Origin: Paucibacter sp. DJ2R-2
Lineage (GTDB): Bacteria > Pseudomonadota > Gammaproteobacteria > Burkholderiales > Burkholderiaceae_C
Assembly (NCBI RefSeq): GCF_025717675.1
Contig: NZ_JAJIRT010000009.1
Location: forward strand, 176,056 to 240,055
Direction: 5' to 3'
Length of the DNA stretch: 64,000 nucleotides
The notes beneath the pieces are model-generated. The model was not told the origin of the DNA. It saw only the letters and a program-made list of their open reading frames with translations, and did no database searches. Position numbers and translations under genes: made by a program. Below are positions 1 to 64,000 of the stretch, in pieces. Positions within the stretch are counted from its first letter, which is position 1; every line of letters begins with the position of its first letter.

Positions 1-219
1 CACCTGCACCGCCTGCGGCACAGCCTTGAGCCCCTGGCGCAACAGGTCCTCCAAACCCAGATCCAAGCCAGCATTGACCTCCGCAGCCGCAGGCTGCGGG
101 TCTGCGGCGTGCGCATTCGCTGCGAGCAGCCCACCACACAAAGTCGCGGCCACACCGGCATGGGCGACAGCGCGCCCAGCGCGCTGAGCCCACCCTGCAG
201 GGTGCTCAGCTGCTTGCAT
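1..219 (-). CDS. N-terminus of an exported protein (partial)
   Basis: A reading frame starts at an ATG whose complement is at 217-219 and runs off the left edge after 73 codons. Its start overlaps the last 14 bases of the diguanylate cyclase upstream, so the two are probably translated together. The first 40 or so residues look like a Sec signal: arginines, then an alanine/glycine/leucine stretch, ending near AHAAD. The mature start includes LGLEDLLRQGLK, which faintly resembles the segment before the plug of some TonB-dependent receptors. That match is weak, so the product is unassigned. The surest point is export to the envelope and coupling to c-di-GMP synthesis. Confidence 0.6.
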   Translation of the reverse strand, partial: MQAAEHPAGWAQRAGRAVAHAGVAATLCGGLLAANAHAADPQPAAAEVNAGLDLGLEDLLRQGLKAVPQAVQV

Positions 220-1594
220 GACTGGCGCGCCGATAGGTGTTCTTGCCCGCACGCTTGGCGGCATACATGGCCACATCGGCGGCCACCAATAAATGGGCGG
301 CATCGACCTCATCGGTCGGGCAAAACGCCAAACCGACCGTGGCACCGACGGGCATCAGATGCTCGCCCACGTAAAGCGGCTCCCGCACCGCAGCGATCAA
401 GCGCTCGGCCAGCTGTTCGGCGGCCGTGTCATTGGGCAAAGCCGGCAGGATCAGGCCGAACTCGTCGCCGCCCAGACGGCACAGCACATCATTGCCGCGC
501 AGGACACGACTCATGCGCCGCGCCACCTCGCGCAGCACCTCATCACCGGCCTCGTGGCCATGTTTGTCATTGACGGTCTTGAAGTTGTCGAGGTCGATAA
601 ACATCAGGGCCATCAGCTCCACGTTCTGGCAGCTGGCGGCCATATGCCTCTCCAGCGCTGACTGGAAGTACAAGCGATTGGGCAGTTGGGTCAGGGCATC
701 CCGATGGGCCAGCTGCTCGAATTGCTGGCCGGCCTCCTGCTCCTGGCGCAGGCGCAGATTCAGTTCGGCCTGAGTGGTCTCGACGCGCTGCAGCATCTGG
801 TTGAAACGTTCGCTCAGCCGCCCCACCTCATCGGGCCAGTGGACGATGGCGCGACGGGTGAAATCCTGATCCGCAGACACCTGCTCGGCCAAACGCGACA
901 GTTCCACAATGGGCGCCAATGCCCGGCGTTGAACACGGCGCAGGGCTCGCCAGGCTATGGCGATGGCGACTGCGATCAGCAAAGCGGCCGCGCTGACCAT
1001 CTTCAGCACCAGCAGTTGCAGCTCCTGCAAGCTCTCGCGCAAGACCAGGCTGCCGACCCATTCGCCCTTGAGCTTCACAGGCACCCAGACTTCGACTTCG
1101 GCCAGACGCATGAAACGGATGGACTGGGACTGATCCAGACCGCTCGGAACACTGTGCACCTGCCCACCAGCACCGCCGGCCGACCACTGGACAAAAGGCG
1201 TCCGGGCTGCGCTCAAGGCCCGTACCTCCAGCACCTCGCCACGCCGCACGAAGGCCGCCAGTTCGGCGCTGGCGGCCGCGCGGTCCTCGAAGACCAGCAT
1301 GGGCGCCAAGCTGTTGGCCAGCAACTGGGCGCTGAGCTCCGCACTGCGGGCCTGCCGTTCGCGCGCGCCCAACCAGAGCATGGCGGCAATCAAGCCGAAG
1401 CTCAGCACCATGGAGATGGACAGGACCTGCAGGTTCAGGCGCGTCAGGCGACGCACCAAGGAATGCTGAATCTCACCCCGAACGGGCGGGCTGACCGAAG
1501 CGGCAGCAGCCCCGGACTTGACACCACTGACAGATGGCAGCTCCGGACCCGCTGCGTGTGCAGGGGCATTCTTACTGCTACTTTCAACGCTCAT
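206..1594 (-). CDS. Membrane diguanylate cyclase (HAMP-GGDEF)
   Basis: This 462-residue protein should make cyclic di-GMP from two GTP. A first membrane segment lies at about residues 52-75, then a periplasmic region of roughly 110 residues, a second membrane helix near 195-215, a HAMP linker and a GGDEF domain. The catalytic motif is intact as GGDEF at 375-379. An RxxD inhibitory site (RGND) sits exactly five residues before it, so product feedback is likely. There is no EAL domain. The architecture resembles YfiN/TpbB-type cyclases (CHASE8-like sensor, HAMP, GGDEF), but no YfiR-like gene is visible here. An exported protein overlaps its 3' end and may belong to the same signalling unit. Confidence 0.9.
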   Translation of the reverse strand: MSVESSSKNAPAHAAGPELPSVSGVKSGAAAASVSPPVRGEIQHSLVRRLTRLNLQVLSISMVLSFGLIAAMLWLGARERQARSAELSAQLLANSLAPMLVFEDRAAASAELAAFVRRGEVLEVRALSAARTPFVQWSAGGAGGQVHSVPSGLDQSQSIRFMRLAEVEVWVPVKLKGEWVGSLVLRESLQELQLLVLKMVSAAALLIAVAIAIAWRALRRVQRRALAPIVELSRLAEQVSADQDFTRRAIVHWPDEVGRLSERFNQMLQRVETTQAELNLRLRQEQEAGQQFEQLAHRDALTQLPNRLYFQSALERHMAASCQNVELMALMFIDLDNFKTVNDKHGHEAGDEVLREVARRMSRVLRGNDVLCRLGGDEFGLILPALPNDTAAEQLAERLIAAVREPLYVGEHLMPVGATVGLAFCPTDEVDAAHLLVAADVAMYAAKRAGKNTYRRASHASS

Positions 1595-1771
1595 CGATCA
1601 TGCCCAACTGGCCCGGCGCAACATGCACCAGTCACAAGCGGCATTTTTTACCATTCAGCCGGCCCGGTCTATCGGGGAAACAGCGCGGTCAAAAGCCGGC
1701 TTTGCAAGGCTCGCCTAGGGTTGGCCGCCGCTCACTCACGAGCGCCCAAACCTCCACGCTGGCAGGGGGGC

Positions 1772-2419
1772 TCAGCTGGCGACCAAACCGTTGCGAATGG
1801 CGTAGACCGTCAGCTCGGAATTGTTCGCCAGAGCCAGTTTCTCCAGCACGCGGGCGCGATAGACGCTGACGGTCTTGGGGCTGAGCATCAGCTCTTCGGC
1901 GATGTCCGACAGGCGCTTGCCGGAGGCAATCATCACCAAGGTCTGCAATTCGCGATCGGACAACTTTTGATGCGCTTGCTCGCTGACTGGCGCGGTCAGG
2001 CTTTCGACCAGCATCTGCGCAATCTCCGGAGTCACGTACTTGCGCCCCTGGGCCACCGTGCGCACGGCCTGCACCAGCACCTGCGGATCACCGCCCTTGT
2101 TGACATAGCCGAAAGCCCCGGCCCGCAGCGCACGGATCGCGTACTGGTCCTCCGGATACATGGACACGATCAGGGTCCGGATCGCCGTGCCTTCGTCCTT
2201 CATCACATGCAGCACGTCCAAGCCGCTGCGGCCCGGCATATTGATGTCCAGCACCAGCACGTCGACCGCGGCATTGGGCCCAAGATCACGCAGCAGGCTG
2301 CGCAGCTCGCCGTAATCACCGGCCTCGCCGATCACCTCGATATCAGGCACATCGGACAAGGTGTCGCGAATGCCGCGGCGAATCAGGGCATGGTCGTCGC
2401 AGAGAATCACCTTAATCAT
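1772..2419 (-). CDS. NarL/FixJ-family response regulator
   Basis: A 215-residue two-component regulator. The receiver domain fills residues 1-120, with the acidic pair at D8-D9, the phosphoacceptor D58 in VLVLDINMPG, and a lysine in the expected place (YVNKGG). A LuxR-type helix-turn-helix follows at about 148-210 (LSDRELQTLVMIASGKRLSDIA). The start MIKVILCDD is chosen because its ATG overlaps the TGA of the kinase upstream as ATGA; a start four codons earlier is possible. The overlap means kinase and regulator are co-translated and form a cognate pair. The target genes are unknown. The pair is divergent from the chemotaxis operon, so a role in motility is possible but unproven. Confidence 0.93.
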   Translation of the reverse strand: MIKVILCDDHALIRRGIRDTLSDVPDIEVIGEAGDYGELRSLLRDLGPNAAVDVLVLDINMPGRSGLDVLHVMKDEGTAIRTLIVSMYPEDQYAIRALRAGAFGYVNKGGDPQVLVQAVRTVAQGRKYVTPEIAQMLVESLTAPVSEQAHQKLSDRELQTLVMIASGKRLSDIAEELMLSPKTVSVYRARVLEKLALANNSELTVYAIRNGLVAS

Positions 2420-3561
2420 GCGCCACCCCATGCCGACGGGTCATGCGCGACCGCCGCGCCCTCATCGCCGCCCAACTGATCCATGGCATCGGCCATCAAC
2501 GGCACCGAAAGAATCAGGCTCGTGCCCTTGCTGTTGCTGCTCAAGTCCACCCAACCTCCTACCGTTGCGGCGCGCTCGTGCAAGCCGCGAATGCCAAAAC
2601 TGCGCGCCTTGGCCAAGGCGCCTGCAGCAATGCCGACCCCATTGTCGCTGAGTTCCAGCGTTAGCACGCCGGAGTCCACGCTCAGCTCGATATGAACCCG
2701 CGTGGCCTGAGCATGCTTGGAGACATTGGTCAAAGCCTCTTGGGCCGTGCGATAGGCCACCAAGGGCACGCCGGCAGGCAGCTGCATCTGATCATGGCTG
2801 GTGCGCATGGTCGTGACGATGCCGGTGCGGCGCTCGAAGCGCGCCGCCATCCACTGCACCGCAGCCACCAAGCCCTGCTCGAGAATGGCCGGCCGCAGGT
2901 TGTGCATGATGCGCTGGCTGGCCTCAATGGCCGAGGTCACGGTCTCCAGCGCCGATTGCACGCGCTGCAACACAGCCGGGTCCTGGGCGTGGCGGTTGAT
3001 CCAGGCCAGGTCGAACTTCAGCGCCGTCAAGGAGCCGCCGACATCGTCGTGAATCTCGCGCGCGATCGCTGCCCGCTCCATCTCAACACTGGTCTGCAGA
3101 TGTCCCGCCAGTTCATGCAGACGTTGCTTCGACTTGAGCAACTCACGGTCGGCCTCGATGCGCGCTCGCTCCGACTCGCAGGCCTCAATGGCGTGCAGCA
3201 AAGCCGGCGCCAGCCGCGCCAGATCTTTCTTGAGCAAATAGTCCGAGGCGCCCGTGCGCATCGCCGCCACCGCCGTGTCCTCACCAATTTCGCCGGACAC
3301 CAGCACAAAAGGCAGCAGGCGCTTGCTCTCTTTCAGCATGTCCAGCACCAGCAAGCCGGAAAAACCAGGCAAGTTGTAGTCGGAGACCACGGCGTCCCAG
3401 GGTTCATCGAGGGCCTGCCGCACTTCGGCCAGGGTGTCCACCCGGTGCAATTCCAAATTCAAACCGGCACGGCGCAACTGAGCCATGATCAATTGATGAT
3501 CGAGCTCAGAGTCTTCTATATGCAACACGCGCAGCCGGCGATCAGCGGTAGAGATCGTCAT
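2416..3561 (-). CDS. Receiver-histidine kinase of the HisKA_3 type
   Basis: A soluble 381-residue kinase with no membrane helix. An N-terminal receiver domain (residues 10-128, phosphoacceptor D61 in VVSDYNLPG) precedes a coiled linker, a HisKA_3 dimerisation domain with H171 in REIHDDVGGSL, and an HATPase domain at about 265-365 (DNGVGI, FGIRGLHERA). This DegS/NarX-like output domain fits its NarL-type partner, whose gene overlaps its stop codon. A receiver at the N-terminus suggests input by phosphotransfer from another kinase rather than by direct ligand sensing. The start was set at MTISTADRRL, just before the receiver; the longer upstream frame is not supported by domain content. Confidence 0.9.
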   Translation of the reverse strand: MTISTADRRLRVLHIEDSELDHQLIMAQLRRAGLNLELHRVDTLAEVRQALDEPWDAVVSDYNLPGFSGLLVLDMLKESKRLLPFVLVSGEIGEDTAVAAMRTGASDYLLKKDLARLAPALLHAIEACESERARIEADRELLKSKQRLHELAGHLQTSVEMERAAIAREIHDDVGGSLTALKFDLAWINRHAQDPAVLQRVQSALETVTSAIEASQRIMHNLRPAILEQGLVAAVQWMAARFERRTGIVTTMRTSHDQMQLPAGVPLVAYRTAQEALTNVSKHAQATRVHIELSVDSGVLTLELSDNGVGIAAGALAKARSFGIRGLHERAATVGGWVDLSSNSKGTSLILSVPLMADAMDQLGGDEGAAVAHDPSAWGGA

Positions 3562-3847
3562 GGGGGGCGAGTATGCCGGGAATGAATGAACTACTCGGTC
3601 CGCCACAGGTGCGGCATTGGCACGAATCAGCGAGGAAGCGACGCCAATAAAGGGTTTACCCTTATATTTACTTCGTCGCCGTTGTCGAATCACACAAATA
3701 GGCCGGTTATGCGTCCATTGTCCTGTCGACAGTTCTGCAGGAATTGCCGAAGATGCTCGCAAGAACCGGTCGCCCCGCTGGGCCGAGACACTGCCCCGAA
3801 ACGGGGTCGGGTCTTGCGCTTGGCAGGTCCATAAGCGTGGAGCAAAG
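3562..3847. promoter_or_regulatory. Divergent intergenic region between kinase and chemotaxis operons
   Basis: These 286 bases separate the minus-strand kinase operon from the plus-strand chemotaxis operon and must hold promoters for both. A small inverted repeat, AAGGGT-TT-ACCCTT, lies at 3650-3663 next to the most AT-rich stretch (3661-3672). I looked for flagellar sigma-28 and sigma-54 elements and saw no convincing match. A clear GGAG ribosome-binding site at 3838-3841 sets the start of the next gene. Confidence 0.4.
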
Positions 3848-4309
3848 ATGCTGATGAATGAAACGCCTGACCCGCCCGAACAGGGAATGACGCCGCTGCT
3901 GGCTGCGGCCGAGCTCCAGGATCACCTGATGACGGTCACCCATGACCTGGAGCGCCTGCAACGCCTGCTTGATGACGCAGGTGAAGCCCTGTCCACCCAC
4001 TTCTACAGTGCATCCAGCCATGTACATGGCCTGCTCAACGAAGCCCAATCACCCGGTGACGGCCACGCCCCGGTGTTGCAGAAAGTCATGCTGGACATTG
4101 CCGGCGCGATCACCGCGCTGCAGTTCCAGGACATGGCCACCCAGCTGATCGCCCACACCAGCCAACGCCTGCGCAACTGCGCGGACCAGTTAGCACGCGA
4201 TACCTTTGGCGATGACGAAGACGGTGCCGCCGTGGTGGAAATCGCCCCGCTGCGGCCGAATCCGGTCACGCAAGATGAGATGGACGCCGGTTCAGTCGAA
4301 TTGTTCTAA
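3848..4309 (+). CDS. Short CheZ-like chemotaxis phosphatase
   Basis: A 153-residue, mostly helical protein directly before cheY. Around residues 93-100 it reads FQDMATQL, which aligns with FQDLTGQV of E. coli CheZ. This keeps the DxxxQ catalytic pair (D95 and Q99) that CheZ uses to dephosphorylate CheY-P. The last residues, QDEMDAGSVELF, resemble the acidic CheZ tail that binds CheY and ends in LGF. It is about 60 residues shorter than typical CheZ, so the helical hairpin must be reduced. GGAG at 3838-3841 lies six bases before the ATG. Homology is inferred from these motifs and the position next to cheY; a structure-based comparison would settle it. Confidence 0.7.
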   Translation: MLMNETPDPPEQGMTPLLAAAELQDHLMTVTHDLERLQRLLDDAGEALSTHFYSASSHVHGLLNEAQSPGDGHAPVLQKVMLDIAGAITALQFQDMATQLIAHTSQRLRNCADQLARDTFGDDEDGAAVVEIAPLRPNPVTQDEMDAGSVELF

Positions 4310-4358
4310 AGAACCTCAGTAATTTTCCGAAACCAGCTTGATACCCGGAGAAACAACA

Positions 4359-4721
4359 ATGCACTCAATTCTTGCTGTGGACGATTCGGCCTCGATGCGC
4401 CAGATGGTCTCCTTCACACTGAAGAACGCAGGCTTCAATGTGGTCGAGGCCGTCGATGGTCAGGACGCCCTGGAAAAGTCCGGCACGCGTGACTTTGACT
4501 TGGTGCTGACCGACCAAAACATGCCGCGCATGGATGGCATCAGCCTGACCAAGAAGCTGCGCGACAACCCGAAGTTCAAGACCACGCCGATCCTGATCCT
4601 GACCACCGAGTCCAGCGACCAGATGAAGCAAGCCGGCCGCGCCGCCGGTGCCACGGGTTGGTTGGTGAAGCCCTTTGACCCGGCCAAGCTGATCGAAGTC
4701 ATCGGCAAAGTCATCCGTTGA
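4359..4721 (+). CDS. cheY: Chemotaxis response regulator CheY
   Basis: A single receiver domain of 120 residues with no output domain, as in CheY. The acidic pair is D8-D9 (AVDDS), the phosphoacceptor is D52 in VLTDQNMPRMDG, and the switch lysine lies in LVKPFDP near the C-terminus. It carries phosphate from CheA to the flagellar motor switch. The start MHSILAVDD is preceded by GGAG at 4347-4350. The gene sits between the CheZ-like protein and cheA, with gaps of 49 and 25 bases, so all three are probably on one transcript. Confidence 0.95.
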   Translation: MHSILAVDDSASMRQMVSFTLKNAGFNVVEAVDGQDALEKSGTRDFDLVLTDQNMPRMDGISLTKKLRDNPKFKTTPILILTTESSDQMKQAGRAAGATGWLVKPFDPAKLIEVIGKVIR

Positions 4722-4746
4722 TGCCCTCACCACACTGGAGCAAAGC

Positions 4747-6867
4747 ATGGGAGATATGACCTCCGAGGGCGCCAGCCTGAGCGCCGGCATCGACCTGAGC
4801 CAGTTTTACCAAGTCTTCTTCGAAGAGGCGGCCGAGAACCTCGACACCATGGAACAGCTGCTGCTGAACCTGAATGTCGAAACCGCCGACGACGAGGAAC
4901 TCAACGCGATTTTCCGCTGCGCCCACTCCATCAAGGGCGGCGCTGCGACCTTCGGCTTCAGCGATGTAGCCGAGCTGACCCACCAAATGGAGACGCTGCT
5001 CGACAAGCTACGCCGCCATGAGCTCAACGCCACGTCGCCCATGGTCGACGTGCTCTTGCAGTCCGGTGATGCCTTGCGCGCCCAACTGGGCCGCCACCAG
5101 GGCTCCGGTGCAGCCGCCGTGGACACCAGTGATCTGCTAGTCAGCATTCGCAGCTTTGTCGAAGGCGAGCAAGCCGCCGCGCCTGCACCCGCGCCCAAAG
5201 CGGCTGCCGCCGCACCGGCACCGGCGCCCCGAGCAGCAGCGCCAGCCAAGCCGACCGCCCGTGAACTGGAGCTGCAAGTCGGCCCACTGAGCGACCTGAG
5301 CCTGGCCGACAATCTGGTCGAGCTGTTCAAGGAAATCACCGACCTCGGCACCATCGAGCCGCTGGACGGCGGAGTGGCCGCTGACGGGGTGCGTCGATTC
5401 AAGGTCCTGACCGGCAGCTCGGACAACGATCTGCTCGATCTGTTCACCTTCCATGTGGCCCGCGAACAGGTCAAGCTGACGCCCTTTGGCCCCGGCTTCG
5501 GCTTTCATGCCGACGCTCCGGGCGCTCCAGCTGCGGAGGAGAAAGACAACGACCCCGGCTACGGCTTCTTCGACAACGCACCGGGCGTGCCCGACAGCGC
5601 CGAAGCTGGCACCGAACTCAAAGTACAGGCCGAAGCGGCCAAGCCAGTGGTGGCGGCCGCCCCCGCCGTCAAGGCCGAGGCTCGGCCGGCTGCCGCAGGC
5701 ATGGAGCAATCCACGCTGCGCGTGTCCATCGAGAAGGTCGACCAGCTGATCAATCTGGTCGGCGAACTCGTGATCACCCAAGCCATGCTGGCGCAGAACA
5801 GCCGCGATCTGGCACCTGGCCTGTACCAACAACTGGCCTCCGGCCTGGCCGATCTGGAGCGCAACACCCGAGATCTGCAAGAGTCGGTGATGTCGATCCG
5901 CATGATTCCCATGTCGGTCGTCTTCAACCGTTTCCCACGCATGTTGCGCGACCTCGCCGCCAAGCTGGGCAAGAAGGTCGAGCTGGTGACTCAGGGTGAA
6001 GCCACCGAACTGGACAAGAGTCTGGTTGAAAAGATCACCGACCCGCTGACCCACCTGGTGCGCAACAGCTGCGACCATGGCATCGAGCAACCGGCCGACC
6101 GCGTCGCCAAGGGCAAGCCCGAGCAAGGCACCATCACCCTCGTCGCTTCGCACCAGGGCGGCTCGATCGTGATCGAGGTGCGCGACGATGGCCGCGGCCT
6201 GAACCGCGAAAAGCTGATCAAGAAGGCCCGCGAAAAAGGCATCGACGCGCCAGACACCATGACCGACTCGGAGGTCTGGGGCCTGATCTTCGCGCCCGGC
6301 TTCTCCACGGCCGACCAAGTGACCGACGTCTCGGGCCGCGGTGTCGGCATGGACGTGGTGAAACGGAACATCACCTCGCTCGGCGGCACGGTGGAGATCG
6401 ATTCCGCTGAAGGCTACGGCATGAAGGTCTCGGTGCGCCTGCCACTGACCCTGGCCATCATGGACGGAATGAGCGTGGGCGTCGGCGAAGAGGTCTACAT
6501 CCTGCCGCTGTCCTCTGTGGTCGAGTCCTTCCAAGTGCAGGCCGACACCATCAAGACGGTGGCCGGCTCGGGCCGTGTGGTGGAGGTGCGTGACGAGTAC
6601 ATGCCCGTCATTGGCCTAGAAACCATCTTCAATGTGCCGCGCTTCGACTTCGAACATGTCTCGTCCATCATGGTGGTCGTCGAGGCCGAAGGCGGCCGGG
6701 TCGCCCTGCTGGTGGACGAACTGCTCGGCCAGCAGCAGGTGGTGGTGAAGAACTTGGAAGCGAACTACCGCAAGGTCACCGATGTGTCCGGCGCCACCAT
6801 CATGGGCGATGGCCGGGTCGCGCTGATCCTGGACGTCGGCAGCCTGGTCCGCCGTTCGCGCCATTGA
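4747..6867 (+). CDS. cheA: Chemotaxis histidine kinase CheA
   Basis: A 706-residue kinase with the CheA domain order. The Hpt (P1) domain at residues 15-120 has H60 in CAHSIKGGA. A long alanine/proline linker follows, then a middle region of about 85 residues that may bind CheY. Next come the dimerisation helices (about 325-390), the HATPase domain (HLVRNSCDHGIE, DDGRGL, GRGVGMDVV) and a C-terminal CheW-like P5 domain (570-700). It autophosphorylates when coupled to receptors through CheW and passes phosphate to CheY. GGAG at 4737-4740 precedes the ATG. A second linker of about 60 low-complexity residues before the dimerisation domain is longer than in enteric CheA. Confidence 0.96.
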   Translation: MGDMTSEGASLSAGIDLSQFYQVFFEEAAENLDTMEQLLLNLNVETADDEELNAIFRCAHSIKGGAATFGFSDVAELTHQMETLLDKLRRHELNATSPMVDVLLQSGDALRAQLGRHQGSGAAAVDTSDLLVSIRSFVEGEQAAAPAPAPKAAAAAPAPAPRAAAPAKPTARELELQVGPLSDLSLADNLVELFKEITDLGTIEPLDGGVAADGVRRFKVLTGSSDNDLLDLFTFHVAREQVKLTPFGPGFGFHADAPGAPAAEEKDNDPGYGFFDNAPGVPDSAEAGTELKVQAEAAKPVVAAAPAVKAEARPAAAGMEQSTLRVSIEKVDQLINLVGELVITQAMLAQNSRDLAPGLYQQLASGLADLERNTRDLQESVMSIRMIPMSVVFNRFPRMLRDLAAKLGKKVELVTQGEATELDKSLVEKITDPLTHLVRNSCDHGIEQPADRVAKGKPEQGTITLVASHQGGSIVIEVRDDGRGLNREKLIKKAREKGIDAPDTMTDSEVWGLIFAPGFSTADQVTDVSGRGVGMDVVKRNITSLGGTVEIDSAEGYGMKVSVRLPLTLAIMDGMSVGVGEEVYILPLSSVVESFQVQADTIKTVAGSGRVVEVRDEYMPVIGLETIFNVPRFDFEHVSSIMVVVEAEGGRVALLVDELLGQQQVVVKNLEANYRKVTDVSGATIMGDGRVALILDVGSLVRRSRH

Positions 6868-6912
6868 TCCGGCTTCGGCCGGTTCTTTACCCAAGAAACT
6901 CAGAGGTATTCG

Positions 6913-8724
6913 ATGAATTTGAGCGCCATGCTCCGAATGTTCAGCATCCGCACCCGCATGATCGGCGCCATTGCCATGGTTCTGGCCTTGCTGGTGATCG
7001 TGGGTGGTGTCGGCCTGTACGGCATGAACTCGCTGCGCGGCCAGAGCCAGCAGTTCGCGGAAAAGTCGGTGGGTGATGCCCATCACATGACCTTGTTGAT
7101 CGAGGCCATGGGCAATCTGCGGCGCTATGAAAAGGACATGGTGATCAATCATGCCCAGGCCGATCAGGTCAAGACATACCACCAGAAATGGGATGAAGCC
7201 CGCAAGGCGTTGGAAGATAACGTCAAGGAGTTGATGCACGGCCACGAGGACGCCAACAACAAGGTGCTGGGCCAGATCCTGCCCTTGATGAACGACTACG
7301 TGGCCAAGGCTCAACCCGTCCTGGGACAGTTGGAATCCGGGAGCATGGCCAGCGCCAGCGACGCCAATGCCGCGCTGAAGGGGGCCAAGGAACACGCACA
7401 AGAGGCCGAGAAGCTGTTGGCCGAACTGCGCAAGTCACTGACCCAGGAATCAGACAAGGCCATGAAGGCCAGCGAGTCCACGCAAGGCACGGTGTTCACT
7501 GTGTTCATCGCCGTGCTGATTCTCAGCTCGGTGATCGTGGTGCCCCTGACCTTGCTCAATATGCAGAGCATCTGCACACCGCTGGCAGAAGCCGGCGCCT
7601 TGGCCGATGCCATTGCCAAGGGTGACTTGACCATGACCGCCAAGGAGGTGGTCGGACAGGATGAAGCCTCGCATCTGATGAACTCGCTGCAAAACATGCA
7701 GCAGGCCCTGCAAAGTCTGGTCGGTCATCTGCGCGTTTCGGCCGACAGCATCCGCACGGCCTCGGTCGAGATTGCCACCGGAAACCAGGACCTGTCGGGC
7801 CGCACCGAGCAGACGGCGTCCAACCTCCAGCAGGCGGCTTCCTCCATGGTGCAGCTGACCGGCACGGTCAAGCAAACGGCGGATTCGGCGCGTACCGCCA
7901 ACCAGTTGGCCAATTCGGCCTCCACCGCAGCAGCCAAGGGCGGTGATGTGGTGGGCCAGGTCGTCGCGACCATGGACGAGATCAACACCAGCTCCAAGAA
8001 GATCAGCGACATCATCGGCGTGATCGATGGCATCGCCTTCCAAACCAATATCCTCGCCCTGAATGCAGCCGTCGAAGCGGCCCGTGCGGGCGAGCAAGGC
8101 CGTGGCTTTGCTGTCGTGGCCAGTGAGGTTCGTTCGCTCGCTCAGCGCAGCGCCGAGGCCGCGCGTGAAATCAAGACCTTGATCGGCGCCAGCGTCGAAC
8201 GGGTCGAAACCGGCTCGCGCCTGGTGCAGGACGCCGGCACCTCGATGACCGAGATCGTCACCAGCGTGCAGCGCGTCAGCGACATCATTGGCGAAATCTC
8301 GGCCGCCGCCAGCGAGCAAAGCGACGGCATTGGCCAGGTCAATCAATCTGTGGTCCAGCTGGACCAAATGACCCAGCAGAACGCAGCCCTGGTGGAGGAA
8401 TCCGCGGCGGCTGCCGAAAGCCTGAAAGACCAGGCCGAGCGACTGGCCGAAGCCGTGGACCGCTTCCGGGTCACGGCCGAAGCCAAGCCCGCACATGGCG
8501 CAGGATTCGGAGCAGGCAAGTCTCGCCCACATGCATCGGCCAGCCAGCAGGCCGCAGCGCCCCGCCCGGCCGCCAGCAAGATGGTCAAGCCTGCTGCTGC
8601 CAGCCCGCGCCCGGCAGCAAGCCAGGCCTCGCACTCACCTGCACCGGCCGCACGCCCTAGCGCCCCAGCTCGTTCGCCGGCTCCTGCTCCGGCACAAGCC
8701 GAGGGCGACTGGGAATCGTTCTGA
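6913..8724 (+). CDS. Methyl-accepting chemotaxis protein, four-helix-bundle type, DWESF tail
   Basis: A 603-residue receptor. One membrane helix lies at about 13-38 and a second near 195-215, enclosing a helical periplasmic domain of about 155 residues of the 4HB_MCP kind. HAMP and the long cytoplasmic coiled coil follow. The hairpin tip reads [20 protein letters not shown], the universal receptor motif that binds CheA and CheW. After it comes a linker of about 95 residues rich in Ala, Pro and Ser, ending in DWESF. That tail matches the xWxxF pentapeptide that tethers CheR and CheB in enteric receptors. The ligand cannot be read from sequence. It is the first of three receptors in this operon. 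Confidence 0.94.
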
Positions 8725-8786
8725 TCACCCTTCGTCTTCCTCCTCCTTCGCAACACGTCAAACCCGAACTTCCAACGAGGTAAGCC

Positions 8787-9317
8787 ATGGAAACCACCCG
8801 AGACAATGTGCCGGCGCTGCGCCAGGACAATGGAAACCTTGCCCTGAAGGCGCACGGCCCGGCGAGCGGCGAGTACCTGACCTTCCGCCTCGGTGCCGAG
8901 GAGTACGGCATTGACATCCTGAAGGTCCAGGAAATCCGTTCTTATGAGCCGCCGACCCGCATCGCCAACGCGCCCGATTTCATCAAGGGCGTGGTCAATC
9001 TGCGCGGTGTCATCGTCCCCATCGTCGACCTGCGTCTGAAGCTGGGCTGCCCCAGCGCCGAGTACAACAGCTTCACCGTGGTGATCGTGCTCAATGTGCG
9101 CAACCGCGTGGTTGGCGCCGTCGTGGACTCGGTCTCCGATGTGTTGGAACTGAACCGCGACGCGATCCGCCCGGCACCGGAATTGAGCTCCGCTTCGGTC
9201 GACACCAGCTTCATCACCGGCATCGGTACGGTCAGCGACCGCATGTTGATCCTGATGGACATCGAAGGATTGATGAGCAGCGCGGACATGGGCTTGATGG
9301 ACTCGCTGGCCATGTAA
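8787..9317 (+). CDS. cheW: Chemotaxis adaptor CheW
   Basis: A 176-residue CheW-domain protein that bridges receptors and CheA. After a 26-residue polar N-terminus the fold runs to the end, with the family signatures [22 protein letters not shown] and [13 protein letters not shown] visible at about 29-50 and 71-83. It lies between two receptor genes in the same orientation, so receptor, adaptor and kinase should be made together. The N-terminal extension is longer than in E. coli CheW and looks disordered. No other cheW copy is in the window. Confidence 0.95.
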
Positions 9318-9413
9318 GTTTCACCCGCGCCAGCTTTGGCGACGGGATGTCATGCCCTGCCGGCACTGCCGGTGGAGGAACAAGTCTTCGAAGCATTCGT
9401 TGGAGCAGCCACT

Positions 9414-11585
9414 ATGGCATCAGGTGTGACCTCGATCGCACGGCGCGTTTCGTTGGTGGGGGTGATCGCCCTGGCGGGCTCCCTGCTGACCGTCAGCGGC
9501 GCCGTCAGTGTTCTCTTGACCCGGGTGGCACATGAGCGGGTCACCAGCTGGGTCGGAGACAAGACGCAGTCCCTGGTCGATTCCATGACGGCCATGGACG
9601 ATGTGGCCAAGACCATGGTGCAGCAGAGCTACGGCACCTTCCGCCAGGAATTCGGGCCGGTGTTCCAGCTTGATGAGAGCACCGGTGACCTGCGTGACTG
9701 GGGCCCCAAACTCAATGGAAACACCACCCAGGTGGACAAGTTTGCCGGCACCACCGGTGGCGCCGCCTCCATCTTCTCGATCAAGGGCGATGACTTCGTC
9801 CGCATCACTTCCTCGTTGAAGAATGCCTCTGGCGAGCGCAATACGGCCCCGCTGGGCAAGAACCACCCGGGCTATGCCAGCCTGATGCAGGGCAAGCCAT
9901 TTGCCGGCCGCGTGGTGCTCGAGGGCAAGGTCTTCATGGCCTACTACGACCCGATCAAGAGCGAGGCCGGCAAGATCATCGGTCTGCTGGCGATCGCGCT
10001 GGACATGGAGGGCTTCCAAAAGGCCATGGACAAGATGGCGGCCGACGCCAAGTTCTTCGAGTCCGGTGGCACTTACGCCATTGCTGCAGACGCCGATGGC
10101 AAAAACGCCCGGCTGGTGTCACACCCCACGGCGAAGAACAAACTGGTCAGCGAGGTGTCACCAGAGTTCGACAAATTCATGACCGCGCTGATGGCCTCCA
10201 AAGACGGCTATGTCGCGGATGCGCCCGATGTGCTGAACGGCAAGGGCGGCAGCTATTTCGCTGTCGGCCGGCGCAATCCGCAAGGCGGCTTCTGGATCAT
10301 CGCCCAGGTCTCACGCAGCGAGTCCATGGCTTCGCACTGGGCCACCCTGGTGCCGTTCTGGATCATGCTGAGCTTGACCACGGCCGGCCTGGGTTTCGGC
10401 CTGTTCTGGATGATGCGCAACTGGATCACCAAGCCGCTCGGCGACCTGACCGACGCCATCAGCTCAATTGCCCAAGGCGACCTGTCGCAATCGGTGCTCA
10501 GCCAGCGCAATGACGAAATCGGCCTGCTGATCCAGCAGACCGAATCCATGCGCGAGCGCCTGGCCGAAACCATCGGTACGGTTCGGCAGTCCTCCGATTC
10601 GATCGGCACGGCCAGTGCAGAAATTGCCTCCGGCAATCAAGACCTCAGCCAGCGCACGGAACAGACGGCCTCCAATCTTCAACTGGCCGCTTCTTCGATG
10701 ACCGAGCTGACGGGCACCGTCAAGCAAACGGCCGATTCGGCCCAGACCGCCAACCAGCTGGTGTCGTCTGCGGCCACGGCCGCAGCCAAGGGTGGCCAAG
10801 TGGTCGGCCAGGTGGTCGCTACCATGGACGAAATCAATGCCAGCTCACGCAAGATCAACGACATCATCGGCGTGATCGACGGCATCGCCTTCCAGACCAA
10901 CATCCTGGCTTTGAATGCTGCCGTCGAGGCCGCGCGGGCCGGCGAGCAAGGACGCGGCTTCGCGGTGGTTGCCAGCGAGGTGCGCTCATTGGCTCAGCGC
11001 AGCGCCGAAGCGGCCAAGGAGATCAAGACCCTGATCGGCGCCAGTGTCGAGCGTGTCGAAGTGGGTTCTCGCCTGGTGAACGAGGCCGGCAACTCCATGA
11101 CCGACATCGTCTCCAGCGTGCAGCGGGTGCAGGACATCATCGGCGAGATCACCGCAGCGGCCAGCGAGCAGAGTGACGGCATCGGCCAGGTCAACCAGTC
11201 GGTGGTGCAGCTCGATCAGATGACGCAGCAGAATGCGGCCCTGGTTGAAGAGTCTGCGGCCGCGGCCGAAAGCCTGCGCGACCAAGCACAGCGCTTGATT
11301 GAGGCAGTCTCGGTCTTCCATTTGGCCAAGTCCAGCATGGTGAGCCAAAGCCCCGCTCGGTCCAAGCCGGCCAGCTCAAGCAAGACGGTGTCCGCATCGC
11401 CCGCCCCCCGGCCAGCCAGCACATCCACCAGCAAGCCCAAGCCCGCGATGAAGACGGCCAAGGCGCCTGCAGCTGCACCGAATGTCAGCGAAGCCGGCAG
11501 CCCACCAAGCCGAGCACCCGCACCGTCACGTGCGAGCAGCCCCGCCAGTCCGCCCCAGCAAGAGGGTGACTGGGAGAGCTTTTGA
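9414..11585 (+). CDS. Methyl-accepting chemotaxis protein with large Cache-type sensor, DWESF tail
   Basis: A 723-residue receptor. After a first membrane helix at about 14-35, a periplasmic domain of about 280 residues carries features of a Cache-type sensor ([29 protein letters not shown]). A second helix lies near 325-345, followed by HAMP, a signalling coiled coil with the standard tip, and a 90-residue low-complexity linker ending in DWESF. The start was moved 26 codons inside the longest frame because GGAG at 9402-9405 precedes this ATG and the membrane anchor begins soon after. Cache receptors usually bind small organic acids, amino acids or amines; the ligand here is unknown. Confidence 0.93.
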
Positions 11586-11644
11586 GGCGCAGCCGCCTGC
11601 CCCTACCCTACCCGCCGCGCTCCGACCATCGCAGAGGATCCCTC

Positions 11645-13690
11645 ATGTTCGATTCCATCAAAACCCGCCTGATCACGCTCAGCATTGTGGTGGTGGTGCT
11701 CACCCTGAGTTTGGCCACGATCGCCAACTATGTGATCGTGCGAAGCCACACCTACAGCAGCGAGCTGGCCAGTCTGGACGCCCTTGCGGCTGGACGCGCG
11801 GCCACCATCAATCAATGGGTGAGCACCCAGCGCGACATCGTCAGCTCCATGGTGCCGGCAGCGGCCGAGGCAGATCCCAAGCCCTATCTGGTGCAGGCCG
11901 CCAAGTCAGGTCGGCTGGAAGCGGCCTATATCGGCCATGCCGACAAGCGCATGTTGTTCAACACGCCGCAGGACCTGCCCCCGGGCTATGACCCGACCGG
12001 CCGCCCCTGGTACACCCTGGCCTCCAATGCCAGCGGCCCCGTCATCACCGACCCCTATATGGATGCCGCCCGCAAGCTGCTGGTGGTGACTTTTGCTGTG
12101 GCGGTCAAGGAGGGTGGCTCAACCAAGGCCGTGGCCGCCACCGACGTGTTCCTGAACGAGGTCTCCACCACGGTCAAGGCCATCAAGCCGACACCCAATG
12201 GCTTCGCCTTTTTGATGTCCAGCAAGGGCAGCATCGTTGCCCACCCGAATGCCGAACTGGCGCTCAAACCGGTCAGCGAGCTCTCGCCCCAGCTCGATGC
12301 CAAGGCTTTGAAACAGTTGCAAGAGGCGGGAGCCCCCTGGGTGGACGCCACGATCGGTGGCAGCGACTTCCTGCTGCGCGGCGTGGCCATCGCCAACACC
12401 GACTGGGTGCTCGTCGTCGCCGCCGACCGCAGTGAGGCGCTGGCCTCATTGAGCTCGCTGCTGCGCACCGCCGCCCTGGTGCTGGTGGTGGTGATGGTGC
12501 TGGCCGGCGCCCTGATGACCACAGTGATCTCCACCATGCTGCGCGGCCTGGAGCGTGTGCGCGCAGCGCTGGACGAAATCAGCGCCGGCGGTGGCGACTT
12601 GACCCAGCGCCTGCCCGAAAGCGGCCGCGATGAAATCTCCCGAATCGCCGCCTCCTTCAATATGTTTGCCGAGAAGATTCAGCGCATCCTTCTTGACGTA
12701 CGCTCGGCCAGCAACTCCATCACCACAGCGTCCAGCGAGATCGCCTTGGGTGCACAGGACTTGTCGCAGCGTACCGAGCAGACGGCCTCCAATCTGCAAC
12801 AGGCCGCCTCGTCCATGGAACAGCTGACCGGCACCGTGCGCCAGACCGCCGATGCCGCGCAGACGGCCAACCAGTTGGCGTCTTCCGCGTCCTCGGCCGC
12901 GGCCAAGGGCGGCGAGGTGGTCAGCCAGGTGGTCACCACCATGGACGAGATCAACAACAGCTCGAAGAAGATCAGCGACATCATCGGCGTCATCGATGGC
13001 ATCGCCTTCCAGACCAATATCCTGGCTCTGAATGCAGCGGTCGAAGCCGCACGGGCCGGCGAGCAAGGCCGGGGCTTTGCTGTCGTGGCCAGCGAGGTGC
13101 GCAGCCTGGCGCAGCGTAGCGCCGAGGCAGCCAAAGAGATCAAGGGCCTGATCGGCGCCAGCGTGGACCGGGTTGAAGTCGGCTCCAAGCTGGTGGAAGC
13201 CGCCGGCGCCTCAATGAACGACATCGTGTCCAGCGTTCAGCGTGTCACCGACATCATCGGCGAGATCACGGCAGCCTCCAGCGAGCAGAGCGACGGCATC
13301 GGGCAAGTCAACGGCGCGGTCGTGCAGCTCGATCAGATGACCCAGCAGAATGCTGCCCTGGTGGAGGAATCCGCCGCCGCCGCCGAGAGCCTGCGCGACC
13401 AGGCTCAGCGCCTGACCGAAGTGGTGTCGGTGTTCCGCCTGGGTGCTGACGAAGGACACGCTGGCCGTTCGGCTGCGCGCAGCCCGGCACCACGCAGCTC
13501 CAGTATGAACAGCTCCGCACAGTTCAAGAAGCCTGCCGCTCACAGCAGCCCAAGCTCCAGCCCCAAGCCGGCACCCAAGGCCAGCGCGGGCCGCCCTGCT
13601 GCCGGCACAAGCAGCCCGACACCGAGCCCGGCACCGGCCCCCGCAGCCAGCAAGGCCGACACGAACGACGACGACTGGCAGTCGTTCTGA
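11645..13690 (+). CDS. Methyl-accepting chemotaxis protein with dCache sensor, DWQSF tail
   Basis: A 681-residue receptor and the last gene of the chemotaxis operon. Membrane helices at about 8-30 and 278-300 enclose a double-Cache domain with the family marks [11 protein letters not shown] and [12 protein letters not shown], a methylated coiled coil and the standard tip follow. The tail is a long Ser/Ala/Pro linker ending in DWQSF, a one-residue variant of the tail on its two neighbours. AGAGGA at 11633-11638 precedes the ATG, which excludes the 21-codon longer frame. dCache_1 receptors often sense amino acids or other small metabolites. A strong terminator follows 32 bases after the stop. 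Confidence 0.94.
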
Positions 13691-13721
13691 AAGTGCGGGC
13701 TGCGGCCCGCCAGCTGAACCC

Positions 13722-13758
13722 AAGGCGCGCTCCCGCAAGGCAGCGCGCCTTTGTTTTT
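13722..13758 (+). terminator. Intrinsic terminator of the chemotaxis operon
   Basis: A perfect 10-bp stem (AAGGCGCGCT with AGCGCGCCTT) around a 10-base loop is followed by TGTTTTT. It closes the plus-strand receptor operon. The minus-strand permease gene ends just beyond it at 13788; on that strand the run of T is absent. Confidence 0.9.
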
Positions 13759-13787
13759 GGCGCCGCTTCGGCGTCCTGAAGAAACGC

Positions 13788-16412
13788 TTACTGGGTATCG
13801 GCCTCGCGCAAGGTTTGCATCACCGGACGGCGAAGCACGCCGCGCAAGCTCCACCAACCGGCGAGCTGGGCCAGCAAGGCGCCAGCCACCAGACTGAACA
13901 GCGGCACCCAGAGGTTGAGGTTCCAGGCAAAGCCGAAAGCAAAGCGCGCCAGCAAAGCCCCGAGCAGGACCGCCACAGCACCGGCCAGAAAGCCCGCCAG
14001 AGCACCAACGCCGAGCAGTTCAGCCCTCTGCACCTGGGCCAGCAGTCGCGAGCTGGCGCCCAAAGCCCGCATCAAGGCGAACTCGCGGGTGCGCGCCTCA
14101 CGGGTGCTGCCCACCGAGGCCAGCAGCACCACCAGGCCCGTGGCCAGGGTGAAACCGAACAGCAGTTGCACCGCCTGGATCACCTGATTGAGCACGGTCT
14201 GCACCTGAGTCAGCTGGGCCGAGACATCGACCACGGTCAAGTTGGGCATGGCACTGCTCAAGGCTCGGTCCAGACCGCCACCTGTGGGCGCATGAAAGGC
14301 TGAGACCCAGGTGCTGGGCAGGTCGGGCATGTGCTCGCGCGGGAACAGCACGAAGAAATTGACCCGCATGGACGACCAGTCCACTTTGCGCAAGGAACTG
14401 ATGCGCCCCTCCACCGGCACGCCGGCGACATCAAAGCGCAGGCGGTCACCGAGCTTCAAACCCAAGGTCTCCGCCAAGCCCTGTTCGACGCTGAGCCCGT
14501 CCGCCTCATCCTCGACCCATTGCCCCTGGACGACCGTGTTGTGCTGGAGCAGCTGGGCACTGTGGCTGAGGTTGAACTCGCGCTCGACCAGACGCTGGGC
14601 ACGATCGTCGCTGTATTGCTGTTGCCGCACCGGCTGGCCGTTGATGGCCAGCAAGCGACCCCGGATCATGGGAAACAGGTCATAGCTGCGCACACCGGCC
14701 GCCTCGATCTGCGTGCGGAAAGCCGGCACCTGATCGGTCTGCAAATTGATGACGAAACGATCGGGCGCGTTGGCCGGCGTGGACTTGAGCCAGCTGTCGA
14801 TCAGATCGGTGCGCAACAGCACCAGCAAGGCCAGGGCCAGCAAGCCCACGGCCAGCGAAGACACCTGGACCACGGCGAAGCCCGGTCGCGCCGCCACCTG
14901 CCGGGTCGCCAGCACCAGCCAACGTGGCAGCGTCGGCCCGGTGCCAGTGCCGTCACCCTGGGCAGCGCTCGCGCCCAAGGGCACCCAACGCTTGAGCAGC
15001 CAGACCGCCAACCAAGCCATGGCCGCGAACAAAGCCAGGGCCAGGGCGAAACCCAGGGCGGCAATCAGACCCAAGGTCAGCTCACCGGCCAGCACCATCA
15101 GGATGCCGGCAAAGCCCAGCACGCCCGCCACCAACACCAGGCTGGAGCCCGCCTTGAGGCCGCCCAGATCGCGCCGAATCACCCGCAAGGCCGGCACGGC
15201 TGCCAGCTGCAGCACCGGCGGCAGGCCGAAGCCCAGCAGCAGGCTCAAGCCCAGACCCAGGCCCAGCAGCGCGGGCCAGAGCGAAGGCGCGGGCAAGCTG
15301 ACATTCAAGAGGCCTGCGAGCAGGCTGACAAAGGCGAAATGCAGCCCCCAGCCGAGCAAGATGCCGAGCAGACTGGCCGTCAGGCCGGCCAGGCCGAACT
15401 CGATGCTGTAGGCCCAGGCGATGCGCTTCTGCGCCTGGCCGAGCACGCGCAGCACCGCGCAATCGTCGAGATGGCGGGCCGCAAAATCCCGTGCGGCCAA
15501 GGCCACAGCCACGGCCGCCAACAGCGCCGACAGCATGGCCACAAGCTTCAGGAACTTACTCGCCCGGTCCAAGGTTTGGCGCATCTCGGGGCGGCCGCTT
15601 TCGAGCGAATCCAGGCGCACGCCGCGCCAGCCCGAGCGCTCAATCAAGGCCTGGGCACGCGTGACAAACTGCTTCACCGCATCCCCGGCTACAGCAGCCT
15701 GGCCGGACGCATCGGGTGCCGCCACCGCCAAGCGATAGGTGACGCGGCTGGCCGGCTGCACCAAGGCCGTCGCGGCCAGGTCGGCCTCGGCCAACATCAG
15801 GCGCGGCGCGAAATTCATGAAGCCGGCGCCGCGATCTGGCTCGGTGGCAATGACCCCGGCCACGGTCAGCGCGCTCTCGCCCAGTAAAAGCGAGTCGCCC
15901 ACACGGATTTGCAAGGCATCGATGACCGCAGCGTCCACCCACACCGTTCCCGCTGCCGGTGCGCCCACTCGGCGCCCGTCCGCCAGCAGCAAACTGCCAC
16001 GCAGGGGGTAGGCCGTTCCGACCGACTTCACCGCCACCAATCGGCTGCGTCCGCCCTGGGCCTCGGAAGCTCGAGCCATGCTGGGGAAATTGCTGCTCAG
16101 CGTGCTGGTCAAACCCTGCGTCCGCGCCAGGTCCTGCAAGGCGCCCGGGATTGGCTGGTCGGCCAGCAAGACCGCGTCGCCGCCGATCAGCTGAGCGGCA
16201 TCGCGCCGCAGCCCTTGCTCCAGACGATCCGACAAGAAGCTGACCGCGCACAAAGCCGCCACCGCCAGGCAAACCGCCAACATCAGCAAGCGCAATTCGC
16301 CGGCTCGCCAGTCGCGCCAGAGCTGACGCCAGGCCAAGAGCCAGACCTGAGGCGGCTGGTGGCTGGCAAGCAAAGGCTGGGAGGACAAAGCGGGTGCGGT
16401 GCTTGAATTCAT
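13788..16412 (-). CDS. FtsX-type ABC transporter permease (YbbP-like)
   Basis: An 874-residue membrane protein with the repeated FtsX/MacB-type layout. One N-terminal helix (about 45-65) is followed by a large extracytoplasmic domain, then a central block of several helices (about 300-490), a second periplasmic domain (about 540-740) and three C-terminal helices. GSTREARTREFALMRALGAS is the coupling segment typical of this family. Such permeases (YbbP) normally work with an ATPase (YbbA) in lipid or lipoprotein handling rather than solute import. No ATPase gene adjoins it here. The start MNSSTAPAL is preferred to the 35-codon longer frame because it lies closer to the first helix. Confidence 0.85.
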   Translation of the reverse strand: MNSSTAPALSSQPLLASHQPPQVWLLAWRQLWRDWRAGELRLLMLAVCLAVAALCAVSFLSDRLEQGLRRDAAQLIGGDAVLLADQPIPGALQDLARTQGLTSTLSSNFPSMARASEAQGGRSRLVAVKSVGTAYPLRGSLLLADGRRVGAPAAGTVWVDAAVIDALQIRVGDSLLLGESALTVAGVIATEPDRGAGFMNFAPRLMLAEADLAATALVQPASRVTYRLAVAAPDASGQAAVAGDAVKQFVTRAQALIERSGWRGVRLDSLESGRPEMRQTLDRASKFLKLVAMLSALLAAVAVALAARDFAARHLDDCAVLRVLGQAQKRIAWAYSIEFGLAGLTASLLGILLGWGLHFAFVSLLAGLLNVSLPAPSLWPALLGLGLGLSLLLGFGLPPVLQLAAVPALRVIRRDLGGLKAGSSLVLVAGVLGFAGILMVLAGELTLGLIAALGFALALALFAAMAWLAVWLLKRWVPLGASAAQGDGTGTGPTLPRWLVLATRQVAARPGFAVVQVSSLAVGLLALALLVLLRTDLIDSWLKSTPANAPDRFVINLQTDQVPAFRTQIEAAGVRSYDLFPMIRGRLLAINGQPVRQQQYSDDRAQRLVEREFNLSHSAQLLQHNTVVQGQWVEDEADGLSVEQGLAETLGLKLGDRLRFDVAGVPVEGRISSLRKVDWSSMRVNFFVLFPREHMPDLPSTWVSAFHAPTGGGLDRALSSAMPNLTVVDVSAQLTQVQTVLNQVIQAVQLLFGFTLATGLVVLLASVGSTREARTREFALMRALGASSRLLAQVQRAELLGVGALAGFLAGAVAVLLGALLARFAFGFAWNLNLWVPLFSLVAGALLAQLAGWWSLRGVLRRPVMQTLREADTQ

Positions 16413-16565
16413 GCTGCGCACTGTAGCGAGTCCCCGCCAAACTTGCCGTTCGTCAGGCCAAGCCCCGTCACTGGAGTCCTCAGGCGCAGGACCGTGCAGG
16501 CAGGCTGAACGCTGCATTCAGGCAGTCGCAGCCCAAATGCCCGACCGCAGGCGCCCAATAGCGGC

Positions 16566-17429
16566 ATGGACACCTCCAATCGCCCAAGCCCTCTGCCCAG
16601 TCTCTTCCTGTCCCATGGTTCGCCCATGACCGCACTGGAGGGTCATGAGACCGGCCAGTTCTGGCGCCAGCTGGGCGCAAGCCTGGATGCAAACTACGGC
16701 CGGCCGCGCGCCATCGTCGTCGTTTCGGCGCATACGTCGGCGCGCCAGCCCTTGCTGCTGGCTGCGGCCCGGCATGAAGCCATCTACGATTTCGGCGGCT
16801 TCGACCCGCGCTTGTACGAGCTGCGCTACGACGCGCCCGGTGCACCGGCCTTGGCGCAAGAAATCCATGGCCTTGCTGCCGCGGCCGGCCTGAATCTGCA
16901 AGTCCTGCCCCAGGGCGGTTTGGATCACGGCATCTGGGTACCCTTGCGCTCGCTCTACCCCGAGGCGGACATTCCAGTGCTGCCCCTGGCCTTTGTGGCC
17001 AGCCAGTCGCCTGCTCAGCAGTTTGCGCTCGGCGCGGCCTTGCGCTCACTCAGCGAGCAGGGTGTGCTCATCATCGGCAGCGGCAGCCTGACCCACAACC
17101 TGAGCCTCTTGTTCTCTTCGGGGCAGATGCCCGCCTACGACGCCCCAGAACTGCCGACCTCGGCCGAGTTCAGGACCTGGTGGTCGCAGCGGAGTACAGC
17201 GCTCGATTGGCCCGCCCTCCTCGACTATCGCCAGCGGGCGCCGCACGCCGTGGCCATGCATCCCAGTGACGAGCACCTGCTGCCCTGGTATGTGGCCGCA
17301 GGCGCAGGTGGCCGCGAGCACGCACCGCAGCGCATCCACAGCGCCCTCAGCTACGGCTGCCTGGCCATGGATGCCTATGCCTTCGGCCCGCAGGCTGAAG
17401 CGCTGGCCGCGCGCCTTGCGCCACCGTGA
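16566..17429 (+). CDS. Extradiol ring-cleavage dioxygenase family protein (YgiD/DODA-like)
   Basis: A 287-residue protein of the class III extradiol dioxygenase superfamily, closest in form to YgiD and plant DOPA dioxygenase. Candidate metal-binding histidines lie in LFLSHGSPM near residue 18, in VVSAHTSA near 55, in LDHGIW near 120 and in AMHPSDEHLLPW near 235. These enzymes use a mononuclear metal to open a catechol ring next to the hydroxyls; YgiD cleaves L-DOPA. No aromatic pathway genes adjoin it, so the natural substrate is open. It is divergent from the permease gene and followed directly by a tRNA. Confidence 0.88.
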   Translation: MDTSNRPSPLPSLFLSHGSPMTALEGHETGQFWRQLGASLDANYGRPRAIVVVSAHTSARQPLLLAAARHEAIYDFGGFDPRLYELRYDAPGAPALAQEIHGLAAAAGLNLQVLPQGGLDHGIWVPLRSLYPEADIPVLPLAFVASQSPAQQFALGAALRSLSEQGVLIIGSGSLTHNLSLLFSSGQMPAYDAPELPTSAEFRTWWSQRSTALDWPALLDYRQRAPHAVAMHPSDEHLLPWYVAAGAGGREHAPQRIHSALSYGCLAMDAYAFGPQAEALAARLAPP

Positions 17430-17466
17430 GCGTCGCGGCGAGATCGCTCGCTATACTGCCGCGCAG

Positions 17467-17540
17467 GCGGGCGTAGCTCAATGGCAGAGCTGAAGCTTCC
17501 CAAGCTTAAGACGAGGGTTCGATTCCCTTCGCCCGCTCCA
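17467..17540 (+). tRNA. tRNA-Gly (anticodon CCC)
   Basis: A complete 74-base cloverleaf including encoded CCA. The acceptor stem is GCGGGCG with CGCCCGC, the D arm is GCTC/GAGC, and the T arm is AGGGTTCGATTCCCT. The seven-base anticodon loop TTCCCAA gives anticodon CCC for glycine codon GGG. The outermost anticodon-stem pair is a G-A mismatch; the other four pair normally. Confidence 0.95.
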
Positions 17541-17684
17541 CATCTCTAGTAGGGTCAGGTCTTGCCTGATTCCTAAGGCAAGTTCAGGCACTCCCCCCAA
17601 GAGGAGGAGTCGGGCAAGCCTCAAACAGTGCTCTCCCCACCAGGAAGGATGGCCGTACGGCGCGCAAAGCCCGATGCTGACGGC

Positions 17685-17897
17685 ATGAAATCCAAACAGC
17701 TCCACATGCAGCCCGCGGCCGCCGCAGTTGGCACGCCAGGTCTAAGCCACAGCACCGCGCCCGCCCAAGCGGGGCGGCTCTGGTCACTCAGCGACGACGC
17801 ACCGGCCCGGCTCGATGGGCTCGAGGTCAGCGAATCCAGCTTCGACGACTGGGCCGCTGTTTTGGCCGAATTGGACGGCGCAACAGGCCAGCGCTGA
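17685..17897 (+). CDS. Small hypothetical protein
   Basis: A possible 70-residue protein after tRNA-Gly. The first 30 residues are low complexity. The C-terminal half (LWSLSDDAPARLDGLEVSES, then a short acidic FDDW segment) looks ordered and acidic. No clear ribosome-binding site precedes this ATG. An in-frame ATG at 17649 has CAGGAAGG directly against it, which is too close to be ideal. No function is recognised. Support is the acidic C-terminal segment and normal GC-rich codon use only. Confidence 0.4.
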   Translation: MKSKQLHMQPAAAAVGTPGLSHSTAPAQAGRLWSLSDDAPARLDGLEVSESSFDDWAAVLAELDGATGQR

Positions 17898-17932
17898 GCC
17901 TCAGGCCAGGCCGGCCGCCACAGGGCCGGCCG

Positions 17933-19696
17933 TCATTGCTTGCGAATACGGCCCGACTCGATCTGAGCCATGGCTGCCACCGGGTTCTCCGACAGCCACT
18001 CCACCATGGCGTCGATGTCCACACCCAGAGGCACGCGGTCTTTGCCCTGGCGCAGCACGCTCAGGCCATCGCCGCCGTCGGCCATGAAGTTGTTAACGAC
18101 CACACGGTAGTTGCGCTGCGGGTCCAGTGCCTTGCCGTCGACCTGCACGTCCAGCAGGAGAGGCTGGCCGTCACTGCCCTGGGTCCATTGGTAGCGCAGG
18201 CTGCTCGAGATCTGCAGCAAGCGCGCCGGGGCATCTCCCTTCGGCAACTGACGCAGCAGCAGCTCCTGCAGCTGCGCGCCGCTGATGCTCATGACCACCA
18301 GCTCATTGGCAAAGGGCTGGATGGCGAACAGATCGCTCATGGTCACCGGCCGGCCGGCTTCCACCGTCAAATCGGCCCGGATGCCGCCCGGGTTCATCAA
18401 GGCAATATCGGCGCTGCCGCGCTTCTTGGCATAGGCGAGCTGGGAATCGGCCACCAGATTACCTAGCGGCCCATCACCAAACGGCGCACGAGCGTTGCGC
18501 TGGGCCCCTTGGCTGAGCGTCGCCACCGGCTTGGTGCGCACCGCGGCCGTCAAGGCGGCAGCGCGCTGCACCAGGGCCACAAATGCCGGGTTGGGCTGGT
18601 AGGCCGACTGCAGCACCGGGTGATTGACGGCCTGCGCATCGAGCACCTTGCCCTTGGCATCCAGCGTCAGGCGACTTTCCGTCACCCAGCCACCGTAGCT
18701 GCCCGCCTGCACCAGCAGGCGGCCATTGATCTTGCAGGTGTAGGCCTGGTGCGTGTGGCCGCTGATGATCAAGGCATAGGCCGGGTCCAGGCGCTGGGCA
18801 ATGTCGACACCGCGCCCCTGAATGCCTGGGCAGACATAGCTGGGGTCATTGGCACCGCCCGCCTGCGTGGCGCCTTCGTGCATGACCGCCACCAGCACTT
18901 GCGCGCCTTCGGCTCGCAACTGGGGCACCAAGGCATTCAGAGTGTCGGCCTCGTCGGCAAAGCGCAGACCGGTGATGGCCCGTGGCACGACGACCAAGGG
19001 CGTGTCGCGCGTGACGGCGCCCACAAAGGCCACCTTGTAGCCGCCCACGTCCTTGATCACATGGCTGGGCAACATCGCCTTGCCAGTGGCCGCGTCCAAA
19101 AGGTTGGCCGCCAGATAGGGGAATCCGGGTCCTTTGAACTCGGGCCAGGCGCAACCGCTGCTCGGGCATTCGCCGCGCGCCTTGCGCATCAGCTCGGGCA
19201 GACCGGCATCAAGCTCATGGTTGCCGAGCGCACTGGCCACCAGGCCCAGCTCACCCAAGGCGCTCAGGCTGGGCTCGTCCTTGAGCAGGGACGAGAGCTG
19301 GGGCGACGCGCCAATCAGATCACCGGCGGCGACGAACACCGAATGCTGGCGCGGCGCGCGCAGCTTTTGCATGGCATCGGCCAAATAGGCGACGCCACCG
19401 GCCGGCTGCGGCTTGATCTCGCCGGTCTGCGGGTCGGGCAAGCGCGGCATCAAGGGGGTCGGCGACTTGGGCTGGATGTGCCCGTGGAAGTCGTTGATCG
19501 AGAAGATGCTGAGTTCGCGCGAGGCGGCGCTTGCGGCGGCCGGCGGTGCGGAAGCATCGGGCAGGCGCTGGGGACCGGCGCAAGCGCTGAGCAAGGCAGC
19601 GACAAGCCCGAAGCTGCCCAGCAGACGCAGCCGAACAGGTCGAGGGGCATGCCGCAAGGCGTGTGGCAGGGGCTTGGCGATGGCAATGGCGGACAT
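17933..19696 (-). CDS. 5'-nucleotidase / UDP-sugar hydrolase family lipoprotein (UshA-like)
   Basis: A 587-residue metallophosphatase. The N-terminus has a membrane segment ending in LSAC, a lipobox with the acylated cysteine at about residue 39, so it is probably a membrane-anchored periplasmic enzyme. The dinuclear metal site is visible as NDFHGH, GNHELDAG and SGHTHQAY. The C-terminal nucleotide-binding domain carries NPGGIRADL. Enzymes of this family release phosphate and nucleosides from 5'-nucleotides or split UDP-sugars. The start MSAIAIAKP is chosen over one 14 codons earlier because it best fits a signal sequence. A direct repeat upstream (19803-19874) hints at phosphate control, weakly. 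Confidence 0.9.
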   Translation of the reverse strand: MSAIAIAKPLPHALRHAPRPVRLRLLGSFGLVAALLSACAGPQRLPDASAPPAAASAASRELSIFSINDFHGHIQPKSPTPLMPRLPDPQTGEIKPQPAGGVAYLADAMQKLRAPRQHSVFVAAGDLIGASPQLSSLLKDEPSLSALGELGLVASALGNHELDAGLPELMRKARGECPSSGCAWPEFKGPGFPYLAANLLDAATGKAMLPSHVIKDVGGYKVAFVGAVTRDTPLVVVPRAITGLRFADEADTLNALVPQLRAEGAQVLVAVMHEGATQAGGANDPSYVCPGIQGRGVDIAQRLDPAYALIISGHTHQAYTCKINGRLLVQAGSYGGWVTESRLTLDAKGKVLDAQAVNHPVLQSAYQPNPAFVALVQRAAALTAAVRTKPVATLSQGAQRNARAPFGDGPLGNLVADSQLAYAKKRGSADIALMNPGGIRADLTVEAGRPVTMSDLFAIQPFANELVVMSISGAQLQELLLRQLPKGDAPARLLQISSSLRYQWTQGSDGQPLLLDVQVDGKALDPQRNYRVVVNNFMADGGDGLSVLRQGKDRVPLGVDIDAMVEWLSENPVAAMAQIESGRIRKQ

Positions 19697-19943
19697 GGGC
19701 AAGGCGGACTCCAAAACGGCAGAAGGCAAACAGCGCAAGGGCGCGCCAGGAAGTGGGACGCGGCCATGCTATGGACATGGAATGACAGCGCACATGGACC
19801 CTGCTGTCACGGAACAGCAGTGGCCGTGGCAAATTCGCAACGCAAGATGCGAAGCGTCGCCGCTGTCACGGAACTTCAATATGAACTAGGCACAGTGCGG
19901 ATCGGAGCCAGATATGCCCAGTAAGCCAGTGCTCTCCCCCCCC

Positions 19944-19967
19944 GATTTCCGGGTGCACCCGGATATC
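19944..19967. promoter_or_regulatory. Long palindrome, possible operator
   Basis: TCCGGGTGCACCCGGA at 19948-19963 is perfectly self-complementary. The flanks extend the symmetry (GAT on the left, ATC on the right) with one mismatched pair. It is not followed by a T run, so it is not an intrinsic terminator. The binding protein is unknown. Confidence 0.45.
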
Positions 19968-20087
19968 GCCCAAGTGGGCAAGCGCTGGAAAATTGGGCCC
20001 TGAGATCTAGTTTCTGAACGCCACCGGTCAGACCCTGGGTCGACAATTGAACATTCTGCCCGCTCTGCCGCTTTTTTTTGACTCAAC

Positions 20088-20103
20088 GCGCAAACGTTTT
20101 CGA
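20088..20103. promoter_or_regulatory. LacI/PurR-type operator-like site 1
   Basis: GCGCAAACGTTTTCGA has 12 of 16 positions in symmetric pairs around a central CG. It matches the known PurR box ACGCAAACGTTTTCGT at 14 of 16 bases. It lies about 200 bases before the receptor start. Which LacI-family protein would bind is not shown by the window. Confidence 0.5.
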
Positions 20104-20218
20104 ATGGAAACGCTGAAAGCGGAAAGTTGCGAAATGTGACAGGCACAAGGCCCGGATTTTGACAAGAAGGAATTTCTGCGAAGCCGCAGGTATGTGGCTT
20201 CAATGCGGAAAACAGGCG

Positions 20219-20235
20219 CAAGTAAACGTTTGCGG
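20219..20235. promoter_or_regulatory. LacI/PurR-type operator-like site 2
   Basis: Read on the minus strand this site is CCGCAAACGTTTACTTG. It shares the 10-mer GCAAACGTTT with site 1 in inverted orientation, with site centres 132 bases apart. Two spaced sites of this kind are typical of looping or cooperative repression by LacI-family regulators. Confidence 0.5.
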
Positions 20236-20305
20236 CCGCCTTCGATGTACATTTTTGTGACAGATTTTTTACGCGTATTTCAGCGCTTTTATTGGAGTGA
20301 TCACG

Positions 20306-23300
20306 ATGAGCAGCAGGCATTGGACAGATTTTTCCCGGACGGCGCTGAGCGTCGCGGTCGCCATCGTGGCGGCAGCCCCGGCGATGGCACAGAACACGAC
20401 CTCGGCTGTGGCCGGTCGCGTCACCAGCGCTGACGGCAAGGCCATGGCCGGAGTGGCCGTTAGCATCCGCCACGAAGAATCGGGCTCGGTCAACAACGTG
20501 ATCACCGATGCCGAGGGCCGTTATTCGGCCCGCGGCCTTCGGGTCGGCGGCCCCTACACCATCAGCATCAGCAAGGGTTCGGACAAAGATCTGCGTCAGG
20601 GCGTCTACCTGGCGCTGGCTGAAAGCCTGAATCTCGACTTCACCCTGGGCGGCAATGTGCTGAGCACGGTGGTGGTGTCGGGCAGCAGCGCGGCCAACAA
20701 CAAGTTCAGCAACTCCACCATGGGCTCGGGCACCAGCGTCAGCCGCAAGGAACTGGACGCATTCGCCTCCATCAGCCGCAGCCTGTCGGACTACGCCCGC
20801 AACGACCCGCGCCTGTCGCAAACCGACAAGGGCAGTGGCGAAATCTCCGCCGCCGGCCAAAACGCCCGCTTCAACTCCATCACCGTCGACGGCGTGCGCG
20901 TCAATGACACCTTCGGCCTGGAATCCAATGGCTTGCCCACCCTGAAACAGCCGATCTCGGTCGACGCGATCCAGGCCGTTCAGGTCAACATCTCGAACTA
21001 CGACGTCACCCAGCAGGGTTACACCGGCGCCAACATCAACGCCGTGACCAAGTCGGGCACCAACGAGTTTGCCGGCAGCGTGTACTACGTGTTCCGCAAC
21101 GACAAGACGTCCGGCGACCGCTACACCCTGGCCAACAAGGCCTATGCCCGCCCTGGTCCGTTCACGGAAGACCTGAAGGGCTTCACCCTGGGTGGCCCGA
21201 TCATCAAGGACACCCTGTTCTTCTTCGCCAGCTACGAAGAACTGAAGAGCAGCCGCACCGCCCCGAGCTTCGGCCCGGTCGGCAGCAGCCAGGCCAATGT
21301 CGGTATCACCACCGACCAAATCGCCGCTGCGCAAGCTCTCGCCAAGGATGTCTACAACATGGACATCGGCAGCTTGGCCGTACCCAGCGGCATCAAGCTG
21401 GTGGCCAAGGACACCCTGCTGAAGCTGGACTGGAACATCAGCGAAAAGCACAAGGCCAACCTGCGCTACACCAAGTCCGAGGAAAGCAACCCGATTTTCC
21501 CGAACCTGAACTCCACCACCCTGTCGCTGTCTTCGCACTGGTACAAGCAAGACAAGACCCTGGAAACCGTGGTTGGCCAATGGTTCGCCGATTGGACGGA
21601 CAACTTCTCGACCGAGCTGAAGCTGTCGCAGCGCGACTACAAGAGTAATCCGGTCAACGCCAGCGATCTGCCTCAAGTCAGCCTGACCTGGACCACCCCG
21701 GCCCCAGCTGGCACCGCCACCGGGAACCGCACCCTGCGCTTCGGCACGGAAGCCAGCCGCCATTTCAACAGCCTGCAAACCAAGACCTTCGATGCCTTCG
21801 TCGCCGGCACCCTGGCGCTGGATAAGCATGAAATCAAGGCCGGCGCCGACCTGCAGCGCAACGAAATCTTCAACGCCTTCCTGCAGAACACCAAGGGCAC
21901 CTACACCTTCAGCGGCAACGACCCCGTGGCCCTGTGGAAGGCCAGCACCGTGACGGGTTACACCGTCCAGCTGCCGCTCGCGGGCAACGTGTTGCAAGAC
22001 GGCGCGGCGGACTGGAAGCTGACCAACGTCGGCCTGTTCCTGCAAGACACCTGGACTGTCAGCAAGCAGCTGACCCTGACCGGCGGCGTGCGCATCGACA
22101 CGATGAGCACCAACGACCGTCCCAAGACCAACGCCAAGGCCTCGGGCCCGGTGGTGGCTGGCAATGTCGCCACCAACACCCGCCAGACTGGCGGCTTCGG
22201 CTACGACAACACCAACACCCTGGACGGCGAAAAGCTGATTCAGCCACGTTTCGGCTTCAACTACGCGCTGGACCCGGTGGACAAGCGCAAGTCGCAAGTC
22301 CGCGGTGGCGTCGGCCTGTTCATGGGTTCGGCTGCCTCGGTCTGGCTGACCAACCCCTTCCAAAACAACGGTGCGGCCACGGCCAACTTCAACTGCGGCA
22401 ATGGCGCCACGCCTTGCTCCAGCATCAAGTTCACGCCGAACACCGGTTCGCAACCGACCGTGGACGGCACCCCGCCGGCTGCACTGGTCGATTTCGTGGC
22501 CCCGGGCGTAGGCCAGCCGTCGGTGTGGAAGAGCAATATCGCGTTTGACACCGAGCTGCCCTGGCATGGCCTGGTGGCAGGTGCCGAGTTGCTGAACACC
22601 CGTGTGGACAACGGTCTGTACTACAAGTTCCTGAATTTCGGCCCCATCATGTCGACCTCGCCGATCGATGGCCGCGAGATGTACTACAACGCGGCCGGCC
22701 GCTCACCTCTTTGCTACGCTGGCGGCAATGACTCCAGCCCCACCACCTGCGGCCGCCTGACCCGCGCCCTGAACAACAACGCGTTCACCAACGTGACCGT
22801 GGTGGAAAAGACCAAGAAGGGTGGTGGCAATGCCCTGACCCTGAGCTTGTCGCTGCCCAACACCCAAGGCTTCGGCTGGGGCATGGCTTACACCCGCACC
22901 AGCGCAACGGAAGTCAGCCCGCTGACCTCCTCGACGGCCAACTCCAACTTCATCAACCGGGCTGTGTTCAACCCGAACGAAGAAGTGGCAGCCAACTCGG
23001 CCACCCTGGTTCGCAACCGCTTCAACGCGCAAGCCAGCTGGTCCAAGGCCTTCATCGGCAGCTACAAGACCACCGTCGGCTTGGTCTACGAAGGTCGTGA
23101 AGGCCGCCCCTACAGCTGGACCTTCAACAACGACATGAACGGCGATGGCGTGGCCGGGAACGACCTGCTGTACATCCCCAAGGCCCCGGGCTCGGGTGAA
23201 GTGCTGTTCCGCCTGCCTGTCAGCGGATCGACCATTGCCAACCAAGCCGCGCTGGACGCTTATCAGAAAAGCACCGCCGCTGCGGCTGAAGCCAAGTTCT

Positions 23301-23680
23301 GGACCATCGTTGAAAGCGAGTCGGGCCTGCGCAATGCCAAGGGCGGTGTGACCGGACGGAACAACTCGTTCTCGAAGTTCACCAACAGCCTGGACGTGCG
23401 CCTCAGCCAGGAACTGCCGGGCCTGTTCGGCAAGAACAAGGGCGTGGTCACGCTGGACATCCTGAACTTCACCAACCTGCTGAACAAGCGTTGGGGCCGC
23501 ATCGACGAAATCGGTTTCGGCACCGGCGGCAACGTTCGCAACTTCGTGAACTTCGCCGGTATCGATCCCGCCACCGGCAAGATGATCTACTCGGTCAACG
23601 ACCCGACGGACTACACGACCAAGCAAACTCGCGGCGAATCCGCATGGGCAGCTCAGGTCACCCTGAAGTACGAGTTCTAA
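20306..23680 (+). CDS. Oar-like TonB-dependent receptor with carboxypeptidase-regulatory-like N-domain
   Basis: An 1124-residue outer-membrane receptor. A signal peptide ends near AMAQ (about residue 28). A carboxypeptidase-regulatory-like beta domain follows at about 30-110 (AGRVTSADGKAMAGVAVSI, then EGRYSARGL). The plug (about 125-260) includes NARFNSITVDGVRVND, and the rest is a beta barrel ending in LKYEF, with the terminal phenylalanine needed for outer-membrane assembly. This is the Oar type, usually tied to uptake of large or complex substrates such as peptides or glycans. No TonB or substrate-processing gene adjoins it, so the cargo is unknown. GGAG at 20294-20297 favours the ATG over a GTG three codons earlier. 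Confidence 0.92.
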   Translation: MSSRHWTDFSRTALSVAVAIVAAAPAMAQNTTSAVAGRVTSADGKAMAGVAVSIRHEESGSVNNVITDAEGRYSARGLRVGGPYTISISKGSDKDLRQGVYLALAESLNLDFTLGGNVLSTVVVSGSSAANNKFSNSTMGSGTSVSRKELDAFASISRSLSDYARNDPRLSQTDKGSGEISAAGQNARFNSITVDGVRVNDTFGLESNGLPTLKQPISVDAIQAVQVNISNYDVTQQGYTGANINAVTKSGTNEFAGSVYYVFRNDKTSGDRYTLANKAYARPGPFTEDLKGFTLGGPIIKDTLFFFASYEELKSSRTAPSFGPVGSSQANVGITTDQIAAAQALAKDVYNMDIGSLAVPSGIKLVAKDTLLKLDWNISEKHKANLRYTKSEESNPIFPNLNSTTLSLSSHWYKQDKTLETVVGQWFADWTDNFSTELKLSQRDYKSNPVNASDLPQVSLTWTTPAPAGTATGNRTLRFGTEASRHFNSLQTKTFDAFVAGTLALDKHEIKAGADLQRNEIFNAFLQNTKGTYTFSGNDPVALWKASTVTGYTVQLPLAGNVLQDGAADWKLTNVGLFLQDTWTVSKQLTLTGGVRIDTMSTNDRPKTNAKASGPVVAGNVATNTRQTGGFGYDNTNTLDGEKLIQPRFGFNYALDPVDKRKSQVRGGVGLFMGSAASVWLTNPFQNNGAATANFNCGNGATPCSSIKFTPNTGSQPTVDGTPPAALVDFVAPGVGQPSVWKSNIAFDTELPWHGLVAGAELLNTRVDNGLYYKFLNFGPIMSTSPIDGREMYYNAAGRSPLCYAGGNDSSPTTCGRLTRALNNNAFTNVTVVEKTKKGGGNALTLSLSLPNTQGFGWGMAYTRTSATEVSPLTSSTANSNFINRAVFNPNEEVAANSATLVRNRFNAQASWSKAFIGSYKTTVGLVYEGREGRPYSWTFNNDMNGDGVAGNDLLYIPKAPGSGEVLFRLPVSGSTIANQAALDAYQKSTAAAAEAKFWTIVESESGLRNAKGGVTGRNNSFSKFTNSLDVRLSQELPGLFGKNKGVVTLDILNFTNLLNKRWGRIDEIGFGTGGNVRNFVNFAGIDPATGKMIYSVNDPTDYTTKQTRGESAWAAQVTLKYEF

Positions 23681-23737
23681 GCATCTTCGACCGCCCACCC
23701 CAAGACTGCAAAGCATCGGGGCAGGCAGCCAGAAACC

Positions 23738-23766
23738 AAAAGGGGCCGCTCACGCGGCCCCTTTTT
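23738..23766 (+). terminator. Intrinsic terminator after the TonB-dependent receptor
   Basis: AAAAGGGGCCGC pairs with GCGGCCCCTTTT around a four-base loop and continues into TTTTTC. The symmetric A and T flanks let it work in both directions, which suits the convergent minus-strand dehydrogenase ending at 23829. Confidence 0.92.
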
Positions 23767-23828
23767 CATGGGCGCTGAGCTCTTACCTAGCTCAGCGCTT
23801 CATTCGCTTCAGTCCAAGCGAGCTCTGC

Positions 23829-25319
23829 TCACTTCTGGATGTCCCCCAGGCACAAATACTTCGTCTCCACATAATCGTCCATGCCCTGATGCGCCCCTTC
23901 GCGGCCGAGGCCGGATTGCTTGACGCCGCCAAACGGCACTTCGGCAGTCGCGATCAGGCCGGTGTTGATGCCGACCATGCCGTACTCCAAGGCTTCGCCC
24001 ACGCGGAAGATGCGGCCGACATCGCGGCTGTAGAAATAGCTGGCCAAGCCGAACTCGGTGTTGTTGGCCAAGGCAATCGCCTCCGCCTCGGTTTGGAACT
24101 TGAACACCGGCGCCACCGGGCCAAAGGTTTCTTCCCGCGAGCACAACATCTGTGCGCTGGCATCAGCCAACAGGGTCGGTTCGAAGAAATAGCCATTCGG
24201 TCCTTCGACGCGCTTGCCGCCCGCCAGCAGGCGCGCACCAAGAGCCAGTGCGTCGTTGACATGCCGCTCCACCTTCTCCAGCGCCTGCTCGTCGATCAGC
24301 GGCCCGATCTGCACACCCGACTCGAAACCATTGCCCAACTTCAGCGCGCTGACCTTGGCGGCCAGCTTCTCCAGGAAGGTCTCGTAGACACCGGCCTGGA
24401 CATAGAGTCGGTTGGCACAGACACAGGTCTGGCCTGCATTGCGGTATTTGCTGGCGATGGCACCCTCCACCGCGCTGTCGAGATCGGCATCGTCGAAGAC
24501 GATGAAGGGCGCGTTACCACCCAACTCCAGGGACAGCTTCTTGACGGTCTGCGCACATTGCCGCATCAGAATTCGGCCGACCTCAGTCGAGCCGGTGAAG
24601 GACAGATGGCGCACCACATCGCTGTCGCACAGCACGTGGCCAATAGCGATGGAGTTGCTGGCATCCGCCGTCAGCACATTGAGCACACCGGCGGGCATGC
24701 CGGCACGCTGCGCCAGCTCAGCCACGGCCAAGGCCGACAGCGGCGTTGCCTCGGCGGGCTTGATGACCACGGTACAACCGGCCGCCAGGGCCGGCGCCAC
24801 CTTGCGCGTGATCATGGCGATCGGAAAGTTCCAGGGCGTGATGGCCGCGCAGACGCCCATGGCCTGCTTGATGACCAGATAACGCTTGTTGTTGTCGGTG
24901 GTCGGAATGGTCTCGCCATAGACACGCTTGCCTTCTTCGGCAAACCAGTCGATGAAGCTGGCGCCATAGGCCACCTCGCCGCGCGCCTCGGCCAGGGGCT
25001 TGCCCTGCTCGGCCGTCATGATGCGGGCCAGATCATCGGCATGCTTGTTGAGCAATTGCGACCAGCGCATCAGGATGGCCGCGCGTTCCTTGGCGGTCTT
25101 GCTGCGCCACGGGCCGAAGGCGTTGTGCGCGGCGGCAATGGCCGCCTCGGCCTCGACGGTGCCCAGGTTGGCGACTTCAGCCAGTTGTTGGCCGGTGGCG
25201 GGGTCGCAGACGGCAAAGCGGTCCGTGCCGGCCACCCATTCGCCGTTGATGAGTGCTTGCGTGCGCAGGAGGCTGGCGTCCTCGAGGGCGGCCAGCGGGG
25301 AAGTCAGGGCATGGTCCAT
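23829..25319 (-). CDS. gabD: NAD(P)-dependent succinate-semialdehyde dehydrogenase
   Basis: A 496-residue aldehyde dehydrogenase. It oxidises succinate semialdehyde to succinate, the last step of 4-aminobutyrate breakdown. The catalytic cysteine lies in NAGQTCVCANR, the general-base glutamate in LELGGNAPFIVFDDAD, and the cofactor region includes FTGSTEVGR. The sequence ITPWNFPIAMITRK is typical of the GabD branch. On the minus strand GGAG lies eight bases before the ATG, which decides the start against a frame 16 codons longer. No gabT or regulator adjoins it. Substrate assignment within this broad family rests on overall likeness to GabD. Confidence 0.88.
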   Translation of the reverse strand: MDHALTSPLAALEDASLLRTQALINGEWVAGTDRFAVCDPATGQQLAEVANLGTVEAEAAIAAAHNAFGPWRSKTAKERAAILMRWSQLLNKHADDLARIMTAEQGKPLAEARGEVAYGASFIDWFAEEGKRVYGETIPTTDNNKRYLVIKQAMGVCAAITPWNFPIAMITRKVAPALAAGCTVVIKPAEATPLSALAVAELAQRAGMPAGVLNVLTADASNSIAIGHVLCDSDVVRHLSFTGSTEVGRILMRQCAQTVKKLSLELGGNAPFIVFDDADLDSAVEGAIASKYRNAGQTCVCANRLYVQAGVYETFLEKLAAKVSALKLGNGFESGVQIGPLIDEQALEKVERHVNDALALGARLLAGGKRVEGPNGYFFEPTLLADASAQMLCSREETFGPVAPVFKFQTEAEAIALANNTEFGLASYFYSRDVGRIFRVGEALEYGMVGINTGLIATAEVPFGGVKQSGLGREGAHQGMDDYVETKYLCLGDIQK

Positions 25320-25491
25320 TGCAAAAGCTCCACGTGTCTTGGGTATTTGATGGGTTCTTGAGGCCACACTCTACCCGCTTCACCCGAGCCGCCCTCGATT
25401 CCGGTGCGGCCCGCAACCTATAATCAAAAGTCCTCAAAAATCAAGCATTTACCCTGTTCGAAAGACAGGGCTGCCCGCAGAAAGCCACGGA

Positions 25492-28134
25492 ATGAAAGCA
25501 GCTGAAATTCGCCAGACGTTTCTGAAGTTTTTTGAATCCAAAGGTCACCAGATCGTGGCGTCCAGCCCCGTGGTGCCTGGCGATGACCCGACGCTGCTGT
25601 TCACCAACGCGGGCATGAACCAGTTCAAGGACGTGTTCCTGGGCTTCGACAAGCGCGCCTACAGCCGCGCCACCACCAGCCAGAAGTGCATCCGCGCAGG
25701 CGGCAAGCACAACGACCTGGACAACGTAGGCTACACCGCGCGCCACCACACCTTCTTCGAAATGCTGGGCAACTTCAGCTTCGGGGACTACTTCAAGCAT
25801 GACGCCATCTCCTACGCCTGGGAGCTGCTGACCACCAAGTTCATGCTGCCGGCCGAGAAGCTCTGGGTCACCGTCTACGCCGAGGACGATGAGGCCTACG
25901 AGATCTGGAACAAGGTGGTGGGCGTGCCCGCCGAGCGCATCGTGCGCATCGGCGACAACAAGGGCGGCCGCTACATGTCCGACAACTTCTGGATGATGGG
26001 CGACACCGGCCCTTGCGGCCCCTGCACCGAAATCTTCTACGACCACGGCCCCGATGTCGCTGGCGGCCCTCCGGGCAGCCCGAACGAAGACGGCGACCGC
26101 TATATCGAGATCTGGAACAACGTCTTCATGCAGTTCAACCGGACTGAAGACGGCGTGATGCACCGCCTGCCCAAGCCCAGCGTCGACACCGGCATGGGCC
26201 TGGAGCGCCTGGCCGCCGTGCTGCAGCATGTGCACTCGAACTACGAGATCGACACTTTCGTGGCCCTGCTGGCTGCTGCCAAGGCAGCGGTCGACAGCTC
26301 CGGCGCTCAAGATTGCGACAAGGACAGCGCCTCGCTCAAGGTCATCGCCGACCACATCCGCGCTTGCAGCTTCACCATCGTCGACGGCGTGATCCCGGGC
26401 AATGAAGGTCGCGGTTATGTGCTGCGCCGCATCGCCCGCCGCGCCATCCGCCACGGCTACAAGCTGGGCGCCCGCACCCCCTTCTTCCACAAGATCGTGG
26501 CCGAGCTGGTGAACCAGATGGGCGAGGCCTATCCCGAGCTGCGCCAAGCGCAAGCCCGCGTGACCGAAGTGCTCAAGCAGGAAGAAGAGCGCTTCTTCCA
26601 GACCATCGCCAACGGCATGGAAATCCTGGAAGCCGCCCTGGTCGAGATGGGCAAGAGCGGCAGCACCGTGTTCGATGGCGAAACGGCTTTCAAGCTGCAC
26701 GACACCTACGGCTTCCCGGTCGACCTGACCGCCGACGTCTGCCGCGAGCGCGACGTGACGGTCGACCAGGCCGGCTTTGACGCCGCGATGACGCGCCAGC
26801 GCGAACAAGCCCGCGCCGCCGGCAAGTTCAAGATGGCCGCCGGCCTTGAGTACAGCGGTGCCCCCACCGCCTTCCACGGCTACGAGCACCTGAGCTGCGA
26901 GACCTCCAAGGTCACCGCCGTTTACGTGGACGGCGCCCTGGTCGAGCAGGCGAATGCAGGCGACGACGCCGTCATCGTGCTGGACCACACGCCCTTCTAC
27001 GCTGAGAGCGGCGGCCAGGCCGGTGATGCCGGCGAACTGCGCAACAACACGAGCCGCTTCGCCGTGGAAGACACGCTGAAGATCCAGGCCGATGTCTTCG
27101 GCCACCACGGCCGGGTGCTGGAAGGCGCCATCAAGGCTGGCGACAGCTTTGTCGCCAAGGTCCACGCCGAAGCCCGCGCCAAGACCGTGCGCAACCACAG
27201 CGCCACCCACTTGATGCACAAGGCCTTGCGCGAAGTGCTGGGCGCCCACGTGCAGCAAAAGGGTTCCCTGGTCAACGCCGAACGCACCCGTTTTGACTTT
27301 GCCCACAACGCCCCGGTCACGGCCGAGCAGATCGCCAAGGTCGAGGCACAAGTCAACGCCGAAATCCTGGCCAACGCCGGAGCCAATGCCGAAGTCATGG
27401 CCCTCGATGATGCGCAGAAGAGCGGCGCCATGATGCTGTTCGGCGAGAAGTACGGCGAAACCGTGCGCGTGCTGAGCATCGGTTCCTCCAAGGAACTCTG
27501 CGGCGGCACCCACGTCAAGGCCACCGGCGACATCGGCCTGTTCAAGATCGTGTCCGAAGGCGGCGTGGCCGCCGGCGTGCGCCGCATCGAAGCCGTCACC
27601 GGCGACAACGCCCTGGCCTATCTGCAGCAGCTGGAAGGTACGGTCAGCCGCGCCGCCCAGACCCTGAAGACCGCGCCGGCCGATCTGGAACCGCGCCTGC
27701 ATGCCGTGCTGGACCAGGTCAAAGCGCTGGAGAAGGAACTGGCCACGGCCAAGAGCCGTTTGGCTGCAGCTCAGAGCAATGAGCTGTTGACCCAGGCCGT
27801 TGAAGTCAAGGGCGCCAAGGTCCTGGCCGTCACGCTCGACGGCGCCGATGCCAAGACCCTGCGCGAAACCATCGACAAGCTGCGCGACAAGATGCACTCG
27901 GCCGTGATCGTGCTGGCCGCCGTCGAAGGCGAGAAGGTGCATCTGTCGGCCGGCGTCACCGCCGACTACATTGCCCGCGGCCTCAAGGCCGGCGAGCTGG
28001 TCAGCTTCGTCGCCCAGCAATGCGGCGGCAAGGGCGGCGGCAAGCCCGATCTGGCCATGGCCGGCGGCACGCAGCCGGCGGCTGTGCCGGCCGCGCTGGC
28101 CTCGGTCCAGGCTTGGGTGGCCGAACGCCTGTAA
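25492..28134 (+). CDS. alaS: Alanyl-tRNA synthetase
   Basis: An 880-residue class II synthetase of normal full length. The catalytic core occupies about 1-240 ([33 protein letters not shown]). The editing domain has the zinc-binding motifs NHSATHLMH and [13 protein letters not shown], which remove mischarged serine and glycine. The C-terminal C-Ala domain (about 740-880) carries the glycine-rich [17 protein letters not shown]. The gene stands alone with its own terminator 25 bases after the stop. The 172 bases before it, shared with the divergent dehydrogenase, must hold its promoter. Confidence 0.98.
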
Positions 28135-28158
28135 ACCCCCTACCATCCTCTCCATACG

Positions 28159-28191
28159 CAAGGGCCCAAGCGAATGGGCCCTTGTTCTTTT
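28159..28191 (+). terminator. Intrinsic terminator after alaS
   Basis: A perfect 10-bp stem (CAAGGGCCCA with TGGGCCCTTG) around a six-base loop is followed by TTCTTTT. It lies between alaS and the UPF0149 gene, so the latter needs either read-through or its own promoter in the remaining 25 bases. Confidence 0.88.
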
Positions 28192-28216
28192 CAGCTACAC
28201 CCCACCAGGAGTCCGC

Positions 28217-28936
28217 ATGAGCGACACCATTGACCACCAAAACGCCGAGCGCCTGGCCGCTCTCCTGCAGATCCTCGTGGCCGCCACCCCCGAAGAAGAA
28301 ACTGCCGTGCCCATCGACATGCTGGACGGCTACCTGACCGCGCTGATCTGCGGCCCGGTGGTGGTCACGCCCATCCAGGCCATGGATGCGCTGTTCGGCG
28401 AAGACTGGGCCGATGCCCTGGACGAGCAGGATGCGACCGAGGAGTTCATGAGCGTGCTGCACGAGCGCTGGAACGAGATCGCTGACAGCCTCGAACCCGA
28501 AGCCCTGGCCGCCAACCCGGAAGCCATGCAACTGACGCCGCTGATCACCGAGTTCGACGAGGCCACCAAGGCCGACCTGCTGAGCCAGGGCGTGCTGACG
28601 GCCGAACAGCTGGAACAGCTGCCGCCCAACGGCCTGATGTGGGTGGAAGGCTTTATGCAAGCCGTCGATGACTTCGAAGAAGCCTGGTACATCTTCGACA
28701 GCGAAAGCGAAGAAGCGCAGATGCTGGACGCCATGCTGATGTCGGTCGCTGCCGTGGCCATGGCCCCGGGCGAGCAACGCGAGGCCTACATCGCCGAAGC
28801 CTATGACGAAGGCGAAGAAGTCGACCAGGACGTGCTGCTGGACGACGCCCTGTTCTCGGCCCAGGACCTGCGCCTGTTCTGGATTCAGCAGTCGGACGAC
28901 GAAGCCGCCAACGACGACGCAGGCCCGGACGCCTGA
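28217..28936 (+). CDS. UPF0149 (YecA/YgfB-like) family protein
   Basis: A 239-residue acidic, helical protein. The family signature MLDGYLTALICGP lies at about 35-47, and a conserved WVEGFMQAV is found near 140. Members such as YecA often carry a C-terminal zinc-binding SEC-C motif; that is absent here, and the tail is very acidic (EEVDQDVLLDDALFSAQDL). The biochemical role of the family is not well defined. GGAG at 28207-28210 precedes the start. It lies 82 bases after alaS behind that gene's terminator. Confidence 0.85.
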   Translation: MSDTIDHQNAERLAALLQILVAATPEEETAVPIDMLDGYLTALICGPVVVTPIQAMDALFGEDWADALDEQDATEEFMSVLHERWNEIADSLEPEALAANPEAMQLTPLITEFDEATKADLLSQGVLTAEQLEQLPPNGLMWVEGFMQAVDDFEEAWYIFDSESEEAQMLDAMLMSVAAVAMAPGEQREAYIAEAYDEGEEVDQDVLLDDALFSAQDLRLFWIQQSDDEAANDDAGPDA

Positions 28937-29006
28937 GACCTGATTCGCAGCCGGCGGGCCTGAGCGGGGCCTCGCCCAGGCGCTCGCCCTGTCGCTGCCC
29001 CTCCGC

Positions 29007-29498
29007 TCACAAGCGCCCGGCGCAGTTGGGCGCGCCGCAGCGGCAGCGCAGCCGCCCTTCATGGTGGCTTTCGCCGTAATCGCAGCTCAGCTCCTCGCCG
29101 GCCGCGATATCGCGCAAGGCATAAAACTCCACCCGGCCTTGGCTGATGCGCAGCACCGCGTTCGCAGCACAGCTGTGGTTGATGTAGCGCAGCGCATCGG
29201 TGGACAAGGTGGCGTCCACCGCTCGGGTTTCCGAGACCTCGACGATATGGATGCGCTCGCGGCCCTTGGCCCGGCGACGCGCCTCGCGCACCGAGATCGC
29301 CTCGCCGCGCAGCTCGCCAATCTTGCGCCGCTGCGGAATCGGCTCGGCGGCGAACACCCCCATGCCATCGATGGCGCTCTCGCCCACACGCAGCGCAAAG
29401 CGCTCGGCCGGCAAGGGTGGGCGTTTGCCGACTACGGCGGGCTCGGCCTGAGGCGCGGCAGGGGCGGATTCGATGGGCAAGGTGGAAATTCGAGGCAT
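29007..29498 (-). CDS. SET-domain protein
   Basis: A 163-residue protein that is almost entirely a SET domain, the fold of S-adenosylmethionine-dependent lysine methyltransferases. Visible marks are GMGVFAAEPIP (SET-I start), RYINHSCAANA (the pseudoknot motif RFINHSC) and ELSCDYGE, followed by post-SET cysteines in CRCGAPNC that would bind zinc. Bacterial members of this size are widespread and mostly untested; a protein substrate cannot be named. The start MPRISTLPIE is chosen because the frame further upstream crosses the divergent gene region and lacks domain content. Confidence 0.88.
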   Translation of the reverse strand: MPRISTLPIESAPAAPQAEPAVVGKRPPLPAERFALRVGESAIDGMGVFAAEPIPQRRKIGELRGEAISVREARRRAKGRERIHIVEVSETRAVDATLSTDALRYINHSCAANAVLRISQGRVEFYALRDIAAGEELSCDYGESHHEGRLRCRCGAPNCAGRL

Positions 29499-29591
29499 GG
29501 TGCTGCGATTGTCGCTGCGGCACCGCAGTCCGCACAGCCACCCTCGCCTGCTACTTGACCCCACCGAGGGCCGGCCGACATACTGGCCCGC

Positions 29592-29747
29592 ATGAGTTCC
29601 GCAGCCATTCAAATTCACAGCCAAGCCAGCCGCAGCTGCCATAAGCCGCTGGTGGTGCTGATGGCGCTGGCGCACATGCCTGTGCTGCTGGCGCAAGTCC
29701 AGCACGCGGAGACGAGCAGGCTGCAGCGGCCCCAGCTCTCGCCCTGA
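29592..29747 (+). CDS. Possible 51-residue membrane-seeking small protein
   Basis: An ATG-initiated frame of 51 codons lies between the divergent SET gene and a plus-strand terminator. The middle (PLVVLMALAHMPVLLAQV) is hydrophobic enough to enter a membrane. No good ribosome-binding site is seen, and no family is recognised. The terminator 30 bases after its stop is the main reason to think that this short region is transcribed from its own promoter. Confidence 0.3.
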   Translation: MSSAAIQIHSQASRSCHKPLVVLMALAHMPVLLAQVQHAETSRLQRPQLSP

Positions 29748-29776
29748 ACTCACAGACGAGTCCCCCGAATCCCTCC

Positions 29777-29805
29777 AAGCCCGCTGCCCCCAGCGGGCTT
29801 TTTTA
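29777..29805 (+). terminator. Intrinsic terminator before the acetyltransferase gene
   Basis: AAGCCCGCTG pairs perfectly with CAGCGGGCTT around a CCCC loop and is followed by TTTTATT. It ends a transcript that must begin in the preceding 270 bases, where only the small frame at 29592-29747 is seen. Confidence 0.92.
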
Positions 29806-29839
29806 TTGCCCCACTGTCCCCACCACCAGGAGCCCATCG

Positions 29840-30364
29840 ATGGAGAAGATCACGATCCGACGCAGCCAGGTTTCAGACGCCGCCGCCATGGCCCGGCTGA
29901 TGTCCCACCCCGAGGTCTTCTCTGGTCTGCTGCAACTGCCCTACCCCAGCGAGGAACTCTGGCGCGCCCGCCTGCAGGACAACGCCGCACCGGGCAAAAC
30001 CGATCTTTCGCTGGTGGCCGAGGTCCAGGGCGCGGTGGTCGGCAGCGCCGGTCTGCATCCGGCCGGAGCTTCACTGCGCCGCCGGCACGCCATGGGCTTG
30101 GGCATCTCGGTCGCGGCCGAAGCCCAAGGCCAGGGCGTCGGCCGCGCCCTGATGGCCGCCCTGCTCGACTACGCCGACAACTGGGGCCAGGTCTTGCGCA
30201 CCGAGCTGACGGTCTACGCCGACAACGCACGCGCGATCCGGCTGTACGAGCACTTCGGCTTCCAGCGCGAGGGTCTGATGCGCGCCTACGCCCTGCGCAA
30301 TGGCGCGTTTGTCGACACCCTGGCCATGGCCAGGCTGCACCCGAAGCCGCCGCGCTGGGATTGA
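29840..30364 (+). CDS. GNAT acetyltransferase (YhhY/AaaT-like)
   Basis: A 174-residue N-acetyltransferase. The acetyl-CoA loop is EAQGQGVGRALM (about 94-105). The later segments ELTVYADNARAIRLYEHFGF and YALRNGAFVDTLAMARL match the YhhY branch closely, which acetylates amino acids such as methionine or phenylalanine. AGGAG in the leader precedes the ATG at normal distance. The gene is flanked on both sides by terminators, so it forms its own transcript. The exact amino-acid substrate is not fixed by sequence. Confidence 0.85.
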   Translation: MEKITIRRSQVSDAAAMARLMSHPEVFSGLLQLPYPSEELWRARLQDNAAPGKTDLSLVAEVQGAVVGSAGLHPAGASLRRRHAMGLGISVAAEAQGQGVGRALMAALLDYADNWGQVLRTELTVYADNARAIRLYEHFGFQREGLMRAYALRNGAFVDTLAMARLHPKPPRWD

Positions 30365-30385
30365 GGCCCACGGGGCTGCCAAAAA

Positions 30386-30415
30386 AGCAAAAGGCCGCGA
30401 ACGCGGCCATTTTGC
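30386..30415. terminator. Bidirectional terminator
   Basis: GCAAAAGGCCGC pairs with GCGGCCATTTTGC around GAAC, with one bulged base. T-rich tracts lie at both ends, and the stronger one serves the minus strand. It separates the convergent acetyltransferase and small exported protein genes. Confidence 0.85.
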
Positions 30416-30455
30416 ATATGGGGGGAATAAAGGCGCCTCGCGGCGCGTGTAGGCC

Positions 30456-30737
30456 TCAGATCGGACGGAACTGGGCACGGCGCAGGTCGGCCATGCGCAT
30501 TTCTTCCGGTGTAGCCTGACCTTCAACCACGACCTTGGGCAGTTGCTTGGCGGGGGCTCGCACGACAGGTGCAGAGCTCAGGCGCTTGCCAGTCACCACC
30601 AGGCGAGCCAGCTTGACCACTTCACTGGCCTGAACCGGTGCCGGCGGAAAGGCCAGCCCCAGAAAAGCGGCACTCAAGGCCAGCGGTGCGGCCCAAGCGC
30701 GAGAAAAGGGACGGGCCCGTGTGGTTCTCTGCTGCAT
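30456..30737 (-). CDS. Small exported hypothetical protein
   Basis: A 93-residue protein. The first 37 residues form a signal peptide: arginines, then APLALSAAFLGLAF, ending near VQAS. The mature part is short and basic (KLARLVVTGKRL, QLPKVVVEGQATPEEMRMADLR) and may be unstructured. The ATG is preceded on the minus strand by GGGGGAG at nine bases, which decides the start against a frame 23 codons longer. No known family is recognised. The short strands VVKLARLVVTGKRL and LPKVVVEGQ recall the linker before TonB plugs, possibly by chance. Confidence 0.65.
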   Translation of the reverse strand: MQQRTTRARPFSRAWAAPLALSAAFLGLAFPPAPVQASEVVKLARLVVTGKRLSSAPVVRAPAKQLPKVVVEGQATPEEMRMADLRRAQFRPI

Positions 30738-30909
30738 TTCCAAATCTCCCCCGCCTGCTTTGGGCGATGTGTATTCAATGGAGCGGAGTATCACCAAGCC
30801 ACGCACTCGGCTCCAGCAAAAAGCGACGAACTGCAGTTTTGGGCGATGAGGCAGCGCTGCAAGCGCCTGAATTTCCCATCAACCCACTGCTTTCTAGTTT
30901 TGATCTGCC

Positions 30910-31941
30910 TCAAGCATACCGAAGCTCACTCGACTTTCCCCAGAATACCCGGTAGGCGAACCACGTGTAGATCAGGATGGCCGGCAGTGTGACCAAGACC
31001 CCCCACAGAATGACGGCCAGGGACTTGGGCGCGGCCGCCGCCTGCCAGACTGTCAGACGGTCGATCAGCACATAGGGATAGAGGCTGTAGGCCAGGCCCA
31101 GGGCGCCGAGCAACATGACCGCGACCATCAGAGCAAAAGGCAGCCAGCAGAGCTTGCCGAGCACCCGGTGCGAGTTCAGCAAGGCGCGCAAGGCCAGCAA
31201 GGACAGACCCGTCATCAGCGGGATGGGCAGCAAGGCGATCAGCTCGGGCATGCGGAACCAACGCTCGCTGACCGTGGCGCTGACCCAGGGCGTCATCAGG
31301 GACACGCCGGCCAGGCCCAGTACTACGGCCGGCCAAGCCAGCTTGGCTCTTTGCACGGCCAGGGCTTGCACGGCACCGTCCATTTTCATGATCAACCAGC
31401 CGGCGCCCAGCATGGCGTAGGCCGCAGCCAGGGCCAGGGCAATCAGCAAGGCAAAAGCGGTGTAGCCCGGGCCTTCGGCGAAGCCGGTGATGTAGCGCGC
31501 CAGCATCCAACCCTGGGACAGTGCCGCCAGGGCAGAGCCGGCGATGAAAGCACCGTTCCAGAACGGCTTCCAGTCGGCCGGCGCCTTGACGCGGAAGTCG
31601 AAGGCCACACCGCGCAGCATCAAGCCCAGCAACATCAGCGCCACCGGCAGGTAGAGCGCCTGCAGGATCAGGCCATGGGCTTTAGGAAAAGCCACCAGCA
31701 AGATCCCCACCCCCAGCACCAGCCAGGTTTCGTTGGCGTCCCAGAAGGGCCCGATCGAGGCCACCATCTGGTCCTTGTGGGCGTCGCTGGCGCCGATCAT
31801 CAGCAGGCCGACACCAAGGTCGTAGCCGTCCAGGACCACATAGATCAGCAGCGACAGGCCCATCAGGCCCAGGAACACCAAGGGCATCCAGCCGGCGGGG
31901 GTGCTCAGGTCGGGGTTCGAGAGGTTCATCAATGCGTCCAT
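30910..31941 (-). CDS. cydB: Cytochrome bd-type quinol oxidase subunit II
   Basis: A 343-residue membrane protein with about nine helices. It pairs with CydA in a terminal oxidase that reduces oxygen to water using quinol electrons, with high oxygen affinity and no proton pumping. Family marks are VVLDGYDLGVGLL near the N-terminus and GPFWDANETWLVLGVGILL shortly after. Its start overlaps the stop of cydA by one base (TGATG), so the two are translationally coupled. No cydX-like small subunit was seen after it in the 170 bases to the next gene. Confidence 0.95.
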   Translation of the reverse strand: MDALMNLSNPDLSTPAGWMPLVFLGLMGLSLLIYVVLDGYDLGVGLLMIGASDAHKDQMVASIGPFWDANETWLVLGVGILLVAFPKAHGLILQALYLPVALMLLGLMLRGVAFDFRVKAPADWKPFWNGAFIAGSALAALSQGWMLARYITGFAEGPGYTAFALLIALALAAAYAMLGAGWLIMKMDGAVQALAVQRAKLAWPAVVLGLAGVSLMTPWVSATVSERWFRMPELIALLPIPLMTGLSLLALRALLNSHRVLGKLCWLPFALMVAVMLLGALGLAYSLYPYVLIDRLTVWQAAAAPKSLAVILWGVLVTLPAILIYTWFAYRVFWGKSSELRYA

Positions 31942-33314
31942 CAGGCAAAACTCCGACTCTGGGTCAGGCGCACGGGCGTGCTCGGGCCATGCTCAAGTTG
32001 CTTCTCCGCCATGTACTTGAGCGCACCGATATAGGCCACGATCAGGAACAGGTACAGCGTCACATAGCCGGCCAAAGTCAGGGCGATATAGGGCGCCGGT
32101 GTGGTCGAGGCCACCTCGCTGGTGCGCAGCAGGCCGTAGACGATGAAGGGTTGGCGGCCGATCTCGGTGACATACCAGCCGGACACGGTGGCCAGCCAGC
32201 CCGAGAACGCCATGCCGGTCAGGCCCCAGAGCAGCGGCCGCGGCAGCTGCTCGGCCACCCAGGCGCGGCGGCGGTACAGCCACAGACCCGCCCAGCTGAA
32301 GGCCAGCATCAAGACGCCCGTGCCGACCATGATGCGAAAGCCGAAGAACAGCGGTGCCACCGGCGGATGCGCGCCCTTGAACTCGTCCAGGCCGCGGATC
32401 TCGCCCTCGGCTTCATGAGTCAGGATCAGGCTGGCCAGCTTCGGGATGCCCAGCGCGAAATCATTGCTGCGCGTCTTCTCATTCGGCCAGGCAAACAACA
32501 GCAAGGGCGCGCCGCGCTCGGTCTGCCAGACGCCTTCCATCGCCGCCACCTTGGCCGGCTGGTGCTTGAGCGTGTTGAGCCCGTGCATATCGCCCACCAG
32601 GATCTGCAGCGGGATCAGCACCGCGCCCAACGTCAGGCCCACCCGCAGCACGCGGGCGGTGCTGGGCTGGCTCTTGCGCTTGAGCAGCTGCCAGGCGCTC
32701 AGGCCGGCCAGCAGAAAGGCCACCGTCAGGCCCGATGCCAGCAGCTTGTGGGCCAGTCGGTACGGGAAGCTGGGGTTGAAGATCACCTCGGCCCAGCTCA
32801 GCACATGGAACTCGCCGTTGATGATCTCGAAGCCCTGGGGCGTCTGCATCCAGGAGTTCAGGCTCAAGATCCAGAAGGCGCTCAGGCTGGTGCCAAAGGC
32901 CACCAGGAAGGTGGCGGCCAGATGCACCCGCTCGCTGACCCGGCCATGGCCGAACAGCATCACACCGAGGAAACTCGCCTCCAGAAAGAAGGCCGTCAGC
33001 ACCTCGTAGCCCAGCAGCGGCCCGGCGATATTGCCGGCCCGCTCCATGAAGCCGGGCCAGTTGGTGCCAAACTGGAAGCTCATGGTGATGCCGCTGACCA
33101 CGCCCAGCGCAAAGCTCAGCGCAAACACCTTGGTCCAGAAACGGTAGGCATGGAGCCAGGCCTCCTGGTGGGTACTCAGCCAGCGCCAGCGGAAGAACAG
33201 CAACACCCAAGCCAGAGCGATGTTGATGGTGGGAAACAGGATGTGGAAGGTGATGTTGGCGGCGAACTGCATGCGGGCCAGCACCACGGGGTCGAGGGCA
33301 TGAAGGGCGTCCAT
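31941..33314 (-). CDS. cydA: Cytochrome bd-type quinol oxidase subunit I (CioA-like)
   Basis: A 457-residue subunit that carries the hemes. The N-terminal helix (MQFAANITFHILFPTINIAL) includes the conserved histidine ligand, and GWYVTEIGRQPFIVYGLLRT is the typical C-terminal signature. The Q-loop region is short and the overall length is below that of E. coli CydA (about 520), which places it with the cyanide-insensitive CioA branch. The start at MDALHALDPVV is preferred over one 12 codons upstream, since the longer form would overlap the regulator gene. It lies four bases after that regulator's stop, in one operon with cydB. Confidence 0.95.
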   Translation of the reverse strand: MDALHALDPVVLARMQFAANITFHILFPTINIALAWVLLFFRWRWLSTHQEAWLHAYRFWTKVFALSFALGVVSGITMSFQFGTNWPGFMERAGNIAGPLLGYEVLTAFFLEASFLGVMLFGHGRVSERVHLAATFLVAFGTSLSAFWILSLNSWMQTPQGFEIINGEFHVLSWAEVIFNPSFPYRLAHKLLASGLTVAFLLAGLSAWQLLKRKSQPSTARVLRVGLTLGAVLIPLQILVGDMHGLNTLKHQPAKVAAMEGVWQTERGAPLLLFAWPNEKTRSNDFALGIPKLASLILTHEAEGEIRGLDEFKGAHPPVAPLFFGFRIMVGTGVLMLAFSWAGLWLYRRRAWVAEQLPRPLLWGLTGMAFSGWLATVSGWYVTEIGRQPFIVYGLLRTSEVASTTPAPYIALTLAGYVTLYLFLIVAYIGALKYMAEKQLEHGPSTPVRLTQSRSFA

Positions 33315-33318
33315 GGCA

Positions 33319-33900
33319 TCAAGCCTCCGAAGCCGGCTTAGCCGCAACACCGCTGACGGCGCGGCCGATGCGGCCCGGCAACTCCAGCATCTTCTGCACC
33401 TTGGAGCCCATCTTCATCAGCTGGCCCAGGGTCTGCGAATCCATCTTCTGCACATCGTCGAACCAGGTCGTCATCAGCTCGATCAGGTCGTGCATGCCGC
33501 GCATGCGCTCCTGCGCCACACGGTCCTCCTCGCAGGTCGGTGCCTCCAGCAAGGCATTGCGCAGCATGGTCAAGGTCGGTTCGATCTCGCGCCGGCGGCG
33601 CTCTTCGGCCAGGGTGCGAAAGATCTCCCAGGCGTCCGAAGGCGCCTCGAAATACTCGCGCCGGTCGCCCGGCAGATGGCGCAGGCGCACCAGGCGCCAG
33701 GCCTGCAACTCTTTCAGGCCCATGGAGACATTGGAGCGGCTGAACTCCAGGTTCTCGGCGATGTCGTCGGCGTTAATGGCCTGGGGCGAGACAAAAATCA
33801 AGGCATAAATCTGCCCGACGGTGCGATTGATGCCCCAGCGGCTGCCCATTTCACCGAAATGGGCCACAAAACTACGAACCAAGGGACTCATGGCTTGCAT
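33319..33900 (-). CDS. GbsR/MarR-family transcriptional regulator
   Basis: A 193-residue winged-helix regulator of the GbsR type. The DNA-binding domain is at about 15-85 (GINRTVGQIYALIFVSPQAI, then EFSRSNVSMGLKELQAW). A helical C-terminus probably mediates dimer formation. It is the first gene of an operon with cydA and cydB, four bases upstream, so it probably controls oxidase expression and its own. The start at 33900 is chosen because AAGGA lies about eight bases before it. A TTG-initiated form 29 codons longer would begin inside the inverted repeat at 33973-34008 and is less likely. Confidence 0.85.
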   Translation of the reverse strand: MQAMSPLVRSFVAHFGEMGSRWGINRTVGQIYALIFVSPQAINADDIAENLEFSRSNVSMGLKELQAWRLVRLRHLPGDRREYFEAPSDAWEIFRTLAEERRRREIEPTLTMLRNALLEAPTCEEDRVAQERMRGMHDLIELMTTWFDDVQKMDSQTLGQLMKMGSKVQKMLELPGRIGRAVSGVAAKPASEA

Positions 33901-33972
33901 GGCGGTTTGTCCTTGCGCCAGCGCAAAGCCGGCGACTTCTGAGGGTGGAGGAATTTGATCTGCTTCAAGATT

Positions 33973-34008
33973 TTGCTGAATTTTCAAGAATTACTGAAAA
34001 TTCAGCAA
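33973..34008. promoter_or_regulatory. Perfect 14-bp inverted repeat upstream of the regulator-cydAB operon
   Basis: TTGCTGAATTTTCA at 33973-33986 is exactly mirrored by TGAAAATTCAGCAA at 33995-34008 with eight bases between. The half-site centres are 22 bases apart, about two helical turns, which suits a dimeric winged-helix protein. It lies 73 bases before the regulator start, in a short AT-rich island, and has no following T run. The likely ligand is the GbsR-type protein itself. Confidence 0.75.
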
Positions 34009-34127
34009 GCCCACAAGTCCAAGACCGTGCGAGCAGCGAGGTTGCTGCGCCAAGCGCCGGCCAATAATGGCGCGCCCCTCCAACACCGCGGCGCCGCGAT
34101 GCCCGCCCTTTCTTAGCTCTTCCCTCC

Positions 34128-35018
34128 ATGCTGACCCGCCCCCGACTTCTTCTGATGAGCTGGCTGCTGGCCCTGAGCGCCGGTGCCCTCGCCAGCGATG
34201 CCGCCCACCGCGTCCAGATTGCCAGCCTGCCCCAGCAAGACGGCAAGCCCCTGGCCCTGAGCGGCTACTGGTTTCCGGCCGCAAACGGCGCCGAGGCCCA
34301 AGCCCAGACCCGACCGGCCGTGCTGCTGCTGCACGGCTGCGGCGGAGCCCTTGGTCGACAGGCGGACCAGCTGTCCGAGCGCATGCACAGCTACCGCACG
34401 CTGCTGAACCAGGAAGGCTGGCATGTGCTGGTGCTCGATTCCCTGAGCCCGCGCGGCGAGCGCGAGCTCTGCACCCAACGCATCGGCAGCCGCCAGGTCA
34501 CCATGCGCGAGCGCCGCCGCGACACCTTGGGCGCCCTGCAATGGCTGGCCGCCCGCGCCGAGGTGGATCCGGCCCGGCTGGCCTTGCTGGGTTGGTCCAA
34601 TGGCGGCAGCACCGTGCTGGCCAGCACGGCGGCCGACCATGAAGAGGTGCAAGCCAACCCAGCCAAACCCCGCGCGGCCGTCGCCTTCTACCCCGGCTGC
34701 GAAGCCGAGCTCAAGCGCGGCTATCGGGCGCAAGCACCCTTGCTGATGTTGCTGGGCGCGGCCGACGACTGGACACCCGCCAAGCCCTGCGAACAGCTGG
34801 CCGCGGCCGTGCCGAAGCAGCTCGGCACTGCCGCCATTCAATTTCAGAGTTATGCCGGTGCCTACCACGGCTTCGATTCCGCCGCGCCCATGCGCCTGCG
34901 CCGCGAGGTGCCCAACGGCGTGAACCCGGGCGCGGGCGTCCATGTGGGCGGCAATGCCCAGGCCTGGGCAGCCTCGCGCGAAGCCCTGCTGGGCTTTCTG
35001 CGGGAGCAGCTGAAATGA
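34128..35018 (+). CDS. Exported dienelactone-hydrolase-like alpha/beta hydrolase
   Basis: A 296-residue protein with an N-terminal signal (LLLMSWLLALSAGALAS, cleaved near residue 23). The alpha/beta-hydrolase core has the oxyanion region LLLHGCGGALGR, the nucleophile serine in GWSNGGS, an acid in LLGAADDWTP and the histidine in YAGAYHGFDS. This is the dienelactone-hydrolase type of catalytic triad, but with serine in place of the cysteine of true dienelactone hydrolase. The substrate is unknown; ester or lactone hydrolysis in the periplasm is likely. Its stop overlaps the start of the following acetyltransferase (ATGA). Confidence 0.85.
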   Translation: MLTRPRLLLMSWLLALSAGALASDAAHRVQIASLPQQDGKPLALSGYWFPAANGAEAQAQTRPAVLLLHGCGGALGRQADQLSERMHSYRTLLNQEGWHVLVLDSLSPRGERELCTQRIGSRQVTMRERRRDTLGALQWLAARAEVDPARLALLGWSNGGSTVLASTAADHEEVQANPAKPRAAVAFYPGCEAELKRGYRAQAPLLMLLGAADDWTPAKPCEQLAAAVPKQLGTAAIQFQSYAGAYHGFDSAAPMRLRREVPNGVNPGAGVHVGGNAQAWAASREALLGFLREQLK

Positions 35019-35611
35019 GCGGCAGAGCAGGGGCTGCGGCACTCCCCGAACTGCACAGCCAGCGCTTGCTGCTGCGTGCGCCCTCACCCGCCTTGCTGGA
35101 GGCCGTGATTGCCTTTCAGACGCGCAACCGCGAACATCTGGCGCCCTGGGACCCGCCGCAGCCCGCCGACTTTCTCGAGCCCGAGTTCGTGCGCGCTCGC
35201 CTGCAGCAAGGCGCCGATGAATTCACTGCGGGCACGGCGCTGCGCTACTGGTTCGCACGCCGGGAGGAGCCTGCCCTGTTGATCGGCCAGGTCGGTGTCT
35301 CGCAATTGGCGCGCGGCCCCTTCCAGAACGCCAGCCTGGGCTACAGCCTGGATGAGCAGGCCCAGAGCCAGGGCCTGATGCACGAAGCTCTGCAAGCCGT
35401 CATCGCTGAGCTGTTCGGCCCGCGCGTGCACCTGCATCGTCTGCAAGCCGCCGTGCGGCCCGAGAACCAGCGCAGCCGTGCGGTGCTGCAGCGCCTGGGC
35501 TTCAGCCCCATCGGCCTGAGCCGGCGCTACCTCTTCATCAACGGCGCCTGGCGCGACCACGAGCTCTTCGACCTGATCAACCCGGGCTGGCCCGACGGTC
35601 TGCCGCCCTGA
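35015..35611 (+). CDS. GNAT acetyltransferase (RimJ-like)
   Basis: A 198-residue acetyltransferase of the RimJ/RimL type. It has LHSQRLLLRAPSPALLEAVI at the N-terminus, RNREHLAPWDP at about 29-39, a central LGYSLDEQAQSQGLMHEALQ acetyl-CoA region, and RPENQRSRAVLQRLGF near 147. RimJ acetylates the N-terminus of ribosomal protein S5, but many relatives act on other proteins or small molecules. It is translationally coupled to the preceding hydrolase by a four-base overlap, a pairing I do not recognise as a known unit. Confidence 0.83.
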   Translation: MSGRAGAAALPELHSQRLLLRAPSPALLEAVIAFQTRNREHLAPWDPPQPADFLEPEFVRARLQQGADEFTAGTALRYWFARREEPALLIGQVGVSQLARGPFQNASLGYSLDEQAQSQGLMHEALQAVIAELFGPRVHLHRLQAAVRPENQRSRAVLQRLGFSPIGLSRRYLFINGAWRDHELFDLINPGWPDGLPP

Positions 35612-35795
35612 GGCAAAAGGCACGCGGACCTGTCGGAGCGCAGGCGCGACACCGCTCATCCCCGCTCATCCCCGTCTATAGCCGCTCGGCACCTTTTCTC
35701 CCAAGGTGAGTCGCGGGTCGAGACACTGGCGGCGCCGGGTCACTGTTCATAACCATGGACAGCGCCGCGGCACTCGCCATGAAAGCCCACTCACC

Positions 35796-37832
35796 ATGAC
35801 TCCGATTCGCTTGCTCCAAGGCCGCAGCCTCGCCCTGCTGATTCAACTGGCCGCCTGCGCCAGCCCAAGCTGGGCTGCACCACCAAGTTCCGGGCTGGAC
35901 CTGCCCGGCTTCGACACCGCGGTGCGCGCGCAAGACGATCTCTACCGTCACAGCAACGGCGGCTGGCTGCGGACGACCCGCATTCCTGAGGACAAGGCCG
36001 AGGTCCACGGCGCCGACATGCCGGCCGTGGTGGACCAGCGCATCCGCAGCATCCTGCAAGAGCTGTCCTCGCGCCCCCAGCCCAAGGGCTCCAACGCGAG
36101 AAAGATCGGCGACTTCTACACGGCCTTTCTCGACACCGCCGCCATCGACAAAGCCGGACTGGCGCCGATCCAACCGCTGCTGGCCGAGATTGCCGCGATC
36201 AAGACACCGCAGCAGCTCGCCGCCTGGGCCGGCCGCGCCCAAGGGCAGATCGAAACCCCGATCTGGCTCTGGGGCGGCTTTGCCGACTTCATGAACCCTG
36301 ACCTGAACCGCGTGATGGCCTGGCAAGGCGGCCTGGGCCTGCCCGACCGCGACTACTACCTCAAGCTTGAAGACGCCCAGTTCGCTCAAACGCGCGCCGC
36401 CTACTTGGTTTATTTGGGCCAGTTGGCCCGCCTCGCCGGCCTGCCCAAACCTGTCGAACTGGCCGCACGCGTGCTGGCACTGGAGACGCGCCTCGCGCAA
36501 GCCCACACGCCTTTGAGCGAGGCGCGCAACCCCGCCAAGATGTACACGCCCAAGACTGCGAACGAGTTGATGGCCACAGCCCCTGGGTTTGATTGGCAGG
36601 CCTTCTTGGCCGCGGCCAAGATCTCCGCCGAGGACAAAGTCACCGTCACGCAATGGGACACGGCCGTCGCCACGGCCCAGCTTTTCAGCGAATTGCCCTT
36701 GGCTGACTGGCAGGCCTACTTTGCGCTGCGCAGCCTGGATGCTGCCGCGCAAGTCCTGCCCCAAGGCTTTCGGGCGGCCCACTTTGCCTTCCACGGCAAG
36801 GCGAGCACAGGGGCACAGTTCGAGCAGCCACGCCAGGACCGTGCACTGGACCAGGTCAAGCAAGCCTTGAACGAAGCCCTGGCTCAGCACTATGTGGCAC
36901 GCCACTTTCCAGCCTCGCACAAGCAAAGGGTGGAGACCATCTATCAGAACGTGCTGGCGGCTTACCAAGCGCTGATGGCAGAGAACCACTGGATGGAACC
37001 CAGCACCAAGGCGGCCGCACTGGAAAAGCTGGCCAAGTACCGGGCCAAGATCGGCCACCCGGACAGCTGGCGCGACTACGCCGCGCTTGAGGTGCGTGCC
37101 GGAGATGCTTTCGGCAACCACCAGCGCGCCAGGCGCTTCGCCTGGGAGCACAAGGCCGCCGCGGCCGGCAAGCCCATGGATCGCAAGGCATGGCCCATGT
37201 CACCGCTGGAGGTGAACGCCTTCTACGACCCTATGGGCAACGAGATCCATCTGATGGCCGGCATCTTGCAAGCCCCGCTGTTCGATATGCAGGCCGATGA
37301 TGCAGCCAACTACGGCGGCATCGGCGCCACCATCGGCCACGAGATCAGCCATGGCTTCGACAATATGGGCGCCCAGTTCGACGGCGACGGGAAGATGCGT
37401 CCCTGGTGGAGCGAGGCCGACCGCAAGGCCTTTGAAGCGCTCAGCGCCCAGCTGGTGGCGCAGTTCAATGCGATGGAGGCGCTGCCGGGCAGGTCGGTCG
37501 ATGGCACCCTGACGCTGCCGGAGAACATCGCCGACCTGGTGGGCTTGCAAATTGCCTATATGGCCTACCAGCGCAGCCTGGGCGGCCAGCCGGCGCCGGT
37601 GATCGACGGCTACAGCGGCGCGCAGCGATTCTTCTTGAATTTCGCTCAAAGCTGGCGCGTCAAGCGCCGCGATGAACGCACGCTGCAGCTGCTGAGCTCC
37701 GACCCCCATTCGCCGCACGAGTTCCGTGCCAACGGGGCGGCGCGCAATGTCGACGGTTTCCACGACGCGTTCGGAACCCGAGCCGGAGACGCCATGTTCA
37801 AACCCGCCCAAGAGCGTGTGCGCCTGTGGTGA
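35796..37832 (+). CDS. M13-family zinc metallopeptidase (PepO/neprilysin-like)
   Basis: A 678-residue exported endopeptidase. A signal peptide ends near SWAAP (about residue 27). The helical N-domain begins with the family start DLPGFDTAVRAQDDLYRHSNGGW. The zinc site is HEISH at 515-519, with the third ligand glutamate in LPENIADLVG, and the C-terminus VNAFYDPMGNEI and RVRLW fits the family. The usual ENxAD-xG-G reads ENIADLVGL, a small change beside a key glutamate. These enzymes degrade short peptides in the periplasm or outside the cell. No close ribosome-binding site precedes the chosen ATG; it was set by the signal peptide. Confidence 0.9.
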   Translation: MTPIRLLQGRSLALLIQLAACASPSWAAPPSSGLDLPGFDTAVRAQDDLYRHSNGGWLRTTRIPEDKAEVHGADMPAVVDQRIRSILQELSSRPQPKGSNARKIGDFYTAFLDTAAIDKAGLAPIQPLLAEIAAIKTPQQLAAWAGRAQGQIETPIWLWGGFADFMNPDLNRVMAWQGGLGLPDRDYYLKLEDAQFAQTRAAYLVYLGQLARLAGLPKPVELAARVLALETRLAQAHTPLSEARNPAKMYTPKTANELMATAPGFDWQAFLAAAKISAEDKVTVTQWDTAVATAQLFSELPLADWQAYFALRSLDAAAQVLPQGFRAAHFAFHGKASTGAQFEQPRQDRALDQVKQALNEALAQHYVARHFPASHKQRVETIYQNVLAAYQALMAENHWMEPSTKAAALEKLAKYRAKIGHPDSWRDYAALEVRAGDAFGNHQRARRFAWEHKAAAAGKPMDRKAWPMSPLEVNAFYDPMGNEIHLMAGILQAPLFDMQADDAANYGGIGATIGHEISHGFDNMGAQFDGDGKMRPWWSEADRKAFEALSAQLVAQFNAMEALPGRSVDGTLTLPENIADLVGLQIAYMAYQRSLGGQPAPVIDGYSGAQRFFLNFAQSWRVKRRDERTLQLLSSDPHSPHEFRANGAARNVDGFHDAFGTRAGDAMFKPAQERVRLW

Positions 37833-37893
37833 GGCGCCATCGCGCAAGCGACACGCCCCGGCCCCACCCGCCCGTCCAGCTAGCATCGCTGCC

Positions 37894-38967
37894 ATGAAGT
37901 TCTTTCCCGACGAGCGTCAGTTCTGGCTCTATCACGGCGCCGCCATGGGCTTCATCGCGGCGGTGACTCTGCTCAGCATCCTATTGTTCGGCCGCTTGGA
38001 CGCCCAGAACCTGGCGTCCACCCTGGCCTGGATGCCGCCCTACACCTTGGCGGTGCTGGGCTTTCGTTGGCTCTATCAGCGGCGCGGCTGGGACCGGCTG
38101 GCCATGGGGCGGCTGATTCCCATCGTCATCGCCTACGGCAGCCTGAGCGGCGTGGCCGTCATGGCGGCCGTGGCCGCCCTGGTGATGCCTTTTTTCTGGG
38201 ACCAGATCAGCGCCGGGCAAAAGGACTTCAACGCCTTGAGTTTTCTGGTCCGCAATATTCTCAGCAATGGCTTGCAAGCCCAGCTCTTCATCTGCGCCTG
38301 GGCCTTCGTCTACATCAGCGCTGCTGCGGCACAAAGGGCCCGCGAGGGCGAGCTTCAGAACCTGCGCCTGCAGATGAGCTTGAAAGCCGCTCAGCTGAGC
38401 AGTTTGACCGATCAGCTCAAGCCGCATTTCCTGTTCAACGCGCTGAACAACGTCCGCTTCATGATCCATGAAGACCCTGAGCGTGCCGACGCCATGATCG
38501 TGGCCTTGTCCGAGCTGCTGCGCTACTCGCTGGAAAGCAGCCAAAAAAGCAAGACCCGCCTGAGCGAGGAACTCGCCATCACCGAAGCCTTCGTGTCCAT
38601 CATGCGCACGCAAATGGAAGCGCGCCTGGACTTCCGGCTCAGCGTTGCGCACGAGCTGAGGAACTGCCTGCTGCCGCCCTTGGTCCTGCAGCTCCTGGTC
38701 GAGAACGCCATCAAACATGGCCTCGATCACTTGCCCCAGGGCGGCCTGCTCCATGTCGAGGCGCGCGATGAGGGCGCGCGCCTGCGTCTGATCGTCGGCA
38801 ATGAATGCCCCTTGAACGCCGCCACGGCCGTGCCCGGGCTCGGCCTGGGTTTGCCCAATATCGAGCGCCGGCTGAAATTGCTCTACGGTGGGCGCGCGAG
38901 CCTGGACATTCAGACGAGGCCCGGTCATTTCCAGGTCGAGCTCAGCCTGCCCAAGGAGTACAGCTGA
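37894..38967 (+). CDS. LytS/YehU-type sensor histidine kinase
   Basis: A 357-residue kinase. Four membrane helices fill about residues 12-140. The His_kinase domain has H178 in LKPHFLFNALNNVRFMI, a motif in which the phosphorylated histidine precedes FLFN. An HATPase domain follows (LVENAIKHGLDHL, GLGLGLPNIERRL). No periplasmic sensor domain is present, so it may sense through its membrane part. The stop overlaps the regulator start as TGATG, so the pair is co-translated. The start MKFFPDERQ is chosen because the longer frame crosses the end of the peptidase gene. Confidence 0.9.
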   Translation: MKFFPDERQFWLYHGAAMGFIAAVTLLSILLFGRLDAQNLASTLAWMPPYTLAVLGFRWLYQRRGWDRLAMGRLIPIVIAYGSLSGVAVMAAVAALVMPFFWDQISAGQKDFNALSFLVRNILSNGLQAQLFICAWAFVYISAAAAQRAREGELQNLRLQMSLKAAQLSSLTDQLKPHFLFNALNNVRFMIHEDPERADAMIVALSELLRYSLESSQKSKTRLSEELAITEAFVSIMRTQMEARLDFRLSVAHELRNCLLPPLVLQLLVENAIKHGLDHLPQGGLLHVEARDEGARLRLIVGNECPLNAATAVPGLGLGLPNIERRLKLLYGGRASLDIQTRPGHFQVELSLPKEYS

Positions 38968-39746
38968 TGGAGCCAAGCAAGCTCAGAGCATTGGTGGTTG
39001 AGGATTCGCGCCTGGCCCGCGAGGGCCTGGTGCGCATGCTGGCCGCCTTTCCCGAGCAGGTCGAGATCGTCGGCCAGGCTGGCGACGCAGAACAGGCGCT
39101 GGCCTCGATCGAACTCTTGCGCCCCGACCTGCTCTTTCTCGACATTCACATGCCCGGCGAGAACGGCTTTGATCTGCTGGAGAAACTTGACTACACGCCC
39201 CGCATCGTGTTCACCACCGCCTACTCCGAACACGCGATCCGCTCTTTTGATTTCAACACGGTCGACTATCTGCTCAAGCCGATCAGCCCCTTGCGCCTCG
39301 CCCAGGCCGTGGCCAAGCTGAGCCAGAACCTGCCGCCGGAACCGGCCTCGCGTGAGCCCGAACACGAGAGCGTCAGTGAGCCCAGACCCGTTCTGGACCT
39401 CGACAGCAAGATCTTCATCAAAGACGGCGAGCGCTGTCACTTGGTCGCCCTGCCCTCGATTCTCTACATCGAGAGTTGCAAGAACTATGTGCGCGTGCAC
39501 TATGCCAACAAGAGCAGCGGCATGAGCCAAAGCGCCTACGTCAAGAAATCGCTGAACCAGATTGAGGAGCGCCTGCCGGCCCAGCATTTCTTCCGCGCCA
39601 GCCGACAGCATCTAGTCAATCTGCAGGCAATCACCAGCATTGCCGCCTCGATACGCGAGGGCTTTGAGATCACCATGAGCGACGGCAAGCGTCTGGAGGT
39701 TTCACGCCGCCATGCGGCCGAGCTGAAAGATCTGCTGAGTCTTTGA
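38967..39746 (+). CDS. LytTR-family response regulator
   Basis: A 259-residue regulator. The receiver at 1-120 has D59 in LLFLDIHMPG, and the LytTR DNA-binding domain fills about 155-255 (ILYIESCKNYVRVHY, FFRASRQHLVNLQAI). It is the partner of the overlapping kinase. LytTR proteins bind imperfect direct repeats and act with peptides, alginate or pyruvate signals in various bacteria; nothing here identifies the signal or the targets. AAGGAG precedes its start inside the kinase gene. Confidence 0.93.
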   Translation: MEPSKLRALVVEDSRLAREGLVRMLAAFPEQVEIVGQAGDAEQALASIELLRPDLLFLDIHMPGENGFDLLEKLDYTPRIVFTTAYSEHAIRSFDFNTVDYLLKPISPLRLAQAVAKLSQNLPPEPASREPEHESVSEPRPVLDLDSKIFIKDGERCHLVALPSILYIESCKNYVRVHYANKSSGMSQSAYVKKSLNQIEERLPAQHFFRASRQHLVNLQAITSIAASIREGFEITMSDGKRLEVSRRHAAELKDLLSL

Positions 39747-39896
39747 GGCGACCGGAGGCCAGCCGACGGTGCCGAGCCCTGCGCCCCTTGGCAGCGGACA
39801 AAGCCTTGGCGCGCTGCGCGACGATCAAACAGCTCTTGCCTGCCCCGGCAGCGGGGCGTCCGACGCCCCTCCAAGCATCGCCAGCCGATTCCATAG

Positions 39897-39945
39897 GAAA
39901 TATTGATTTATTTCTATAAATTATTGTTTTACAGAAATTGTTTCG
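39897..39945 (+). promoter_or_regulatory. AT-rich promoter island before the DUF2975 gene
   Basis: This stretch is about 80% A and T in a chromosome that is otherwise rich in G and C. TATAAA at 39915-39920 is a plausible -10 element with TTGATT upstream at 39903. The transcript would begin just before the DUF2975/XRE genes. The match is by eye only. Confidence 0.45.
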
Positions 39946-39950
39946 CGAGA

Positions 39951-40559
39951 ATGGCGCCCATGCGCTCCCATTCCGACTCGCCCGACACGCGCCCGCCCAG
40001 CGCCGCGACTGGCCACCCCTCCGCCGCCCTGGACCGCGTCCGCCGCCTCGCGCGCTGGGTGCAGCTGCTGTGCATCGCCGGCGCCGCCATCGTCCTCATC
40101 GTCCCCGCCCAACTCTGGAGCCGGGCCGAATGGCTGGAAAAAGTCACCCGCAACTACTGGGTCACCGACGCCGACATTCCCCTGCAGCTGGACGCTGCCT
40201 CGCGGGCCTGGGGCTGGGCAGCCAGCTGCCTGCCCAGCGCCGTGCTGCTGTTCGCGCTCTGGCAGGTCTGGTGCTTGTTCGGCGCCTACCGGCGCGGTCA
40301 GGTCTTCACCCGCGAGCCGGTGCTGCGCCTGCGTCGCCTGGCGCTGAGCCTGATGGTTCACGCCCTGGCCCAGCCGCTGGGGCACACCTTGTCCATCCTC
40401 GCACTGACCTTCTACAACCCGGTCGGCCAGCGCCAGCTGGTGCTGGGCCTGGGTTTTGACCATTTCCTCAGTTTCTTCGTCGGCCTGGTGATCTGGGGCA
40501 TTGCCCAGGTCATGCAGGAAGCGCAGGCAGTGGCAGCGGAGAACGCGGAGTTCATCTGA
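39951..40559 (+). CDS. DUF2975 membrane protein
   Basis: A 202-residue protein with four membrane helices (about 38-58, 88-108, 130-150 and 165-185), matching the DUF2975 layout. Members lie almost always next to a small XRE-type regulator, as here, where the next gene begins at its stop. They are thought to form a membrane-regulator pair, but the signal is not known. The start at 39951 is tentative; a second ATG three codons on fits equally well. An AT-rich promoter lies directly upstream. Confidence 0.82.
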   Translation: MAPMRSHSDSPDTRPPSAATGHPSAALDRVRRLARWVQLLCIAGAAIVLIVPAQLWSRAEWLEKVTRNYWVTDADIPLQLDAASRAWGWAASCLPSAVLLFALWQVWCLFGAYRRGQVFTREPVLRLRRLALSLMVHALAQPLGHTLSILALTFYNPVGQRQLVLGLGFDHFLSFFVGLVIWGIAQVMQEAQAVAAENAEFI

Positions 40560-40795
40560 TGCCCATCGTGCTGACCCTGGATGTGATGCTGGCGCGGCGC
40601 AAGATGCGCTCACGCGAGCTGGCCGAGCGGGTGGGCATCACCGAGGCCAACCTCTCGCTGCTGAAATCGGGCAAGGTGCGCGGCGTGCGCTTCGACACTC
40701 TGAGCCGCATCTGCGCCATCCTGGAATGCCAACCCGGTGATTTGCTGCGTTATGATCCCGGCCCCGAGCCTGCCGAACCCGAGGCATCGCCATGA
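40559..40795 (+). CDS. XRE-family regulator (YozG-like)
   Basis: A 78-residue Cro/C1-type DNA-binding protein. The helix-turn-helix is at about 20-45 (LAERVGITEANLSLLKSGKV), followed by RFDTLSRICAILECQPGDLL, the standard ending of this small family. It begins at the stop of the DUF2975 gene and overlaps the next gene by four bases. In known pairs this protein is held or modulated by the DUF2975 partner. Confidence 0.9.
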   Translation: MPIVLTLDVMLARRKMRSRELAERVGITEANLSLLKSGKVRGVRFDTLSRICAILECQPGDLLRYDPGPEPAEPEASP

Positions 40796-41478
40796 GCGCC
40801 CCGGCTGCCTTCTTGGCCCCGCGCCGCAACAAGCTGGGGGGCTGGGCGATCGTGATGCTCGTGCACATCGTCCTGCTGGCCATGTTCTTCCACGCGCGCC
40901 AATCCAACCTGGTCGGTGTGCCCAAGCCTCCCGCACAGGGCCAATGGGTAAGCATGCGTTTGCTCAGCCGCCCCTCGCTGCTACCCATGCCCCCCAAGCC
41001 CAAGCGCGAGATGCTGCGCCGGGCCAGCCCGCCGGGCACAGCGCGCGCTCGGGCGGAACAAAGCCTGGCCGCGCCCCCCCACAGCCCTGTGCCTGCGACA
41101 GCCGAGCCCGGCCCGAATGCCATCACCTGGGTGGCGCCGCCGGCCGCGCCCGCTCCGCCGCAAGCCAAGGCCCTGGCCTCGCCTGCGCCCCTGCAGCTGG
41201 GCCTGCCCGGCCGAGCGGCCTCGGGCGCTCTGCCCGGACTGGCCGAGATGGTGCGCCGCGATCCCCGGGCCAACACCCAGCGGCTCACCGTGGAAGCGCG
41301 CATTGCCTCAGCCCTCGGCAATGCCGAGATAAGCGAAGAGTCCATCAAGCCCGGCCACACCCGTTTCCGCCAGGGCAGCAGCTGTATCGATGTGCAGGAC
41401 GCCCGCGTCAGCGAGCTCTTCGCCTTTGACGCGGTCGCGCGCGGCGCACCCAAGCTGGTATCTGCCTGCAAGAAGTAG
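40792..41478 (+). CDS. Hypothetical single-pass membrane protein with proline-rich periplasmic linker
   Basis: A 228-residue protein. A helix at about 15-35 (GGWAIVMLVHIVLLAMFFH) anchors it, then about 90 residues are rich in Pro, Ala and Lys-Pro, much like the stalk of TonB. The C-terminus (about 150-228) looks folded and includes two cysteines (SSCIDVQDARVSEL, SACKK) but lacks the TonB C-terminal signature. It overlaps the XRE gene by four bases (ATGA), so it belongs to that operon. I do not recognise a family. Confidence 0.65.
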   Translation: MSAPAAFLAPRRNKLGGWAIVMLVHIVLLAMFFHARQSNLVGVPKPPAQGQWVSMRLLSRPSLLPMPPKPKREMLRRASPPGTARARAEQSLAAPPHSPVPATAEPGPNAITWVAPPAAPAPPQAKALASPAPLQLGLPGRAASGALPGLAEMVRRDPRANTQRLTVEARIASALGNAEISEESIKPGHTRFRQGSSCIDVQDARVSELFAFDAVARGAPKLVSACKK

Positions 41479-41512
41479 CCCTTGAACGCCACCATCCAAG
41501 CCCTCTGACACC

Positions 41513-42331
41513 ATGCCCAACACCACACCTCGCCAGAATCTGCGCTACTCGCGGCCCTTGTCCTTGCTGCTGCTGGCAGCGGCGGCACTCGGCCACAGCG
41601 CGCAAGCTCAGCCCACGCCCACCGCCGCAGCCGCCAGTGCAGCCACGGACAGCCCGGTGCAACTGGAGACGGTATCCATGACGCTGCAGCGCGACGGCTC
41701 GCTCATCCCTTATGCCAAGATGAACGAGATCCTGGGCCTGATGCAAAAGCATGGCGAAGGCCTGTTCTATATGGAATTCAAGCTCGCCTTCAAAGAAGCA
41801 AAGCCGGCCAATTTCACGCCCAAGCTGGCGGTGCAACACAACGACGGCGTGCTGCCCGTCAAGCTGGCCGAGGACGGCACATTCCAGCTGCCGGTGCTGC
41901 CGGCCGAGCAGGGCAAGGATGCCGACCTGGCCCGCAACTGGAAGCGCGGTGCAGCCTCGCTGAGCGCCAGCCTCAGGCTGTCGATCCAGCCGGATCAGCT
42001 GACCATGGGCGCGGTGCGCCGCATCGCCCGACTGGCCCACAAGCTGCGCAGCGAGATGCTGCCCTGGTATTTGCGGCCCTTGTTCCCTCAGTTCGAAGGC
42101 GTGCGCATCTGCAGCAACAAGCCCGAATGGGAGCTGGAATGGCGCGAAAAAGGCCAGCTGCTGGCGCTGCCACTGACGGCCGACCCCAAGGACCGCGATC
42201 CCGATGCCGTCAAAGGCCAGCCGCCGCGCAGCTGCACCGTGCTCAGCGGCCAGGAAAGCTGGCCCGACGAGGCGCGCCTGATCGCGCCGCCGGACAGCCG
42301 GCTCAGCGTGCGCGTCTTGAGCAGCAAGTGA
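41513..42331 (+). CDS. Exported hypothetical protein
   Basis: A 272-residue protein with a signal peptide ending near SAQAQ (about residue 33). The mature part looks like a globular envelope protein: SMTLQRDGSLIPYAKMNEI at about 55-73, then YMEFKLAFKEAKPANFTPK, and a C-terminal half with two cysteines. No enzyme motif is visible and no family is recognised. It lies 34 bases after the proline-rich membrane protein and may share its transcript. Confidence 0.65.
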   Translation: MPNTTPRQNLRYSRPLSLLLLAAAALGHSAQAQPTPTAAAASAATDSPVQLETVSMTLQRDGSLIPYAKMNEILGLMQKHGEGLFYMEFKLAFKEAKPANFTPKLAVQHNDGVLPVKLAEDGTFQLPVLPAEQGKDADLARNWKRGAASLSASLRLSIQPDQLTMGAVRRIARLAHKLRSEMLPWYLRPLFPQFEGVRICSNKPEWELEWREKGQLLALPLTADPKDRDPDAVKGQPPRSCTVLSGQESWPDEARLIAPPDSRLSVRVLSSK

Positions 42332-42371
42332 AGCCCATCGCGCCCGTCTCGCCCACCCCTACACTGAAGCC

Positions 42372-42725
42372 ATGACGACATTGCGCCTTCTCCACAACCC
42401 GCGCTGCTCCAAGTCGCGCGAAGCCCTGGCCTTGCTGCAAAGCGGCGGCCATGCCGTCGAAGTGATCGACTACCAGCAGACCCCGCTGGACCTGCCGGCC
42501 TTGCAGACCCTGCTTGGCCAATTGGGCCTGGGTGCCCGTGAGCTGCTGCGCAGCGGCGAGCCCGAATACCAGGCCCTGGGACTGGAGCGGCCCGAACTGG
42601 GTGAGGCGGAGTTGCTGGCCGCTCTGGCGGCGCACCCGCGGCTGCTGCAAAGGCCTATCGTCATTGACGGACAACGGGCCTTGATCGCCCGGCCGCCCGA
42701 GCTGCTGCGGGCCTGGCTGCGCTGA
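42372..42725 (+). CDS. arsC: ArsC/Spx-family arsenate reductase-like protein
   Basis: A 117-residue thioredoxin-fold protein of the glutaredoxin-dependent ArsC type. The catalytic cysteine is C12 in HNPRCSKSRE, and the later RPIVIDGQRALIARPPE matches the ArsC motif with its substrate-binding arginine. True ArsC reduces arsenate to arsenite. No other ars genes adjoin it, so a housekeeping YffB/YfgD-like role is possible. It is convergent with the acetyltransferase that ends at 42745. Confidence 0.85.
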   Translation: MTTLRLLHNPRCSKSREALALLQSGGHAVEVIDYQQTPLDLPALQTLLGQLGLGARELLRSGEPEYQALGLERPELGEAELLAALAAHPRLLQRPIVIDGQRALIARPPELLRAWLR

Positions 42726-42744
42726 GCGCGCCCGGCTGCTCGCC

Positions 42745-43227
42745 TCAAGCTTTTTTGTAGCGCTGCAGGTCCGGCCCCGCCAGACGGCAGATGCGCCACT
42801 CGGGCAGCACATGGGCGCCCATGCGTTCGTAGAAACGGATCGCGTCCTCGTTCCAGTCCAGCACGGTCCACTCAAAGCGACCGTAGTCGCGCTCGACGGC
42901 GATCTGCGCCAGGCGACTCAGAATGCCCTGGCCCAGTCCGCTGCGACGGTGGGCCGAACGGACATAGAGGTCTTCCAGATAGAGGCCCGGCTTGCCCAGA
43001 AAGGTGCTGAAGTTCGTGAAGAACAGTGCGTAGCCGACCACCTCACCGTCGATTTCACCGACCAGGGCCTCGACCACAGGCTTGGCACCGAACAAGTGCA
43101 GCTGCAGCTTTTCCACCGTCAGCTCCAGCAGGTGGCTGAGGTTTTCAAACTCGGCCAATTCCTTGACCAGGCCCACAATGGCCGGCACATCTCGGGGCTC
43201 GGCGGAACGCAAGGTGTATGAAATCAT
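42745..43227 (-). CDS. GNAT acetyltransferase (diamine acetyltransferase-like)
   Basis: A 160-residue GNAT protein. The acetyl-CoA site is VRSAHRRSGLGQGILSRL at about 90-107. The family markers ELAEFENLSHL (about 22-32), GYALFFTNFSTFLGKPGLYL and WNEDAIRFYERMGA place it in the spermidine/spermine or thialysine acetyltransferase branch. The start MISYTLR is preferred because family members begin just before this strand; an ATG three codons earlier is possible. No polyamine gene is nearby. Confidence 0.82.
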   Translation of the reverse strand: MISYTLRSAEPRDVPAIVGLVKELAEFENLSHLLELTVEKLQLHLFGAKPVVEALVGEIDGEVVGYALFFTNFSTFLGKPGLYLEDLYVRSAHRRSGLGQGILSRLAQIAVERDYGRFEWTVLDWNEDAIRFYERMGAHVLPEWRICRLAGPDLQRYKKA

Positions 43228-43317
43228 GCGCAGCATTCTGCCCGGGAACGGTGACACATCCGCCACGGTTCAAGTGCTCGAGCGAGCACAGACCTCGGCT
43301 CGCCTACAGTGCAGGGC

Positions 43318-44253
43318 ATGAATGCCCCAGCCGCCCCCTCGATCTACGGCCCACGCCGCCCCCACGACAGCGATTTCCTGACCCTGCGCGGCCTGCGCCA
43401 CCACCTGCTGCGCTGGGGCCCCACGGCGTCCGCCAGCCCGCAGAAACCCTTGCTGGTGCTGCTGCACGGCTGGATGGATGTCGGCGCCTCGTTTCAGTTC
43501 CTGGTCGACGCGCTCAGCGCGCTCAATGACGAACGCCCCATCCTGGCCATGGACTGGCGCGGCTTCGGCCTCAGTGACAACGCGCCCGGCAGCAATTACT
43601 GGTTTCCGGACTACCTGGCCGATCTCGACGCCTTGCTCGACCAGATCAGCCCGGAGCTGCCGGTCGACCTGCTCGGCCACAGCATGGGCGGCAATGTCGT
43701 GATGAGCTACGCCGGCGTGCGGCCCGAACGGGTGCGCCGGCTGATCAATCTGGAGGGCTTCGGCCTGCCCGAGGCCAAGCCCGAGCAAGCGCCCGGCCGC
43801 CTGGCCACCTGGCTCAAGGAGCTGAAGGAAGCACCGCAGCTGCGCCCCTACGCCAGCCTCGATGCCGTGGCCCAGCGCCTGATCAAGACCAACCCGCGGC
43901 TGAGCCCGGACAAGGCCGCCTGGCTGGCCCCGCACTGGTCACGCCAGCAGGCCGATGGCAGCTGGCAGCTGCTGGCCGACCCCGCGCACAAGCGCGCCAA
44001 CCCCATCCTCTACCGCAAGGACGAGATCGTGGCTGGTTGGAAGCTGATCACGGCGCCAACCCTCTGGGTGGAGGGTGATGCCAGCGATTTGAGCCAGTTC
44101 TGGGGTGACCGCTATCCGCGGGCCGACTTCGAGGCCCGGCTGAGCGCCGTGCCGCGCTTGGACAAGCAGATGATCCGCGCAGCCGGCCACATGCTGCACC
44201 ACGACCAGCCCGAGGCGCTGGCGCGCTGCCTGGAAGACTTCCTGCTCCAGTGA
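43318..44253 (+). CDS. Alpha/beta hydrolase
   Basis: A 311-residue cytoplasmic hydrolase with the full alpha/beta fold. The oxyanion region is LLHGWMDVGASF, the nucleophile serine lies in LLGHSMGGNVV, and the catalytic histidine is in AAGHMLHHDQ. The segment MDWRGFGLSDNAPGSNYWF is typical of epoxide-hydrolase or esterase-like members. The substrate cannot be read from sequence. It is convergent with the DUF4212 gene 18 bases on. Confidence 0.85.
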   Translation: MNAPAAPSIYGPRRPHDSDFLTLRGLRHHLLRWGPTASASPQKPLLVLLHGWMDVGASFQFLVDALSALNDERPILAMDWRGFGLSDNAPGSNYWFPDYLADLDALLDQISPELPVDLLGHSMGGNVVMSYAGVRPERVRRLINLEGFGLPEAKPEQAPGRLATWLKELKEAPQLRPYASLDAVAQRLIKTNPRLSPDKAAWLAPHWSRQQADGSWQLLADPAHKRANPILYRKDEIVAGWKLITAPTLWVEGDASDLSQFWGDRYPRADFEARLSAVPRLDKQMIRAAGHMLHHDQPEALARCLEDFLLQ

Positions 44254-44271
44254 ATGCCCGGGGCCTGGCAC

Positions 44272-44568
44272 TCAGCCGGGCGGGGCGTACAGCTCATCGA
44301 GCTTGCGCATGGCCCGGGCATAGAAGGCCACGATGACGCAGAACACCGCCAAGGCGCCCTGGGCCGCCACCCAGAAACTGAAGGGCCAGCCGAAAAAGGC
44401 GAAGCTGAGTTCGCGGGCGAAGTAGGTCAAGCCGAAAGACACGGCCAGCCACAAGAGCAGCAGCCACGCGGTCAGCCGGCGCGTGCGCTGCCAGTATTGC
44501 AGCTGGCGCGAGCTGGCCGGCGGCGGGTTTGGCTGAGCCGCGGGGCGGTCGAAATCATGCAGATTCAT
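44272..44568 (-). CDS. DUF4212 small membrane protein, symporter small subunit type
   Basis: A 98-residue protein with two membrane helices. It matches DUF4212: YWQRTRRLTAWLLLLWLAVS, then FFGWPFSFWVAAQGALAVF and RKLDELYAPPG. In other bacteria this protein is encoded directly before a sodium:solute (acetate-type) symporter and is thought to be its small subunit. No symporter follows here: a convergent hydrolase occupies the next 900 bases. The start was placed at MNLHDFDRP because only this part fits the family. Confidence 0.82.
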   Translation of the reverse strand: MNLHDFDRPAAQPNPPPASSRQLQYWQRTRRLTAWLLLLWLAVSFGLTYFARELSFAFFGWPFSFWVAAQGALAVFCVIVAFYARAMRKLDELYAPPG

Positions 44569-44750
44569 GGCTGGGCAGTGTGCAGCATTTCCCCCGGCGC
44601 CCGGCCTGGGACAAGCGCTTTGCCGCCCGGGGCCCATGGCATGTGAAAATAGCGGGTTCGGATGCAGGTGCGCCCGGCCCCGACCCCGCTCAGGGCCGCG
44701 CGGCGCCCACCCACGCATTCCACCGCAAGCACTCCTTGGGAACCAAGAAC

Positions 44751-45855
44751 ATGGACATCGAACGCATCAACACCATCGGTACCACCCTGGCCGACCTGAC
44801 AGCGCGGACTGCCGCGCTAAGGGGGTATCTTTGACTACGATCGCAAAGCACTGCGACTGAACGAAGTCAATGCCGCGCTGGAGAACCCCAGCGTCTGGAA
44901 CGAACCCAAGCGCGCCCAGGAGCTGGGCAAAGAAAAGCGCACGCTGGAAAACGTGGTCAACACCGTCGACCACCTCGAGAGCAATCTGGCCGACAACGCC
45001 GAGCTCTACGACATGTCCAAGGCCGAAGATGATTTCGCGGGCCTGGAAGCCATCGAGGCCGATGCGGCCAAGCTGACGGAAATCGTCGAGCAGATGGAAT
45101 TCCGCCGCATGTTCAACAACCCGGCCGATCCGCTGAACTGCTTTGTCGACATCCAGGCCGGCGCCGGCGGCACCGAAGCCTGCGACTGGGCCAGCATGCT
45201 GCTGCGCCAGTACCTGAAGTACGCCGAACGCAAGGGCTTCAAGGCGACGCTGGAAGACCAGACCGACGGCGACGTGGCCGGCATCAAGAGCGCGACCATC
45301 AAGGTGGAAGGCGAATACGCCTTCGGCCTGCTGCGCACCGAGACCGGTGTGCACCGCTTGGTGCGCAAGAGCCCCTTCGACAGCTCGGGCGGCCGCCACA
45401 CCAGCTTTGCCTCGCTGTTCGTCTACCCGGAAGTCGATGACTCGATCGAGATCGACATCAACCCGGCCGATGTGCGCACCGACACCTTCCGCGCCTCCGG
45501 CGCCGGCGGCCAGCACATCAACAAGACCGACTCGGCCGTGCGCCTGACCCACATCCCGACCGGCATCGTGGTCCAGTGCCAGGACGGCCGCAGCCAGCAC
45601 AGCAACCGCGACGTGGCCTGGAAACGCCTGCGCTCGCGCCTGTACGACCATGAAATGCGCAAGCGCATGGAAGAACAGCAGAAGCTGGAAGACACCAAGA
45701 CCGATGTGGGCTGGGGCCACCAAATTCGCAGTTATGTGCTGGACCAGAGCCGCATCAAGGACCTGCGCACCAACTACGAAACCTCGGCCACCCAGAAGGT
45801 GCTGGACGGCGACCTCGACCCCTTCATCACCGAGAGCCTGAAGCAAGGCGTCTGA
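44751..45855 (+). CDS. prfB: Peptide chain release factor 2 with programmed +1 frameshift
   Basis: The protein is encoded in two frames. Frame one starts at ATG 44751 and meets TGA at 44832-44834 after 27 codons. Reading then shifts +1 at CTT-TGA-C and continues to 45855, for 367 residues. The anticodon-like SPF motif is in [11 protein letters not shown] and the hydrolysis motif GGQ in [15 protein letters not shown]2 ends translation at UGA and UAA. The shift makes its own level control: low RF2 slows reading of the early UGA and favours frameshifting. pepN follows in the same direction. Confidence 0.97.
44820..44835 (+). promoter_or_regulatory. prfB recoding (+1 frameshift) site
   Basis: AGGGGG at 44820-44825 acts as an internal Shine-Dalgarno sequence, three bases before CTTTGAC at 44829-44835. 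Spacing and slippery codon are the same as in E. coli prfB. This shows the early stop is functional rather than a mutation. Confidence 0.97.
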
Positions 45856-45897
45856 GACCCAGACGCCCGCCCGGCTCTTTCCCTGACCTGCCTCTGA

Positions 45898-45918
45898 CCC
45901 CGCGCCACCCGCGCGGGG
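45898..45918 (+). terminator. Weak hairpin between prfB and pepN
   Basis: CCCCGCG pairs with CGCGGGG around a seven-base loop, followed by CTTC and no long T run. It may reduce read-through from prfB into pepN or protect the prfB 3' end. It is not a standard terminator. Confidence 0.35.
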
Positions 45919-45951
45919 CTTCAAACCTCTTGCCACCCAAGGATGCCCGCC

Positions 45952-48648
45952 ATGCGTGAAGGCACTGCCACCCTGATCCGCCGCGAAGACTACTGCGCGC
46001 CCGCGTTCTGGATCCGTACCGTCGACCTGACTTTCGATCTGGACCCGGCCAAGACCCTGGTCACCTCCAAGATGCAGCTGGAGCGCAATGCCGCCGTCGC
46101 CCACGGCGCCCTGCGCCTGCACGGCGAAGAGCTCAATGTGCTGCGCGTGCTGATCAATGGCGAGAGCGTGTCCTTCCGCCAGGAAGGCCATGAGCTGATC
46201 ATCGACAACGTGCCCGATGCCGATTTCGCGCTTGAGATCCGCAACACCTGCGCGCCCGACAAGAACACCGCGCTCAGCGGCCTCTACACCTCGGGTGGCA
46301 GCTTCTTCACGCAGTGCGAGGCTGAGGGCTTCCGCCGCATCACCTACTTCCTGGATCGCCCCGATGTGATGGCGGTCTACACCGTGCTGCTGCGCGCCGA
46401 CAAGGCCAAGTTCCCGGTGCTGCTGTCCAACGGCAATCTGCTCGACTCGGGCGATCTCGACAACGGCCGCCATTTCGCCAAGTGGCACGACCCCTTCCCC
46501 AAGCCCAGCTATCTCTTCGCCCTGGTGGCCGGCGATCTGGTGGCGCGCGAACAGCGCGTGCGCACCCGTGCAGGCAAGGACCATCTGCTGCAAGTCTTCG
46601 TGCGCCGCGGTGATCTGGAGAAGACCGAGCATGCGATGAACTCGCTGATCGCCTCCATCGTCTGGGACGAAGCCCGCTTCGGCCTGCCCCTGGATCTGGA
46701 GCGCTTCATGGTCGTCGGCGTGTCCGACTTCAATATGGGCGCGATGGAGAACAAGGGCCTGAACATTTTCAACACCAGCGCCCTGCTGGCCTCGCCGGCC
46801 ACCGCCACCGATGCCGACTTCGGCCGCATCGAGTCCATCGTTGCGCACGAGTACTTCCACAACTGGACCGGCAACCGCGTCACCTGCCGCGACTGGTTCC
46901 AGCTCTCGCTGAAGGAAGGCCTGACCGTCTTCCGCGACCAGGAATTCAGCATGGACATGGCCGGCGGCGCCAGCGCCCGCGCGGTTTGCCGAATCCAGGA
47001 CGTGCGCGCCCTGCGCGCCAGCCAGTTCCCCGAGGACTCGGGCGCCATGGCCCACCCGGTGCGCCCCGACACCTTTGTCGAGATCAACAACTTCTACACC
47101 CCCACCGTCTACGAAAAGGGTTCGGAAGTCGTGCGCATGTACCAAACCCTGGTCGGCCGCGCCGGCTTCGAGAAGGGCATGAAGCTCTACTTCGAGCGCC
47201 ATGACGGCCAGGCCGTGACCTGCGACGACTTCGCCGCCGCCATCGCCGACGCCAACCCCGGCTCGGCCCTGAGCACACGCCTGGACAACTTCAAGCGCTG
47301 GTACTCGCAAGCCGGCACGCCGCGCGTGCAGGCCCGCGGCGTGTACGACGCGGCCGCCCAGACCTACACCCTGACGCTCAAGCAGCACAACCCCGCCACC
47401 CCGGGCCAGGAGCACAAGCTGCCCCAGGTGATCCCGGTGGCCCTGGGCCTGCTGAGCCCCGAGGGTCAGGCCTTGCCTCTGCAGTTGCAGGGCGAAGCGC
47501 AGGCCGCCGGCCTGGAGCGCGTGATCGTGCTGGATGAAGCCGAGCAAAGCTTCGTCTTCACCAACCTGGCCAGCCAGCCCGTGCCCTCGCTGCTGCGCGG
47601 CTTCTCGGCCCCGGTGGTGCTGGATGACGGCCTCAGCGATGCGGACCTGCTGGTGCTGCTGCAACACGATGCCGATGCCTTCAACCGCTGGGAAGCCAGC
47701 CAGCGCCTGGCTCTGAACCGCATCCTGGCGGCCGTGCGCAGCGGCAGCGCCTTGCAGCTGGACAGCGCCTTCATCGAGGCCATGCGCGCCGTGCTGCGCC
47801 ACCCCGAGCTGGACGCCGCCTTCAAGGACCTGGCCCTGACCCTGCCCGGCGAAGGCTATATCGCCGAGCAGCTGGAGGTGGTGGACCCGCAAGCCATCCA
47901 CGCCGCCGTGGAGGCCGCGCGCAGCCAACTGGCGCAAGCCCTGCGCGATGACTGGGCCCAGGCCTTCGAGGCCAACCAGATCAAGGGCGGCTACACGCCC
48001 GATCCGGTGTCCTCCGGCAAGCGCGCCTTGGCCAATCTGGCCCTGAGCATGCTGGTGCTGGACGCCGCCCGCAGCGGCGACACGGTTTGGCCCGGCCGCG
48101 CCTACCAGCGCTTCAAGGACGCCGGCAATATGACCGAGCGCCTCGGCGCCCTGAGCGCCCTGGTCAACGCCCATGCCGAGCTGGCCGAGCCGGCCCTGGC
48201 CCGCTTCCACGAGCTGTTCAAGGACGACCCCCTGGTCATCGACAAGTGGTTCGCCCTGCAAGGCCGCACGCCGGAGCTGGATGGCAAGAGCTTCGCCCGC
48301 GTCAAGCAGCTGACCCAACACCCGGACTTCACGCTCAAGAACCCGAACCGCGCGCGCAGCCTGATCTTCTCGCTGTGCATGTTCAACCCGGCCGCTTTCC
48401 ACCGCGCTGATGCGGCGGGTTATGTGTTCTGGGCCGAGCAGGTGCTGGCCCTGGACGCCATCAACCCACAGATCGCCAGCCGCCTGGCGCGGACCATGGA
48501 CCGCTGGACCACCCTGGCCCAGCCCTTCCGCAGCGCCGCCCTGGAAGCCATCCGCCGCGTGGCCGCCAAGCCCGACCTGTCCAGCGATGTGCGCGAGGTC
48601 ATCGACCGCGCACTGGAATCCGACAAGTCGGCCGACGCCGCCGCCTGA
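45952..48648 (+). CDS. pepN: Aminopeptidase N (M1 family)
   Basis: An 898-residue zinc aminopeptidase of the long bacterial PepN type. The substrate-binding GAMEN lies in NMGAMENKGLNIFN. The zinc site is HEYFH beginning at residue 299, with the third glutamate in LKEGLTVFRDQEFS. The C-terminal helical domains (about 550-898) complete the fold. It removes N-terminal residues from peptides in the cytoplasm. AAGGA about eight bases before MREGTATL favours this start over one three codons earlier. Confidence 0.96.
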   Translation: MREGTATLIRREDYCAPAFWIRTVDLTFDLDPAKTLVTSKMQLERNAAVAHGALRLHGEELNVLRVLINGESVSFRQEGHELIIDNVPDADFALEIRNTCAPDKNTALSGLYTSGGSFFTQCEAEGFRRITYFLDRPDVMAVYTVLLRADKAKFPVLLSNGNLLDSGDLDNGRHFAKWHDPFPKPSYLFALVAGDLVAREQRVRTRAGKDHLLQVFVRRGDLEKTEHAMNSLIASIVWDEARFGLPLDLERFMVVGVSDFNMGAMENKGLNIFNTSALLASPATATDADFGRIESIVAHEYFHNWTGNRVTCRDWFQLSLKEGLTVFRDQEFSMDMAGGASARAVCRIQDVRALRASQFPEDSGAMAHPVRPDTFVEINNFYTPTVYEKGSEVVRMYQTLVGRAGFEKGMKLYFERHDGQAVTCDDFAAAIADANPGSALSTRLDNFKRWYSQAGTPRVQARGVYDAAAQTYTLTLKQHNPATPGQEHKLPQVIPVALGLLSPEGQALPLQLQGEAQAAGLERVIVLDEAEQSFVFTNLASQPVPSLLRGFSAPVVLDDGLSDADLLVLLQHDADAFNRWEASQRLALNRILAAVRSGSALQLDSAFIEAMRAVLRHPELDAAFKDLALTLPGEGYIAEQLEVVDPQAIHAAVEAARSQLAQALRDDWAQAFEANQIKGGYTPDPVSSGKRALANLALSMLVLDAARSGDTVWPGRAYQRFKDAGNMTERLGALSALVNAHAELAEPALARFHELFKDDPLVIDKWFALQGRTPELDGKSFARVKQLTQHPDFTLKNPNRARSLIFSLCMFNPAAFHRADAAGYVFWAEQVLALDAINPQIASRLARTMDRWTTLAQPFRSAALEAIRRVAAKPDLSSDVREVIDRALESDKSADAAA

Positions 48649-48661
48649 ACGGGCAGATGAC

Positions 48662-48686
48662 AAGGGGCCACGAGGCCCCTTTTCTT
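48662..48686 (+). terminator. Intrinsic terminator after pepN
   Basis: AAGGGGCC pairs with GGCCCCTT around ACGA, followed by TTCTTC. The T run is short but the stem is strong. It lies between pepN and fbp. Confidence 0.75.
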
Positions 48687-48738
48687 CGTCTGCCGCGCTC
48701 CGACCCGATTTTTTACTTCCCCGAGAAAGACCGTCACC

Positions 48739-49752
48739 ATGACACGTCGCATCAGCCTGACTCAATACCTGATCGAACAACAGCGCCAGCACGGCCACAT
48801 CCCGCAGGAGCTGCGCCTCCTGATCGAGGTGGTCGCGCGCGCCTGCAAGCGCATCGCCATCAGCGTCACCAAGGGTGCGCTCGGCGAGGTGCTGGGCACG
48901 GCCGGCAGCGAGAACGTGCAGGGCGAGATCCAGAAGAAGCTCGACATCATCGCCAATGAGGTGCTGATCGAAGCCAATGAATGGGGCGGCCATCTGGCGG
49001 CCATGGCCTCCGAGGAAATGGAAGGCATCTACCTGGTGCCCAACCGCTTCCCCAAGGGCGAATACCTGCTGATGTTTGACCCGCTGGACGGCTCATCCAA
49101 CATCGACGTCAACGTCTCCATCGGCACCATCTTCTCGGTGCTCAAGAAGGCCGAGGGCAGCAAGGGCGTGTCGGAAGACGACTTCCTGCAGCCGGGCAAG
49201 CAGCAAGTGGCCGCCGGCTACTGCGTCTACGGCCCGCAAACCACCCTGGTGCTGACCTTCGGCGCCGGCGTGGCCATGTTCACCCTGGACCGCGAGCAAG
49301 GCAGCTTTGTGCTGACGCAAGAAGGCGTGAAGATCCCCGAGGACACCAAGGAGTTCGCCATCAATATGTCGAACATGCGCCACTGGGATGCCCCAGTAAA
49401 GCGTTACATCGACGAATGCCTGGCCGGCGAAGAAGGTCCGCGCGGCAAGAACTTCAATATGCGCTGGATCGCCTCCATGGTGGCCGATGTGCACCGCATC
49501 CTGACCCGCGGCGGTGTCTTCATGTACCCCTGGGACCAGCGCGAGCCCAACAAGGCCGGCAAGTTGCGCCTGATGTACGAAGCCAACCCCATGGCCTTCC
49601 TGGTCGAGCAGGCCGGCGGCGCCGCCACCAATGCCCGCCAGCGCATCATGGACCTGACCCCCACCCAGTTGCATGAGCGTGTGGCCGTGGTGCTGGGCTC
49701 CAAGAACGAAGTCGAGCGCGTGACCGCCTACCACCTTGATTCGGCCAAATAA
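48739..49752 (+). CDS. fbp: Class 1 fructose-1,6-bisphosphatase
   Basis: A 337-residue enzyme that converts fructose 1,6-bisphosphate to fructose 6-phosphate in gluconeogenesis, or in carbon fixation in autotrophs. The metal and phosphate motif is [20 protein letters not shown] at about 114-133. The sugar-phosphate region includes [16 protein letters not shown], and the C-terminus has [14 protein letters not shown]. Length and motifs are normal. It stands alone before tRNA-Thr. Confidence 0.97.
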
Positions 49753-49777
49753 ACCCTGCTAGAATCTTGGGCTTGAT

Positions 49778-49853
49778 GCCGGTGTAGCTCAGTCGGTAGA
49801 GCAGCTCATTCGTAATGAGAAGGTCGGGTGTTCGATTCATCTCTCCGGCACCA
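49778..49853 (+). tRNA. tRNA-Thr (anticodon CGT)
   Basis: A 76-base cloverleaf with encoded CCA. The anticodon loop TTCGTAA gives CGT for threonine codon ACG. The D arm is GCTC/GAGC. The acceptor stem has one T-T mismatch at the sixth pair and the T stem uses G-U pairs, so it is slightly weaker than usual. A terminator follows at once. Confidence 0.93.
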
Positions 49854-49866
49854 TCAAAAAAATCCG

Positions 49867-49902
49867 CAAAGCCCAGTTCGCAAGAGCTGGGCTTTGTTGT
49901 TT
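49867..49902 (+). terminator. Intrinsic terminator after tRNA-Thr
   Basis: CAAAGCCCAG pairs perfectly with CTGGGCTTTG across a 10-base loop and continues into TTGTTT. Confidence 0.85.
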
Positions 49903-49933
49903 CCGGTAGCGCTTTCCTACTTCACCGGTCACC

Positions 49934-50332
49934 GTGAACCAGTCAGCCACTCCCCCCCCTCTGCTTGAACGCCCCGCCATCCAAAGAGGCCTGGCCCTGC
50001 TCTTTGTGCCGCTGATCCTGATCATCAGTTGGCTGGCGCTGAGCCCGAAGCCGCCCCAGCAGATGAGCCTCGGTTGGGACAAGCTCAATCATCTGTGCGC
50101 CTTCGGCTCCCTGTGCTTGCTCGGGAGTTTGGCCTGGCCCAGGCGCCAATTTGCATTGCTTCTGGCCCTGTTGGCCTACGGCGGCGCCATCGAGTTGCTG
50201 CAGACCCTGGTGCCCGGACGCAGCGGCGAATGGCCAGATCTCCTGGCCGATGCCCTGGGACTCTTGCTGGGCAGTCTGGCAACTTGGGCCCTGCGCCGCC
50301 TGCTGCAGCCATCCCCTCGCAAGGCGAATTGA
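49934..50332 (+). CDS. VanZ-like membrane protein
   Basis: A 132-residue protein with about four membrane helices. The VanZ-family marks are WDKLNHLCAFGSLCLLGSLA (about 48-67) and AIELLQTLVPGRSGEWPDLLADALG (from about 85), with the conserved D-K-xxH and R-x-x-x-x-D residues. VanZ itself gives low-level teicoplanin resistance, but most relatives have no known role. The frame opens with GTG and has no strong ribosome-binding site, so the start is uncertain by some codons. Confidence 0.83.
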   Translation: MNQSATPPPLLERPAIQRGLALLFVPLILIISWLALSPKPPQQMSLGWDKLNHLCAFGSLCLLGSLAWPRRQFALLLALLAYGGAIELLQTLVPGRSGEWPDLLADALGLLLGSLATWALRRLLQPSPRKAN

Positions 50333-50385
50333 GTTAGTCTCCCTCCAGCGGTCAGAGCACCCAAGGCCGGCCGCAGGGAGCGGAT

Positions 50386-54297
<3,912 letters not shown>

Positions 54298-54429
54298 AGG
54301 GCTGTTCGGGCCTGTCACCAAGGCTTCACATCGCACCGTGATGCTGAGCATGCGCCCGCTGGCTTGCCGCCGGTGGGCGCAGCCCTCCGCACTGCATCTC
54401 AACCGAGCGAACGGAAAGAAAGAAGCCCC

Positions 54430-54729
54430 ATGAGCCAAGAACTGAAGCAAGACCTGCCCGTCGACGCCAGCACGGAATTGCTGGAGCAAGACTTCGAATC
54501 GGTGGCCGACTACCACCGTCTGGCGGCACGGCATTTCTCGGCTGCAGCCGATCACCACCTGGCCGCCGCAGCCGCCGACGACGAAGGCGACCATGAAGCC
54601 ACCGGCCGCCATGCGCACCTGGCCTATCGCCATCAGCTGCACGGCGTGCAGTACGCCGAAGTGGCCGTGCTGGACAACGACGAGCTCGATGACGAGCACG
54701 ACGAACTGGAAGAAGACCACGCCCAGTGA
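54430..54729 (+). CDS. Small acidic, histidine-rich protein of unknown function
   Basis: A 99-residue protein. The central part repeats histidines with alanines (YHRLAARHFSAAADHHLAAA, then HEATGRHAHLAYRHQLHG) and the end is strongly acidic (DNDELDDEHDELEEDHAQ). The composition suggests helices and possible metal binding. There is no signal peptide. GAAAGAAAGAAG precedes the ATG as a weak ribosome-binding site. It is followed by about 600 bases without a clear protein gene. No family is recognised. Confidence 0.65.
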   Translation: MSQELKQDLPVDASTELLEQDFESVADYHRLAARHFSAAADHHLAAAAADDEGDHEATGRHAHLAYRHQLHGVQYAEVAVLDNDELDDEHDELEEDHAQ

Positions 54730-54778
54730 ATCGAGCCAGCCCGCCTGAGCCGAGCCGGTCGGGCGGCTGAGCCCAAGG

Positions 54779-54833
54779 AAAGAAAGAAAAAACCTGCGAG
54801 TGCCTCCGCATTGGCGGGGGAAGCACTCGCAGG
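54779..54833 (-). terminator. Strong intrinsic terminator facing the minus strand
   Basis: CCTGCGAGTGC (54793-54803) pairs perfectly with GCACTCGCAGG (54823-54833), with an inner GC stem. On the minus strand it is followed by TTTTTTCTTTCTTT (54792 down to 54779). On the plus strand there is no T run. No minus-strand protein gene lies upstream of it. Confidence 0.8.
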
Positions 54834-54996
54834 CAAGGAGCAGCTTCATGCAGCGCGGGCTCGGTGTCATCCAGCACCCTGGCCCCCGCCCCGGCGCGAC
54901 CGGCGCGCCTTCGGAGAACGGTCCCGAGCGAGCCCGCACACGGCGCCCGGCCACACCGCACCGGTCAGCGCGCACACACCCTCCCTGGCCGACATG
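54779..54996 (-). ncRNA. Candidate small RNA ending at the orphan minus-strand terminator
   Basis: The orphan terminator implies a minus-strand transcript. Upstream on that strand, TTGCGT (55026-55031) and TATCGT (55003-55008) are separated by exactly 17 bases and could be -35 and -10 elements. A transcript from about 54996 would be near 215 bases long. The -35 match is only TTG. This is a hypothesis from position and spacing. Confidence 0.3.
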
Positions 54997-55338
54997 CTGG
55001 CCACGATAGGCGCTCGGGTCACGTAACGCAATCGCGCGACGGCAGCGGCTGATCCCGGGCGGCGGCGTGGCCGGGGAAGACCGGCAGCGCCGATGGCATG
55101 GGCGTGCTGGTCCAGGCTCACTTTCCCCATGGATTCAGGCGCTTGTTACCTTACTTAACATGGCGCCCCCAAAGTCCGCGGTGGGGCCGACACGGAACGC
55201 CGCGAAAGCCCCAATCGCCAAGGCCTGCGGAGCGAGGAACAATTGTCACAACCGCCATCGCGCCGCCTGCCCGTGCCTTACACAAGCTCACCGAAGTCCA
55301 ACAAAAGCAAGGCCTGCGCCGCGTGCCTGCAGGGCAAG

Positions 55339-56673
55339 ATGCGGCTCATGCTCGCTCTTGTCGCTTCCTTCGCCATGCTGCAGCCGCTGAGCGCCGCGCC
55401 CACGGCGCCGGCCGCCAGTGCCTTGCAGGCCAACCAGGACCTGAACGTCCTGCACTGGTGGACCTCGGCCGGCGAGCGGGCCGCAGCGGACCTGGTGGCG
55501 GCCCGCATGGCCGAGCAGGGCTTGCGCTGGGTCGACGGCGCCGTGGCCGGCGGCGGCGGCGGCGGCGCCATCAAGGTGCTGAACGAGCGCACCCTGCGCG
55601 GCCAAGCGCCGCAGGTCGCACAACTCAACGGCCAGGCCCTGCGCGAATGGGCAGAGCTGGGCCTGCTGCTGCGTCTGGACGGCGTGGCCCAGCGCCGCGA
55701 CTGGCGCAGCACCCTCTTCCCCCAGGTCATGAGCCAGCTCAATGTGCGCGAGCATGTGGTGGCCGCGCCCCTGGGCATCCACCGCATCAACAACCTCTAC
55801 CTCAACCTGGCCCTGTTCCGCCAGCTCAAGATCGAGCCGCCCAGCGACTGGGCCGGCGTCATGCGTGCGGCCAGCGCCCTGCGCGCGGCCGGCATTACGC
55901 CCGTGGGCTTCAGCGACGAGCCCTGGCAGGTGGCCACGGTCTTCGAGGCCATGCTGCTTGGCGAGGCCGGGCCGGCGCTCTACCAGCGCATGGTGGTGCA
56001 GCGCGACCTGCAAGCCTTCGACGACCCGGCCCTGGAGCGCAGCTTCAAGCGCCTGCGCGAATGGCGCAATCTGGCCGCGCCGGTCAGCGCAGGCAGCGGC
56101 AGCAATCAGATCGGCAACGCCAACCCCGGCGAGCGCCGCTGGACCGAGCTGGTGGCCGACTTTGCCGCCGGCCGCACGGCCATGCTGATCAGCGGCGACT
56201 GGGTGCGCGGTGAGCTCGGCGCGCTGGGCCAGGAAGGCGGGCGCGACTTCGAATGCAAGGCCGTGCCCGGCACGGCGCAAGCCCATCTCTTCAGCATCGA
56301 CACCCTGGCCATGCTCGCCGGCGACGGCAGCAAGCAGCCGGCACAAGAGCGCATGGCCGAGCTGCTGGGCAATGCCACGCTGCAGATCAGCTACAACCGC
56401 ATCAAGGGCTCGGTGCCGGTGCGGCGCGATGTGCCGGTCGACGAGCTGGACCTCTGCGCCCAACGCTCCTACCGATTGTTCGCCAACCCCGGCACGCCGC
56501 GCGTGCCCAGCCTGGTGCACCGCATGGCTTTTGATGAAGTCGGCAAGAACGCCTTCATCGAAACCGTGCACCGCTTCGCCCTCGACCCCAACCAGACCCC
56601 TGCCGCCGCGCAGCGCCGCCTCCAGGCCCTGTTGCGCGCACTCGGCCCGCGCCCCCCGAAAGCCCTGCCATGA
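55339..56673 (+). CDS. ABC-type sugar-binding protein (GtsA-like)
   Basis: A 444-residue periplasmic binding protein. The signal peptide MRLMLALVASFAMLQPLSAA starts at this ATG; a TTG-initiated form 32 codons longer is less likely. The opening LNVLHWWTSAGERAA and the glycine-rich AVAGGGGGGAIKVLNERTL with PQVAQLNGQALREWAE follow the glucose/mannose-binding branch of CUT1 proteins (GtsA of Pseudomonas). Importer permeases and ATPase are absent. Its stop overlaps the response regulator (ATGA), so it probably works with this two-component system, perhaps as the periplasmic sugar sensor. Confidence 0.85.
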   Translation: MRLMLALVASFAMLQPLSAAPTAPAASALQANQDLNVLHWWTSAGERAAADLVAARMAEQGLRWVDGAVAGGGGGGAIKVLNERTLRGQAPQVAQLNGQALREWAELGLLLRLDGVAQRRDWRSTLFPQVMSQLNVREHVVAAPLGIHRINNLYLNLALFRQLKIEPPSDWAGVMRAASALRAAGITPVGFSDEPWQVATVFEAMLLGEAGPALYQRMVVQRDLQAFDDPALERSFKRLREWRNLAAPVSAGSGSNQIGNANPGERRWTELVADFAAGRTAMLISGDWVRGELGALGQEGGRDFECKAVPGTAQAHLFSIDTLAMLAGDGSKQPAQERMAELLGNATLQISYNRIKGSVPVRRDVPVDELDLCAQRSYRLFANPGTPRVPSLVHRMAFDEVGKNAFIETVHRFALDPNQTPAAAQRRLQALLRALGPRPPKALP

Positions 56674-57386
56674 CCCGCACCATCCTGCTCGTCGACGACG
56701 ACCAGAAGATCCGCACTCTGCTCAAGACCTACCTCGAGAAGAACCAGTACGAGGTGCGCCTGGCCCACGACGGCGCCAGCTTCATGGCCGAGTTCGAGCG
56801 CTTCCGCGACGAGATCAGCCTGTGCATTCTCGACGTCATGCTGCCCGACACCGAGGGCTTCGCCCTGTGCCAGGCGGTGCGTCGCCGCTCCGATGTGCCC
56901 GTCATCATGCTGACCGCCAGCGCCGAGGAGACCGACCGCATCGTCGGCCTGGAGCTGGGCGCCGACGACTACATCGGCAAACCCTTCAACCCGCGCGAGC
57001 TGCTGGCCCGCATCAAGGCCATCCACCGCCGCAGCGGCCAGGAACGCAACCAGACGCCGCGCTACTTCCGCTTCAACGGTTTCACCCTCGATGTGCTGGA
57101 GCGCAGCCTGATCGACCCCGAGGGCGCGGCGTCGGCCCTCTCGGGCATGGACTTCCAGCTGCTCAAGCTGCTGGTCGAGCACCCCGGCGAGGTGCTGGAC
57201 CGCAGCCGCCTGGCCGAGGTGACGCGCGGCCGCGACCTCGGGCCGCTGGACCGCTCGCTCGATGTGCAGGTCAGCCGCCTGCGCCAGCGCCTGCAAGACG
57301 ACGGCAAGCAGCCGGCCCTGATCAAGACCGTTCGGGGCTCCGGTTATGTCTTTGCCACCACGGTCAACGCCTCGCATGCGCTATGA
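56670..57386 (+). CDS. OmpR-family response regulator (GltR-like)
   Basis: A 238-residue regulator. The receiver (1-120) has D55 in LCILDVMLPD, the acidic cluster VDDD near residue 10 and the lysine in IGKPFNP. The winged-helix domain fills about 130-232 (LSGMDFQLLKLLVEH, LDRSLDVQVSRLRQRL, KTVRGSGYVF). Together with a sugar-binding protein and a kinase it recalls GltR-GtrS beside the glucose importer of Pseudomonas. Assignment to that system is by context. It overlaps the genes on both sides. Confidence 0.92.
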   Translation: MTRTILLVDDDQKIRTLLKTYLEKNQYEVRLAHDGASFMAEFERFRDEISLCILDVMLPDTEGFALCQAVRRRSDVPVIMLTASAEETDRIVGLELGADDYIGKPFNPRELLARIKAIHRRSGQERNQTPRYFRFNGFTLDVLERSLIDPEGAASALSGMDFQLLKLLVEHPGEVLDRSRLAEVTRGRDLGPLDRSLDVQVSRLRQRLQDDGKQPALIKTVRGSGYVFATTVNASHAL

Positions 57387-58953
57387 AGCCGCGGGTCTGA
57401 ACGACACCCAGAGCTGGCCGCGCCGCAGCGTCGGCTTCTGGTTCGACAGCCTGCAGGGCCGCTTCACCCTGGCCATGCTGGCCGGCCTGCTGATCGTGCA
57501 GCTGCTGGTCAATCTGCTCTGGTACCGCCAGGTGGAGCTGCGCACCCGGCGCCAGGCCGAGCTGGCCGCCCACCATGTGGCCAGCGGCGTGCTCGGCGCG
57601 CTGCGGGCGCTGCGCGAGCTGCCGGCGCCCTACCGACCGCTGGTGATCGAGCAGCTGCGCACCATGGGCGGCACGCGCTTCCTGGTCTTTCTCAACAAGG
57701 GCGAAGTGCCGACGCGAGCCCTGCCCGATCTGCCACTGGCACGCTCGGTGGAAGCCATCGTGCGCCAGGAGATCAGCGCCCAGCTGGCGCCCGGCACGCC
57801 CATTCGTGTCGCCCTGGCCTCACCGCAAGGCCTGAAGGTGGCGCCCAGCGGCGCCCTGCTGGCCGACCTGCCCGACAGCTGGGTCGACCCCTCCCTGCTG
57901 GCCAGCGAGCGGCCGGCGCCTTTTTTGGTCATCCAGGTGGAGACAGAACCGGGGCAATGGGTCTACCTCAGCAGCGCCATGCCCGACCCCTATTTTCTGG
58001 AGCAGCTGGACTTCTTCACCTGGCAACGCCTGGCCCCGCAGCTGCTGACCCTGTGCCTGGCCCTGATCCTGACCGTGATCGCCGCGCGCGCGCTGACCCG
58101 CCCGCTGCGCGGTCTGAGCCGGGCCGCGGCCTTGGTCGGCCACCGCACCACACCACAACCGCTGCGCCTGAGCGGCACCTCGGAGGTGCGCCGCGCCATC
58201 CAGGCCTTCAACGACATGCAGGAACGCATCCGCCGCTACCTCAGCGACCGCGAGCGCCTGTTCGCCTCCATCTCGCACGATCTGCGCACGCCCATCACAC
58301 GCTTGCGTCTGCGCAGCGAGCTGCTCGACGACCCCGCCGTGCAAGACGAGTTCCATGAGGACCTGGACGAACTGGACATGATGGTCAAGACCGCGCTGCA
58401 AATCGTCAAGGACACCGACATTCACGAGAACCGCGCGCCCGTGCGCATCGACCTGGTGCTGCAGAAGATGGTGCGCGACGCGCGCATGACCGGCCAGCAA
58501 ATCGAGCTGAAAGAGCTGCCCCTGACGGTGTTCGGCAAGCCCCTGGCCCTCAAGCGCGCACTCGGCAACTTGCTGGACAACGCCATGTTCTACGGCGCTG
58601 GCGCCCAGCAGCACCGCACCGAGTTGGAGATGGCCTCGGGCGAGCCCGGGAGCGCAGAAGCGGGTCAGGTCTTGCTGACCGTGCGCGACCACGGCCCCGG
58701 CGTGCCCGAAAGCGCCCTGGCCAAGCTCGGCCAGCCCTACACCCGGCTGGACCATGGCTCCAAGCTGCGCGGAGAAGGCCTGGGCCTGGGCCTGTCCATC
58801 GTGCGCGACATCGTCGCCGACCACGGCGGCAGCCTGCGCTTTCGCAACCATCCGCAAGGCGGCTTCGAAGTCCGCCTGGCCTTGCCCGGACATGAAGCCG
58901 CTGCCGCGCCGCGGCCTGAGCCCGCTGTCCCTTCTACCCCTTCCTCTTCATGA
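57376..58953 (+). CDS. Sensor histidine kinase of the sugar-binding operon
   Basis: A 525-residue EnvZ-type kinase. Membrane helices near 32-55 and 215-237 enclose a periplasmic domain of about 160 residues. HAMP, HisKA with H301 in SISHDLRTPITR, and an HATPase domain (LGNLLDNAMFYG, DHGPGVP, GLGLGLSIVRDIVADHGG) follow. The periplasmic part could dock the sugar-binding protein encoded first in the operon. The start MRYEAAGLN overlaps the regulator gene by 11 bases; ten more codons upstream are open but less likely. Confidence 0.92.
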   Translation: MRYEAAGLNDTQSWPRRSVGFWFDSLQGRFTLAMLAGLLIVQLLVNLLWYRQVELRTRRQAELAAHHVASGVLGALRALRELPAPYRPLVIEQLRTMGGTRFLVFLNKGEVPTRALPDLPLARSVEAIVRQEISAQLAPGTPIRVALASPQGLKVAPSGALLADLPDSWVDPSLLASERPAPFLVIQVETEPGQWVYLSSAMPDPYFLEQLDFFTWQRLAPQLLTLCLALILTVIAARALTRPLRGLSRAAALVGHRTTPQPLRLSGTSEVRRAIQAFNDMQERIRRYLSDRERLFASISHDLRTPITRLRLRSELLDDPAVQDEFHEDLDELDMMVKTALQIVKDTDIHENRAPVRIDLVLQKMVRDARMTGQQIELKELPLTVFGKPLALKRALGNLLDNAMFYGAGAQQHRTELEMASGEPGSAEAGQVLLTVRDHGPGVPESALAKLGQPYTRLDHGSKLRGEGLGLGLSIVRDIVADHGGSLRFRNHPQGGFEVRLALPGHEAAAAPRPEPAVPSTPSSS

Positions 58954-60542
58954 GCACACCCTCGCCCGCTGCAGCGCCCCATTTCGTCATCGTCGGCGGC
59001 GGCACCGCGGGCTGGATGACGGCCTGCCTGCTGGCGCGCCAGCTGGGCCCGGCGTGCCGCTACACCCTGGTCGAATCGAGCGAGATCGGCACCATCGGCG
59101 TGGGCGAAGGCTCCACGCCCTATCTGCGCGACTTCTTCCGCCAGCTCGGCCTGGAAGAGCGCGACTGGATGCCCGCCTGCCACGCCACCTACAAAGCCGG
59201 CATCCGCTTCCCCGGCTGGTCCACGCAGCCGGGCTACGAAAGCTATGTCCACCCTTTCTTCAACGAAGCCGACCGTCCGCTCGGCCAGGCCTTCATCCAG
59301 CAGGCGAACCTGCGCCGCCGCGGCGAGGATGTGGACGCCAACCCGGCAGACTTTTTTCTCGCCGCTGAACTGGCGCGTCAGCGTCGTGCGCCTGTCTACG
59401 GCCAGCCCGAGCACAGCCCGGCCACCGACTACGCGTATCACTTCGACTCCGGCCTGCTCGGCGCCTTTCTGAAACGCCATGGGCGAGAGCAACTGGGCCT
59501 GCAGCACTGCGTGGACACCGTGGCCGCCGTGGAGCGCCACGCCGAAACCGGCGACATCATGGCCTTGCGCCTGCAAGACAGCGGCCAGCGCCTGGAAGGC
59601 GATTTCTTCATCGACTGCAGCGGCTTTCGCGGCCTGCTGATCAACGAGACTTTGGGCGAGCCCTTCATCCCCTGGGGCGACCGGCTCTTCAACGACCGGG
59701 CCATCGCCATCCCCACGCCGCTGGAGCCCGAGCAGGACATCTCGTCCGAGACCACCTCCACCGCCCTGGGACACGGCTGGGCCTGGCAGATCCCCCTGAG
59801 CAGCCGCTATGGCAATGGCTACGTTTACAGCTCCGACTTCATCAGCGACGACGCGGCGGAAGCCGCCCTGCGCGCCCACCTGGGCCCGGCGGCCGAGGGC
59901 GCCAACGCCCGGCGACTCAAGATGCGCGTGGGCCGGGTGGCCCGACACTGGCGCCACAACTGCGTGGCCATCGGCTTGTCCCAAGGCTTCATCGAACCGC
60001 TGGAGGCCACGGCTCTGATGCTGATCCAATTCTCGGTGCAGCACCTGATCGAGGCGCTGCAATCGGGGGGCGGCAGCGGCACGATGGAAGACTTGCGCCA
60101 GCGCTACAACGCCCAGATCAACCAGATGTTCGACGGCGTGCTGGAGTATGTGCAGACGCACTACCTGCTCAACACCCGCGATGACAGCGACTACTGGCGC
60201 GCCAACCGGGCGCTCAAGCCCTGCTCCGAGCGCCTGGCTGAGCTGCTAAGGGCCTGGGACCAAGGTGGCGACTTCGACGCCGTGTTGAGCCGGCATGAGG
60301 CCGCGCTGATGTATCAGCGCCCCTCCTGGTATTGCCTGCTTGCGGGCATGGGGAGGTTCCCGGCGAGCACGGCCACCAGTCTGGCCCTGCCGGCACCGGC
60401 CATCGCGCTCAGCGGCCTGCAGGCCCGAGCTTCTTTGATGGACCAGACCCGAAGGTTCTTCATGCCGCATCGGGAGGCCCTGGCACGCCTGGGTCCGGGC
60501 CAAGCCCTGGGCTTAGGCAACAGCCTTGGCCTGAATCGGTGA
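58950..60542 (+). CDS. Flavin-dependent tryptophan-halogenase-family protein
   Basis: A 530-residue FAD-dependent halogenase-like protein. The FAD site GGGTAGWMTA starts at about residue 12. The catalytic lysine is in the conserved ATYKAGIRFPGW (near 83). The family signature WxWxIP appears as GWAWQIPLSS, and FIEPLEATALMLIQ follows near 350. Known members use reduced flavin and hypohalous acid to chlorinate or brominate tryptophan or other aromatics; many in carbohydrate-using proteobacteria have no known substrate. No flavin reductase adjoins it. Its start overlaps the kinase stop (ATGA), tying it to the sugar-sensing operon. Confidence 0.92.
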   Translation: MSTPSPAAAPHFVIVGGGTAGWMTACLLARQLGPACRYTLVESSEIGTIGVGEGSTPYLRDFFRQLGLEERDWMPACHATYKAGIRFPGWSTQPGYESYVHPFFNEADRPLGQAFIQQANLRRRGEDVDANPADFFLAAELARQRRAPVYGQPEHSPATDYAYHFDSGLLGAFLKRHGREQLGLQHCVDTVAAVERHAETGDIMALRLQDSGQRLEGDFFIDCSGFRGLLINETLGEPFIPWGDRLFNDRAIAIPTPLEPEQDISSETTSTALGHGWAWQIPLSSRYGNGYVYSSDFISDDAAEAALRAHLGPAAEGANARRLKMRVGRVARHWRHNCVAIGLSQGFIEPLEATALMLIQFSVQHLIEALQSGGGSGTMEDLRQRYNAQINQMFDGVLEYVQTHYLLNTRDDSDYWRANRALKPCSERLAELLRAWDQGGDFDAVLSRHEAALMYQRPSWYCLLAGMGRFPASTATSLALPAPAIALSGLQARASLMDQTRRFFMPHREALARLGPGQALGLGNSLGLNR

Positions 60543-60836
60543 AACGTAGGACATGCCCCCCCGTAAGCCCTGATGCGCACCTGCAGCCGCAAGCTGGCCT
60601 AACACCAGGAATTGCTGGCAACATACGCTCCGATTTCTGTTGCCCAAGGCCGCACGCGATTCCCCGCCTGAGCAATTTGTAACAGACGCCGCTTTTGACG
60701 CCCAAATTAATGACCCTGCACACGCCCTCGAATCGGCAAAAAATGCAAGCCCCACAAGAACTTGGCGTCACTTCCGCACGCCCTGTTATTGCGACGTCAG
60801 CCGTGATAAACGGCGTTTGCTACCGATATACAACAC
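60543..60836. other. Gene-free region between the halogenase and the cassette array
   Basis: These 294 bases hold no credible protein gene on either strand and no sign of an integron integrase, which would be expected on the minus strand here. Composition falls from GC-rich to mixed. GCCTAAC at 60597-60603 resembles an R'' box but has no matching arms. No attC-like fold of 57 or 111 bp precedes the first cassette boundary. Confidence 0.6.
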
Positions 60837-60843
60837 GTTGGGC
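60837..60843 (+). other. First cassette boundary (attI or secondary site)
   Basis: GTTGGGC fits the GTTRRRY core. The following bases (GTTGGGCATCAT) match the complement of cassette 1's R'' end at 11 of 12 positions, so recombination occurred here. The left flank has no attC arms, so this is either a remnant attI or a secondary chromosomal site. Confidence 0.7.
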
Positions 60844-60846
60844 ATC

Positions 60847-61116
60847 ATGTCGTTGCGTTCCTTCCTAAGTAAAGAGCGCTCTCGCGATCGCACGTTGTTC
60901 GCTGATTGTGGCATCGGCTTCGTCGCCTACGCGGCATGGCACTTCTGGCGAGGTAGCTGGGGTGTTGCTTGCTTTCTTGGGGGCTTCGGCTTGCTCTCCC
61001 TGGCCGCTGGCGCATTGCTGAGCGAACAGCGCCTCAATACACTGGCCACGGCACTCTTACTCATCAATTTCGTCGCTGCCGCGGCAGCACTTGTCGCAGG
61101 GGTGGGCGTCCAATGA
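60847..61116 (+). CDS. Cassette 1: small membrane protein
   Basis: An 89-residue protein whose ATG lies only four bases after the cassette boundary, as is common in integron cassettes. Two or three hydrophobic stretches (GIGFVAYAAWHFW, ACFLGGFGLLSLAAGALL, ALLLINFVAAAAALVAG) make it an integral membrane protein. The N-terminus is basic (SKERSRDR). No family is recognised. Translation may depend on the upstream flank since there is almost no leader of its own. Confidence 0.65.
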   Translation: MSLRSFLSKERSRDRTLFADCGIGFVAYAAWHFWRGSWGVACFLGGFGLLSLAAGALLSEQRLNTLATALLLINFVAAAAALVAGVGVQ

Positions 61117-61144
61117 GACCTTATATGTACCGAGTCGCGATGAC

Positions 61145-61255
61145 GCCCAACCAGTCGCTCGAGTGGACCTTCACCAGCTGGCCGCACTCCGCTCAGCAGG
61201 TAATCATCGCTTCGTGCGGCCAGCCGGTTCCGGCCACTCAGCTTCAACGTTATGG
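61145..61255 (+). repeat. attC1 (111 bp)
   Basis: R'' is GCCCAAC at the left end and the R' core GTTATGG is at the right. The inner arms pair as an imperfect hairpin, for example GAGTGG with CCACTC and CTGGCCGCAC with GTGCGGCCAG. The sequence is close to attC2 and attC5. Confidence 0.9.
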
Positions 61256-61258
61256 CTC

Positions 61259-61801
61259 ATGAAATACCGAAGTCCCGTGCCTGAAGATTCGGAGCTCGGT
61301 TCCCGGATCCTGAAGGTGAACCATGCGGGTGAGCACGGCGCAATCTGCATCTACACCGGACAGATCATTGCCGCTCGGCTCACGGCGCGGGACATGGTCA
61401 TGGAGCTCGAGGAGTTCAAGTCCCACGAGAAGCGGCATCGGTACGTCTTTTGGTCTGAACTTCAGCGCCGGGGGCGCCGGCGATGCCGAAGCTATTGGCT
61501 TTGTGCGTTGGGAGGATTCGTCCTTGGCCTGGCTACAGGGCTCCTGGGACGCAAGGCAATTGCTTCAACTACAGTTGCGGTCGAGCGAGTCGTCCTCCGC
61601 CACCTCGAGCATCAACTGGAGTTATTGCGAGGCAAAGACGAGGCGGCGGTCTTGGCCATCTCCTCGATAGTCGAGGATGAGAGGCGGCATCACGATCACT
61701 CGGCAGAGCACTTGCATGGCGGCAAGTTCTGGCCGAAGGTGCTTTCGCCGGTTATCGCAGCATCTACTGAGGCGGTCATATGGGTGGGAATGCGGGCGTG
61801 A
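61259..61801 (+). CDS. Cassette 2: COQ7-family diiron protein
   Basis: A 180-residue protein. It begins SELGSRILKVNHAGEHGAIC, matching the RxxxVNHAGExGA opening of COQ7/demethoxyubiquinone hydroxylases. Candidate iron ligands are E in NHAGE, E and H in SHEKRH, E in VERVV and the E-x-x-H set in EDERRHHDH. A central hydrophobic hairpin (ALGGFVLGLATGLLGRKA) matches the membrane-binding helices of COQ7. COQ7 adds the last hydroxyl in ubiquinone synthesis using a diiron centre. A gene of this kind in a cassette is unusual. The start lies three bases after the boundary core. Its TGA overlaps the attC2 R'' extension. Confidence 0.82.
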   Translation: MKYRSPVPEDSELGSRILKVNHAGEHGAICIYTGQIIAARLTARDMVMELEEFKSHEKRHRYVFWSELQRRGRRRCRSYWLCALGGFVLGLATGLLGRKAIASTTVAVERVVLRHLEHQLELLRGKDEAAVLAISSIVEDERRHHDHSAEHLHGGKFWPKVLSPVIAASTEAVIWVGMRA

Positions 61802-61802
61802 G

Positions 61803-61913
61803 CCATAACCAGTCGCTCGAGTGGACCTCCGCCAGCCGGCCGCGCTATGCTGCCTGTCCATTTTCAGCTCCGCGCGGCCAGCTGGCTGCGGCCCCTCAGC
61901 TTCAACGTTGGGT
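61803..61913 (+). repeat. attC2 (111 bp)
   Basis: R'' is CCATAAC (within GAGCCATAAC) and R' is GTTGGGT at 61907-61913. It shares CCAGTCGCTCGAGTGGACCT with attC1 and its hairpin arms pair GGCCGCGC with GCGCGGCC. Confidence 0.9.
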
Positions 61914-61979
61914 TTCACAGGCTGCCTGTCGCGCAACACTAGCTATTTGCCCCCAGTCTCCAAGATCGGACGTAAGTCT

Positions 61980-62345
61980 ATGCATCAAGTTCCCAGTCGT
62001 CGGCTTGCCACGCGAAGCAGGACCTTAGTCCGTCTCATCAGCCGCGCACTGACATCGGCTGCATTGCTGGGCGCGGTGATTGGATGCAGCGAGGAGCCTC
62101 CTTCGCCTGTCGTAAGGCTCGAAGTATCGGCAACCGGCGCCTACTCGCTTGCCGGTCAGCCTGTAGCCTCAGCCGAACTCACGAAGCAACTGCAAGCGCT
62201 CAGGAGTCAGACACCACGAGTCGAGTTGCATGTTCTCGCTGATCGCTCCGCGAACTATCAGTTTGTCGGAGCAGCCATCGCTGCCGCACAAGCCGCACAG
62301 ATAGCCAAGCTTCGGGTAGACACCTTGCACGAAGAGCAGAAGTGA
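61980..62345 (+). CDS. Cassette 3: lipoprotein with ExbD/TolR-like domain
   Basis: A 121-residue protein. The N-terminus is basic, then LTSAALLGAVIGC ends in a lipobox (VIGC, cysteine near residue 36). The mature part follows the ExbD/TolR periplasmic fold: VRLEVSATGAYSLAGQPV, a helix ELTKQLQALRS, the strand VELHVLADRSANYQFV and a final helix with IAKLRVDTL. ExbD and TolR normally have a membrane helix with an essential aspartate that works with ExbB or TolQ; here a lipid anchor takes its place. It may bind the same partners without proton coupling. A leader of 60 bases separates the ATG from the boundary. The fold assignment is by eye. Confidence 0.65.
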   Translation: MHQVPSRRLATRSRTLVRLISRALTSAALLGAVIGCSEEPPSPVVRLEVSATGAYSLAGQPVASAELTKQLQALRSQTPRVELHVLADRSANYQFVGAAIAAAQAAQIAKLRVDTLHEEQK

Positions 62346-62346
62346 A

Positions 62347-62457
62347 ACCCAACCCTGCGCTCAACCGGACCCGCAACGGCACGCCGCCTTCGGGCCTCAT
62401 TTCATTCTGGCCCGCCGGCGTCCTGCCGTCGCGGGCCGGTTAGCTGCAACGTTAGGC
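62347..62457 (+). repeat. attC3 (111 bp)
   Basis: R'' ACCCAAC and R' GTTAGGC (62451-62457). It belongs to a different subfamily from attC1 and attC2, sharing CGCAACGGCA and CCTCATTTCATTCTGG with attC4. Confidence 0.9.
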
Positions 62458-62463
62458 GTCGAA

Positions 62464-62925
62464 ATGCAGACCGTCGAACTCATCCGTGCTGAAGTAGGTG
62501 CAAAGAAGGTTAGCTGCACCACGACACTTCAAGCGCATTGCGGCCTCGGTCTTGCCGCCGCGAAGAAAGCCACCGACGCCTTGCTTGAAAAGAAGTGCCC
62601 GAGGGTCTCATTGCAATCCGCTGAGTCGGCAAGGTCGCTTATTGTTTCGTTGGCCGGGTTGGGTGTCGTCGCTCGTTTTGCAGAGGGGCCTAACTACAAC
62701 CCCCAGGAACGCCTCACCTCGGCCTTGGCAACCGTGCAGGCGCTACTCGAGCCGGAAACTCTTCGCACGTGTGAGTCGCTGTCTACTCACGGGGAGTGGG
62801 AACTAGCGCTTTCGCATTGCCTTGCACACTTGTCGATGCGGACGAACGCCACTACAGCATCCGCCGTCAAATCACTGGGGCAACTGGCCATCGAATTTGG
62901 CATTGTGGGAAGTGGTCAAAAATGA
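62464..62925 (+). CDS. Cassette 4: hypothetical protein with L7/L12-like segment
   Basis: A 153-residue soluble protein. Residues about 20-75 (CGLGLAAAKKATDALLEKKC, then SAESARSLIVSLAGLGVVARF) resemble the C-terminal fold of ribosomal protein L7/L12 (GLGLKEAKDLVE...EEAEKIKKQLEEAGAKVE). The second half is helical and includes THGEWELALSHCLAHL, a pattern seen in some small immunity proteins. Both readings are tentative. The ATG lies seven bases after the boundary core. No direct function can be given. Confidence 0.6.
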   Translation: MQTVELIRAEVGAKKVSCTTTLQAHCGLGLAAAKKATDALLEKKCPRVSLQSAESARSLIVSLAGLGVVARFAEGPNYNPQERLTSALATVQALLEPETLRTCESLSTHGEWELALSHCLAHLSMRTNATTASAVKSLGQLAIEFGIVGSGQK

Positions 62926-62944
62926 TGTGCCCTAGAATGCCGAC

Positions 62945-63055
62945 GCCTAACCCTTCCATCGAAGGGACGCGCAACGGCATGCCACGCATGGCCCTCATTT
63001 CATTCTGGGCCAAGCGTGTCCCGCCGCTGCGCGCCCCTCATGTCAAACGTTAGGC
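62945..63055 (+). repeat. attC4 (111 bp)
   Basis: R'' GCCTAAC and R' GTTAGGC (63049-63055). Inner arms include GGCCCTCATTTCATTCTGGGCC, whose ends pair as a loop-closing stem. Same subfamily as attC3. Confidence 0.92.
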
Positions 63056-63065
63056 GTCACAAAGA

Positions 63066-63515
63066 ATGCGCAACCTTCGCAGGATGATCGAACGCTGGAA
63101 GACCGAAGGGTTAGTTCTGTTGCCCCCAGAGCCCGCGGCGGCAGTTTGCGAGACCTTCGCAAAGGTTGGTGCAAAGGCGACAGCGGATGTCGTTTCTATG
63201 TATGCAATATTGGGAGGAATGCCGGAGATGGACAAGGAGTACTGGCGCCTCTGGACGCTATCCGACATACAGATCGAGAACACAGCGGACGTTGCAACAG
63301 GAGTTCTCTTTTCTGACTACCTCATAAGCTGCTGGAGCTACAGACTGATTCCAAACGGAGATGACACAAGCGCAGTGTTCGCCGATTACTTCAACGACGA
63401 CAAATGCATACGCGTAGCCGGCAGCCTCGAAGAATTCTTCGGCATGTACGCTGAGGATTCGTACCAAGTGCTTGAAGGTCCGCATCCGGGCCCGGATTCA
63501 AGAAGTGACGCCTAA
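63066..63515 (+). CDS. Cassette 5: SUKH (SMI1/KNR4)-like protein
   Basis: A 149-residue soluble acidic protein. After a helical start (LRRMIERWKTEGLVLLPPEP), the core VLFSDYLISCWSYRLIPNGD and the ending VAGSLEEFFGMYAEDSYQVL follow the SUKH superfamily pattern, whose members often act as immunity proteins against bacterial toxins. No toxin gene is seen beside it, as expected for a cassette. Its TAA stop lies within the R'' box GCCTAAC of attC5. Composition is clearly lower in GC than the chromosome. Confidence 0.65.
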   Translation: MRNLRRMIERWKTEGLVLLPPEPAAAVCETFAKVGAKATADVVSMYAILGGMPEMDKEYWRLWTLSDIQIENTADVATGVLFSDYLISCWSYRLIPNGDDTSAVFADYFNDDKCIRVAGSLEEFFGMYAEDSYQVLEGPHPGPDSRSDA

Positions 63516-63620
63516 CCCTTCGCTCGAGTGGACCTCCGCCAGCTGGCCGCGCTACTCTGACTGTATATTTTCAGCTTCGCGCGGCCAGCTGGCTCCGGCC
63601 CCTCAGCTTCAACGTTGTGC
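63510..63620 (+). repeat. attC5 (111 bp)
   Basis: R'' GCCTAAC and R' GTTGTGC (63614-63620). Arms pair GGCCGCGC with GCGCGGCC. Closely related to attC1 and attC2 (CGCTCGAGTGGACCT, CCTCAGCTTCAACG), yet it carries a GCCTAAC end like attC4. Confidence 0.92.
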
Positions 63621-63632
63621 GTCGCTAGATTG

Positions 63633-63851
63633 ATGACCGAGATGATCGACCGTTTCATTCCGCAGATTGAGGCTGCTCAAGCGCAAGGAGCCGTTGTCTT
63701 GCTCAAGTGGGACGGGGAAAGGTCAAACCTTCGCTGCACGGTTGTCATCACGCGCCAGGACACGGACTATCTTTGGCGCAGAGACTGCGACGATATCGCG
63801 GCGGGATTGGCAGAAGCGCTGCACGACTACGAGGCTAGGCATGCTCATTGA
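63633..63851 (+). CDS. Cassette 6: 72-residue hypothetical protein
   Basis: A small soluble protein starting MTEMIDRFIPQIEAAQAQGA. The middle (AVVLLKWDGERSNLRCTVVI) looks like a beta hairpin, and the end (DIAAGLAEALHDYEARHAH) a helix. This alpha-beta-beta-alpha plan is common among cassette-encoded small proteins of unknown function. An in-frame TTG near the boundary could add six codons; the ATG is preferred. No family recognised. Confidence 0.6.
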   Translation: MTEMIDRFIPQIEAAQAQGAVVLLKWDGERSNLRCTVVITRQDTDYLWRRDCDDIAAGLAEALHDYEARHAH

Positions 63852-63875
63852 ATCTGGCGTGCTTTCACACGCAAC

Positions 63876-63932
63876 GCACAACCTGTCATTGGAGCGGACC
63901 GCCTTCGGCGTCCGCTCACTTTCACGTTAGAG
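63876..63932 (+). repeat. attC6 (57 bp, short form)
   Basis: R'' GCACAAC and the R' core GTTAGAG. The arms GAGCGGACC-GCC and GGCGTCCGCTC pair closely around a TTC loop. It has about half the length of the five attC sites before it and resembles the short sites of mobile integrons. Confidence 0.85.
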
Positions 63933-63938
63933 CGCACC

Positions 63939-64000
63939 ATGCCTACTCGCGTCAACGGCGTAATCCCAGAAGACATCTCCCTTGACTCCATGTCCGGGCA
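63939..64000 (+). CDS. Cassette 7: start of a protein (partial)
   Basis: An ATG 10 bases after the boundary core opens a frame that stays open to the right edge (about 20 residues, MPTRVNGVIPEDISLDSMSG). Its position matches the other cassette genes. Nothing can be said of function. Confidence 0.55.
   Translation, partial: MPTRVNGVIPEDISLDSMSG

What the first reader, a model, noticed from the sequence alone, without database searches (positions are those of the whole stretch)
60837..64000. A previously unannotated integron cassette array at the right end of the window
Six attC-like sites separate seven short plus-strand genes. The strongest evidence is internal: the bases following each cassette's 5' GTT core are complementary to the bases leading into its own R'' box, over 10-12 positions in four complete cassettes and with one mismatch in the other two. 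That pattern arises only when each cassette entered as a circle. The gene content is unlike the rest of the window and mostly of unknown function.
Basis: partly seen in the sequence, partly recalled or inferred. Interest (0 to 1): 0.85.

Follow-up and report, generated by a model that had tools for sequence, protein, structure and literature searches.

The report
Integron array without its own integrase
The right end of this window is a row of seven integron-type gene cassettes (the last one cut off) behind a copy of an integron docking site that has no integrase gene beside it; the same genome has several more such sites, and they are likely still supplied with new genes by an integrase encoded elsewhere in that genome.

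Summary
The array is real. A covariance model built only from attC sites of other species hits exactly six plus-strand sites in the 64 kb window, at the stated places. No relative among 17 congeneric genomes shares the gene order in the listed matches. The contig ends at base 64000, so the array is cut off.

Bases ~60612-60837 are an attI-like site, 73% identical to the sequence beside an integron integrase gene on contig C22. Here no intI follows; only a trace of its first codons remains, then a tryptophan halogenase gene. In this genome at least four array heads have attI but no intI and two have intI. Relatives show the same, partly at shared loci. A perfect LexA-type box is present in 12 of 19 heads with intI and 0 of 29 without, while the crossover end is kept.

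Best reading: relics of complete integrons that lost intI but likely remain cassette platforms served in trans. Recombination in trans is inferred from cassette turnover, not shown. A new variant of a known kind: intI-less arrays (CALINs) that keep attI, several per genome.

The parts
58950..60542 (+). flanking chromosomal gene, tryptophan halogenase family (not part of the array)
   Evidence: PF04820 E 6.7e-128
60612..60837 (+). attI-like site without adjacent intI; crossover between G60837 and T60838 (ACAACACG^TT)
   Evidence: 73% identical to the sequence beside intI on C22, E 1.2e-28; 72.7% over 253 bases; profile R2, which contains this copy
60613..60624 (-). trace of the start of intI (complement of ATG TTG CCA, start codon at 60624-60622)
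   Evidence: alignment with intI-bearing and intI-less heads; no further IntI similarity within 3.5 kb upstream
60838..61249 (+). cassette 1; ORF 60847-61116, 89 aa, no family match
   Evidence: 92% identical copy is first cassette behind the intI-less attI at C38 start
61145..61255 (+). attC 1 (with the first bases of the next cassette)
   Evidence: R3 E 3.4e-24; fold z -3.85
61250..61907 (+). cassette 2; ORF 61259-61801, 180 aa, COQ7 family (PF03232)
   Evidence: E 6.3e-36; below the NCBIfam cut-off for the ubiquinone enzyme (48.1 of 180 bits)
61803..61913 (+). attC 2
   Evidence: R3 E 2.6e-34; fold z -4.11
61908..62451 (+). cassette 3; ORF 61980-62345, 121 aa, ExbD/TolR C-terminal part
   Evidence: PF02472 E 1.4e-9
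62347..62457 (+). attC 3
   Evidence: R3 E 2.6e-19; fold z -8.38
62452..63049 (+). cassette 4; ORF 62464-62925, 153 aa, no family match above cut-off
62945..63055 (+). attC 4
   Evidence: R3 E 4.5e-19; fold z -8.60
63050..63614 (+). cassette 5; ORF 63066-63515, 149 aa, no family match above cut-off
63510..63620 (+). attC 5
   Evidence: R3 E 1.9e-34; fold z -5.38
63615..63926 (+). cassette 6; ORF 63633-63851, 72 aa (ATG start), no family match above cut-off
63876..63932 (+). attC 6 (short type)
   Evidence: R3 E 1.7e-6; fold z -3.40
63927..64000 (+). cassette 7, cut off by the contig end; last 77 bases of the contig identical to the end of contig C12

Best explanation
The window ends in an integron cassette array headed by an attI-like site with no intI next to it; it is likely the relic of a complete integron that lost its integrase gene, and an IntI encoded elsewhere in the same genome would still insert and excise its cassettes in trans. 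Shown by sequence: six attC sites, homology to an intI-adjacent attI up to the crossover, no intI beside it, two intI genes elsewhere in the genome, at least three further intI-less heads there, and no LexA-type box. Inferred: origin by loss of intI in place (relics of intermediate length occur in relatives); recombination in trans (cassettes differ behind intI-less attI sites that two species share); selection keeping the crossover end. Not tested: any recombination or expression.
For: attI homology that does not depend on my profile: blastn to C22:467034-467281, 73%, E 1.2e-28, beside a 384-aa IntI scoring 468 bits against TIGR02249, cut-off 265. No IntI similarity within 3.5 kb upstream. 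Own genome: R2 copies at C12, C38 start, C22, C47; second attI type at C44 start. intI at exactly two places. Decay series: a perfect CTGTN8ACAG in 12 of 19 heads with intI, 3 of 7 with a relic, 0 of 29 without; relics of 23-173 aa. Turnover: three intI-less heads shared by two species are 84.1, 91.1 and 88.0% identical over ~1.5 kb up to the crossover, with no cassette in common in the stretches held (2,542/5,588, 483/4,070 and 6,000/675 bases). attI of C47 and C38 start 71% identical, the cassettes directly behind them 92%. Contig ends C47/C12 and C22/C38 start each share exactly 77 bases that begin at a cassette boundary.
Against: No recombination was observed. 7 of 19 heads with intI also lack a perfect box. 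Of the 20 R2 heads without intI directly upstream, 7 show no attC in the stretch held (L115 at a contig end, L116, L118, L119, L120, L121, L129), so some are empty or dead. The pair C12/G011:C73 diverges ~250 bases before the crossover, and G001/G005 share 265 bases and smaller pieces downstream. The window's own head has no orthologue: G011 has the halogenase (84% aa) but no attI there. Homologous recombination between arrays could also move cassettes. The 77-base identities show the start of a shared cassette, not its whole length. Two blocks conserved in intI-less heads are not explained by the crossover.
Confidence: 0.62

Rival explanations
1. Dead relic: the integron lost intI, nothing recombines there any more, and differences between species come from old losses, homologous recombination between arrays or events before intI was lost.
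For: CALINs are proposed to be degraded integrons (PMC9024848, passages). LexA-type box lost in 29 of 29 intI-less heads. Some intI-less heads have no attC in the stretch held.
Against: Shared intI-less heads carry different cassettes exactly from the crossover on. Cassette 1 is 92% identical to its copy behind an attI that is only 71% identical. The crossover end is among the best conserved parts of the intI-less modules, 0.75-0.89 in the last 20 bases.
Confidence: 0.23
2. The attI module itself is a mobile unit that was copied to several loci without intI, and each copy then gathered cassettes.
For: Many intI-less modules begin at about the same point, some 9-12 codons into intI (by eye). 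Two attI copies in G012 are 97.9% identical over 237 bases on two contigs.
Against: intI relics of many lengths exist, 23, 60 and 75 aa in the genus and 29-173 aa in the family, which points to loss in place. Both G012 copies lie at contig ends, so intI may sit in the missing repeat.
Confidence: 0.1
3. Off-target insertion: cassettes were inserted by IntI at a chromosomal attG-type site that is not an attI.
For: Such insertions are known (attG; PMC12444791 passages). Lone attC sites far from arrays exist in this genome (C1, C4, C29).
Against: The head is homologous to an intI-adjacent attI over ~250 bases, not just a short GTT site.
Confidence: 0.03
4. Ordinary operon with chance hairpins.
For: All ORFs run in one direction.
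Against: Six attC hits with an independent model, own-end complementarity, no shared order in relatives in the listed matches.
Confidence: 0.01

Closest known systems
CALIN (cluster of attC sites lacking an integron integrase)
   Same: Two or more attC sites, no intI nearby. Mobilisation in trans by a functional IntI and conserved CALIN positions are described for Xanthomonas (PMC12444791, section 10 and passages).
   Different: Here the array keeps an attI-like head, and several such heads lie in one genome. attI outside class 1 is not searched for by IntegronFinder 2 (PMC9024848, passages), so how unusual this is among CALINs is unknown.
[quoted passage not shown]
   Same: An attI at the start of an intI-less array in a genome that also has a complete integron (PMC9892861, passages).
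   Different: One prophage; here several chromosomal loci, some shared between species, with a graded series of intI loss.
Sedentary chromosomal integron
   Same: attC families shared within a genome, chromosomal site, cassettes mostly of unknown function; IntI with a LexA-type box at C22.
   Different: No intI at the window's locus; cassette stock split over several loci.
Class 1 integron (IntI1, attI1)
   Same: C22 IntI is 69-70% identical to plasmid IntI1 over 85-86% of its length in the eight rows listed; a Paucibacter IntI is named a close chromosomal relative of IntI1, 72% (PMC7784347, passage). The attI type at C44 start shares AACAAAGTT with the attI1 core given in PMC12901181 (section 5).
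   Different: Not class 1. The window's attI and the G011:C51 attI find no match in 72,556 plasmid records, so the attI1 likeness is limited to the core.

Membership tests
integron gene cassette array | attC sites with imperfect palindromes ending in GTTRRRY-like cores | tested here: met
   6 of 6 by a model from other species; folds. Core consensus recalled.
integron gene cassette array | each cassette's 5' end pairs with its own R'' | tested here: met
   runs 7-12 against a mean of 3.9 in 30 mismatched pairings
complete integron | intI next to attI | tested here: not met
   no IntI similarity within 3.5 kb; intI only on C22 and C38
complete integron | attI site at the head of the array | tested here: met
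   homology to the C22 intI-adjacent site up to the crossover; its activity was not tested
CALIN | at least two attC sites and no intI nearby | tested here: met
   the right side beyond the contig end cannot be seen
attG off-target insertion | insertion site not related to attI | tested here: not met
class 1 integron | IntI1 itself | tested here: not met
   69-70% identity to IntI1
platform served in trans | IntI from another locus recombines this attI with attC | not testable with these tools
   indirect only: cassette turnover and shared cassettes

The most novel reading that the evidence does not exclude
A distributed integron: one or two integrases, one under a LexA-type box, serve a set of separate chromosomal attI platforms. 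Spare intI copies and their promoters have been lost, while the orphan attI sites are kept by selection as extra docking and expression sites, so that cassettes move between arrays across the chromosome.
Probability: 0.45. Interest if true: 0.78.

Novelty: new variant of a known kind. Interest (0 to 1): 0.6.

Why it matters
In a large survey CALINs are as numerous as complete integrons (2,961 and 2,760; PMC9024848, passages), and whether they are dead remains, off-target insertions or live platforms is open. attI sites outside class 1 are not looked for by the standard tool. If intI-less arrays can keep a working attI, some CALINs would be live docking sites under a distant integrase, and the picture of one integron with one attI would fail in this family. 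The question can be settled with an ordinary recombination assay and long reads.

Tried and rejected
Rfam 15 on 56000-64000 gave only chance hits. An ordinary operon was rejected. attG insertion was disfavoured. A misassembled junction was considered: the window's attI is only ~71-73% identical to the other copies compared, so a 77-base overlap is unlikely to have misjoined it, and the same gene-attI-array design recurs at shared loci in another species' assembly. The idea that the left edge of the module is itself an IntI site was considered from the alignment and not pursued, because intI relics of other lengths exist. A consensus promoter scan of the module found none. Plasmid searches with two attI sites found nothing. 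One literature search was spoilt because 'attI' matched 'attitude'.

Limits and dropped rows. R1 and R2 contain the window's own sites, so the attC case rests on R3 and the attI homology. Of 17 intI matches in the genus, 9 had their attI region examined and 8 did not. Of 58 heads, three were left out because less than 500 bases lie upstream (L133, L134, L212). Ten of the 58 were added by eye from array ends, with crossovers placed by eye. Five pairs among the 29 intI-less heads are the same locus in two species, so there are 24 loci, and the Fisher p of 7e-7 is too optimistic. In the 'full' class intI coverage is summed over pieces, so some of those genes are broken, and in one (L047) an insertion separates intI from attI. 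Two family heads (L218, L219) are weak partial matches. The family search used stricter filters. The genus search for the array lists a capped number of matches.
Full report
WHERE. The window is bases 176056-240055 of contig C47 of a 5.8 Mb genome in 47 contigs; the contig ends at the window's last base. Genus member G006 has a contig of 448,838 bases, the length of a contig of Paucibacter oligotrophus CHU3 that carries the attI pattern, so the genus is most likely Paucibacter (inferred from the contig length). The name of the own genome was not available.

OBSERVATION. All six attC sites stand. Model R1 contains the window's sites, so I built R3 from 20 sites of G003, G005, G006, G008, G011 and G012 only. 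It finds 6 of 6 at the same bases, E 1.9e-34 to 1.7e-6; at E<=0.1 nothing else in 64 kb but four minus-strand shadows. Each hairpin beats 200 of 200 shuffles. Own-end complementarity runs are 7, 11, 12, 11, 12, 9 against a mean of 3.9 for 30 mismatched pairings.

HEAD OF THE ARRAY. A blastn search with window 60000-60880 matched other places of the own genome with its last third: C22:467034-467281 (73%, E 1.2e-28), C38:2505-2709 (76%, including cassette 1) and C12:514755-514940 (72%). The C22 match lies directly in front of a 384-aa integron integrase (468 bits against TIGR02249, cut-off 265), the place of attI. The window's copy ends at the same crossover, ACAACACG^TT, where cassette 1 starts. 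To the left only the start of intI is recognisable (complement of ATG TTG CCA), then the halogenase gene. tblastn with eight IntI proteins finds nothing more within 3.5 kb.

OTHER PLATFORMS IN THE GENOME. A profile of the module (R2, built from five copies including the window's) finds four copies: C12, C38 start, C22, C47. C12 follows a gene that reads like an ABC transporter, C38 start one that reads like an acetyl-CoA hydrolase (named by reading, no family search). A second attI type heads C44 start; its last 21 bases equal those of the attI beside the intI of G011:C51, and it shares AACAAAGTT with the attI1 core in PMC12901181 (section 5), although a search of plasmids with the G011:C51 site found nothing. 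A second intI lies near the right end of C38, separated from an attI-like end by an IS-like insertion (by reading). Two more possible heads are weaker (C44 at 50 kb, C41 at 254 kb). attC matches at E<=1e-6: 31 in this genome, most of them near contig ends.

RELATIVES. Module hits at E<=1e-3: 22 in 13 of 18 congeneric genomes, 24 in the fetched stretches at E<=0.01. intI at E<=1e-60: 13 of 18. attC: 18 of 18. Of the 24 modules, 4 have an IntI open frame upstream (two others lie at contig ends). Of the other 20, 13 have attC behind them in the stretch held and 7 do not. In 299 genomes drawn from the family, 16 genomes of 9 of 141 genera have hits at E<=1e-5, 11 of them two or more.

LOSS OF intI AND ITS PROMOTER. 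Over 55 heads (58 examined, 3 left out), a perfect CTGTN8ACAG within about 330 bases is present in 12 of 19 with intI, 3 of 7 with an intI relic, and 0 of 29 without (Fisher p 7e-7 for the outer groups, too optimistic because loci are related). Relics run from 23 to 173 aa; L136 keeps 58 aa of the C-terminal end of IntI, 95% identical, and still has the box. Among seven intI-less loci the mean pairwise identity is 0.61 and 0.40 in the two bins that hold the box in C22, and 0.75 and 0.89 in the last 20 bases. The natural reading is loss of intI in place, with decay of its promoter but not of the recombination end. Two further conserved blocks, at -230 (0.70) and -155 (0.77), are unexplained.

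EVIDENCE FOR ACTIVITY IN TRANS (INFERRED). Three intI-less heads are each shared by two species, 84.1, 91.1 and 88.0% identical over ~1.5 kb up to the crossover, so intI was most likely already gone in the common ancestor. Behind the crossover no cassette is shared in the stretches held, only attC-sized pieces or nothing; those stretches are short on one side (2,542, 483 and 675 bases). In this genome the attI sites of C47 and C38 start are 71% identical over 165 bases, but the cassettes just behind them 92% over 412: the cassette copies are likely younger than the split of the sites. Contig ends C47/C12, and C22/C38 start (intI-bearing with intI-less), share exactly 77 bases from a cassette boundary on, the usual sign of an assembly broken at a sequence present in both; the one of C47/C12 has no third copy in the assembly (the other was not searched). 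These facts fit IntI-driven exchange between platforms, but homologous recombination between arrays is not excluded. Less clean: C12/G011:C73 diverges ~250 bases before the crossover, G001/G005 share some downstream sequence, and the window's own head has no orthologue in G011, where the halogenase gene has no module.

CARGO. Cassette 2 is a COQ7-family protein, below the NCBIfam cut-off for the ubiquinone enzyme, with 1,937 relatives at E<=1e-3; named ones among the 120 listed are from Paucibacter, Undibacterium, Lysobacter, Stenotrophomonas and Ottowia. Cassette 3 resembles the C-terminal part of ExbD/TolR. Cassettes 1, 4, 5 and 6 matched no family above its cut-off; the fragment of cassette 7 was not searched.

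LITERATURE. Nine searches of open-access papers, one of them spoilt. PMC9892861 (passages) reports a CALIN with its own attI in a Shewanella prophage. PMC12444791 (section 10 and passages) reports conserved CALIN positions in Xanthomonas and states mobilisation in trans. PMC8618304 (passages) lists off-target insertion and loss of intI as proposed origins of CALINs. PMC9024848 (passages) says attI is poorly described outside class 1 and that 22% of genomes with an IntI have more than one. PMC12901181 (abstract and section 5) describes shortened attI sites inside cassettes. PMC7784347 (one passage) names the Paucibacter IntI. These searches showed me no report of several chromosomal attI-headed, intI-less arrays in one genome; most subscription papers are not held.

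VERDICT. Ordinary as an array, unusual as a set: a new variant of a known kind. My odds: array 0.99; attI head without intI 0.95; origin by intI loss 0.85; still served in trans 0.62.

Noticed in passing
window 63876-63932 and L146 7601-7667 (G011:C51): A short attC that is 99% identical in two species (67 bases with the following cassette start) stands behind different genes, which suggests that attC sites are exchanged between cassettes.
   Followed up: no
L133 12932-13168 and L134 13549-13786 (G012, two contig ends): Two attI copies 97.9% identical over 237 bases head different arrays on two contigs; G012 shows no intI at E<=1e-60, but one may be hidden in the collapsed repeat where both contigs end.
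   Followed up: partly
G000:C22 (L045) and G011:C51 (L146): The same chromosomal locus, with flanking proteins up to 99% identical, carries intI genes only 68% identical in the two species, as if the integrase had been replaced in place.
   Followed up: no
intI-less modules, about -230 and -155 from the crossover: Two blocks (around GATTTGATGGCAA and GCGCGGCTTTTGACG) are as conserved as the crossover region in intI-less heads; neither the crossover nor a consensus promoter explains them.
   Followed up: partly
G000 C1:1285049, C4:44364, C29:342513 (L144, L145, L143): attC matches far from any array in the own genome: possible single-cassette off-target insertions or decayed arrays.
   Followed up: no
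window 61259-61801: A COQ7-family diiron-type hydroxylase as cassette cargo; a copy (86% over 578 bases) lies in G004 and a more distant one (74%) in G011.
   Followed up: partly
L142 about 7380-7390 (G000:C41) and L125 (G011:C73): Both arrays start after ...TTTTGTCGCCCCAAATTAACGTT, a further attI-like end type.
   Followed up: no
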